Positions 1-35,611 of a stretch of DNA of 35,611 nucleotides are shown in pieces. This DNA comes from Pyramidobacter sp. C12-8. Its GTDB lineage: Bacteria; Synergistota; Synergistia; Synergistales; Dethiosulfovibrionaceae. The position numbers and the translations under genes are program-made. A model generated the notes under the pieces. The model saw only the letters and a list, made by a program, of their open reading frames with translations, made no database searches and was not told where the DNA came from. The stretch's first letter is position 1. Every line of letters begins with the position of its first letter. The DNA lies in assembly GCF_002007215.1 (NCBI RefSeq), contig NZ_MUHX01000029.1, positions 1 through 35,611 on the forward strand. The letters run 5' to 3'.

Positions 1-20
1 CCATAGCTAAAGCCTTTTGG

Positions 21-50
21 AACCACCGGCACTGCCGGTGGTTTTCGTTT
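21..50 (+). terminator. Rho-independent terminator of a gene left of the window
   Basis: A perfect 10-bp stem (AACCACCGGC with GCCGGTGGTT) closes a 3-base loop and is followed by a T-rich tail (TTCGTTTT region). Orientation fits a plus-strand gene ending before the window. The first 20 bases are too short to identify that gene. Confidence 0.75.
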
Positions 51-55
51 TACAA

Positions 56-94
56 CAAGAGGCCGCCTCAATACTCGATTGAGGTGGCCTCTTG
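56..94 (-). terminator. Terminator of the ABC transporter pair, possibly bidirectional
   Basis: A 17-bp stem with one G-U pair (56-72 with 78-94) closes a 5-base loop. It lies just beyond the stop of the minus-strand ABC gene at 138. T runs occur on the plus side (about 97-103), and a weaker U-rich stretch follows on the minus side. It probably ends the ABC operon and backs up the terminator at 21-50. Confidence 0.7.
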
Positions 95-137
95 GCTGTT
101 TTTCTCCGTATCCGCATTTCTTCGTGAAAGTCTCTGC

Positions 138-1862
138 CTACAGTCCCCAGTTTTGGCTTTCGGTCTGCAGGCGGGCCATGCGTGCGAACGGGCCGCCGCG
201 GCGCAGCAGCTCGCCGGGCGCACCCTGCTCGGCAACGGCGCCGCCGGAGAGCACGACGATCTTGTCGGCGCTGGCGACGGTGCGCAGGCGATGGGCGATG
301 ACGAGCACGGTCTTGTCGCGGATCAGGCGCGACAGGGCGGCCTGGATCTGCGATTCGTTCTCCACGTCCAACGCGGCGGTCGCCTCGTCGAGCAGGACGA
401 TCGGTGCGTCTTTGAGGATGGCGCGGGCGATGGAGATGCGCTGGCGCTCGCCGCCCGACAGCTCGCGCCCGTTTTCGCCGATCATGGTCCGCCAGCCCTC
501 GGGCAGCTTGTCCACAAACTCATCGCAGTGAGCCAAACGAGCGGCGGCGATCACCTCTTCATCGCCGGCGCCGCGGCGGCCGATGCGGATGTTTTCCATG
601 ACGGTGTTGTTGAACAGCGTCACGTCCTGGAAGACGATCGAAAAGAGCGAAAGCAGCCTTTCCGGGGCGATCTCCGCCACGTTTTCGCCGCCCACGGTGA
701 TTCTCCCCGCCGTCGTGTCCCAGAAACGTGCGGCCAGGCGGGACGCCGTGGTCTTGCCGCCGCCCGATGGGCCGACGAGGGCCGTCACTTCGCCCTGGCG
801 GGCCGTGAAGCTCACGTCTTTCAGCACGGACACGCCGCTTTCGTAGGCGAAGTCGACGTGCTCAAAGACGACGTCGTAGCCGCAGGGGTCCATTTCCTCG
901 CGTCCGTTCTGTATGGGGCCGTCGAGGATCTCGTTCATGCGCTCGATGTTGGTGCGCGTGGCAATGGCCGCGACCAAGTTCTGCAGCGCGCCTTCGAGCG
1001 GCGCGTAGACCCTCGAGGCCGCCATGAGAAACATGAAAAACGTCATGGCGTCCAGCGCTTTCCGCTGCATCAGCAGCGCGCCGGTCAGCGCCGTAGAGGC
1101 GACGCCCAGCCGCAGCAGCAGCGTGGCCAGCGTCACGAAGCAGGCGCTCAGAGATTCGGAGACGACGGCGCGGTGCTCGACCGCCCTGATTTTTTCGTCG
1201 AGACCGTCGAGATAGGCGTCTTCGGCGTTGTTCGACTTGAGGTCGCGCAGGCATTCCAGACATTCCTGAATGCCGTCGGCGCAGGCCATTTTCGCCGCCA
1301 TGGACTTGCGGTCGAGCGCCTGCTGAACCCGCGCGGAAAAGGCGACGACGGCGAAAGCCGGCGGCAGCACCCAGAGGACGGCCAGCGCCATGCGCCAGTC
1401 GAAGGCGCACAGCCCCGCCGAGACGACGGCGGCCGACAGCATCGCCCCGGCCAGCGCCGGCAGATAATGGGACTGGCTCTTTTCGAGCACGGCGCAGTCG
1501 TTCATGATCGAGCTGGAAAGATCGGCCAGATCCTTCCGTCCGAAGAAGGACAGGGGCAGGCGGCGCAGTTTTTCGGCCAGAGCGGTACGGCGCACGCCCG
1601 ATTCCACATAGGTGGAGAGATAGGTGCCGTCGTACTGCAATCTCGTGGCGGCGGCGATGAAGAGCAGACAGCCCGCGCAGGCGAGCGCGTAGATCAGGCC
1701 CCGTTCCGCGGCGATCCCGGCGGAAAGGTCGCGCACGAAGGCAAAAAGCAACCCGGCGGGGGCCATGAAGGAGATGTTCTGAAGCGTCTGCGCCAGACAG
1801 GCTCCGACGAACGCGCGCGCCCCCTGTTCGGAAAGGGCGAAACGGCGCTGCAGTTTTTTCAT
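138..1862 (-). CDS. ABC exporter-type half transporter (fused membrane and ATPase domains)
   Basis: This 574-residue protein combines an N-terminal six-helix membrane domain (about residues 1-320) with a C-terminal ATPase domain. Walker A (GPSGGGKT) starts near residue 364, the signature LSGGERQR near 468, Walker B (IVLLDEATAALD) near 488, and the switch His lies in IAHR near 524. Start choice: the ATG at 1862 overlaps the stop of the preceding ABC gene by one base and has GGAGG upstream. An in-frame extension to 1922 would run into that gene. The pair looks like a heterodimeric transporter of the ABCB/YbtPQ type, with substrate unknown. Because the partner gene carries an in-frame stop, this half may now lack its partner or act as a homodimer. 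The TetR gene just upstream is the obvious candidate regulator. Confidence 0.9.
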   Translation of the reverse strand: MKKLQRRFALSEQGARAFVGACLAQTLQNISFMAPAGLLFAFVRDLSAGIAAERGLIYALACAGCLLFIAAATRLQYDGTYLSTYVESGVRRTALAEKLRRLPLSFFGRKDLADLSSSIMNDCAVLEKSQSHYLPALAGAMLSAAVVSAGLCAFDWRMALAVLWVLPPAFAVVAFSARVQQALDRKSMAAKMACADGIQECLECLRDLKSNNAEDAYLDGLDEKIRAVEHRAVVSESLSACFVTLATLLLRLGVASTALTGALLMQRKALDAMTFFMFLMAASRVYAPLEGALQNLVAAIATRTNIERMNEILDGPIQNGREEMDPCGYDVVFEHVDFAYESGVSVLKDVSFTARQGEVTALVGPSGGGKTTASRLAARFWDTTAGRITVGGENVAEIAPERLLSLFSIVFQDVTLFNNTVMENIRIGRRGAGDEEVIAAARLAHCDEFVDKLPEGWRTMIGENGRELSGGERQRISIARAILKDAPIVLLDEATAALDVENESQIQAALSRLIRDKTVLVIAHRLRTVASADKIVVLSGGAVAEQGAPGELLRRGGPFARMARLQTESQNWGL

Positions 1863-3628
1863 CAGCACGAGGAGGCCTCCTTCGCCACTTTCCAGCTGGC
1901 GGCGCGCAGCGAGTCGCGCCACATGCGCGCGAACAGCCCGCCGCGTTCCGCGAGCTGGCCGAAAGCGCCCTGCTCGACAATCTTTCCGTTCTCGAGCACG
2001 CAGACGAGATCAGCGCGCTTCACGCTGCTCAGCCGGTGGGCGATCATGATCACGGTCTTGCCCTGCGACAGCCGCGACAGCGCCGCCTGGATGCGGGATT
2101 CGTTGTCGGGATCGGCAAAAGCCGTGGCCTCGTCGAGGATGAGGATGGGCGCGCTCTTAAGCATGGCCCGCGCGATGGCCAGTCGCTGCATCTCGCCGCC
2201 GGAAAGATAGACGCCCTTCGCGCCGATCTCGGTATCCGCGCCTCGCGGCAGCTTGGCGAGGATGTCGCCGCACTGTGCCGCCTCGAGCGCGGCGAACACT
2301 TCCTCGCGCGAGGCCGCGGGACGGCCGAGGCGCACGTTGTCGAAAATCGACGCCTTGATCAGCCGGCTGTCCTGAAACACGAACGAGACGAAGTCCGTCA
2401 GCTCCTTCTTGGCAATGTTACGGACGTCGACGCCGCCGATCAGCACGCGACCTTCCTGCGGGTCGAAGAAACGCGCGATCAACTGCGCCAGCGTGCTCTT
2501 GCCGCTGCCCGACGGTCCTACCAGCGCCGCCCGCATCCCCGCTTCGATGCGCAGCGACAGGCCGTCGACGGCCTTCTTGCCGGGAGCGTAGCTGAAGCTC
2601 ACGTTTTCCAGCGTCACCGAGGCGTCGTGCGGATGCTCGCCGTGCTCCGGCTGAGACAGGGGTTTTAAGGCCAGCACGCCGTCCACGCGGCGCAGCGCGT
2701 CGGTCACGGTCATGCGGTTCTCGACCAGGTACATGATCTTTTGAAAATTGACGGCGACGGCCGGCGTGACGACGACGTAGAAGATCAGGTCGCTCAGCAG
2801 CCCCGGCGTGACGCCGCCGCGCGCCAGCCACAAGCCGCCGCCGATCAGGAACAGGAACGCCGACTGCACCAGCGCCGTGAAGAGGATCATATGGGGGCGC
2901 ATGGCTTTGGTGTAGCCGATGACCCACTTTTCGTAGCGTTCGATGGCGCCGCGGAAGCGCTTGAAGGAGAACACGCTCTGCCCGAACGTCTTCACCACGG
3001 GGATGCCGCGGATGTACTCGACCGCCTCGTTTTCCATGTCCTTGAGGGCATTCTGATAATCGCCCATCTGCCGCTGCATGTCGGGCCCCACCATGGCGCG
3101 CATCGACAGCGCCGCGAGAAAGGCCGGCAGCAGGCTGAGCAGTCCCAGCCGCCAGTCGAAAAACAGGATCAGCGCCCCCAGCCCCGCCGTGGAAGCAAGC
3201 GTCGCGCTGGCGTCGGGCAGCTGGTGAGCCAGATAGTTCTCCGTCGCCGCCGAACAGTCGGTGACAATCGAGCGCAGCTTGCCGGTACCCAGGTTTTCGG
3301 CGCTGCCCAGCGGCAGCCCGGCGATGTGGCGCATGAGGCGGATACGCATGTTGACCGCCACGCGGAACGCCGCCAGATGCGAACACATCAGCCCGAGGAC
3401 GAAGACGACCAGCGACAGCGCCGCCGCGGCCACGGCTTTCTAGCCCCAGGCGGCCATGTCCGCCGAGGCGCCGCCGCCCAGCGCCGCGGCGCAGATCTTC
3501 CAGATGAAGACGAACGGCGCCAGCCCCAGCAGGGCCGACAGCGCCGACAACACCCACGAAGCCCGCGTCAGGCGGCGGTAGCTTCCGGCATACTCCATCA
3601 GCCGAGGCAATATTCGCTCTCCTCTCAC
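1862..3628 (-). pseudogene. ABC exporter-type half transporter interrupted by an in-frame TAG
   Basis: The natural start is a GTG at 3628 preceded by AAGGAGG about 8 bases away. Reading gives 62 residues including transmembrane helix 1, then TAG at 3442-3440. The same frame then continues without interruption for 525 codons to 1862. Joined, the frame has 589 codons, the normal size of an ABC half exporter. The distal part holds helices 2-6, Walker A (GPSGSGKST), signature LSGGEMQR and Walker B (ILILDEATAFAD). The DEATAFAD form is common in siderophore-associated ABC proteins such as YbtPQ and IrtAB. No frameshift is needed, so a single nonsense change (for example TTG or TGG to TAG) explains it. 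Alternatives are a sequencing error, suppression or readthrough, or reinitiation at a downstream GTG, which would give a protein without helix 1. Confidence 0.8.
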
Positions 3629-3683
3629 GATAAAACCTCCTTTTGCTTCTTCATTTAATTAGAAATAACTAACTCACACGGCG

Positions 3684-3707
3684 ATAAAAAAAGGGCTGTT
3701 ATAGCCC
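3684..3707 (-). terminator. Terminator of the TetR gene, overlapping its stop codon
   Basis: On the minus strand GGGCT-ATAAC-AGCCC forms a short stem followed by about seven Ts. The TAA stop of the TetR gene (3701-3699) lies in the loop. The stem is only 5 bp, so termination may be partial, which would let some transcription continue into the ABC genes 60 bases downstream. Confidence 0.55.
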
Positions 3708-4313
3708 CATCAGCTTCGCCCAGCCGGCGCGGTGAAAATCGCAGAGTTGGTCGATGCATTTCAGCGCTTCTTCGGGCGGCACGTCGTGAACGACCAGCTC
3801 GGACAGCGCCGTGAAAAGCCCGCTGACGACGATGTGCTCGAAGAACGGACTGGGCGTTCTCACGGCGCGCCCGCGCGCCGCCATGACCGACATGAAGCCG
3901 TGCGTTTCGGCGATCTCGCGTTCCGTCAAGCGATGGACGAAGCCGCCGCATTTCGACGACTCCGGCGCCGCGAGGATCAGCCGGAAGGCGTCGCGGTGGG
4001 CGCGCGCGTATTCGTACATGGCCTTCATGCACCGGCGCCCCACTTCGCCCATGGCGTGGATCTGCTCTTCCGGCGCCATTCTTTTGAAATCCGCCGCGCC
4101 CGCTTCGTACAGTTCCATGAGACGCCGCGCGTGCGGCAAAACCAGCGCGTCGAACAATTCTTCCTTGCTCGCGTAGTAGCGGTAAAACGCGCCCGTCGTC
4201 ACGCCCACGCTTTTGACGATCTGCCGCAGCGACGCGCCGCGAAACCCCTTTCGCAAAAACTCCGCCGTCGCCGCCGCGAGGATCTTCGCCTGCGTTTCCG
4301 ACTCCCGTTCCAT
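3699..4313 (-). CDS. TetR/AcrR-family transcriptional regulator
   Basis: This 204-residue protein has the TetR DNA-binding domain in its first 55 residues: helix 1 (TQAKILAAATAEFLRKGF), then ASLRQIVKSVGVTTGAFYRY, then FDALV at the start of the ligand domain. The C-terminal 150 residues are a variable helical ligand and dimer domain, so the effector cannot be read. The ATG at 4313 is preferred because it has a purine-rich site (GGGGGAAAGGGA) directly upstream and the TetR fold begins right after it. A longer in-frame reading to 4538 would cross the operator and parS. A 28-bp palindrome sits 16 bases before the start, typical of autorepression. The ABC half transporters follow on the same strand after about 70 bases, so the regulator probably controls an efflux or uptake system. 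Confidence 0.9.
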   Translation of the reverse strand: MERESETQAKILAAATAEFLRKGFRGASLRQIVKSVGVTTGAFYRYYASKEELFDALVLPHARRLMELYEAGAADFKRMAPEEQIHAMGEVGRRCMKAMYEYARAHRDAFRLILAAPESSKCGGFVHRLTEREIAETHGFMSVMAARGRAVRTPSPFFEHIVVSGLFTALSELVVHDVPPEEALKCIDQLCDFHRAGWAKLMGL

Positions 4314-4328
4314 TCCCTTTCCCCCGTG

Positions 4329-4356
4329 GATAACAATGTTATATAACGATGTTATC
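4329..4356. promoter_or_regulatory. TetR-type palindromic operator
   Basis: A 28-bp near-perfect palindrome reads GATAACA, 2 bases, GTTATATAAC, 2 bases, TGTTATC; 24 of 28 positions are symmetric. It lies 16-43 bases upstream of the TetR start and overlaps AT-rich bases suited to a -10 box on the minus strand. It most likely binds the TetR protein itself. Confidence 0.75.
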
Positions 4357-4411
4357 TTAGAGCGGAACGAATTCCCTGTCAAGCCCCGTCCCCAAAATGG
4401 GGAAACGGCGC

Positions 4412-4427
4412 TGTTCCACGTGGAACA
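4412..4427. other. parS-like ParB binding site, copy 1
   Basis: The perfect 16-bp palindrome TGTTCCACGTGGAACA matches the conserved chromosomal parS consensus (TGTTNCACGTGNAACA) bound by ParB/Spo0J. It lies in the intergenic gap between the TetR promoter and the ankyrin gene terminator. An identical site is at 25968. Clustered parS sites usually mark the replication-origin region. Confidence 0.8.
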
Positions 4428-4431
4428 ATTG

Positions 4432-4479
4432 AAGCGGGCGGAAGCCGATGATCCCGATGCCATCGGCTTCCGCCCGCTT
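4432..4479 (-). terminator. Long terminator-like hairpin after the small ankyrin gene
   Basis: A 19-bp perfect stem (AAGCGGGCGGAAGCCGATG with its complement) closes a 10-base loop. It lies 29 bases beyond the stop of the minus-strand ankyrin gene. The minus-side tail is only moderately T-rich, and a T5 tract lies on the plus side. Its arm resembles the hairpins at 17412 and 25914. Confidence 0.6.
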
Positions 4480-4507
4480 TCCGTTTTTCGAGCACCGGCG
4501 AACGGAT

Positions 4508-5179
4508 TCAGCGATATCGATCCAGGCAGTCCGGCCACAGCGAACCGCGCAGGACCGGATTGGCGCGGGCGTAATCGGCGGCGCGGCGGCCGGAGGCGTC
4601 TTTCGGCCGGAGATCGGCGCCCTTTTTCAGCAGCAGGTCAATTATTTCCGCCCGGCCGCTTTCGGCCGCGGCCATCAGCGCCGTGACGCCCGAGGCGCTG
4701 GCCCAGTTCAGCGTGTCGGGGGCGGCTTCGATCAGCGCGGCCAGCACGGCGGCGCTGGGATTGCCGCGCGCGGCGAGGATCAGCGCGGTGCTGCCGGTCA
4801 TGTCGGTCAGGCGCGGATCGGCGCCGCATTTCAACAGCGCCCGCGCGATGCGGGCGCGTGGGTTGCGCAGGGCGGCCACCATCAGCGGCGTCAGTCCCTG
4901 AAAGTTGGCCTTGTTCACTTCGGCGCCCCTTCTCACCAGATATTCGATCACGCGCGGGTCGTCCTGCTCGCCGGCGGCGCAGATCAGCGGGCTCTGGCCG
5001 GTGGCTTCGAGGCGGTTCACGTCGGCGTTGCGGCGCACGCCCTTGCCGACCTGCGAGAGTTTGCCGCGGGCGCAGCAGGCGAGAAATTCGTCCTGCGGCA
5101 TCACGCCGCGCGCCGCCGCCCCGGCGGCACAGGCCAACGTCAGTACGGCAGCCAGCGCAAAGATCAATTTTCTGCTCAT
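4508..5179 (-). CDS. Small secreted ankyrin-repeat protein
   Basis: This 223-residue protein starts with a signal peptide (MSRK, then a hydrophobic stretch to about residue 22 ending AGAAA). Roughly five ankyrin repeats follow, recognisable by GQSPLICAA, GLTPLMVAA, GSTALILAA and GVTALMAAA and by the recurring LL-x-x-GAD turns. The ATG at 5179 is chosen because it begins the signal peptide and has GGGAG 9-13 bases upstream; an in-frame extension to 5467 has no coding character. Secreted ankyrin proteins act as binding scaffolds in the envelope; the partner is unknown. The start of the mature region (PQDEFLACCARGKL) resembles that of the much larger ankyrin protein at 33921 (TQREFVDLCRDGSP), so the two are likely paralogues. 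Confidence 0.85.
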   Translation of the reverse strand: MSRKLIFALAAVLTLACAAGAAARGVMPQDEFLACCARGKLSQVGKGVRRNADVNRLEATGQSPLICAAGEQDDPRVIEYLVRRGAEVNKANFQGLTPLMVAALRNPRARIARALLKCGADPRLTDMTGSTALILAARGNPSAAVLAALIEAAPDTLNWASASGVTALMAAAESGRAEIIDLLLKKGADLRPKDASGRRAADYARANPVLRGSLWPDCLDRYR

Positions 5180-5274
5180 GACAAACGCTCCCTTTGCCGG
5201 AAGATTTTTCGAATCCATTATCTCATTTTTCCGCGCCGGCGCATCGGTGATTTTGCCAACCGCACGGCCGGCGC

Positions 5275-5303
5275 TTGACGTGAAGGGAACTCGAGGCTGT
5301 AAC
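5275..5303 (+). promoter_or_regulatory. Possible promoter of the DUF362-permease pair
   Basis: TTGACG at 5275 is followed after 17 bases by TGTAAC at 5298, about 80 bases before the ATG at 5385. The -10 match is only fair. Confidence 0.35.
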
Positions 5304-5384
5304 ATTTTATACGGACGGCCGGGCAGGGAGCGCAGGCCGCCAGGCACAACGCACGTGAATTCATGATGAAAGAAGTGATTCAGG

Positions 5385-6338
5385 ATGAAGAAATTCATGC
5401 GTTTCGCACTGTTGGGTTTAGTGGTTCTGGTCTCGTTCGTCTCGTCCGTTTTCGCCGCGGCGCCCAAGGAGATCCCCGTCGTCTACATGACGAAGAGCAT
5501 CACGCCGGAGGGAATGGTGCGGGCCTACCAAGCTCTGAACTGGAAGCCGTCGGGACGGGTCGCCGTCAAACTGAGCACCGGTGAGCCGCCGGCAAGCAAC
5601 TATCTGCGTCCGCAGTTGATCGCCGACGTGGTCCGCCTCGCGGGCGGCACCATTGTGGAGTGCAACACGGCGTATGGAGGATCGCGCGCCGAGTCGGCCA
5701 TGCACTATCAGGTCGCGAAAGATCACGGCTTCACGGCCATCGCCCCTTTCACGATCCTCGACGAAAAAGGCGACGCCTCTCTGCCCGCAGCGGGCGTCCA
5801 TTTGAAAGAAAACCTTGTCGGCAAAGCTTTCGCCGATTTCGATTCCTATCTGGTGCTGACGCACTTCAAGGGTCACGCCATGGCCGGGTTCGGCGGCGCG
5901 ATCAAGAACATTTCCATCGGCCTCGCCTCGCGCACCGGCAAGTGCCTGATCCACTCCGCGGGAAAGAGTCGCACCAATCCCTGGGGCGGCGTGCAGGATC
6001 ATTTCCTCGAGTCCATGGACGAAGCCGGCAAATCCGTCTCCGACGCGCTCGGACAAGGAGCGCGCATCGCCTACGTCAACGTCATGAACCGCCTCTCGGT
6101 CGACTGCGACTGCGACGGCCATCCCGACGAACCCGACATGCACGACGTCGGCATCCTTTCCTCGAGCGACCCGGTGGCGCTCGACCAGGCCTGCGTCGAC
6201 CTCGTTTACGCGCAAAAGGACGGCGAGGGCGCCTCGCTGGTAAACCGCATCGAGTCGCGCCACGGCCTCCACACGCTGGAAAACGCCGAGAAGATCGGCC
6301 TCGGCCGCCGCAAGTACAGGCTGGTCTCCCTTGATTGA
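5385..6338 (+). CDS. Secreted DUF362-domain protein
   Basis: This 317-residue protein has a signal peptide (MKKFMRF, hydrophobic to about residue 24, ending VFAAA), then a DUF362 domain over nearly its whole length. Supporting motifs are KLSTGEPP near the N-terminus, THFKGHAMAGFGGAIKN in the middle, and DCDCDGHPDEPDMHDVGI followed by SSDPVALDQACVDLVY near the end. The Cys/His-rich DCDC segment looks like a metal or cluster ligand set, as in other DUF362 proteins. No separate ferredoxin domain is present. Function is not established for the family. The stop overlaps the start of the permease gene by 8 bases, so the two are co-translated; a secreted metal-handling protein paired with a membrane permease is a reasonable but unproven reading. 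Confidence 0.85.
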   Translation: MKKFMRFALLGLVVLVSFVSSVFAAAPKEIPVVYMTKSITPEGMVRAYQALNWKPSGRVAVKLSTGEPPASNYLRPQLIADVVRLAGGTIVECNTAYGGSRAESAMHYQVAKDHGFTAIAPFTILDEKGDASLPAAGVHLKENLVGKAFADFDSYLVLTHFKGHAMAGFGGAIKNISIGLASRTGKCLIHSAGKSRTNPWGGVQDHFLESMDEAGKSVSDALGQGARIAYVNVMNRLSVDCDCDGHPDEPDMHDVGILSSSDPVALDQACVDLVYAQKDGEGASLVNRIESRHGLHTLENAEKIGLGRRKYRLVSLD

Positions 6339-7230
6339 CGTCCTGCAGCGGGAGTTCGTCTACATCGGCTATTACTTCACCGTTCAGTTCCGGCAGATCT
6401 TCCGTTACTGGCTGCTGGGCATGCTGATCGGTTCGGCCGTGGCGGTCTTCGGCAAACAAAGGATCCACGGCGCTTTCAGCCGGCTGCAAGGGCGAAAACT
6501 CGGCCTGCTCGGCATCGTCCCCGCCTGCCTGCTGGGGATCGCTTCGCCGCTGTGCATGTACGGCACGATCCCCGTCGCCGCGTCGTTTTCCGCACAGGGC
6601 ATGCGCGACGACTGGCTGGCCGCCTTCATGACGGCCTCGGTGCTGCTGAACCCGCAGCTGCTCGCGTACAGCGCCGCGCTGGGGACGACGATGCTGGCCG
6701 TGCGCGCGCTGTCGTGCTTTCTCTGCGGCGTCGCCGCGGGATTGCTGGTCCATTTTTTCTGCCGGAAGGGAGTCTTCAACTTCGCGGGCTTTTCCGCGCC
6801 GGAGAACCGCGACGCCGATCCCAACGTCCTGTTCCGCTTCGCCAAAAACTTCGGCCGCAACGTGCGCGTCACCGGCGGCTGGTTCCTAGCCGGCATTTTG
6901 CTGTCGGCGCTCTTTCAGCGCTACGTGCCGGCCGACGCTTTCGCCAAACTCTTCGGAAAACATGAAGGCTTCGGCGTGCTGATGGCTGCCACGGTCGGCG
7001 TACCGCTCTACGCCTGCGGAGGCGGCACCATCCCCCTGCTTCAGAGCTGGCTCGCCGACGGCATGAGCGCCGGCAGCGCCGCCGCTTTCATGATCACCGG
7101 TCCGGCGACGAAGATCACCAACCTCGGCGCGCTCAAGATCGTTTTGGGACCGCGCAGTTTTTCGCTCTACCTGGCCTTCGTGATGCTCTTCTCGCTGCTG
7201 ACGGGGCTGCTGGTGAATCTGGCGGTTTAA
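6331..7230 (+). CDS. ArsP/SO_0444-type membrane permease
   Basis: A hydrophobic 299-residue protein with about eight membrane helices. Two family-like signature loops are visible: SPLCMYGTIPVAASF in the first half, and VPLYACGGGTIPLL followed by FMITGPATKITNLGALK in the second. This two-half arrangement matches the PF03773 permease family, whose members export arsenicals or move transition metals. The membrane Cys residues in PLCMYG and YACGGG could bind such a substrate. The start is taken as TTG at 6331, overlapping the DUF362 stop by 8 bases; no good ATG lies near. A strong hairpin terminator follows 19 bases after the stop, so this is a two-gene operon. The substrate is unknown. Confidence 0.8.
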   Translation: MIDVLQREFVYIGYYFTVQFRQIFRYWLLGMLIGSAVAVFGKQRIHGAFSRLQGRKLGLLGIVPACLLGIASPLCMYGTIPVAASFSAQGMRDDWLAAFMTASVLLNPQLLAYSAALGTTMLAVRALSCFLCGVAAGLLVHFFCRKGVFNFAGFSAPENRDADPNVLFRFAKNFGRNVRVTGGWFLAGILLSALFQRYVPADAFAKLFGKHEGFGVLMAATVGVPLYACGGGTIPLLQSWLADGMSAGSAAAFMITGPATKITNLGALKIVLGPRSFSLYLAFVMLFSLLTGLLVNLAV

Positions 7231-7248
7231 AGCCTGGACGCAGTTAAA

Positions 7249-7298
7249 ACACAACGAGCCGCCAACCTGTTTTACAGCAGGCTGGCGGCTCGTTGTGT
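7249..7298. terminator. Bidirectional terminator between convergent operons
   Basis: A 16-bp perfect outer stem (ACACAACGAGCCGCCA with its complement) encloses a second small stem (CCTG/CAGG). It lies between the plus-strand permease stop and the minus-strand HAD gene stop, with A/T-rich flanks on both sides. Confidence 0.75.
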
Positions 7299-7319
7299 CT
7301 TGTGTGGCGATCGTGATTT

Positions 7320-7790
7320 TCAATTCCGCAGCGTCGCTCTGAGGCGGTCGGGTTTGAGGAGCAGGTCGAGGGCGTCGGCGGCGGTTGCGGCGATCACGTC
7401 GGCGTGGGGCAGCAGGGCAGCGCAGAGACCTTCGCCTTCGAGCACGGCGACGGAGAGGGCGGCGAGGTCGAACATGGGAATATCGTTGAAGCCGTTGCCG
7501 AAGCAGGCGACGCCGCCGCGCAGCCCGGCGACGATCTCTTTCTTGCAGGCCCCCGCCCCCGCGCGCGGAAAGGCGTGCACCTCCACGCCCAGCGGTTCGC
7601 ACTGAGCGCGCACGGTGCCGTAGGTATCGGCGGTGAGCACGTGGACGCCGACGAGTTCCAGCAGTTCGAGCAGGCGCGATCTGACGCTTTCAAGCACTCG
7701 TCCGTCGACGGCGACGGTGCCGTTGTAGTCGAGCGCGACGTGGGCGATTTCCAGCGGCTCGGCACGGCCGGGGATCTCGATGCGGATCAC
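7320..7790 (-). CDS. HAD-superfamily protein, soluble P-type-ATPase-like
   Basis: This 156-residue protein is a minimal HAD-like fold. Motif I is ALDYNGTVAVDG (Asp nucleophile followed two places later by Asn instead of the usual Asp), motif II is in VLTADTYGT, and motif III/IV is FGNGFNDIPMF. The DYNGT form matches the small cytosolic group described as soluble P-type ATPase-like (COG4087), whose reaction is not settled. The missing second Asp argues against an ordinary phosphatase. The start is a GTG at 7790, 6 bases after the coaX stop, so it is probably translated from the coaX transcript. Its role with pantothenate kinase is unclear. Confidence 0.75.
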   Translation of the reverse strand: MIRIEIPGRAEPLEIAHVALDYNGTVAVDGRVLESVRSRLLELLELVGVHVLTADTYGTVRAQCEPLGVEVHAFPRAGAGACKKEIVAGLRGGVACFGNGFNDIPMFDLAALSVAVLEGEGLCAALLPHADVIAATAADALDLLLKPDRLRATLRN

Positions 7791-7796
7791 GGCGGC

Positions 7797-8576
7797 CTAC
7801 CCGCGCGGCCTGTCTTTGTTCTTCGCGTAGAGCGCGCGCAGGCCGTCGAAGAGCAGATATTCGTCGAGGACGATGGGGCGGCGGCACAGCGGCGCCACTT
7901 TGGCGGCCAGCCCGCCGGTGATGACGGCGGTGCACTTTTGGCCGAGATGTTCTTCCATGCGGTCGATGAAGCCGTCGATCATGCCGGCGTGCCCGTACAT
8001 GACGCCGGAGCGGATGCAGTTTTTCGTGTTGGTGCCGATGAGCTGATCGGGCGCGTCGAGGCTGACGTAGGGCAGCTGCGCCGTGCGCGAACCGAGCGCG
8101 TCCACGGAGATGCCGAGCCCCGGCGCGATCATGCCGCCGCGGTAGCGGCCGTCCTTGTCGATGACCGAGCAGGTGGTGGCGGTGCCGAGGTCGAAGACGA
8201 GGATCGGACAGGAATATTTGACTTTCGCGGCCACGGCGTCGACGATCAGATCCTTGCCGAGTAGTTCGGGCGCGTCGGTCATGATCGTCAGGCCGAGGTC
8301 GAGCGCCGTGGTCACGGCCATCATGCGCTTGTGCCAAAGCAGCTGAAAGGCGCGGTCCAGCGCCTGCGTGACGACGGGCACGACGGAGCTGATGACGCCG
8401 TCTTCCACGTCGCCGAGCGCATAACCGTGCATGCGCAGCACGCTCTCGACGATCATGGCGTACTCGTCTTCGGTCCTGTGCCGGTCGCTGGCCACGCGCC
8501 CCGTGAATAGGCGGCGGTCGCCGTCGTAGCCGCCGATGGTGACGTGGGTGTTGCCCACGTCGAACAGAAGAAGCAT
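7797..8576 (-). CDS. coaX: Type III pantothenate kinase
   Basis: This 259-residue protein performs the first step of coenzyme A synthesis, ATP-dependent phosphorylation of pantothenate. It shows the ASKHA-fold motifs of CoaX: LLFDVGNTHVTIG at the N-terminus (phosphate 1), DLGTATTCSVID in the middle (phosphate 2), and GGMIAPGLGIS for pantothenate and dimer contacts. Length fits the family (about 255). The ATG at 8576 is preceded by GGGAGGA at good spacing; in-frame codons continue upstream to 9392 but only as antisense of coaBC. It is divergent from coaBC, the next step of the same pathway, with a shared 186-base promoter region. Confidence 0.95.
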   Translation of the reverse strand: MLLLFDVGNTHVTIGGYDGDRRLFTGRVASDRHRTEDEYAMIVESVLRMHGYALGDVEDGVISSVVPVVTQALDRAFQLLWHKRMMAVTTALDLGLTIMTDAPELLGKDLIVDAVAAKVKYSCPILVFDLGTATTCSVIDKDGRYRGGMIAPGLGISVDALGSRTAQLPYVSLDAPDQLIGTNTKNCIRSGVMYGHAGMIDGFIDRMEEHLGQKCTAVITGGLAAKVAPLCRRPIVLDEYLLFDGLRALYAKNKDRPRG

Positions 8577-8636
8577 GTTTTTTCCTCCCGCAATATGTGT
8601 CGTGCCGCGAATTCCTCGCGGCGATCGTGCGCTTTC

Positions 8637-8664
8637 AGTATAACGGCCGAGCAATTTTTCGCAA
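8637..8664 (-). promoter_or_regulatory. Promoter of coaX and the HAD gene
   Basis: On the minus strand TTGCGA (8664-8659) is separated by 16 bases from TATACT (8642-8637), about 60 bases upstream of the coaX start. Confidence 0.5.
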
Positions 8665-8705
8665 GGGCGAGGGCGCGGATTTTTTTCGCGCGCCGTCCGC
8701 TTTTT

Positions 8706-8713
8706 GGTATACT
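8706..8713 (+). promoter_or_regulatory. Extended -10 promoter of coaBC
   Basis: TGG-TATACT gives an extended -10 element (TGn before TATACT at 8708), about 50 bases before the coaBC start. No clear -35 box is seen; the T-rich tract at 8680-8687 is the only candidate. Confidence 0.45.
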
Positions 8714-8762
8714 TGGCGCGGGAACGGCAACTCATCTTCGCCTTGTGAAGGAGGCGCTTTTC

Positions 8763-9956
8763 ATGCTCGAGGGGAAAAACATTCTGCTGGGAGTGAGCGG
8801 CGGCATCGCCGCCTATAAGATCGCGTCGCTGGCTTCGGCCTTGACGAAGCGCGGCTGCGCGGTGCAGGTGGTGATGACGAAGGCCGCGGAGCAGTTCGTC
8901 GCGCCCGTCACGTTCGAGGCCCTGACCCACCGCCGCGTCTTCGACGACGTGTTCGACCGCGCCGACCCGTCCGTCGTCCGCCACATCGCGCTGGCCGCCG
9001 GGGCCGACGCGCTCGTGATCGCGCCCGCCACCGCCGACGTGATCGCCAAAATCGCCCACGGCATCGCCGACGACATGCTCACCAGCACCGTGCTGCCGTT
9101 TACAGGCTGCCGCATCGTCGTGCCCGCCATGAACACCCACATGCTCGACAACGCCGCCACGCAGGAAAACCTGGCCACGCTGCGCCGCCGCGGCTGGCGC
9201 GTGATGGAGCCGGCCGAAGGGCGCCTGGCCTGCGGCGACACGGGGCGCGGCAAAATGCCCGAGCCGGAAGATATCCTCGAGTTCATCGAGCATTTCGCCG
9301 CCTGCGAAAAAGACCTGACCGGCGAGCGCGTGCTCGTCACCGCCGGCCCCACGCAAGAGGCGCTCGACCCCGTGCGCTTCCTCACCAACCACTCAACGGG
9401 CCGCATGGGCTACGCCGTCGCCCGCGCCGCCGCCATGCGTGGCGCGCAGGTGACGCTGGTGTCCGGCCCCGTCGGGCTGAAAAAACCGCTCTTCGTCGAT
9501 CTGGTCAGCGTCGTCAGCGCGCAGGACATGTTCGACGCCGTCGTCTCGCGCTTCGACCGGAGCACCATCGTCGTCAAGGCCGCCGCCGTCGCCGACTACC
9601 GCCCCGCCGCGGCCTCCGAGAACAAGATCAAGAAACAGGACTCGGACATGAACCTGCCGCTGGAACGCACCGCCGACATCCTCAAATATCTGGGCGAGCA
9701 CCGCGCCGATCAGTTCATCTGCGGCTTCTCCATGGAGACGGAGAACCTGCTCGAGAACTCGCGCGCCAAGCTCGACAAAAAACGCGTGCAGATGATCGCC
9801 GCCAACAGCCTCAAAGTCGCCGGCGCCGGCTTCGGCGCCGACACCAACGTCCTCACGCTGATCACCGCCGACGCCGAGACCGAACTGCCGCTGATGAGCA
9901 AGGACCAGGCCGCCCACCGCCTGCTCGACGAGATCCTGCGCCGGCGCGGGCGGTAA
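8763..9956 (+). CDS. coaBC: Bifunctional phosphopantothenoylcysteine decarboxylase / phosphopantothenate-cysteine ligase
   Basis: This 397-residue fusion enzyme makes 4'-phosphopantetheine for coenzyme A. The N-terminal CoaC flavoprotein domain (about 1-180) shows LLGVSGGIAAYKI, the catalytic-His region VVRHIALAAGADA, the PAMNTHMLDN motif and the GRLACGDTGRGKM substrate clamp. The C-terminal CoaB domain (about 185-397) shows VTAGPTQEALDPVRFLTNHS, KAAAVADYRP, KIKKQ and the ICGFSMET region. Length is usual for bacterial CoaBC (about 400). The ATG at 8763 has AAGGAGG 8 bases upstream; the longer in-frame reading to 8544 runs antisense into coaX. coaX lies head to head, so both early CoA steps share a control region. 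Confidence 0.96.
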   Translation: MLEGKNILLGVSGGIAAYKIASLASALTKRGCAVQVVMTKAAEQFVAPVTFEALTHRRVFDDVFDRADPSVVRHIALAAGADALVIAPATADVIAKIAHGIADDMLTSTVLPFTGCRIVVPAMNTHMLDNAATQENLATLRRRGWRVMEPAEGRLACGDTGRGKMPEPEDILEFIEHFAACEKDLTGERVLVTAGPTQEALDPVRFLTNHSTGRMGYAVARAAAMRGAQVTLVSGPVGLKKPLFVDLVSVVSAQDMFDAVVSRFDRSTIVVKAAAVADYRPAAASENKIKKQDSDMNLPLERTADILKYLGEHRADQFICGFSMETENLLENSRAKLDKKRVQMIAANSLKVAGAGFGADTNVLTLITADAETELPLMSKDQAAHRLLDEILRRRGR

Positions 9957-9972
9957 GGCACAAAACTTCCGC

Positions 9973-10001
9973 TTGTAAAGCGCGGGCGGCCGCATTATGA
10001 T
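9973..10001 (+). promoter_or_regulatory. Promoter of the cysteine aminopeptidase gene
   Basis: TTGTAA (9973) and TATGAT (9996) are separated by 17 bases, about 60 bases before the ATG at 10064. Confidence 0.6.
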
Positions 10002-10063
10002 AGCGGCGGAGACATCGGCCGCCGGACATACGGCCGGCACATTCTGACGAAGGAGAGAGAATC

Positions 10064-11398
10064 ATGTCATTTGAAGGGATTTCCGAACGGCAGCATGCCG
10101 AGTACCGGGCGCGTTACGAGAGCAGCGCGCTGTACCGGGCGGTGGGCAACGCGCTGTCGAAGCACGGCATCGGCGACGTCGCGTTCAGTTCCAAAGGGCG
10201 CAACGCCGCGCAGTTCCGCTTTTCGCACGTCGTGCCCACGCTGCCCGCCGCCAATCAGAAAAAGAGCGGCCGCTGCTGGATCTTCGCCGCGCTCAACGTG
10301 CTGCGCGAGCTCACCGCCAAGAAGCTGAACCTCGCCGAGCTGGAGTTTTCGCAGAACTACATGGCCTTCTGGGACAAGTTCGAAAAGGCCAACTACTTCC
10401 TCGAAAGCGTCATCGCCCTGGCCGGCAGGCCCGTCGACGACCGGCTGCTGAGCTATGTGCTCGACACCGCGGTGCAGGACGGCGGCCAGTGGGACATGTT
10501 CGTCAACCTGGTCGAGAAGTACGGCGTCGCCCCCAAGTCGGCCATGGAAGAGACGTTCCAGAGCAGCAACACCGCCGACATGAACAAACTGCTCAACGCC
10601 AAGCTGCGCCGCGGCGCCGCCCTGCTGCGCGCCGAGGTTGCCGCGGGCGGCGACCCGCGCGCCCTGAGGCTGCGGATCATGGACGAAGTGCACGCGCTGC
10701 TGTGCCTGTGCTTCGGCCAGCCGCCGCAGACATTCGACTTCGAGTACGTCGACAAGGACAAGAACTTCCACGCCGACCGCGACCTGACCCCGAAAAGCTT
10801 TTACGAAAAGTACGTCGGCCTCGACCTGAAAAACGATTACGTCAGCCTGATCAACTCTCCCACCGCCGACAAGCCGTTCTACCGCGCCGTCGCCATCGAC
10901 TGGCTGGGCAACGTCGCCGAGGGGCGTCCCGTGCGCTATCTCAACCTGCCCATGGACGAGCTGAAAGACCTGATCGTGCGCCAGCTCAAAGACGGCGAGT
11001 GCGTCTGGTTCGGTTCCGACGTCGGCAAGAAAGGCGCGCGCGACATGGGCATCTGGAGCGACGCCTGCTTCGACTACGAAGGCACCTTCGCGATGGACTT
11101 CGCCATGACCAAGGGCGAGCGTCTCGACCTGCGCGACAGCGCCATGAACCACGCCATGGTCATCACCGGCGTCAACCTCGACGCCGCCGGGCAGCCCAAC
11201 CGCTGGAAGATTGAAAACAGCTGGGGCGACGAGCACGGCGATAAAGGCTACTATCTGATGGACGGCGGCTGGTTCGACGAGTACGTCTACCAGGCCGTGA
11301 TCAACAAAAAGCACCTCAGCGAGAAGCAGCTCGCCGCGCTGGAAACCGAGCCGCTGCACTTCTTCCCGTGGGACCCCATGGGCACGCTGGCCGAGTAA
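10064..11398 (+). CDS. pepC: Aminopeptidase C / bleomycin hydrolase family cysteine peptidase
   Basis: This 444-residue peptidase C1B protein removes N-terminal residues from peptides in the cytoplasm. The papain-type triad is visible: Cys71 in SGRCWIFA, His363 in NHAMVITGV and Asn385 in IENSWGDE. The Gln of the oxyanion hole is in PAANQKKSGRC just before Cys71. Length is as expected (about 440-450). There is no signal peptide. The ATG at 10064 has a GGAGAGAG site upstream and its own promoter at 9973. It is monocistronic, ending before the hairpin at 11461. In an amino-acid fermenter it would supply free amino acids from peptides. Confidence 0.95.
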   Translation: MSFEGISERQHAEYRARYESSALYRAVGNALSKHGIGDVAFSSKGRNAAQFRFSHVVPTLPAANQKKSGRCWIFAALNVLRELTAKKLNLAELEFSQNYMAFWDKFEKANYFLESVIALAGRPVDDRLLSYVLDTAVQDGGQWDMFVNLVEKYGVAPKSAMEETFQSSNTADMNKLLNAKLRRGAALLRAEVAAGGDPRALRLRIMDEVHALLCLCFGQPPQTFDFEYVDKDKNFHADRDLTPKSFYEKYVGLDLKNDYVSLINSPTADKPFYRAVAIDWLGNVAEGRPVRYLNLPMDELKDLIVRQLKDGECVWFGSDVGKKGARDMGIWSDACFDYEGTFAMDFAMTKGERLDLRDSAMNHAMVITGVNLDAAGQPNRWKIENSWGDEHGDKGYYLMDGGWFDEYVYQAVINKKHLSEKQLAALETEPLHFFPWDPMGTLAE

Positions 11399-11460
11399 GT
11401 TTGGAAAAAACGAAAGTACCCGCAAAGACACGAAGAAAAACGTAAAAAATCGCACATGGC

Positions 11461-11504
11461 AGAGGGAATCCCCCAACGGCGTATGGCCGTCGGAGATTCC
11501 CTCT
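11461..11504. terminator. Terminator between pepC and the convergent ABC importer
   Basis: An outer 10-bp stem (AGAGGGAATC with GATTCCCTCT) encloses an inner imperfect CCAACGGC/GCCGTCGG stem. It lies between the pepC stop (11398) and the minus-strand permease stop (11621). The remaining bases to 11620 show nothing recognisable. Confidence 0.6.
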
Positions 11505-11620
11505 TGCTCATTCTCCGGCGCTTAGCGGCGGTTCATGTCCGGAGCTGGTCCCATGGAGGCCCTTGCTTCAATCCTTTGTTTTTTCTCTCCGCTTCTGCGC
11601 GACGGCTTCTGTTCAAAGCC

Positions 11621-12394
11621 TTACTGCGCTCGGACATTCATCGTCCAGCGGAGCATACGTTTCTTGATCTGCTCGAAAAACTGCATCACCACGACCAGCA
11701 CCAGCACCATGAACAAAAATCCCGCCCAGGTGTAGTCGTAGAGACCGAACTCCGCGTACTTCTTCACGAAAAAGCCCATGCCGTACTGCGCGCCGTACAT
11801 CTCCGAATAGACCAGCATCACGAACGTGCTGCGCAGTGAGTTGACGAATCCGGCAAGGATCGACGGGCTGGCCGCCGGCAGGATGACCTTGACGAGACGC
11901 TTGAAACCTTTCAGTTCCAGCGTCGCCGCCTTGTCGAGATAGCGCTTATCGATAGTCATGATGCCCGTGATGGCCGCGAACAGCGTCGACCAGACCGTGC
12001 CGTAAACGATCAGGAACACCGAGGCGCTCCAGAAATCCGGCGCCAGCAGCAGCGCGAACGGCGACAACAAAATCGACGGCACGACGCTGAACATGTAAAT
12101 CACCGGATACAGCGCGTCGCGCAGCCGCTCATTCATGCCCAGAACCGTGCCGACGAACAGCGCCACGCCCAGGGAGACGGCGATCGACGGGATCATCAGC
12201 TTCATCGACGCCAGCAGGTTCACGAACATCGTGCGCCCTTCGCCGGCGAAGACTTTGCGGATGGCGTCGACGCGCGGAAACAGATAAGGATTGGCGCGCC
12301 CCGTCTCGGTCATGTAAACGTACAGCGCGATGAGCGAAGCGCAGATACAGAAAGTCAGCCAGTATTTGCCGAAAAAATATCTCAGCCTGCCCAT
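11621..12394 (-). CDS. ABC importer permease, SsuC/TauC type
   Basis: A 257-residue membrane protein with about six helices and the BPD-type coupling loop around residues 165-180 (YLDKAATLELKGFKRL, then VILPAASPSILAGF), which contacts the ATPase. Its order (ATPase, binding protein, permease) and family type match importers of taurine, sulfonates, nitrate-like or pyrimidine-type solutes. It starts 21 bases after the binding protein stop with only a weak ribosome site, consistent with translation from the same message. The substrate cannot be named from sequence alone. Confidence 0.88.
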   Translation of the reverse strand: MGRLRYFFGKYWLTFCICASLIALYVYMTETGRANPYLFPRVDAIRKVFAGEGRTMFVNLLASMKLMIPSIAVSLGVALFVGTVLGMNERLRDALYPVIYMFSVVPSILLSPFALLLAPDFWSASVFLIVYGTVWSTLFAAITGIMTIDKRYLDKAATLELKGFKRLVKVILPAASPSILAGFVNSLRSTFVMLVYSEMYGAQYGMGFFVKKYAEFGLYDYTWAGFLFMVLVLVVVMQFFEQIKKRMLRWTMNVRAQ

Positions 12395-12415
12395 CGCGAA
12401 GTCCGTTCCCGCCGC

Positions 12416-13465
12416 TTAGTTGTTTTCCGCAAAGAAGGCGCGCTGACGTTCGTAGAAAGCGGGATCCTCGCTGCCGTGGGCGGCGCTGACGTCCGCAAGC
12501 GCCTGCCGATACAGCTCAGTGTCGATATGGTCTTCGATCTTGATGTTGCGGGCGTTTTCGCTCAGAAAACCCGTCTTGTCGAGGATGCCCCAAGCGCGGA
12601 CGACCGACTTGCTGAGCGGGTCGGCGTTGACGACGTAGTGAGCGGCGTCGAGCATGTAGGCGGCCACGTATTCGTCGGAAGCGCCGATCTTCTTGGCCAG
12701 CATGGAGACGGCTTCGTCGCGGTGGCTCTCATAGTAGCTCTGCGCCCGCAACAGCGCGCGCAGGACGGCTTTGATCGTCTCGGGATTCTTCTTGACGTAC
12801 TCCGTCTGGGCCTCCATGCGGCAGCAGGAGTAGTTGGGCATCACTTCGCTCTGATAGGTGACGATTTTGACGTCGTTCATTTTCTTGACGTTGAAGTTCT
12901 GCCCCGTGCCCATCAACGCGTAGTCGACCTCGCCGCGCACGACGGCGGCCAGCGCTTCGTTGTAGCCCGAGTAGGTCACCCAGTTGACGGCCTTGAGCGG
13001 ATCCTCGTAGCCCAGATCCATGACCGCGCCGGTGAAGGCGAAGTACGAAGGGTTGCAGGCGAACTTTTTGCCGATCAGCGACTGCACGCCGTTCCATTCC
13101 GCGCCGGCACGGGCGATCACGGGCATACAGCCGGTCACCATGTGGCCGCCGAAGATAGTCAGATCGATGCCGGCGGCGATCTGCTGCAGCGGCGCGGCCG
13201 TGCCGGAGTTGGAAACCACGTCCACCTTGCCGGTGGCGAGCAGCGTCATGGCGTCGGCGTTGGCGTTGGCGAGGACCGGCTCGATCGTCAGTCCCTCGTC
13301 CTTGAAATATCCCTTGTTCTCGGCGATCGTCACGAGCACGTTGCCGCTCGTGCCGTAGTTCCAGCGCACGACGTTTCGCTCGGGGGCGGCGGAAGCGACG
13401 GCCGAGGCGACAAGCGCCAGGCTCATCGCGGCAAACAGACGGACAGCATTTTTCTTCACAGACAT
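12416..13465 (-). CDS. ABC importer substrate-binding protein, NMT1/SsuA type
   Basis: This 349-residue exported protein has a signal peptide (MSVKKNAVRLFAAM, hydrophobic, ending about ASAVASA near residue 26). A periplasmic binding fold of the NMT1/SsuA family follows. Typical features are RWNYGTSGNVLVTIAENKGY at the mature N-terminus, GLTIEPVLANANADAMTLLATGKVDVVSNSG, and IAAGIDLTIFGG. No lipobox Cys is present at the signal end, so it is probably soluble in the periplasm. The ATG at 13465 has GAGGAG 9 bases upstream. It lies between the ATPase and permease genes. The two adjacent Cys residues in NYSCCRME are unusual for the family. Confidence 0.9.
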   Translation of the reverse strand: MSVKKNAVRLFAAMSLALVASAVASAAPERNVVRWNYGTSGNVLVTIAENKGYFKDEGLTIEPVLANANADAMTLLATGKVDVVSNSGTAAPLQQIAAGIDLTIFGGHMVTGCMPVIARAGAEWNGVQSLIGKKFACNPSYFAFTGAVMDLGYEDPLKAVNWVTYSGYNEALAAVVRGEVDYALMGTGQNFNVKKMNDVKIVTYQSEVMPNYSCCRMEAQTEYVKKNPETIKAVLRALLRAQSYYESHRDEAVSMLAKKIGASDEYVAAYMLDAAHYVVNADPLSKSVVRAWGILDKTGFLSENARNIKIEDHIDTELYRQALADVSAAHGSEDPAFYERQRAFFAENN

Positions 13466-13507
13466 AAAGAACGCTCCTCTATAGAGATAAATTATGGTGC
13501 TTGTAGC

Positions 13508-14329
13508 TTAATCGACGGCGCCGTTTCCATGCGCAAACAAGCCGCTGCGCGACAGGCGCTCCGCCACGTCGCGGTTGATGTGCCGGATCAGCGTCTCGCG
13601 CAGGCGAACGAACTCCGCGTTTTCGAAGCGGGAGCTGCGCGAGGCACGCTCCGCCGCGGGAACGCGGCAGTCGAAGATTACGCCGCTGGGCGACTGCCCC
13701 AGCACGACGACGCGGCTGCCCAGCAGCAGCGCCTCGTCCACATCGTGCGTGACGAAAAAGACGGTTTTTTTCGGCTCATGCTTCGCCCACAGCTCCGAGA
13801 CCAGATCCTGAAGCATGGCGCGCGTCACCGCGTCGAGCGCGCCGAACGGTTCGTCCATCAGCAGCACCGGCGGATCGACGGCGAACGCCTGCGCGATCGC
13901 CACGCGCTGCTGCATGCCGCCGGACAGCTCGCGCGGCAGCTTGCGGAAGACCGCGCTGTCGAAACCGACCTCGCGCAGTTTTTCCAGCGCGACCGCCTTC
14001 AGCTCGTCCGCGCCGCGCCCGGGGAAACGCTGTCTCAGCGCCAGCATGATGTTTTCGCCCGCCGTCATCCACGGGAACAGGCCGTAATCCTGAAAGACCA
14101 CGCCGCGATCCAGTCCCGCGCCCACGATCGGTTGGCCGTCGAGCGTGATCTCGCCGCAGGTAGGACGCTCCAGCCCCGCCAGCAGGCGCAGAAACGTGCT
14201 CTTGCCGCAGCCCGACTGCCCCAGCAGGCAGACGAACTCCCCCGCCGCGACGGAGAGCTCGATATCTTTCAGTATCAGCTTGTCCTTCACATACGCGAAG
14301 GAAAGGTCCTTGACGGCGATATTCTGCAC
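13508..14329 (-). CDS. ABC importer ATPase, SsuB/TauB type
   Basis: This 273-residue ATPase powers the importer encoded downstream. Walker A is LLGQSGCGKSTFLR, the Q-loop is VFQDYGLFPWMT, the signature is LSGGMQQR, Walker B is VLLMDEPFGALDA, and the switch His is in VTHDVDEA. The VFQDYGLFPW form is typical of the nitrate/taurine/sulfonate group. The start is a GTG at 14329 (reading MQNIAVKDLSFAY); the nearby ATG at 14372 is in another frame. It is the first gene of a three-gene operon, 42 bases before the binding protein, with a good promoter at 14381-14409. Confidence 0.9.
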   Translation of the reverse strand: MQNIAVKDLSFAYVKDKLILKDIELSVAAGEFVCLLGQSGCGKSTFLRLLAGLERPTCGEITLDGQPIVGAGLDRGVVFQDYGLFPWMTAGENIMLALRQRFPGRGADELKAVALEKLREVGFDSAVFRKLPRELSGGMQQRVAIAQAFAVDPPVLLMDEPFGALDAVTRAMLQDLVSELWAKHEPKKTVFFVTHDVDEALLLGSRVVVLGQSPSGVIFDCRVPAAERASRSSRFENAEFVRLRETLIRHINRDVAERLSRSGLFAHGNGAVD

Positions 14330-14380
14330 GGCGGGCGCGTCCTCTCTGCACGTGGCGTTTTTGCGTATCCATTCTTAATA

Positions 14381-14409
14381 ATTATAATAATAATAGCATT
14401 ACATCCCAA
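14381..14409 (-). promoter_or_regulatory. Promoter of the SsuABC-type operon
   Basis: On the minus strand TTGGGA (14409-14404), a 17-base spacer and a perfect TATAAT (14386-14381) lie about 50 bases before the GTG start. The hexamer GCATTA occurs twice around the -35 region (14396 and about 14414), a possible regulator site. Confidence 0.6.
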
Positions 14410-14534
14410 GCGATGCATTAATTATTTTCATGGACTTTAACGCTATTTCTACGTATTTGTCCGTCATAACCACGATACCGCCGGCAGACGCGCTTTTCGA
14501 TCGCGCAGACGCCGCTGCGCCGTGAAGAAAGATA

Positions 14535-14692
14535 ATACTATTTCTTAATTAAAAGACCGAACGCAAAGGAGCTGAGGGGGAAATTCACAAAGCGAGCTGC
14601 GCAGACTGCGCGGCAATCGGGATGGTCCCGCGTGGCCAGACGCCCCGCAGCCCCCCGAAAGCCATGCCAATACTTCTGTCAAGAATTGGTAT
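14535..14692 (+). repeat. MITE-like dispersed repeat, copy 1 (diverged)
   Basis: A 158-bp element starts ATACTATTTCTTAATT and ends in a related inverted terminus (GAATTGGTAT). It shares the core TTCACAAAGCGAGCTGCGCA with copies 2 and 3 but differs elsewhere. The large central stem is kept with different bases (GCTGAGGGG against CCCCGCAGC), which suggests selection on folding or simply age. It is the oldest-looking copy. Confidence 0.7.
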
Positions 14693-14736
14693 AAAAGGGA
14701 ATTCCCAACGAGCCGCGCCGTTGAGAATTCCCTCTT
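14693..14736. terminator. Hairpin between repeat copies 1 and 2
   Basis: AAGGGAATTC and GAATTCCCTCTT pair around an inner CCAACG/CGTTG segment. It resembles the terminator at 11461. No gene ends next to it, so it may be a leftover terminator or the residual target DNA between two insertions. Confidence 0.4.
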
Positions 14737-14896
14737 ATACTATTTCTCAATTAAAATGCCGAATACAGAGGCGCTGCGGAGGAGATTCACAAAGCGAGCT
14801 GCGCAGACCGTGCAGCGGTCGAGGGAGTCCCGAGCGACTGAACTCCTCCGCAGCGCCCGGGAAACTATGTTAATACTTTCTATCAAGAATTAGTAT
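14737..14896 (+). repeat. MITE-like dispersed repeat, copy 2
   Basis: A 160-bp element with imperfect terminal inverted repeats: ATACTATTTCTCAAT at the left and, read on the other strand from the right end, ATACTAATTCTTGAT (12 of 15 match). A perfect 15-bp stem (14770-14784 with 14843-14857) and a small hairpin GACCG/CGGTC (14806-14820) lie inside. It differs from the reverse complement of copy 3 at only about four positions, so both moved recently. No transposase is encoded. Confidence 0.8.
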
Positions 14897-15160
14897 TAAT
14901 TTAATATTGACGCCTTTCGCGCGGCTTTCTTTACGGTCTTGCGTCGCGCCGATACGATATTCCGTGCAACGCCAGCTTATTGGGACGAAAATAATTTTTC
15001 GTTCCAATCGAGTTGAATCGAAACTCATTTGCGTTCCAATCGCGGCAAAACGAAAATCCCCGCGCTTCTGCTCCACACGGAGCATTTTCGCGAGAAAGGT
15101 CTCCGTTACAGCCTTCACAACGTATCATACAAAAGACATTTCGTCGCTGCCGCGCAAAAA
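14897..15160. other. Intergenic stretch with short repeats, no gene seen
   Basis: No convincing coding frame exists here; short open frames lack ribosome sites and read like chance. CGTTCCAATCG occurs at 15000-15010 and again at 15032-15042. An inverted partner (TTGGGACGAAAAT near 14980) makes a possible hairpin around 14980-15008. Function unknown. Confidence 0.5.
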
Positions 15161-15201
15161 ACCGCCCCGCCTTTCTCGTGTGCCGAGAGAGGCGGGGCGG
15201 T
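15161..15201 (-). terminator. Terminator of the small secreted protein gene
   Basis: A 12-bp GC-rich stem (ACCGCCCCGCCT with its complement) extends into a second short stem. On the minus strand it is followed by six Ts, the classic rho-independent form. It ends transcription coming from 15856. Confidence 0.8.
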
Positions 15202-15245
15202 CACTATTGCCTTTGAAGAGATCCTTCCTTAAAATTATGGAGCGG

Positions 15246-15376
15246 TTAGTTTTTGACAGACAGCGCGTCGCCGCGCTGCGTCTTGGCAAACAGATAGGCG
15301 TCCTCCTCAAGATAGATGGAATCGCCGACGATCTCGAAGGGAAGTCGTGATCCTTTATCTCGATGGAGGCCACCAC
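15246..15376 (-). pseudogene. Frameshifted C-terminal gene remnant
   Basis: Two adjacent minus-strand frames look like one protein end split by a frameshift. VVASIEIKDHDFP is read in one frame from 15376. FEIVGDSIYLEEDAYLFAKT and the following QRGDALSVKN are read in the next frame, down to a TAA at 15246. Restoring one base in the C run at the junction joins them. There is no proper start or N-terminal part. The family was not recognised, and it could also be chance. Confidence 0.35.
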
Positions 15377-15412
15377 CGCGGCTTTTGTTCCGACCCTTCA
15401 GCCAGAGGCGCG

Positions 15413-15856
15413 CTATTCCTTGAACTCGATGGAGTTGAAGACGTTCGTGGCGAGCTCGCTCTCGTGGTCGCCGGCGACGGCGATGTAGCCGATGGCGGAG
15501 TCGTCGATGGCGAAAATCTGCGCGTACACGGGCGCGTTGTTGACCGTCGCGGTGTATTCGTAGCTTTCTCCCTCGCCGTCCATTTTGGCGAGATCGGTCG
15601 CGCCGTGAGCCTGAGCGAACTGCCCGGCAGCCGTCTTGACCGTCAGCTGTTCGGAAGCCTTGAGCGCCGACACGGTGAACGCCAGCGTGTTGTCGGGAGC
15701 CTTGAGCACGCCGGTGACGGAATTGTCGTCCTGCTGGACCATCTCGAACGTCCAGCCCTCGGGCACGTCGGCCGTAAAGTAGCCGCAATCCAGCGGAGCG
15801 GCCCAGGCCATGGCGGCCATTGCCAGCACAAACACGAGCGCAAGAAGCTTTTTCAT
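15413..15856 (-). CDS. Small secreted protein of unknown function
   Basis: This 147-residue protein starts with a clear signal peptide (MKKLLALVFVLAMAAMAWA, cut before APLDCG). The mature part of about 128 residues looks like one alternating beta-rich domain (YFTADVPEGWTFEMVQQDD, VTGVLKAPDNTLAFTVSALK, ending FNSIEFKE). The VPEGW motif near the N-terminus occurs in PsbP-like and other small secreted domains, but no family is assigned. One Cys remains in the mature protein. The ATG at 15856 has AAGGAGG 8 bases upstream; the codons before it are not coding-like. It is monocistronic, ending toward the terminator at 15161. Confidence 0.8.
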   Translation of the reverse strand: MKKLLALVFVLAMAAMAWAAPLDCGYFTADVPEGWTFEMVQQDDNSVTGVLKAPDNTLAFTVSALKASEQLTVKTAAGQFAQAHGATDLAKMDGEGESYEYTATVNNAPVYAQIFAIDDSAIGYIAVAGDHESELATNVFNSIEFKE

Positions 15857-15960
15857 CGTTTTTCCTCCTTGAAAAATGGCGGTCCGTGCCGCCAATCGCC
15901 GGGGCATGTCCCCGCGTTTCTATTTATTTTATTTCACAGCCGCCGCGCGCCGCAAGGCCC

Positions 15961-15996
15961 TTTCGGCTAAAATTGCGCCAAGAAAATTAGCCGAAA
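15961..15996. promoter_or_regulatory. Inverted repeat next to the LuxR-type gene promoter
   Basis: TTTCGGCTAA and TTAGCCGAAA form a perfect 10-bp inverted repeat with a 16-base spacer. It ends 4 bases before the TTGACA box at 16001, a typical place for an activator or autoregulator site. It could also act as a hairpin. Confidence 0.5.
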
Positions 15997-16000
15997 GTCC

Positions 16001-16029
16001 TTGACATGAGGCCCGATAAAACGTTAGCA
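16001..16029 (+). promoter_or_regulatory. Promoter of the LuxR-type regulator
   Basis: A perfect TTGACA (16001-16006), a 17-base spacer and a weak TTAGCA -10 (16024-16029), about 48 bases before the ATG at 16077. Confidence 0.5.
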
Positions 16030-16076
16030 TCTTGAAAAAGCTTCAATTACCCGCAGAAAGGTCAAAAAAAGAACAG

Positions 16077-16697
16077 ATGGTTCATATCGTCGTTATCAGC
16101 CGCCATAACTTGATCCGTCGCCTGCTCTCGGACTGCCTTGCCGCGCAAAAAGATTTCGCGGTCGCCGCTGAGCCGGAGCGCACGGAAGACGCGCCCGGCG
16201 TCTGCGAAAAACTGCGCCCCGACCTGCTTCTGTTCGACCTCGCCCTCGACAACGTGCGGGGCGCGCTCAGCAGTTCCGCCGCGATAAAAAAGAGCTCGCC
16301 CTCCGCCAAGATCATGTTCCTCACGGGGCTGTCCGACTCGTCGCTGATCGCCGACGCGCGCGAGCGGGGCGTCGATTCGTTCCTCTTCTACTACAACTGC
16401 ATGCAGGAGGGGCTGGTCACCTGCGCCCGCGGCACGACGGGCGGCTACCAGATCTATCCCAACGAAGAGATGCTCCGTCAGATCGACCCGTTCGCCGGCG
16501 TCTTTACGCGCCGCGAGATCAAACTGCTCTGCATGCTCTGCGAATCCAAAAGCCGCGAAGAGATCGGCGCCGCGCTCGCTCTCTCCCCCAGCTCGATCAA
16601 AGGCTGCGTGTCGTCGATCCTGAACAAGACCGGTTACGGCAGCATCTCGCAGCTCCTTTCCCACATGCTCTCCCGCGGCTGCCTCGCGCCGCGGTGA
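16077..16697 (+). CDS. LuxR/NarL-type regulator with a degenerate receiver domain
   Basis: This 206-residue protein has a receiver-like domain (1-118) and a LuxR-type helix-turn-helix (about 140-200: FTRREIKLLCMLCESKS, then EEIGAALALSPSSIKGCVSS). The phosphoryl Asp position is kept (Asp54 in LLLFDLALD) and Thr83 is present. The paired acidic residues that bind Mg2+ after strand 1 are replaced by Ser8-Arg9 (IVVISRHN), and the conserved Lys is Tyr105 (FLFYYN). It probably works without normal phosphorylation. The ATG at 16077 begins the receiver fold; an upstream TTG at 16032 in frame is less likely. No kinase gene is adjacent. Targets are unknown. Confidence 0.85.
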   Translation: MVHIVVISRHNLIRRLLSDCLAAQKDFAVAAEPERTEDAPGVCEKLRPDLLLFDLALDNVRGALSSSAAIKKSSPSAKIMFLTGLSDSSLIADARERGVDSFLFYYNCMQEGLVTCARGTTGGYQIYPNEEMLRQIDPFAGVFTRREIKLLCMLCESKSREEIGAALALSPSSIKGCVSSILNKTGYGSISQLLSHMLSRGCLAPR

Positions 16698-16847
16698 GCG
16701 CAGGGAGTTTTCGCATACAACGCCGTCGAGGGCAGAAGCAGCGACGGGCCGCCGTTTTGTCCAGATCCCGAGGGAGCGCTCGGCCATACGGCGACGAACC
16801 TCGCCGGCCCGCCGCCGCGCCCTTTCGCTGCACGGACGGCGCCGTTT

Positions 16848-16877
16848 TTGACAGCGGAACGGCCGGCGCGGCAAGAT
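16848..16877 (+). promoter_or_regulatory. Possible promoter of the tRNA deacylase gene
   Basis: TTGACA (16848) is followed after 18 bases by CAAGAT (16872), 34 bases before the GTG start at 16911. The -10 match is weak. The rest of 16698-16847 holds nothing recognisable. Confidence 0.35.
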
Positions 16878-16910
16878 CAAAACATCTTGAGACAAAGGAG
16901 CTGAACAGCA

Positions 16911-17393
16911 GTGAACAAGCGAGAAGTGATCGCGATGTTGGACGCCGAAGGGATCGCCTACGAAAAGGTGGAACACGATCCCGTCTATACCATCGACGAA
17001 ATGCTGGCGCTTGGCCTGCCTCACGTCGAGGCGATCGCCAAGAATCTTTTCGTCCATGACGACAAGAAGCAGCGCTATTATCTGATCACCGTCAAGGAAG
17101 AAAAGCGCGTCGACCTGAAAGACTTCAAGGCGCGCTTCGGCACGCGCCGCCTCAGTTTCGCCTCGGAAGAAGAGCTGAACCGGATCCTCGGCCTCGCCAG
17201 GGGCTCGGTCACGCCCTTCGGCGTCCTCAACGACGAAGGGCGCCAGGTGACGGTTTATTTCGACGACGATTTCCGCGGCAGAAAGATGGGCATCCACCCC
17301 AACGAAAACACCGCCACCGTCTACGTGAAGACCGAAGACGTGGCGCGCCTGATCACGGCGCACGGCAACGAACTGAACTTCGCCCGCTTCTGA
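16911..17393 (+). CDS. YbaK/ProX-type aminoacyl-tRNA deacylase
   Basis: This 160-residue single-domain protein belongs to the YbaK/ProX/PrdX editing family, which hydrolyses mischarged aminoacyl-tRNA, typically Ala- or Cys-tRNA(Pro). Visible features are the N-terminal YEKVEHDPVYTIDEM, the core AKNLFVHDDKKQRYYLITVK with the Lys expected for the family, LSFASEEELNRILGLARGSVTPFGV, and the Asn-containing end MGIHPNENTATVYVKTED. The GSVTPFG stretch is strongly characteristic. The start is a GTG at 16911 with AAGGAG upstream. It ends just before a terminator at 17412. Homologues often accompany proline or glycine reductase genes in amino-acid fermenters, which fits the grd cluster next door, but it is convergent with the regulator rather than part of that operon. 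Confidence 0.88.
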   Translation: MNKREVIAMLDAEGIAYEKVEHDPVYTIDEMLALGLPHVEAIAKNLFVHDDKKQRYYLITVKEEKRVDLKDFKARFGTRRLSFASEEELNRILGLARGSVTPFGVLNDEGRQVTVYFDDDFRGRKMGIHPNENTATVYVKTEDVARLITAHGNELNFARF

Positions 17394-17411
17394 TACCGAT
17401 TTTCAATGTCG

Positions 17412-17464
17412 AAAGCGGCCGGAGACTGATGACATTCGACTCATCAGCCTCCGGCCGCTTTTTT
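17412..17464. terminator. Bidirectional terminator between deacylase and CdaR-type regulator
   Basis: A stem of about 20 bp (AAGCGGCCGGAG...CTGATGA with one mismatch) closes an 8-base loop and is followed by six Ts on the plus strand. It lies between the convergent stops at 17393 and 17487. Confidence 0.8.
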
Positions 17465-17486
17465 CGGTTCGGCGGGCGTTTCGCTT

Positions 17487-18776
17487 TCATCCTTCGGCGG
17501 GAGGAACGGCGCTCTCTTTGGCCGCGGGGCCGGAATACTGGCCGAGCAGCAGGGCGAAATAGAAGTTGAAACAGGCATGGAAGCTGTGGATATCCTCGCC
17601 GGTGAGGCGCTTGATCTTCTCGAGACGGTAGATCAGCGTGTTGCGGTGGATGTGGAGCCGCCGCGCCGTCTCCACCAGCGAGAAGCCGCTTTCGCACCAG
17701 GCTCGGATCGTCTTTTCCAGCTCCGGCCAGTCGGATTTGCCGCGCAGATTGCCCGTCAAGGCCTTGATGAAACGGATGCGCACGGGCGCGTCGATGGTGG
17801 AGATCACGTCTTCCATGCGGAAATCGGCGATGCAGTACACGCCGGGACGCTGTTTGAACTTTTTGCCCAGCATCAGCGCCTTGCGGGCCTCCTGACAGCT
17901 GAACGACAGCGCCGCAACGCTGTGCGCCGGCGAGCCGATGCCGATGGCGGCTTTCAGCCCGTAGTCCTCGAGCCGGTCCAACAGACTCTGCGAGAGTCCG
18001 ACGACTTGGGCAAGCGCCGCCTTTTCGTGCTGCGGGTCGGCGTGGTCGGCGTCCTTGACGGCATGGAGCGTGACGAAGCGGTTGTTGCCGCTGATGCTGG
18101 AGACAGTGCGAGGATGGGAGAAGATGCCGCGCATTTCCGCGAGGACGGCCTTCTTGATGTTGAGGATGCGCATCTCCACCTCCCCGTCCCGACATTCGCG
18201 CCGGACCTCCAGCGCGTAGCGGCCGAACTGATAGAGGTCGACGACGATGGGGATGTAGAACAGGCTCGGATCGTACCCGAGCTCGATGGCCCGCGACTGA
18301 AGCATGGTCTCGTTGCCGACGCCGGGGACGAAAGTCTCCAGATCGTGGATGAGGTCCTGCAAAATGCTCTCGCGGCTGCTGGAGTAAACGTAAAGCTCGC
18401 GCTCGCGCAGCAGGATCTCGATCTGCTTTTTGACGATCAGCCCGAACGGGCGCACTTCGTCCGGCACGCCCGTCAGCGCCATGGTGCCGACGGTGCGTCC
18501 GTTCAGGTTCTGGATCGGGAACGTGACGCCGGGGAGCGTGCCCCTGAATTGGCGCGCCTGCTCCCGCGTCGTCTCGGAGGCCGTGCCGGTGCGCACCACT
18601 TCGAGCGAAGCCTCGTGCAGCTGGCCGATGCGCTCACTCTGGCTGGCGCCGATAATCTTGCCGTCCACGTCGGTGATGATGAGGTTATGGCCGATGATCG
18701 CCGCTGTGGAAGAAGCGATCTCCTGAGCGCATTTTTGTATTAATGTCATCTCATCTATTTTGCTATTTTTCATCAT
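17487..18776 (-). CDS. CdaR/PucR-family transcriptional regulator
   Basis: This 429-residue protein has the CdaR layout. A sugar-diacid-recognition-type sensor domain comes first (about 1-135: AQEIASSTAAIIGHNLIITD, GKIIGASQSERIGQLHEASL, GVTFPIQNLNGRTVGTMALTG). A GGDEF-like middle region follows. The PucR-type C-terminal helix-turn-helix ends it (about 360-410: CESGFSLVETARRLHIHRNT, then LIYRLEKIKRLTG). Two consecutive Met codons (18776 and 18773) are possible starts; the second is better spaced from GAGGTG. It is divergent from grdE with a 157-base shared region containing an 8-bp inverted repeat, so it probably controls the grd cluster. The ligand may be the reductase substrate rather than a sugar acid. 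Confidence 0.88.
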   Translation of the reverse strand: MMKNSKIDEMTLIQKCAQEIASSTAAIIGHNLIITDVDGKIIGASQSERIGQLHEASLEVVRTGTASETTREQARQFRGTLPGVTFPIQNLNGRTVGTMALTGVPDEVRPFGLIVKKQIEILLRERELYVYSSSRESILQDLIHDLETFVPGVGNETMLQSRAIELGYDPSLFYIPIVVDLYQFGRYALEVRRECRDGEVEMRILNIKKAVLAEMRGIFSHPRTVSSISGNNRFVTLHAVKDADHADPQHEKAALAQVVGLSQSLLDRLEDYGLKAAIGIGSPAHSVAALSFSCQEARKALMLGKKFKQRPGVYCIADFRMEDVISTIDAPVRIRFIKALTGNLRGKSDWPELEKTIRAWCESGFSLVETARRLHIHRNTLIYRLEKIKRLTGEDIHSFHACFNFYFALLLGQYSGPAAKESAVPPAEG

Positions 18777-18795
18777 TTCACCTCACCCTGTATGA

Positions 18796-18821
18796 TTAAT
18801 ACGAATCTCCGGGCGTATTAA
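18796..18821. promoter_or_regulatory. Candidate operator between the regulator and grdE
   Basis: TTAATACG and CGTATTAA form a perfect 8-bp inverted repeat with a 10-base spacer. It lies 20 bases upstream of the regulator start and about 110 bases upstream of grdE. Binding by the CdaR-type protein is inferred from position only. Confidence 0.5.
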
Positions 18822-18933
18822 CTCATGAAATCTGGTAATTTGCAACGGTTTTTTTTGTGAGAGCATTCTTTATCATTTCAAATAAGGCGAAGAACCATAA
18901 ATAATATTCAACAAGCTGAGGAGGAATGCTTCT

Positions 18934-20220
18934 ATGAGACTGGAACTTCGCAAAGCTCACGTGACCGGGCTTGAGTGGGGCAGTCCAACCCGCATGGAAA
19001 ACGGCGTGCTCTACGTCGACAAAGCGGGCTTGATCGCGGCGCTGTCTGACGACGACCGTATCGAAAAATGGGACGTCGATCTGGCCCGTCCCGGCGAATC
19101 GGTGCGCATCATCCCCGTCAAGGACGTGATCGAGCCGCGCGTCAAGCTCGAAGGCGGCGAAAGCTATTTCGCTTCCGTGATCGGCCCCAACGACACGGCG
19201 GGTGAAGGCGCGACGTTCGTGCTCGACGGCGCCGGCGTGGTCACCGTCGGCCCGATCATGGGATTCCAGGAAGGCTTTATCGACATGAGCGGGCCCGCCG
19301 CCAAGTTCAGCCCGTTCGCGGGGCTGTTCAACGTGGTGCTGATCGCCCAGCCCGTCAAGGACCTGGAAAAGCATCAATACGAGGAAGCGATCCGCATCGG
19401 CGGCCTGAAAGCCGCCGTCTGGCTGGCCGACTGCTGCAAGGATGCGAAGATCGACGCCACGGAAGTTTTCGAAAAAGGCACGGTGGCCGAAGAGCTGAAA
19501 AAGTATCCCGACCTGCCGCCCGTTGTCCACCTCTGCATGTGCATCACGCAGGGACTGCTGCACGACACGTACGTGTACGGCGCCGACGTCAAGACCTGCC
19601 TGCCCACGCTGCTGCACCCCAACGAAGTGCTCGACGGCGCCATGGTCTCCGGCAACTGCGTGTCCGCCTGCGACAAGACCACGACCTGGCACCACCTGCA
19701 CGACCCGGTGGTTTCCGAGCTGTACGCCCAGCACGGCAAGACCGTCAACTTCTTGGGCATGATCCCCACGCAGGAGTCGGTCGTCCTCGCCGGCAAGGAG
19801 CGCGCCTCGTCCTTCAACGCCCGCCTCTGCCGCGAGCTCGGCGCCAAGGGCGTGATCATCACCGAAGAGGGCTACGGCAATCCCGACAGCGACCTCTGCC
19901 TGAACGTCAACAAGTGCGAAGCGCTGGGCATGAGCACCGTGGTCATCGCCGACGAAGCCTCCGGCACCGACGGCGCCTCGCAGGGGCTGGCCGACGCCAC
20001 ACCGCAGATGACGGCCTTCGTCTCCTGCGGCAACGTCAACGAGATGCTCGAAGTGCCGGCCATGAAGAAAGTGATCGGCTTCATCGAGTCCATCGCCCAC
20101 GTTTCCGGCGGCGCGGCCGAGAGCCTTCGTCCCGACGGTTCCATGTACGTCGAACTGCAGTCGATCATCGGCTCGACCTGCGAGACCGGCTTCAACAAGT
20201 CCGGCTCGCTCTGGGTGTAA
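18934..20220 (+). CDS. grdE: Glycine/sarcosine/betaine reductase component B, alpha/beta proprotein
   Basis: This 428-residue protein is the GrdE-type proprotein of component B, which binds the amino substrate through a pyruvoyl cofactor. Known family members are cleaved at an Asn-Cys bond, the Cys becoming the pyruvoyl group. Here that site is Asn241-Cys242 in VSGNCVSACDKTTTWH. Family stretches such as LELRKAHVTGLEWG, GFQEGFIDMSGPAAKFSPF, CITQGLLHDTYVYG, FLGMIPTQESVVLAGKERA, and EEGYGNPDSDLCLNVNKCEA are visible. Length fits uncleaved GrdE (about 428). The ATG at 18934 has GAGGAGG 9 bases upstream. grdB follows after 14 bases. Whether the substrate is glycine, sarcosine, betaine or another amine cannot be decided by eye. 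Confidence 0.95.
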   Translation: MRLELRKAHVTGLEWGSPTRMENGVLYVDKAGLIAALSDDDRIEKWDVDLARPGESVRIIPVKDVIEPRVKLEGGESYFASVIGPNDTAGEGATFVLDGAGVVTVGPIMGFQEGFIDMSGPAAKFSPFAGLFNVVLIAQPVKDLEKHQYEEAIRIGGLKAAVWLADCCKDAKIDATEVFEKGTVAEELKKYPDLPPVVHLCMCITQGLLHDTYVYGADVKTCLPTLLHPNEVLDGAMVSGNCVSACDKTTTWHHLHDPVVSELYAQHGKTVNFLGMIPTQESVVLAGKERASSFNARLCRELGAKGVIITEEGYGNPDSDLCLNVNKCEALGMSTVVIADEASGTDGASQGLADATPQMTAFVSCGNVNEMLEVPAMKKVIGFIESIAHVSGGAAESLRPDGSMYVELQSIIGSTCETGFNKSGSLWV

Positions 20221-20234
20221 GGAGGGGATCGGTC

Positions 20235-21548
20235 ATGACGTTCCGCATCGTTCATTACATCAACCAGTTCTACGCCGGCATCGGCGGAGAAGAAATGGCC
20301 CACGTGCCGCCCGAAAAACGCGACGGCAAGGTCGGCCCCGGCGCCGCCCTTCAGGCAGAGCTGGGCAAAGAAGCCGAGATCGTCGGCACGGTGATCTGCG
20401 GCGACAACTACTTCAACGAACACAACGAAGAAGCCAAAAAGATTCTGCTCGAGATGATCGGCAGCTACAAGCCCGATCTGCTGATCGCCGGCCCGGCGTT
20501 CTTCGCCGGACGCTACGGCATGGCCTGCGGCGACATCTGCGCCGCCGTGCAGGACACGCTGGGCATTCCCGTCGTCACCGGCATGTATCCCGAGAATCCC
20601 GGCGCCGAGTCCTTCGCCAAGAAAGTCTTCATCGTCAAGACCGCCAACAGCGCCCGCGGCATCAAGGACGCGGCCAAATCCATGAGCTCGCTGGCGCTCA
20701 AGCTGCTCAAGAAGGAAACTCTCGGCCCCGCCGCCGACGAGAACTACATCAGCCGCGGCTTCCGACGCGTCTTCTTCCACGAGAAGAACGGCGCTCAGCG
20801 CGGCCTTGAGATGCTGCTCAAGAAGATGGCCGGCGAGCCGTTCCAGACCGAGTACGAGATGCCGACCTTCAAAAAGATCGAGCCCTGCGCTCCGGTCAAG
20901 GATCTCAAGCACGCCACCATCGCCCTGATCACCTCCGGCGGTATCGTTCCCAAGGGCAATCCCGACAAGATCCGCGTCTCTTCCGCGGAGTCTTACGGCC
21001 GCTACGACATCACCGGCCTCAACGACCTCACCCCCGAGAACTACGAGTCCATCCACGGCGGCTACGACACGCAGTGGGCCAACGCCAACCCCGATGTGGT
21101 GCTGCCGCTCGACGAGATGCGCGAGCTGGAGAAAGAGGGCAAGATCGGCAAGATCTACAAGTACGTGTACTGCACCACCGGCACCGGCACGGCCGTGGCC
21201 TGGGCCGAGAAGTTCGGCCAGGAGATCGGCCCGGAGCTGAAAGCCGCGGGCGTCGACGCCGCCATTCTCACCTCCACCTGAGGCTCCTGCACTCGATGCG
21301 GTGCATCGATGTCGCGTGAAATCGAGAAGGCCGCCGGCATCCCCGTCGTGCAGATCGCCACGATCGTGCCGATCATGATGACCGTCGGCTCCAACCGGAT
21401 CGTCCCCGGCGTCGCCATCCCCCACCCCGTGGGCAAGCCCGAGCTGGGCGACGCGGAAGACAAAAAAGCTCGCCGCAAGCTGCTCGAAAAGGCGCTCGAG
21501 GCGATGGTCACGCCGATCGACACGCAGACGATCTTCAAGGCGTTCTAG
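20235..21548 (+). CDS. grdB: Reductase component B selenoprotein subunit with in-frame UGA (selenocysteine)
   Basis: The full gene is 437 residues when UGA at 21279-21281 is read as selenocysteine (residue 349). Before the UGA the frame matches GrdB (YINQFYAGIGGEEMAHVPPE, GTVICGDNYFNEH, AGPAFFAGRYGMACG). After it the same frame continues with GSCTRCGASMSREIEKAAG and IPVVQIATIVPIMMTVGSNR, ending with TAG. TSTU-GSC-TRC is the expected U-x-x-C redox motif. A SECIS-like hairpin lies directly downstream of the UGA. Gene callers that stop at UGA would give a 348-residue fragment plus a 79-residue fragment beginning at 21309. Together with GrdE it binds the substrate as a Schiff base and passes a carboxymethyl group to selenoprotein A, which is not encoded here. 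The ribosome site GGAGGGG lies 8-14 bases before the ATG. Confidence 0.96.
21293..21309 (+). promoter_or_regulatory. Bacterial SECIS hairpin of grdB
   Basis: A perfect 7-bp stem (TCGATGC with GCATCGA) closes a GGT triloop. The loop begins 19 bases after the UGA (18 intervening bases), the same distance as the GGU in the E. coli fdhF SECIS. The loop GGU and the closing TGC/GCA pairs also match that element. It lies within the coding sequence, as expected for bacteria. Confidence 0.8.
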
Positions 21549-21586
21549 GAGAAAGCGTTTTCTCTGGCGATCCCGTACAAAACAAC

Positions 21587-21625
21587 AGGCCGGCGGAACC
21601 TCGTCGGGTTCTGCCGGCCTTTTTG
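21587..21625 (+). terminator. Terminator after grdB
   Basis: A 14-bp stem with one bulge (AGGCCGGC-GGAACC with its complement), a 5-base loop and five Ts. It separates grdEB from grdX, so grdX and the transporter are probably reached by readthrough or by a promoter in 21626-21743 that was not clearly seen. Confidence 0.85.
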
Positions 21626-21743
21626 TCGCGCCGCAATAATGAATTTTTTCACGAACTGCGCTTCTTTGGATCATTCGTTGGAGGTTTGCTAAAGCTGTTT
21701 ATGCCTTGATATGCAGCGACAATTTTTCGGAGGTCAGCGACTC

Positions 21744-22100
21744 ATGATCATCACAAACAATCCCGACGTGCAGTCGGCACAGCTGGGCGAAACGCTTTTG
21801 GTGAGGGGGACGCCGCTGGATGTTCTGCAGGCCGTTTCCGATTACATGGAGAAAGGCTGGCATCTCGTCACGCATCCGCTGTCGGCGAACAACCGTCTCA
21901 ACAAAAGCCCCTATCGCTCCGTCGTCCTGTCTGAAAAAAACTCATGGGAGGGCAGCGAACGGGACATACTCGACCGGGCGATCAGCCATTTGTCGCTGCA
22001 GGGATTTGACGATCCCGGGGACGCCGACGCCGATTACCGCTGGATCGACCTTGAACATCTGAAGACGGCTCTTTTCGAAGCGGCGAAGTTCCACCTGTGA
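21744..22100 (+). CDS. grdX: GrdX-family protein
   Basis: This 118-residue cytoplasmic protein matches the small GrdX family found only in glycine, sarcosine or betaine reductase loci. Its reaction is unknown. Recognisable pieces are IITNNPDV at the start, GTPLDVLQAVSDYMEKGWHL followed by VTHPLSANN in the middle, and SPYRSVVLSEK. The ATG at 21744 has GGAGG 10 bases upstream; an in-frame extension to 21711 is poorly supported. The C-terminal part (WIDLEHLKTALFEAAKFHL) is helical. Its presence between grdB and the transporter supports assigning the whole region to amino acid or amine reduction. Confidence 0.85.
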   Translation: MIITNNPDVQSAQLGETLLVRGTPLDVLQAVSDYMEKGWHLVTHPLSANNRLNKSPYRSVVLSEKNSWEGSERDILDRAISHLSLQGFDDPGDADADYRWIDLEHLKTALFEAAKFHL

Positions 22101-22185
22101 TCGAGCCTCCGCCGTGGGCGGGGAGCGAAACGGCCGGCCGTGAAACGCGGCCATGGATTATCGAAAGAGAAAGGAATGGATCATT

Positions 22186-23571
22186 ATGGAAGAACAGAAA
22201 CGAGACGGTTTTGGCAGTCGCATCGGCTTTATTCTCTCGGCCGCCGGATTCTCCATCGGCCTTGGCAACGTCTGGCGTTTTCCCTATTTGACCAGCAAGT
22301 TCGGCGGCGGCGCTTTCGTGCTGGCTTACGTGCTGATCTGCGTTTTCATCGGGCTGCCCCTGTTCCTGGGCGAGCTGAGCATCGGCCGCCGCATGAAGGC
22401 GACGCCCATCGTCGGTTTTGTCCGCGAGAAGAAGATCGGCTGGTCGCTGATCGGCTGGATCGGCGCCATTGCCTGCATCGTGCTGATGGCTTACTACACG
22501 GTTATCATCGGCTGGATGGTCCGCTACGCCGTCAAAGCCCTGAGCGGAGTTTTCGCCGGTTCAACCTTTGAGCAGACCAAAGTGATGTTCAACGATTTCA
22601 TGAAAAACCCCTTCGAGCTGATCGCCTACACCGTCGTCGTCTTCGCCGCGCTCGGCATGGCGATCTCGCGCGGCGTCAAGGAAGGCGTCGAAAAGCTCTG
22701 CAAGTGGCTGCTGCCCATCCTCGGCGTCATGATCGTGACGCTGGCCGTCCGTTCGCTGACGCTGAGCCCCGTCGAGGGCGTCGGCAAGACCGCCATGGAC
22801 GGCCTGAGATGGTATCTCAGCCCCGATTTCAGCCAGCTGGGCAATCCCGAAGTGTGGCTGTATGCCCTCGGGCAGAGCTTCTTCTCCATCGGCGTCGGCA
22901 TCGCCACCGCCGTCGTGTACGGTTCCTACCGCAGCGACACCGACAACATGCCCAAGGACGCCGCCATGGTCGTGACCATGGATACCTCTTTCGCGCTGAT
23001 CGCCGGCGTGGTCATCTTCCCGGCGCTGCTCGTCTACGGCGCCGATCCCAACTCCAGCGGCGTCGGCCTGGTCATGGAAGTCATGCCCGTCGTCTTCGGC
23101 AAGATGCCCATGGGGTCGTTCTGGGCTTCGCTGTTCTTCATCCTCGTCGCCGTCGCCGGCTACACCTCCGGCCTTGGATACCTCGAAGCTCCCGTGGCCT
23201 GCTTCGCCGATTTCTTCAAGGTGAAGCGCAGCAAGATGACCTGGATCGTCGTCTTCATCATGTTCGTGCTCAGCCTGCCCTGCGCCTATTCACTGAGCGA
23301 AGGGCACGGCTGGATGTCCACGTACCGGGTCCTCGGCAAGAGCATCTTCGACTTCGCCGATTACCTGTCGGGCAACGTGATGATGCCCGTCGACGCGCTG
23401 CTCGTTTCGCTCTACGTCTCCTTCGTGCTGAAGTTCAAGGGCTACATGGAAGAAGCGAACAAGGGCCTGAGCGAAAGCCACACCTGGAGAGTCAAGGACT
23501 GGTGGATGCCCTGGGTCACTTACGGCCTGCCCGTCGTCCTGATCGTGATCATGTACCGCAACGTGTTCTAG
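22186..23571 (+). CDS. Sodium-dependent transporter of the NSS (SNF) family
   Basis: This 461-residue protein with about 11-12 membrane helices belongs to the neurotransmitter:sodium symporter family, Na+-coupled uptake of amino acids or related amines. The family signature is in helix 1: GFILSAAGFSIGLGNVWRFP, then YLTSKFGGGAFVL (unwound helix 1 with Na+ and substrate contacts). Further features are ELSIGRRMKATP in the first loop, GQSFFSIGVGIATAVVYGSY in helix 6, and a short C-terminal tail ending MYRNVF. Length is typical of bacterial members. The ATG at 22186 is preferred over one at 22153 because AAAGGA lies 10 bases before it and the signature follows directly. As last gene of the grd cluster it probably imports the reductase substrate. 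A terminator follows at 23617. Confidence 0.92.
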   Translation: MEEQKRDGFGSRIGFILSAAGFSIGLGNVWRFPYLTSKFGGGAFVLAYVLICVFIGLPLFLGELSIGRRMKATPIVGFVREKKIGWSLIGWIGAIACIVLMAYYTVIIGWMVRYAVKALSGVFAGSTFEQTKVMFNDFMKNPFELIAYTVVVFAALGMAISRGVKEGVEKLCKWLLPILGVMIVTLAVRSLTLSPVEGVGKTAMDGLRWYLSPDFSQLGNPEVWLYALGQSFFSIGVGIATAVVYGSYRSDTDNMPKDAAMVVTMDTSFALIAGVVIFPALLVYGADPNSSGVGLVMEVMPVVFGKMPMGSFWASLFFILVAVAGYTSGLGYLEAPVACFADFFKVKRSKMTWIVVFIMFVLSLPCAYSLSEGHGWMSTYRVLGKSIFDFADYLSGNVMMPVDALLVSLYVSFVLKFKGYMEEANKGLSESHTWRVKDWWMPWVTYGLPVVLIVIMYRNVF

Positions 23572-23616
23572 AAACAAAAAACGGCGGCGCGCACGCGCGT
23601 TTCCATGCCTTCGTTT

Positions 23617-23657
23617 CCGCCGCGCGGATCTTTCGCGACCCGCGCGGCGGATTATTT
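23617..23657 (+). terminator. Terminator after the NSS transporter
   Basis: A perfect 10-bp stem (CCGCCGCGCG with CGCGCGGCGG) closes a 14-base loop, followed by ATTATTTT. Confidence 0.7.
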
Positions 23658-23670
23658 TACGCCGCAGACG

Positions 23671-23679
23671 TGCTACAAT
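23671..23679 (+). promoter_or_regulatory. Extended -10 promoter of the OpgB-like gene
   Basis: TGC-TACAAT gives an extended -10 element (TACAAT at 23674), 68 bases before the ATG at 23747. No good -35 is seen. Confidence 0.45.
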
Positions 23680-23746
23680 ATCGCATAAAGTGGCGGATAT
23701 CGCTTCTCTCTTCAATTTTGAAGCTGAGAAAGAAAGGTCTTTCGGC

Positions 23747-25249
23747 ATGGAAAAGTGCGTTCAAGACGCGTTGTTGTTTTTTCTGCCCTTCGCCGCCGCC
23801 GGTTTTTTTCTCATAAAAAACCGGAAGCTCGGCTCGCTGGCGGTACTGCTCGGCTACGTCCTGGCGGCGGCGCAGGCGGTTTGCTGCAAGGTGCTGAACC
23901 GCAATCTCGACTACTTCATTTTCATGCGGCTCGACTGGGACATGCTGCGCATGGCGCCGGTCGTCATGGCGGCGACGAGCGCCGTCTTTATCGCGATCAC
24001 GGCGCTGGTCCTGACCGCCGTCTGGCTGAACTGGACGGGGCGGCTGCGGCGCACTTCGCTCGAGAACCGTCGTTGGCCGCGCCGCTGCCTGCTGGCGCTT
24101 TGCGCGCTGGCGATCGCCTTTTCGCCCGTGACCTCGGTCTATCGGGAGATGCTGAACGTCCGGCGGCAGTTCGCGCGGGCCTCGGCCTGTTCCGAGGCGG
24201 AACTTTTCGCGGCGCTGGGAGCGCGGCGGCCACCTCTCGAAGAAGCCGACCTCGAGGCCGAAGCGGGAAGAAACGTCGTCGTCATCTACTGCGAATCGCT
24301 GGAGACCAATTTTTTGAACCGGGAAGACTTTCCCGCTTCGCTGCCCTGCCTGCACCGCCTCGCCGATTCCGGCTGGACGCTCTGGGACGATTACAAATGC
24401 GTCAGCGGCGCGACCTGGACCATCGGCGCGCTGTACGCGACGCAGACTTCGTTCCCCGCCTTTTTCGGCGGCGCCGGCGACGATATTTTCGACCGGCTGA
24501 AAAGCAGCCGCCTGCCGTCCTGTACGAAGGTGATGCGGCGGGCGGGCTACGACTGCCTGTTTCTGGCGGGATGCGAGCTCGGCTTCGGCGGCACGGGCGG
24601 CCTGATGAAAATGCTGGGCTACCGCGTCAAGGGGTTCCAGGACTTCGAAAAAGGCTGCGAAAAAACGGTCTGGGGCGCGCACGACGCCGACCTGTTCGAG
24701 CAGGCGAAGATCGAATACGCGCGTCTGGCCGCCGCCGGACGGCCGTTCAACCTGACGCTGCTGACGGTCGACACGCACTTTACGAAAGGGCTTCCCGACG
24801 CCCGCCTGAAGGACAAGGTGTCGCCCGCCGTGCCGCCCATGAGCCACGAGTACTGCGTAGCCTGCCTGGATTATCTGCTCGGCGATTTCGTCGACTTCGT
24901 CGGGAAACAGCCGGGCGGACGCGAAACGGCGGTGGTCATCCTCGGCGACCACCTGATGATGGGCAGCGAGAACAACACGCCGATCCTCACACGCCTGAAA
25001 AAACGCGCGCGCACGGTGGCGCTGTTGACGAACCGCCGCCCCGCGGGCAGAGACTCGCACGGCGAGATCGGCTTTTACAACATTCCCGGACTGATTCTCG
25101 ATCTGGCCGAAATCAAGCATAACGCGCCGTTCCTCGACGATCTCGCGCCCAACCTTTCGCCGCGCGCGATCGAAACGCACAGCGCCGAACTGACCGCCCT
25201 CAACCTGCGCCTGACCGGCCGGGATGAGGCGGCGTCAGAGGCGGAATGA
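23747..25249 (+). CDS. OpgB/MdoB-like phosphoglycerol transferase (alkaline-phosphatase superfamily)
   Basis: This 500-residue inner-membrane protein has four N-terminal helices (about residues 8-24, 30-47, 65-92, 107-124) and a large periplasmic catalytic domain. Motifs in order: NVVVIYCESLETNFLN (metal-binding Glu), SGATWTIGALYATQTSFP (Thr nucleophile in WTI), MRRAGYDCLFLAGCELGFGG, VWGAHDADLFEQAK, LTLLTVDTHFTKG, and VVILGDHLMMGSENNTPIL (metal-binding Asp-His). The spacing and wording resemble E. coli OpgB, which moves phosphoglycerol from phosphatidylglycerol onto periplasmic glucans, more than LtaS. The acceptor here is unknown and could be a surface polysaccharide. The ATG at 23747 with GAAAGG upstream is preferred to an earlier in-frame GTG at 23690. 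Monocistronic. Confidence 0.85.
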   Translation: MEKCVQDALLFFLPFAAAGFFLIKNRKLGSLAVLLGYVLAAAQAVCCKVLNRNLDYFIFMRLDWDMLRMAPVVMAATSAVFIAITALVLTAVWLNWTGRLRRTSLENRRWPRRCLLALCALAIAFSPVTSVYREMLNVRRQFARASACSEAELFAALGARRPPLEEADLEAEAGRNVVVIYCESLETNFLNREDFPASLPCLHRLADSGWTLWDDYKCVSGATWTIGALYATQTSFPAFFGGAGDDIFDRLKSSRLPSCTKVMRRAGYDCLFLAGCELGFGGTGGLMKMLGYRVKGFQDFEKGCEKTVWGAHDADLFEQAKIEYARLAAAGRPFNLTLLTVDTHFTKGLPDARLKDKVSPAVPPMSHEYCVACLDYLLGDFVDFVGKQPGGRETAVVILGDHLMMGSENNTPILTRLKKRARTVALLTNRRPAGRDSHGEIGFYNIPGLILDLAEIKHNAPFLDDLAPNLSPRAIETHSAELTALNLRLTGRDEAASEAE

Positions 25250-25348
25250 AAGACGCCGCGAAAGCGAGAAATCGGTGTTATTTCAACAACATGATTCGTG
25301 ATCCGTTGAAAGCACGATGACGGAGGATAACGGAAGGAGCAAGATATC

Positions 25349-25711
25349 ATGGAAGCGATTCTCGGCAACGTGATGGTCGACTGCAACGACGAAACGGGAC
25401 TGCAAAATTTTTACGCCGAACTGCTGGGCTGGGAAAAGTGCGTGCTGTTCGAGCGGCCGGCGATCAGGAGTTCAGGCGGCATCGTCTTCTTGTTCATTCA
25501 GGAGGAAGATTACGTGCCGCCCGTGTGGCCGGAGGAAAAGGGGAAACAGCAGAAGCAGATGCACTTCGACTTTCAGGTGGAGGATCTGCCGGAGGCGGTG
25601 AAAAGGGCCGAGGCGTTGGGCGCGGTCAAAGCCACGGCGCAGTTCGGCGGCGCGCAGTTCGTGACCATGGTCGATCCGGCCGGGCACCCGTTCTGCCTGT
25701 GCCGGAAGTAA
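25349..25711 (+). CDS. VOC-family (glyoxalase-like) protein
   Basis: This 120-residue protein is a single vicinal-oxygen-chelate fold with two beta-alpha-beta-beta-beta units: AILGNVMVDCNDETGLQNFY and AELLGWE in the first, MHFDFQVEDLPEAVKRAEAL in the second, ending FVTMVDPAGHPFCLC. The closing DPAGHPFCL motif is typical of the glyoxalase_6-like group. The His and Glu metal ligands of true glyoxalase I are not obvious, so it may be a binding protein or dioxygenase-like enzyme. The ATG at 25349 has AAGGAG 10 bases upstream. It stands alone between the OpgB-like gene and a MITE copy that starts 15 bases after its stop. Confidence 0.85.
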   Translation: MEAILGNVMVDCNDETGLQNFYAELLGWEKCVLFERPAIRSSGGIVFLFIQEEDYVPPVWPEEKGKQQKQMHFDFQVEDLPEAVKRAEALGAVKATAQFGGAQFVTMVDPAGHPFCLCRK

Positions 25712-25726
25712 TGCCGGTTTTCGTTA

Positions 25727-25886
25727 ATACTAATTCTTGATAGAAAGTATTAACATAGTTTCCCGGGCGCTGCGGAGGAGTTCAGTCGCTCGGGACTCCC
25801 TCGACCGCGGCGCGGTCTGCGCAGCTCGCTTTGTGAATCTCCCCCGCAGCGCCTCTGTATTCGGCATTTTGATTGAGAAATAGTAT
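25727..25886 (-). repeat. MITE-like dispersed repeat, copy 3 (inverted)
   Basis: This 160-bp element is the reverse complement of copy 2 (14737-14896) with about four differences, one of which lies in the 15-bp stem and two in the small GACCG/CGGTC hairpin. Its termini are identical to those of copy 2. It begins 15 bases after the VOC gene stop and may have displaced that gene's own terminator. Any short open frame across it is a by-product, since the same peptide-like reading appears in copy 2. Confidence 0.8.
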
Positions 25887-25913
25887 AAAAAGCGCGAAAC
25901 GCCGTAAAAGGCA

Positions 25914-25965
25914 AAAAGCGTCCGGAAGTCGATGGCATCTGGTCCATCGGCTTCCGGACGCTTTT
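25914..25965 (-). terminator. Terminator of the IclR gene
   Basis: A 22-bp stem with one mismatch (AAAAGCGTCCGGAAG...CGATGG) closes an 8-base loop. On the minus strand it is followed by GCTTTTTGCCTTTTAC. It lies beyond the IclR stop with parS between them. The arms resemble the hairpins at 4432 and 17412. Confidence 0.7.
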
Positions 25966-25967
25966 AA

Positions 25968-25983
25968 TGTTCCACGTGGAACA
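25968..25983. other. parS-like ParB binding site, copy 2
   Basis: TGTTCCACGTGGAACA, a perfect palindrome identical to the site at 4412, is intergenic between the IclR terminator and the IclR stop. Two exact 16-mers within 22 kb are not expected by chance. Confidence 0.8.
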
Positions 25984-26029
25984 TTTCTGCCCGCCGGTCG
26001 AGAGCAGGCAAGCTGCGACTGGCGGCGGT

Positions 26030-26848
26030 TCATTCGTCCCGCCGCGGCATCTTGGGCACGAACTTTTCCGCGCCGGCGGTCATCGACTGGATGTAGGCGG
26101 CCGCCTTCCGCAGCGCGGGCACGGCTTTTTCGATCAGTTCCGGCGTGAGGCGTTCCGTGGTGCTGGCGAGGCCGAGCGCGCCGAGCAGCTCGCAGCCGGC
26201 GCCGAAAACTGGCACGTCCAGCGCCGCAGTGCCGTAGGTGCGCTCTTCGCGCGAGACGGCGTAGCCGCGTTCCAGCGTCTTTTCAATGGCGCGCAGCACT
26301 TCGTCGGCGGTCGTCGGCGTGTGTTCGGTATAGCGGGGATAGGGCGCGGCGGCGAGGATTTTGGCGCGCAGTTCCGCCGGCCCCCAGGCAAGCATCACTT
26401 TGGAGGCGGCGCCGTAGGGGAACTTCGCCTCGCTGCCCTCGGGCGTGACGTAGCGCATCAGCTGCGCGCGGCAGACGGAACAGATGCAGAGGCGCCGATC
26501 GTTGCGGATGATCTGAAACGAGACGTTCTCGTCCAGTTCGCGGGCCAGTTGTTCCAGCTGCGGGCGCAGTACGTGGAGCAGCGGATTGTGCCGCTCGAAC
26601 GCCTTGCCCAGCGACAGCACGCGGGGGCCGAGCACGTAGCGGGCGTCTTCGCCGCGGCGGATCACGTAGCCCATCTGCTCCATCGTGCCGCACAGACGCA
26701 TGACGCGGGATTTGTGGATGCCCAGAGCGCCGCTCAGCTCCGTCAGCGAAGCCGAGCCCTCCGTTTCGAGAAAATCGAGCGCTTCGAGACTGAACACGAC
26801 CGAGGCGTTCAGCCGTTCGGATTCTTTGACGCGGTTTTTCAGCTCCAT
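26030..26848 (-). CDS. IclR-family transcriptional regulator
   Basis: This 272-residue protein has an N-terminal winged helix (about 15-75: VVFSLEALDFLETEGSASLT, then ELSGALGIHKSRVMRLCGTM). An IclR effector-binding domain follows (about 85-260), with FQIIRNDRRLCICSVCRAQL, FPYGAASKVMLAW and GYAVSREERTYGTAALDVPV. The ATG at 26848 has AAGGAGG 12 bases upstream. The same frame stays open antisense far upstream to 31057, but that extension is not real. It is divergent from the M20/YfcC genes; the intergenic region holds a promoter and two direct 11-mers, so it probably controls that unit in response to a small organic ligand. Confidence 0.93.
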   Translation of the reverse strand: MELKNRVKESERLNASVVFSLEALDFLETEGSASLTELSGALGIHKSRVMRLCGTMEQMGYVIRRGEDARYVLGPRVLSLGKAFERHNPLLHVLRPQLEQLARELDENVSFQIIRNDRRLCICSVCRAQLMRYVTPEGSEAKFPYGAASKVMLAWGPAELRAKILAAAPYPRYTEHTPTTADEVLRAIEKTLERGYAVSREERTYGTAALDVPVFGAGCELLGALGLASTTERLTPELIEKAVPALRKAAAYIQSMTAGAEKFVPKMPRRDE

Positions 26849-26924
26849 GCGGAGTCCTCCTTGCGGGACGGCGTTCGCCGCAAAAGCGGGCGCGCCGCCG
26901 GCGCGTTGAATTTCGGCGGGAGGC

Positions 26925-26952
26925 TTGACAACCTTCGCTGGCTTGCTAAAAT
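26925..26952 (+). promoter_or_regulatory. Promoter of the M20 amidohydrolase-YfcC operon
   Basis: A perfect TTGACA (26925-26930), 16-base spacer and TAAAAT (26947-26952), about 95 bases before the ATG at 27047. Confidence 0.6.
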
Positions 26953-26965
26953 AATAGCAATTTTT

Positions 26966-26997
26966 AAAAATAGAATCAAGTGTCGTAAAAATAGAAT
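26966..26997. promoter_or_regulatory. Direct repeat operator candidate for the IclR protein
   Basis: AAAAATAGAAT occurs at 26966-26976 and 26987-26997, offset by 21 bases (two helical turns), just downstream of the promoter -10. The position suits repression; binding by the IclR protein is inferred. Confidence 0.5.
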
Positions 26998-27046
26998 TTT
27001 TTGCGGGCGTCATTTTAAGTGAATCGCATGAAACGGAGGATTCTCG

Positions 27047-28237
27047 ATGAAGGAAAAAATGTTTGCGCTGATCGACGCGTTGAAGCCGGAGCTGTCGGCG
27101 ATGTCCGACGACATTTACGATCATCCCGAGGTCGGCCTGACGGAGGTCCACGCCTCGTCGCTGCTGACGGGATGGCTGGAGAAGCGCGGCTTCGCGGTGG
27201 AGCGCGGCGTCGGCGGCCTGCCCACGGCCTTCCGCGCCGTGTACCGCCGCGGCGAAGGCGGCCCGCGCATCGGCCTGCTCTGCGAGTACGACGCGCTGCC
27301 CGCGCTGGGGCACGCCTGCGGCCACCAGATGCAAGGGCCGTGCATCCTCGCGGCCGCCGCGGCGCTGAAGGATTCCGACCTGCCCGGCCCGTTCTCGGTG
27401 GTCGTCTACGGCACGCCCGCCGAGGAGACGGAGGGCGGCAAGATCCTCATGATCAAAAACGGCGACTGCTTCCACGACATCGACGTGGCCCTGATGATGC
27501 ACGGCAGCGGCGAGACGACGACCGACATCAAATCGATGGCGCTGACGAACTTCTTCGTCGCCTATCGCGGCACGGCGGCGCACGCGGCGATCAAGCCCGA
27601 ACTGGGGCGCAGCTCGCTGGACGCGATGTCGCTGGCGTTCCACGGCGTGGAGTGCCTGCGCGAGCACGTCAAGGAGGACACGCGCATCCACTACAACATC
27701 ACGGACGGCGGCGGCACGGGCGCGAACACGGTGCCGTCTTTCACCAAAGCGCAGTTCTACGTGAGGTCCTACAACCGCGCCTATCTGGAGAGCGTGATCG
27801 CGCGCTTCCTCAAGGTGCTGCGCGGCGCGGCCATGATGACGGAAACGGAAGTGGAGATCGAGCGCCGCAAGGACGTGGACAACAAAATCCCGGCGTTGAA
27901 GCTGAACGACGTGATCATGGAAAACGCGCGCGCCGTGAACGCGCCGGCGATCCGCCCGCCGCGCCAGAAGACCGGCTCGACCGATCTCGGCAACGTCATG
28001 CAGCTCATGCCGGGTTCGTGCATCCGCGTGGCCTTCGTGCCCGAGGGTTCGCCCTCGCACTCGCAGGCGTACCTCGACGCCGGCAAGACGGATACGGCCC
28101 ACAGCGCCATCGTCACCGGCGCCAAGGTGCTGGCCGCCACGGCGGCCGACCTGATCTCCGTCCCCGGTCTGCTGGACGAAATCAAAAAAGAGTTCGCAAC
28201 GCGCAAGGCGCAGCTCGAGGCTGAGTCGCGCGCGTAG
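27047..28237 (+). CDS. M20-family amidohydrolase (AbgB/M20D type)
   Basis: This 396-residue metal-dependent amidohydrolase has the M20 catalytic pieces: DDIYDHPEVGLTE at the N-terminus, LLCEYDALPALGHACGH with Cys91 and His93, the general base pair in TPAEETEGG (Glu126-Glu127), and a lid domain around ALTNFFVAYRGTAAHAAIKP. The CEYDALP/ACGHQMQG form resembles p-aminobenzoyl-glutamate hydrolase subunit B and related enzymes that cut N-acyl or peptide bonds of amino acid conjugates. There is no signal peptide. It is first in the operon, after an IclR-type control region, and is followed after 63 bases by a YfcC-type carrier. The exact substrate is unknown. Confidence 0.9.
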   Translation: MKEKMFALIDALKPELSAMSDDIYDHPEVGLTEVHASSLLTGWLEKRGFAVERGVGGLPTAFRAVYRRGEGGPRIGLLCEYDALPALGHACGHQMQGPCILAAAAALKDSDLPGPFSVVVYGTPAEETEGGKILMIKNGDCFHDIDVALMMHGSGETTTDIKSMALTNFFVAYRGTAAHAAIKPELGRSSLDAMSLAFHGVECLREHVKEDTRIHYNITDGGGTGANTVPSFTKAQFYVRSYNRAYLESVIARFLKVLRGAAMMTETEVEIERRKDVDNKIPALKLNDVIMENARAVNAPAIRPPRQKTGSTDLGNVMQLMPGSCIRVAFVPEGSPSHSQAYLDAGKTDTAHSAIVTGAKVLAATAADLISVPGLLDEIKKEFATRKAQLEAESRA

Positions 28238-28300
28238 GTACAAGCGTCGCGGTCTTTTGGGTTTTATCGTTGGAAGCGAATTTATGAGGAGGGGTTCGTT

Positions 28301-29710
28301 ATGTCCGAAGAAGTGAAGGCGGCTGTTCCCGCAAAGCCAAAGAAGGCGATGAACACGCTGGTGATCATTTTCGCCGTCGTCGTGGCCGCCTGCCTGGCGA
28401 CGTGGATCATTCCCGCCGGCGAGTTCGACCGCGTCAAAGTCGGTTCGCGCTCCGTCGTCGACGCGGCGTCGTTCCACTGGGTAGAGAAAAGTCCCGTCAA
28501 TCCGCTGCTGATCCCACTGCACATCGCCAGGGGCGCCAAGAGCGCCGTCGATCTGCTGTTCATGCTGCTGTGTTCCGGCGCGGCCTTCGCCGTCGTCATC
28601 AAGTCGGGGGCCATGCACTCGTCGATCGGCACGCTGGCGCTGAAATATCGCGAGCGCAAATCGATGTTCGTGCTCTCGATGTTCGTGCTGTTCTGCTTCA
28701 TCATGCTCACGCGCGGCCTCGTCGAATTCGTGGCCTTCGCGCCGGTGCTGGTGATGATCTGCCTGGCGCTGGGGCTCGATTCGGTCACCGCCGTCGCCAT
28801 CATGACCGGCGGCACGGCCGTCGGCTTCGCCACCGGCATGCTCCAGCCCAGCACGACGCTGATCGCCCAGGAGCTGGCGGGGCTGGCTCCCTTCTCGGGG
28901 CTGTGGTACCGCGCCATCTGCTTCGGCCTGTATATGGTTCTCACGGGCTTTTTGATCTGGCGCTACACGGTGAAGATCTCCAACGATCCTACGGCTTCGC
29001 CCATGTACGACCTGGACAAGGCTGAGAACCTCGGCGATTCCGACGCGATCGAGGCCTACGGCCCCATGGACGCGAGCAAGTGGCTGGTGACGCTGGCGAC
29101 CGTGGCGGCAATGGCGCTGATGGTCTACGGCAGCATCCGGTGGAAGTGGAAATATCAGGAGCTTTCCGCCACGTTCATCGGCCTGGCCATCGTCGCCGGT
29201 CTGTGCGCGCGCATGTCGCCGTCGGCGATCGCCAAAACCTTCGTGGACGGCGCCAAGACCATGGTCATGGTCTTCTTCCTCGTCGCGGCGGCGCGAGCCA
29301 TCTCTTCGATCCTCGCCGACGGCAAAGTGCTCGACACGATCGTCTACGCCCTCGGCGAAGCGCTCAAGCTTGTTCCCGCGTGGCTTCAGGCCCCGGCCAT
29401 GTTCATCGCCAACCTGCTGATCAATACGGTGATCCCCTCCGGCTCCGGCCAAGCGGCGGCCGTGATGCCGATCATGCTGCCGCTGGCCGACATCATCGGC
29501 ATGACCCGGCAGACGGCCATCCTCGCCTTCAACTTCGGCGACGGCTTCTGCAATTGGGTCATCCCCACCAGCTCGGCGCTGATGGCGGTGCTGGGCATCG
29601 TCAACATGCCCTTCGAGCGCTGGATGAAGTACAGCTGGCGCGTTTTCCTCTGGTGGGTGGCGCTGGGCTGCGTGCTCGTCTCCGTCGCTCACATGATCAA
29701 GCTGGCGTGA
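28301..29710 (+). CDS. YfcC/DcuC-superfamily membrane carrier
   Basis: This 469-residue protein with about 11-12 membrane helices belongs to the YfcC group of the C4-dicarboxylate/arginine carrier superfamily. Features are WIIPAGEFDRV after helix 1, LLCSGAAFAVVIKSGAMHSS, MTGGTAVGFATGMLQPST in the first half, and VIPSGSGQAAAVMPIMLPLA, NFGDGFCNWVIPTSSALMAV in the second. These mirror-like loops with Gly/Ser/Pro-rich tips are the substrate sites of this fold. The ATG at 28301 has GAGGAGG upstream. Sitting between two M20 amidohydrolases, it probably imports their substrate or exchanges it for a product. A terminator follows at 29725. Confidence 0.9.
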   Translation: MSEEVKAAVPAKPKKAMNTLVIIFAVVVAACLATWIIPAGEFDRVKVGSRSVVDAASFHWVEKSPVNPLLIPLHIARGAKSAVDLLFMLLCSGAAFAVVIKSGAMHSSIGTLALKYRERKSMFVLSMFVLFCFIMLTRGLVEFVAFAPVLVMICLALGLDSVTAVAIMTGGTAVGFATGMLQPSTTLIAQELAGLAPFSGLWYRAICFGLYMVLTGFLIWRYTVKISNDPTASPMYDLDKAENLGDSDAIEAYGPMDASKWLVTLATVAAMALMVYGSIRWKWKYQELSATFIGLAIVAGLCARMSPSAIAKTFVDGAKTMVMVFFLVAAARAISSILADGKVLDTIVYALGEALKLVPAWLQAPAMFIANLLINTVIPSGSGQAAAVMPIMLPLADIIGMTRQTAILAFNFGDGFCNWVIPTSSALMAVLGIVNMPFERWMKYSWRVFLWWVALGCVLVSVAHMIKLA

Positions 29711-29724
29711 CCCCGGCGTAAAAA

Positions 29725-29757
29725 AAGAGAGCGTCCGCGCCGTGCGGGCGTCCTCTT
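29725..29757 (+). terminator. Terminator-like hairpin after the YfcC gene
   Basis: A 14-bp stem with one mismatch and two G-U pairs (AAGAGA-GCGTCCGC with GCGGGCGT-CCTCTT) and a short loop. The plus tail is weak; the A run before it would serve the minus strand. Confidence 0.5.
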
Positions 29758-29764
29758 CACGTAT

Positions 29765-29792
29765 TTGCCGACGGCAGGCGACGGAGTATAAT
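29765..29792 (+). promoter_or_regulatory. Promoter of the second M20 gene
   Basis: TTGCCG (29765), a 16-base spacer and a perfect TATAAT (29787-29792), 27 bases before the ATG at 29819. The second amidohydrolase can therefore be made independently. Confidence 0.6.
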
Positions 29793-29818
29793 GGGAATCG
29801 ACAGGAAGGTGACTTACG

Positions 29819-30988
29819 ATGAACCGTATTCCGATAGAAGACGAGATCGCGGCGCTGCGGCGCGATCTGCACCGTCATCCCGAGCTGAGCGGGCAGGAGA
29901 CGCGCACGGCGGGGCTTGTCGCCGCCGAACTGGAACGGCTGGGGCTGACGGTGATCCGCGCGCCAGAAAAGGGCAACAGCCTGCTGGGCGTGCTGGACAC
30001 GGGACGCGCCGGCAAGACGCTGGCGCTGCGCGCCGACATGGACGCGCTGCCGCTGCAGGAGAACGCCTGCAACCTGAAAGGGGCAAAAGCGGTCGTCTCC
30101 GAAATCGACGGCGCGGCGCACATGTGCGGGCACGACTTCCACACCGCGGGCATGCTGGCGGCGGCGCGGCGGCTGACGGCAATCAAAGAACAACTGGCCG
30201 GGCGCGTAATTTTCTGCTTCGAGTCGGGCGAGGAGATGGGCCTGGGCGACGACGCGCGCGCCCTGCTGGCGGAGCTGAAGCCGGTGGACGCGATTTTCGG
30301 CGTCCACGTGCAGGCCGCTTTCCCCTGCGGCGCCGTGGTTGTGATCGACGGATCCTGCACGGCGGGCTGCGAGACGTTCGCCGTTAAGGTTCGGGGCAAA
30401 AGCGCGCACGGCGCCACGCCGCACCTCGGGCTCGACCCGATCAACTGCGCCGCGCAGATCCTCTGCGGGGCCAATTCGATCATCTCGCGCCGCGTCAACG
30501 CCCGCGAGGCGGCGGTGCTGACGGTGTGCAACTTTCACGGCGGCTCGACGTGGAACCGCATTCCCGACGAGTGCCGCATGGAAGGCAGCCTGCGCTTTTT
30601 CAGCGAACAGGTGGGGCGCGACCTGCACGCGTTGCTCGAACAGACCGCGGCCGGGACCGCCGCGGCCAACGGTTGTACGGCCGAGGTGCACTGGCGCAAC
30701 TGGTGTCCGCCCTCGGTCAACGACGTGGCGCTGGCGGCGCTCGCCCGCAGGGCGGCGGAAGAAATCGGCGCCGAAGTGATCGCCGGCGAGTCGTGGATGG
30801 CTTCCGAAACGTTCGCGCGCTACCGCGAGATTGGTCCCGAAGTGTTGGCTTTCGTGGGCTGCGCCAATCCCGACACGGGCTGCGGCGCGCCCCAGCACAG
30901 CGACCAGTTCGACGCCGACGAGGACTGCCTGGCGGTCAGCGCCGCGCTGACGGTGCAGTTCGCGCAGGAGTTCCTGGGCGAGGCTTGA
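29819..30988 (+). CDS. M20-family amidohydrolase (M20D, hippurate-hydrolase-like)
   Basis: This 389-residue protein carries the M20D catalytic set: LHRHPELSGQE at the N-terminus, LALRADMDALPLQE, MCGHDFHTAGM with Cys103, His105 and His108, and ESGEEMGLG with Glu138-Glu139. The lid domain has VRGKSAHGATPHLGLDPINC. The last metal ligand is in APQHSDQFD near the C-terminus. The family cleaves N-acyl amino acids such as hippurate or acetylated amino acids. The ATG at 29819 has AGGAAGG upstream and its own promoter. It belongs functionally with the upstream M20 enzyme and carrier: two related hydrolases of different subtype around one carrier suggest conjugates handled in two steps or two substrate classes. 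Confidence 0.92.
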   Translation: MNRIPIEDEIAALRRDLHRHPELSGQETRTAGLVAAELERLGLTVIRAPEKGNSLLGVLDTGRAGKTLALRADMDALPLQENACNLKGAKAVVSEIDGAAHMCGHDFHTAGMLAAARRLTAIKEQLAGRVIFCFESGEEMGLGDDARALLAELKPVDAIFGVHVQAAFPCGAVVVIDGSCTAGCETFAVKVRGKSAHGATPHLGLDPINCAAQILCGANSIISRRVNAREAAVLTVCNFHGGSTWNRIPDECRMEGSLRFFSEQVGRDLHALLEQTAAGTAAANGCTAEVHWRNWCPPSVNDVALAALARRAAEEIGAEVIAGESWMASETFARYREIGPEVLAFVGCANPDTGCGAPQHSDQFDADEDCLAVSAALTVQFAQEFLGEA

Positions 30989-31029
30989 ACAAAGGCCGCC
31001 ACGGAGAAAAGCAAAAAAAGACGAAATCG

Positions 31030-31086
31030 CGTCGCAAAAGAGAGCGGCCGCAGTCAAAAAAACTGCGGCCGCTCTCTTTTGCGACG
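31030..31086. terminator. Very strong hairpin terminator after the second M20 gene
   Basis: A perfect 25-bp stem (31030-31054 with 31062-31086) closes an A-rich 7-base loop. The stem contains AAAAGAGAG/CTCTCTTTT, so either strand ends in a T4 within the right arm. It separates the M20 gene from the convergent aminotransferase gene. The bases 31087-31219 hold only short GC-rich inverted repeats. Confidence 0.75.
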
Positions 31087-31219
31087 CTCTCGAACGTCCC
31101 AGCCGTGAAATATAAATAAGTTTTCAGAAAATATTTTTCATGCGGGAACGCCGAAAACGCTTTTGATTTGTGCCGCGAAGCGGCGGTAAGTTCTCCGTAC
31201 CTCCGCAGCGGCTTTTGTT

Positions 31220-32422
31220 TTACCGGCGCAGCCGCGCCAGCGCGTCGGCCATGCGGCGCAGGGCTTCCTGGAGCTGGCTCATGGACGTGGCGTAGGACAG
31301 GCGCAGATAGCCGGGGGCGAAGAACGCTTCGCCGAAGACGACGGCGATTTTCGCTTCTTCGAGCAGGTAGTCGGCCAGATCCCGCGAAGAATCGACGCGG
31401 TATTTCCCGAGGCGCGCGCCGTAGAACGCCGTCACTTTCGGGAACAGATAGAAGGCGCCGCGCGGTTTGACCAGCTCCACGCCAGGCATGGCGCGCAGCG
31501 CTTCACAGGCGAAATCGCGGCGGCGCTGGTATTCGGCGCGCATCGCTTCGACCGCGTCCTGCGGGCCGGCCAGTCCGGCGAGGGCGGCTTTCTGGGCGAT
31601 GCCGTTGGGGGCTGAAGTCATGTGCCCCTGGATGTCGGCGATGGCCTTGGCCACGTCGCCGACGGCGGCCGAGTAGCCGAGGCGCCAGCCGGGCATGGCG
31701 AAGGCCTTGGAGAAGCCGTTGACCGTGACGGTGCGGCGGCGGACTTCTTCCGAGACGGAAGCCACGGAGAAATGCCGCGCGTCGTCGTAGATCAGCTTTT
31801 CATAAATTTCGTCGGCGATCAGGTAAAAGTCTCGCTCGCACGCCAGCGCCGCCAGATCGCGCAGGGAATCTTCCGCGTAAACGGCGCCGGTGGGGTTTTG
31901 GGGCGTGCAGATGAGCACGGCTTTGGTGCGCGGCGTCAGCGCCTCGCGCACGGCTTCGGGTTCGAGGGCGAATCCGGTTTCGGGACGGCAGGGCAAAAAG
32001 ACCGGCCTCGCGCCGGCCAGCTTGATCATCTCGCTGTAGCTGACCCAGCCGGGCGTGGGCAGGATCACCTCGTCGCCGGGATTGCAGAGCGCCAGGAGCG
32101 CGTTCTGCAGCGCCTGCTTGGCGCCGGTGCTGACGCAGATCCCGGAGGGCGCGTATCGCACGCCGTTGTCGCGTTCCAGTTTAGCGCAGATGGCGCGTCT
32201 CAGCTCGACGATGCCGGGTACGGCGGTGTACTTCGCAAAGCGCGCTTCCACGGCCGCGACGGCGGCGGCGCAGACGTTTTCCGGCGGCGGAAAGTCAGGC
32301 TCGCCGATGTTGAGCTTGATCACGTCGACGCCCTGCGCGGCCAGTTCTTCCACGCGGGCCGAAAGCCCGATCGTGGCCGAAGGGACGATATTTTTCGCTC
32401 GCTCTGAAATCATTGCGGTCAT
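31220..32422 (-). CDS. Class I PLP-dependent aminotransferase (aspartate aminotransferase-like)
   Basis: This 400-residue fold-type I aminotransferase uses pyridoxal phosphate to move amino groups between amino and keto acids. Features are KLNIGEPDFPPPENV near the N-terminus, TGAKQALQNALLAL, TPQNPTGAVY (Asn-Pro of the PLP site), LIADEIYEKLIYDD (Asp and Tyr of the PLP site), VNGFSKAFAMPGWRLGY with the Schiff-base Lys, and YLRLSYATS with the carboxylate-binding Arg. It resembles the class Ib group (AspB/Thermus-type). The start may be at 32422 or at the next ATG (32413), which is better spaced from AAGAG. Glycerate kinase lies 92 bases upstream on the same strand. Confidence 0.9.
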   Translation of the reverse strand: MTAMISERAKNIVPSATIGLSARVEELAAQGVDVIKLNIGEPDFPPPENVCAAAVAAVEARFAKYTAVPGIVELRRAICAKLERDNGVRYAPSGICVSTGAKQALQNALLALCNPGDEVILPTPGWVSYSEMIKLAGARPVFLPCRPETGFALEPEAVREALTPRTKAVLICTPQNPTGAVYAEDSLRDLAALACERDFYLIADEIYEKLIYDDARHFSVASVSEEVRRRTVTVNGFSKAFAMPGWRLGYSAAVGDVAKAIADIQGHMTSAPNGIAQKAALAGLAGPQDAVEAMRAEYQRRRDFACEALRAMPGVELVKPRGAFYLFPKVTAFYGARLGKYRVDSSRDLADYLLEEAKIAVVFGEAFFAPGYLRLSYATSMSQLQEALRRMADALARLRR

Positions 32423-32514
32423 CTCTTTTCCAAATCAAATGAAGGGGGAAAGAACCTTTTCGCCGCCAAAGGACGAAAGGAACAAAAGGGAAAAAGCCGA
32501 AACGGGACGTCTGC

Positions 32515-33720
32515 TTATCGTTGTTCCGCGTCGCCGCGTCCGTCGTTTTTCGGCGCGGGCCTGTTGGGCCGGCGGCGGCCCGACTGGCGGCGCAGCACGC
32601 CGCGGACGATGCGGATCACCTGCGAGGCCGTGCGCTCCAGGTCTTCGCGCGAACGCTGGAACGACTGCGAAGTGGTGCATGGCCCCGCCGTGATCGGAAA
32701 AACCGCCGTCAGCCCCATGCTCATGAGCGGCCCGATATGTCCGCGCACGCAGCCCACCAGGGCGACCAGCGGCACGCCGGCGGCGCGCGCCCGCGTCGCC
32801 AGGCCGGAAATCACCTTGCCCTGCGCCGTCTGGTGGTCGATGCGCCCCTCGCCGGTGAAGATCACGTCGGCGCGCCTGATCTCGCTGTCGAGGCGGACGA
32901 CTTTGGCCAGCAGGTCGACGCCCCTGACCAGCTTCGCGCCGAGCAGGCCGGTCAATCCCGCGCCCGCGCCGCCAGCCGCGCCGCCGCCGGGCAGGTCGAG
33001 CACGCTGCGGCCGGAAGCTCGTTCGATCGCGGCCGCAAATCGGCGCAGCCCAGCGTCGAGGCGCTGCACGGTCTCCGCCGTCGCGCCTTTCTGCGGCCCG
33101 TAGACCGCCGCGGCGCCGCTGGGGCCGCAGAGCGGGTTCTGCACGTCGCAGGCGAGCAGCAGCTCCGTCTCCGCAAGACGCGGGTCGAGGCGCGACACGT
33201 CGATGCGCTCGACCTTTTCCAGCGATCCGCCGCAGGGCGTCAGCTCGCCGTCGGCGGCGTCGAGAAAACGGGCTCCCAGCGCGGCGAGGATGCCCATGCC
33301 GCCGTCGTTGGTGGCGCTGCCGCCCAGCCCCAGAACGATGAAACGGCAGCCCGCGTCGAGCGCGGCGCGGATCTGTTCGCCCGCTCCCAGCGAAGTGGTG
33401 CGGAGCGGATCGCGCTGACCGAGAGGGATCAGCGGCAGCCCTGAGGCCGCCGCGATCTCCACGACCGCGCCGCGGTCCGGCAAAAGCCCCCAGCCCGCTT
33501 CAACAGGCTGCCCCAGCGGCCCCGTGAAGGGACCGCGTACCGTCCGTCCGCGCATCGAGCGCACGAAAGCTTCGACGGTGCCTTCGCCGCCGTCGGCGAT
33601 GGGCAGGATCTTCAGATCCGCCCACGGGCAGCCGCGCCGCACGCCGCGGGCCACGGCTTCAGAAGCTTCGAGCCCGCTGATATTCCCCTTGAACGAATCC
33701 ATGGCGATCAAAACTCTCAT
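32515..33720 (-). CDS. Glycerate kinase (GarK/GlxK family)
   Basis: This 401-residue enzyme phosphorylates glycerate, usually to 2-phosphoglycerate, feeding glycolysis. Family signatures: MRVLIAMDSFKGNISGLEAS at the N-terminus, LPIADGGEGTVEAF, VLGLGGSATNDGGMGILAAL, LLACDVQNPLCGPSGAA, and IFTGEGRIDHQTAQGKVISG. The C-terminal 30 residues, rich in Arg and Pro (about RRQSGRRRPNRPAPKNDG), are an unusual basic tail not needed for the fold. The ATG at 33720 has GGGAGG 8-13 bases upstream and is preferred to the GTG at 33729. With the adjacent aminotransferase it could channel serine-type carbon via hydroxypyruvate and glycerate; the intervening reductase is not here. Confidence 0.93.
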   Translation of the reverse strand: MRVLIAMDSFKGNISGLEASEAVARGVRRGCPWADLKILPIADGGEGTVEAFVRSMRGRTVRGPFTGPLGQPVEAGWGLLPDRGAVVEIAAASGLPLIPLGQRDPLRTTSLGAGEQIRAALDAGCRFIVLGLGGSATNDGGMGILAALGARFLDAADGELTPCGGSLEKVERIDVSRLDPRLAETELLLACDVQNPLCGPSGAAAVYGPQKGATAETVQRLDAGLRRFAAAIERASGRSVLDLPGGGAAGGAGAGLTGLLGAKLVRGVDLLAKVVRLDSEIRRADVIFTGEGRIDHQTAQGKVISGLATRARAAGVPLVALVGCVRGHIGPLMSMGLTAVFPITAGPCTTSQSFQRSREDLERTASQVIRIVRGVLRRQSGRRRPNRPAPKNDGRGDAEQR

Positions 33721-33819
33721 CGATTTCACCTCCCGGCCGAGAAAAAAAGCAGCCTGCGCTCATTTTAGCGTATCTGCCGGCGAAAAGGGAGGTTTGCGCA
33801 GACGTTTCCGGACAGAAGT

Positions 33820-33848
33820 CTGACAAAAACTCGCATTCAGAGTATAAT
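33820..33848 (+). promoter_or_regulatory. Promoter of the large ankyrin/coiled-coil gene
   Basis: CTGACA (33820-33825), a 17-base spacer and a perfect TATAAT (33843-33848), 72 bases before the ATG at 33921. One of the strongest promoters in the window. Confidence 0.75.
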
Positions 33849-33868
33849 TTTCGTGATACACCGTTTCC

Positions 33869-33887
33869 TTTCGCTGTTTCAGCGAAA
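33869..33887 (+). other. Hairpin in the leader of the ankyrin/coiled-coil gene
   Basis: TTTCGCTG and CAGCGAAA form a perfect 8-bp stem with a TTT loop about 13 bases after the expected transcript start. It lacks a T tract and is not a terminator; it could protect the transcript end. Confidence 0.45.
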
Positions 33888-33920
33888 AATATCCTCAGAT
33901 GAAGTCGAGGTGTGTGGAAA

Positions 33921-35611
33921 ATGAACAAAGCAAAAATGTTCGTCGCTTCGCTGGCCGTCCTCTGCCTGTCCGCCGGCGGCGCGGCGGCGATGACCCAGAG
34001 AGAATTCGTCGATCTGTGCCGCGACGGCAGCCCGGCCGAGATCACGCTGGCCCTCCGCGATGAAAAGCTGTCGCCCGTCAAGGCCGCCAGCGGCGTGACG
34101 CCTCTGATGGGAGCGGCTTCCGCCCGCGGCGCGGCCGCCTCGGTGGAAAAACTGCGGCTGCTGATCGACGCCGGCGCCAAGGTCAACGTCGCCGACGGCA
34201 ACGGCATGACCCCGCTGATGTACGCCGCCCAGTTCGGCGACAGCCCCGACGCGATCCGTTTCCTGCTTTCGGCCGGCGCCAACCGCGAGGCCCAAGACCG
34301 CCGCGGCTGGACGCCGCTCGCCTTTGCGGCGGCCAAGAACAGCTCCGTCGAAATGGTGAACGCCCTCGTCGACGCCGGGGCCGATATCGACGCCCGCGCC
34401 CGCGACGGCGCCACGCCGCTGCTGCTGGCCCTGCGCGGCGGCGCCAACCGCGGGGCCGTGATCTCGCTGCTCGATTCGGGCGCCGACCGCAAGGCGAAAG
34501 ATCTGCCAGGGCGCGCTCTGAACGACTATTTCAAAGCGAGCCGCTTCAAGGGCGATGCCGATATCGCCGCCCGCCTTCAGGACGCCGCCGGTCAGAAACC
34601 CCTTGAGCCTGCGCGCCTCGTCCAGCTGTGCCGCTTCGGCAGCGCCCAACGCCTGCGCTCCGCGTTAAAGGCCGGCAGCGATCCCAACGCCGCCGTCGAC
34701 GGCCTGACGCCGCTGATGTGGGGCGCCCGGGACAACCGCGATAAAAACGTGCTGAGCACCCTGATCGACGCCGGCGCCGACGTCAACGCCCAGGATCCGG
34801 AAGGGCGCACGGCCCTGATGTACGCCGTGAAGAATCCCGCCGCCGTTCAAACTCTGATGAACGCCGGCGCGCGTGCCGATTTGTTCGACAAAAACGGCCG
34901 CAGCGCCCTCGAATACGCCGGGGAAGCCGGCGTCAAAATCGACGAGCTGGGCGGACTGAAAGCCGCGGTCGAGAACCACCGCGCCCGGGCGGACTACGAA
35001 AACAGACTCGGCGCCCAGAAGGCCGAATCCGAGAAAAAAATCGCCGAGCTGACCCGACAGCTCGAGAAAGAACGGACCGTCCATCAGGTGACGAAGGACG
35101 CCGCCCGCCAGGCCGAAGAGGAAGCCCAAGCCGCCGCCGAACACGCCGCCGCCGAGAAGGCCGAACTGGCCAAACAAATTGAGACGGCCCAAGCCCAAAT
35201 CGCCGCGCTGACCCGGCAGCTCGAATCCGAAAAGGCGGCCCACCAGGCGGCGAAAGACGCGGCCGCGAAGGCCGACGAAACGGCGAAAGCCGAATTGGCC
35301 GAAGCCGCTACGGCGCTCGCAGCGGCAAAAGCCTCCGTGGCCGAACTGAACGGACGGATCGAAGCTGAAAAGGCTGCGGCCGACGAAGCCGCGAAAGCCG
35401 CCGCGGCCGAGTCCGACAAAGAGCTTGCCGCCGCCCAAGCCCAAATCGCCGCGCTGACCCGGCAGCTCGAATCCGAAAAGGCGGCCCACCAGGCGGCGAA
35501 AGACGCGGCCGCGAAGGCCGACGAAACGGCGAAAGCCGAATTGGCCGAAGCCGCTACGGCGCTCGCAGCGGCAAAAGCCTCCGTGGCCGAACTGAACGGA
35601 CGGATCGAAGC
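33921..35611 (+). CDS. Large secreted ankyrin-repeat and coiled-coil protein (cut by window end)
   Basis: The reading frame is open from the ATG at 33921 to the last base, 563 codons, with no stop. A signal peptide comes first (MNKAKMFVASLAVLCLSAGG, then AAA, cut near residue 23). Eight or so ankyrin repeats follow (about residues 40-335): GVTPLMGAASARGAA, GMTPLMYAAQFGD, GWTPLAFAAAKNSS, GATPLLLALRGGAN, and after a break GLTPLMWGARDN and GRTALMYAVKNPA. From about residue 345 the chain is an Ala/Glu/Lys-rich coiled coil (LTRQLE, KAEL, AELNGRIEAEK). It contains an 82-residue tandem repeat encoded by an exact 246-bp DNA repeat. GAGGTG lies 8-14 bases before the ATG. A binding head on a long envelope stalk is the simplest picture; its partner and C-terminal anchor are outside view. 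Related to the small ankyrin protein at 4508. Confidence 0.85.
   Translation, partial: MNKAKMFVASLAVLCLSAGGAAAMTQREFVDLCRDGSPAEITLALRDEKLSPVKAASGVTPLMGAASARGAAASVEKLRLLIDAGAKVNVADGNGMTPLMYAAQFGDSPDAIRFLLSAGANREAQDRRGWTPLAFAAAKNSSVEMVNALVDAGADIDARARDGATPLLLALRGGANRGAVISLLDSGADRKAKDLPGRALNDYFKASRFKGDADIAARLQDAAGQKPLEPARLVQLCRFGSAQRLRSALKAGSDPNAAVDGLTPLMWGARDNRDKNVLSTLIDAGADVNAQDPEGRTALMYAVKNPAAVQTLMNAGARADLFDKNGRSALEYAGEAGVKIDELGGLKAAVENHRARADYENRLGAQKAESEKKIAELTRQLEKERTVHQVTKDAARQAEEEAQAAAEHAAAEKAELAKQIETAQAQIAALTRQLESEKAAHQAAKDAAAKADETAKAELAEAATALAAAKASVAELNGRIEAEKAAADEAAKAAAAESDKELAAAQAQIAALTRQLESEKAAHQAAKDAAAKADETAKAELAEAATALAAAKASVAELNGRIE
35187..35611 (+). repeat. Exact in-frame 246-bp tandem repeat in the coiled coil
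   Basis: Unit 1 is 35187-35432 and unit 2 starts at 35433; the 179 bases of unit 2 inside the window are identical to unit 1. 246 bp is 82 codons, so the frame is kept. A diverged earlier copy of part of the unit (LTRQLEKERTVHQ) is seen around 35040-35130. Total copy number is unknown because the window ends inside unit 2. Confidence 0.9.

Follow-up and report, generated by a model that had tools for sequence, protein, structure and literature searches.

Known grd selenoproteins and bacterial SECIS elements

In-frame TGA codons in grd genes have been on record since 1995 (Kreimer and Andreesen, as cited in PMC9312934). Within the Synergistota, Cloacibacillus porcorum MFA1 has been reported to have sel genes and a SECIS element in each of its eight grdB genes (PMC10838667). 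The upper stem–loop of the Escherichia coli SECIS element lies at positions 15–31 and includes U17, G23 and U24 (PMC8659212). A published model of bacterial SECIS elements allows a loop of 3–9 nt, a stem of 4–16 bp and a spacing of 16–37 nt, with G among the first two loop positions and an energy not above −7.5 kcal/mol (PMC13188914). The UGA and hairpin type of the grdB gene considered here are already known in this sense: they belong to an ordinary selenoprotein with a catalogued SECIS element.

The window referred to below is the whole stretch of DNA analysed, 35,611 nt of contig NZ_MUHX01000029.1 from Pyramidobacter sp. C12-8, an anaerobe of the Synergistota. The features that make up the gene are as follows.

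20235–21548 (+), grdB-like selenoprotein B gene with predicted Sec at residue 349 (TIGR01918, PF07355, translation)
21279–21281 (+), UGA predicted to be read as selenocysteine (U349); the only break in the frame; orthologues and paralogues also have UGA at this codon
21293–21309 (+), predicted SECIS hairpin, 7 bp with a GGU loop (fold, codon null, conservation, compensatory changes, SECIS_4 at 24.5 bits)
21309–21548 (+), spurious ORF of 79 codons that might be reported by a gene caller, in fact the GrdB C-terminus (sequence, orthologue homology through the UGA)

Gene model of grdB

The frame at 20235–21548 comprises 437 residues, and translation bears out the original prediction that the UGA at 21279 (codon 349) is its sole interruption and that it runs on to a natural stop, a TAG at 21546–21548. 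The motif predicted to span the UGA, TSTU followed by GSCTRC, is present: U349 is surrounded by TSTUGSCTRCGASM, of which TSTUGSCTRC forms residues 346–355. The predicted mass of approximately 47.3 kDa also agrees with the size of about 47 kDa that had been proposed. A false 79-residue gene had been expected from automatic annotation, and an ATG at 21309 does open a 79-codon ORF in the same frame; a sister gene, farB in Cloacibacillus MFA1, has been split in this way and carries two locus tags (PMC10838667). The gene model is settled as one 437-residue selenoprotein and not two ORFs. The GrdB label holds at the level of the selenoprotein B family; in the strict sense it may be too narrow, since the subunit may be of the sarcosine type (GrdF).

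On the strength of the sequence, the conserved UGA, the constrained hairpin, the complete sel machinery and the presence of GrdA, GrdE and GrdX, we consider this to be a genuine selenoprotein gene (probability about 0.97), encoding the Sec-bearing subunit of a substrate-specific protein B in the glycine/sarcosine/betaine reductase family. With the ribosome at UGA 349, SelB carrying Sec-tRNA would bind the hairpin at 21293–21309; selenocysteine would be inserted at 349 and translation would continue as far as TAG 21546. Within the UxxCxxC site, the Sec would help to move the substrate's carboxymethyl group from the GrdE-type partner that holds it onto the GrdA selenol. We infer both the recoding in Pyramidobacter sp. 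C12-8 itself and the chemistry, the latter from what is established for the family.

The Pfam GRDB model (PF07355, 347 positions), which aligns with 20241–21278 of the window, stops at the residue before Sec. This end looks like a UGA truncation built into the family model.

Structure and codon choice of the hairpin

The hairpin comprises 17 nt, with 7 bp formed by arms at 21293–21299 and 21303–21309, a GGU loop at 21300–21302 and a UGA-to-loop spacing of 18 nt; the stem, triloop and spacing had all been described as such from the sequence. It lies within the published bacterial model on every point (loop 3, stem 7, G, spacing 18, −7.9 kcal/mol; PMC13188914), and no difference was found. The GGU triloop is real, but describing it as minimal over-rated it, since that model allows 3-nt loops. 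The comparison with E. coli, in which the hairpin was called smaller, was likewise overstated. The hairpin also spans positions 15–31, with G23 and U24 in the loop; it differs from the E. coli element, which has a bulged U17, in having no bulge and a paired G17.

At the Rfam gathering score there was no match in the window. A relaxed search placed SECIS_4 (RF01990) in register at 21287–21311 with 24.5 bits, below the gathering score of 38, while two sister grdB copies in the genome, on contigs C112 and C10, scored above it (60 and 38.5 bits, respectively). The distance between UGA and hairpin in GrdB is the same in SECIS_4 as in the window; pair 18–28 is U–A in the two matching sister copies and A–U in the window copy.

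Folded alone, the 17-mer has an energy of −7.9 kcal/mol (z = −2.9). The 43-nt region showed no extra stability against shuffles (z = −0.07), so that energy alone is no proof of the hairpin, and it is the codon choices that provide it. In the local genes the codons GGT, GCA and CGA make up 4.7%, 1.6% and 4.1% of those for Gly, Ala and Arg, respectively, and the hairpin site uses all three. When the fixed peptide was back-translated with this local codon usage, 0.16% of the resulting sequences formed 7 or more pairs at the hairpin position, and 0.005% (approximately 5 × 10−5) did so around a GGU loop. The stem is partly dictated by the peptide CGA (TGC against GC).

Conservation of the UGA and hairpin in relatives

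GrdB matches were found in 134 of 188 Synergistota genomes, and the full-length matches in the phylum, among those listed, contain a TGA. The interrupting codon is nearly always UGA and not another stop, and the C-terminal part is kept in frame across it in orthologues of 65–99% identity (83% for a Jonquetella-like orthologue). The UGA is shared with a second genome of this species (G011) and with both other genera of the family.

A stem of 6–7 bp is present at the same position in 126 of 128 distinct UGA sites, although these are related sequences and the counts are not independent events. Pair 18–28 is seen as T–A, A–T, G–T and C–G (four standard pair types), and pair 16–30, otherwise C–G, is A–T in two sequences, a double change from C–G to A–U. 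In register, 96% of cells are paired, against 13–71% when the register is slid. The stem Ala codon is GCA in all 126 of the 126 (again related) sequences, compared with 14.7% in flanking codons. Every sequence in the set has a paired G17, whereas all four bases occur at loop position 24 (T 54, C 34, G 5 and A 3 among 96 distinct sequences of the phylum), so that the position of the E. coli U24 is not conserved in Synergistota. Clostridia and others have the same hairpin in their grdB genes, sometimes reduced to 5 bp.

Two paralogues that contain Cys and share the RCGA peptide have not kept the perfect stem. Their use as clean negative controls for the hairpin was abandoned because one can fold into a hairpin with a bulge, which makes them weak controls.

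In two betaine-type grdB genes, L003 (the copy on C10) and L056, GGG-TCA replaces GGN-GCA. With Ser in place of Ala the loop-closing pair is lost, and what remains is 6 bp around a CGGGU loop (−4.3 kcal/mol); their sister L054 retains GGG-GCA.

We tentatively suggest, while thinking it rather less probable than its opposite, that SelB in Synergistota and Clostridia reads in grdB a short stem that has no bulge and a GG-N loop in which any third base is accepted, in contrast to E. coli, where U17 and U24 matter, and that the Pyramidobacter-like betaine-type copy works without the closing pair (CGGGU). If true, SelB would follow a recognition rule of its own in the two groups, and the variable third loop base makes SECIS reading by SelB of these phyla a small, testable question.

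Alternative explanations

Were the UGA a true stop, the locus would encode a truncated protein of 348 residues and a separate protein of 79 residues starting at ATG 21309. The ATG exists, and a mechanical list of ORFs would show two; this reading is nevertheless extremely improbable given that the C-terminus continues in frame in orthologues, that the codon is nearly always UGA and not another stop, that the hairpin is constrained at silent sites and that the sel machinery is present. A sequencing error or pseudogene mutation, for which no point in favour was found, is less credible still and can be regarded as refuted, the same UGA recurring in G011 and in the other two genera.

It could also be supposed that the UGA is recoded as Sec but that the hairpin, as a by-product of encoding RCGA, is not what SelB recognises. 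Two or three of the seven pairs do involve bases fixed by the Cys and Ala codons, and the unexceptional free energy in context, the missing closing pair in two Pyramidobacter-like betaine-type copies and the variation at loop base 24 point the same way. Against this, the choices at silent positions are far from codon usage, compensatory changes are seen, and SECIS_4 of Rfam covers the hairpin; the two Cys paralogues share RCGA without keeping the perfect stem, even if one can still form a bulged hairpin. A by-product is very improbable, and the hairpin is best read as the SECIS element of a recoded grdB.

Family membership and substrate type

Membership of the GrdB/GrdF/GrdI family is indicated by TIGR01918 (590 bits, cut-off 65) and PF07355 (543 bits, cut-off 22), by likeness over the whole length, the UxxCxxC site, GrdE upstream and GrdX downstream. 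There is no difference of substance from the family; the window copy falls under the cut-off of every substrate model. The best of these was sarcosine GrdF (627 bits, cut-off 800), followed by glycine (564 bits, cut-off 602). By comparison, the C112 copy exceeds the cut-off of the glycine model (644 bits), and the C10 copy is nearest to betaine (670 bits, cut-off 775) and is followed by what appears by eye to be a BCCT-transporter-like frame. The window gene would then encode a protein B subunit distinct from that on C112, which is clearly of the glycine type; judged from sequence, the sarcosine type is the leading candidate, at roughly even odds, and the glycine type is possible and ranks below it. 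Naming a single substrate was abandoned, as both models are below cut-off and GrdX and the symporter described below fit either. A sequence search of the PDB returned no solved relative.

Selenocysteine machinery and other grd genes

The original prediction held that the genome must carry selA, selB, selC and selD, and all four were found in the 2.67 Mb assembly (99.3% complete). selA and selB (a 667-aa frame) are on contig C111, tRNA-Sec (selC) is on C99 (66.3 bits, gathering score 47) and selD is on C155. Absence of the selC tRNA and selB, which had been named as evidence against recoding, was looked for, and both are present. The search for other GrdB and GrdA genes proposed at the same time was also productive, and these too contain UGA: there are four full-length grdB genes in the genome, with UGA at the same codon, and a single grdA on C144 (PF04723, 245.8 bits) with one TGA in the motif CFVU. 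Pyramidobacter sp. C12-8 has a complete set of genes for Sec-dependent amino-acid reductase.

The selD gene itself contains a UGA (HSSGUAAKIG), with a stable hairpin behind it. In addition, a FarE homologue is encoded on C144 (L166:3378–4673, −; NF053623, 935 bits, cut-off 675) and adjoins a Sec-containing GrdB-like gene. The genome is likely to carry a FarE/FarB-like fluoroacetate reductase pair of the kind described in Pyramidobacter piscolens and Cloacibacillus. An N-terminally shortened GrdB paralogue with Cys for Sec and without a perfect SECIS stem lies at L166:4815–5636 (−), upstream of the farE-like gene; G011 has two places with such a shortened Cys-type paralogue.

Neighbourhood of grdB

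The following features flank grdB in the window.

17487–18776 (−), CdaR/PucR-type regulator, divergent from the grd genes (PF05651, PF13556, PF17853)
18934–20220 (+), grdE-like gene, the other subunit of substrate-binding protein B (PF09338, 611 bits)
21587–21627 (+), strong intrinsic terminator behind grdB, a 15-bp stem followed by a T run
21744–22100 (+), grdX-family gene (NF038093, 93.9 bits, cut-off 40)
22153–23571 (+), transporter of the sodium:neurotransmitter symporter family (PF00209, NF037979)

The grdE-like gene scores 507 bits with the sarcosine GrdG model, below its cut-off of 780. Folding of the terminator gave −30.2 kcal/mol (z = −6.3). The symporter gene product may perhaps import the substrate. 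A Synergistaceae contig (L172) has the same order of divergent regulator, grdE, grdB and grdX, followed by what appears by eye to be a grdA-like frame.

ARAGORN reported a tRNA-Val (cac) at 27887–27969 (−), on the opposite strand to a peptidase-like gene (27047–28237). This is probably a false call.
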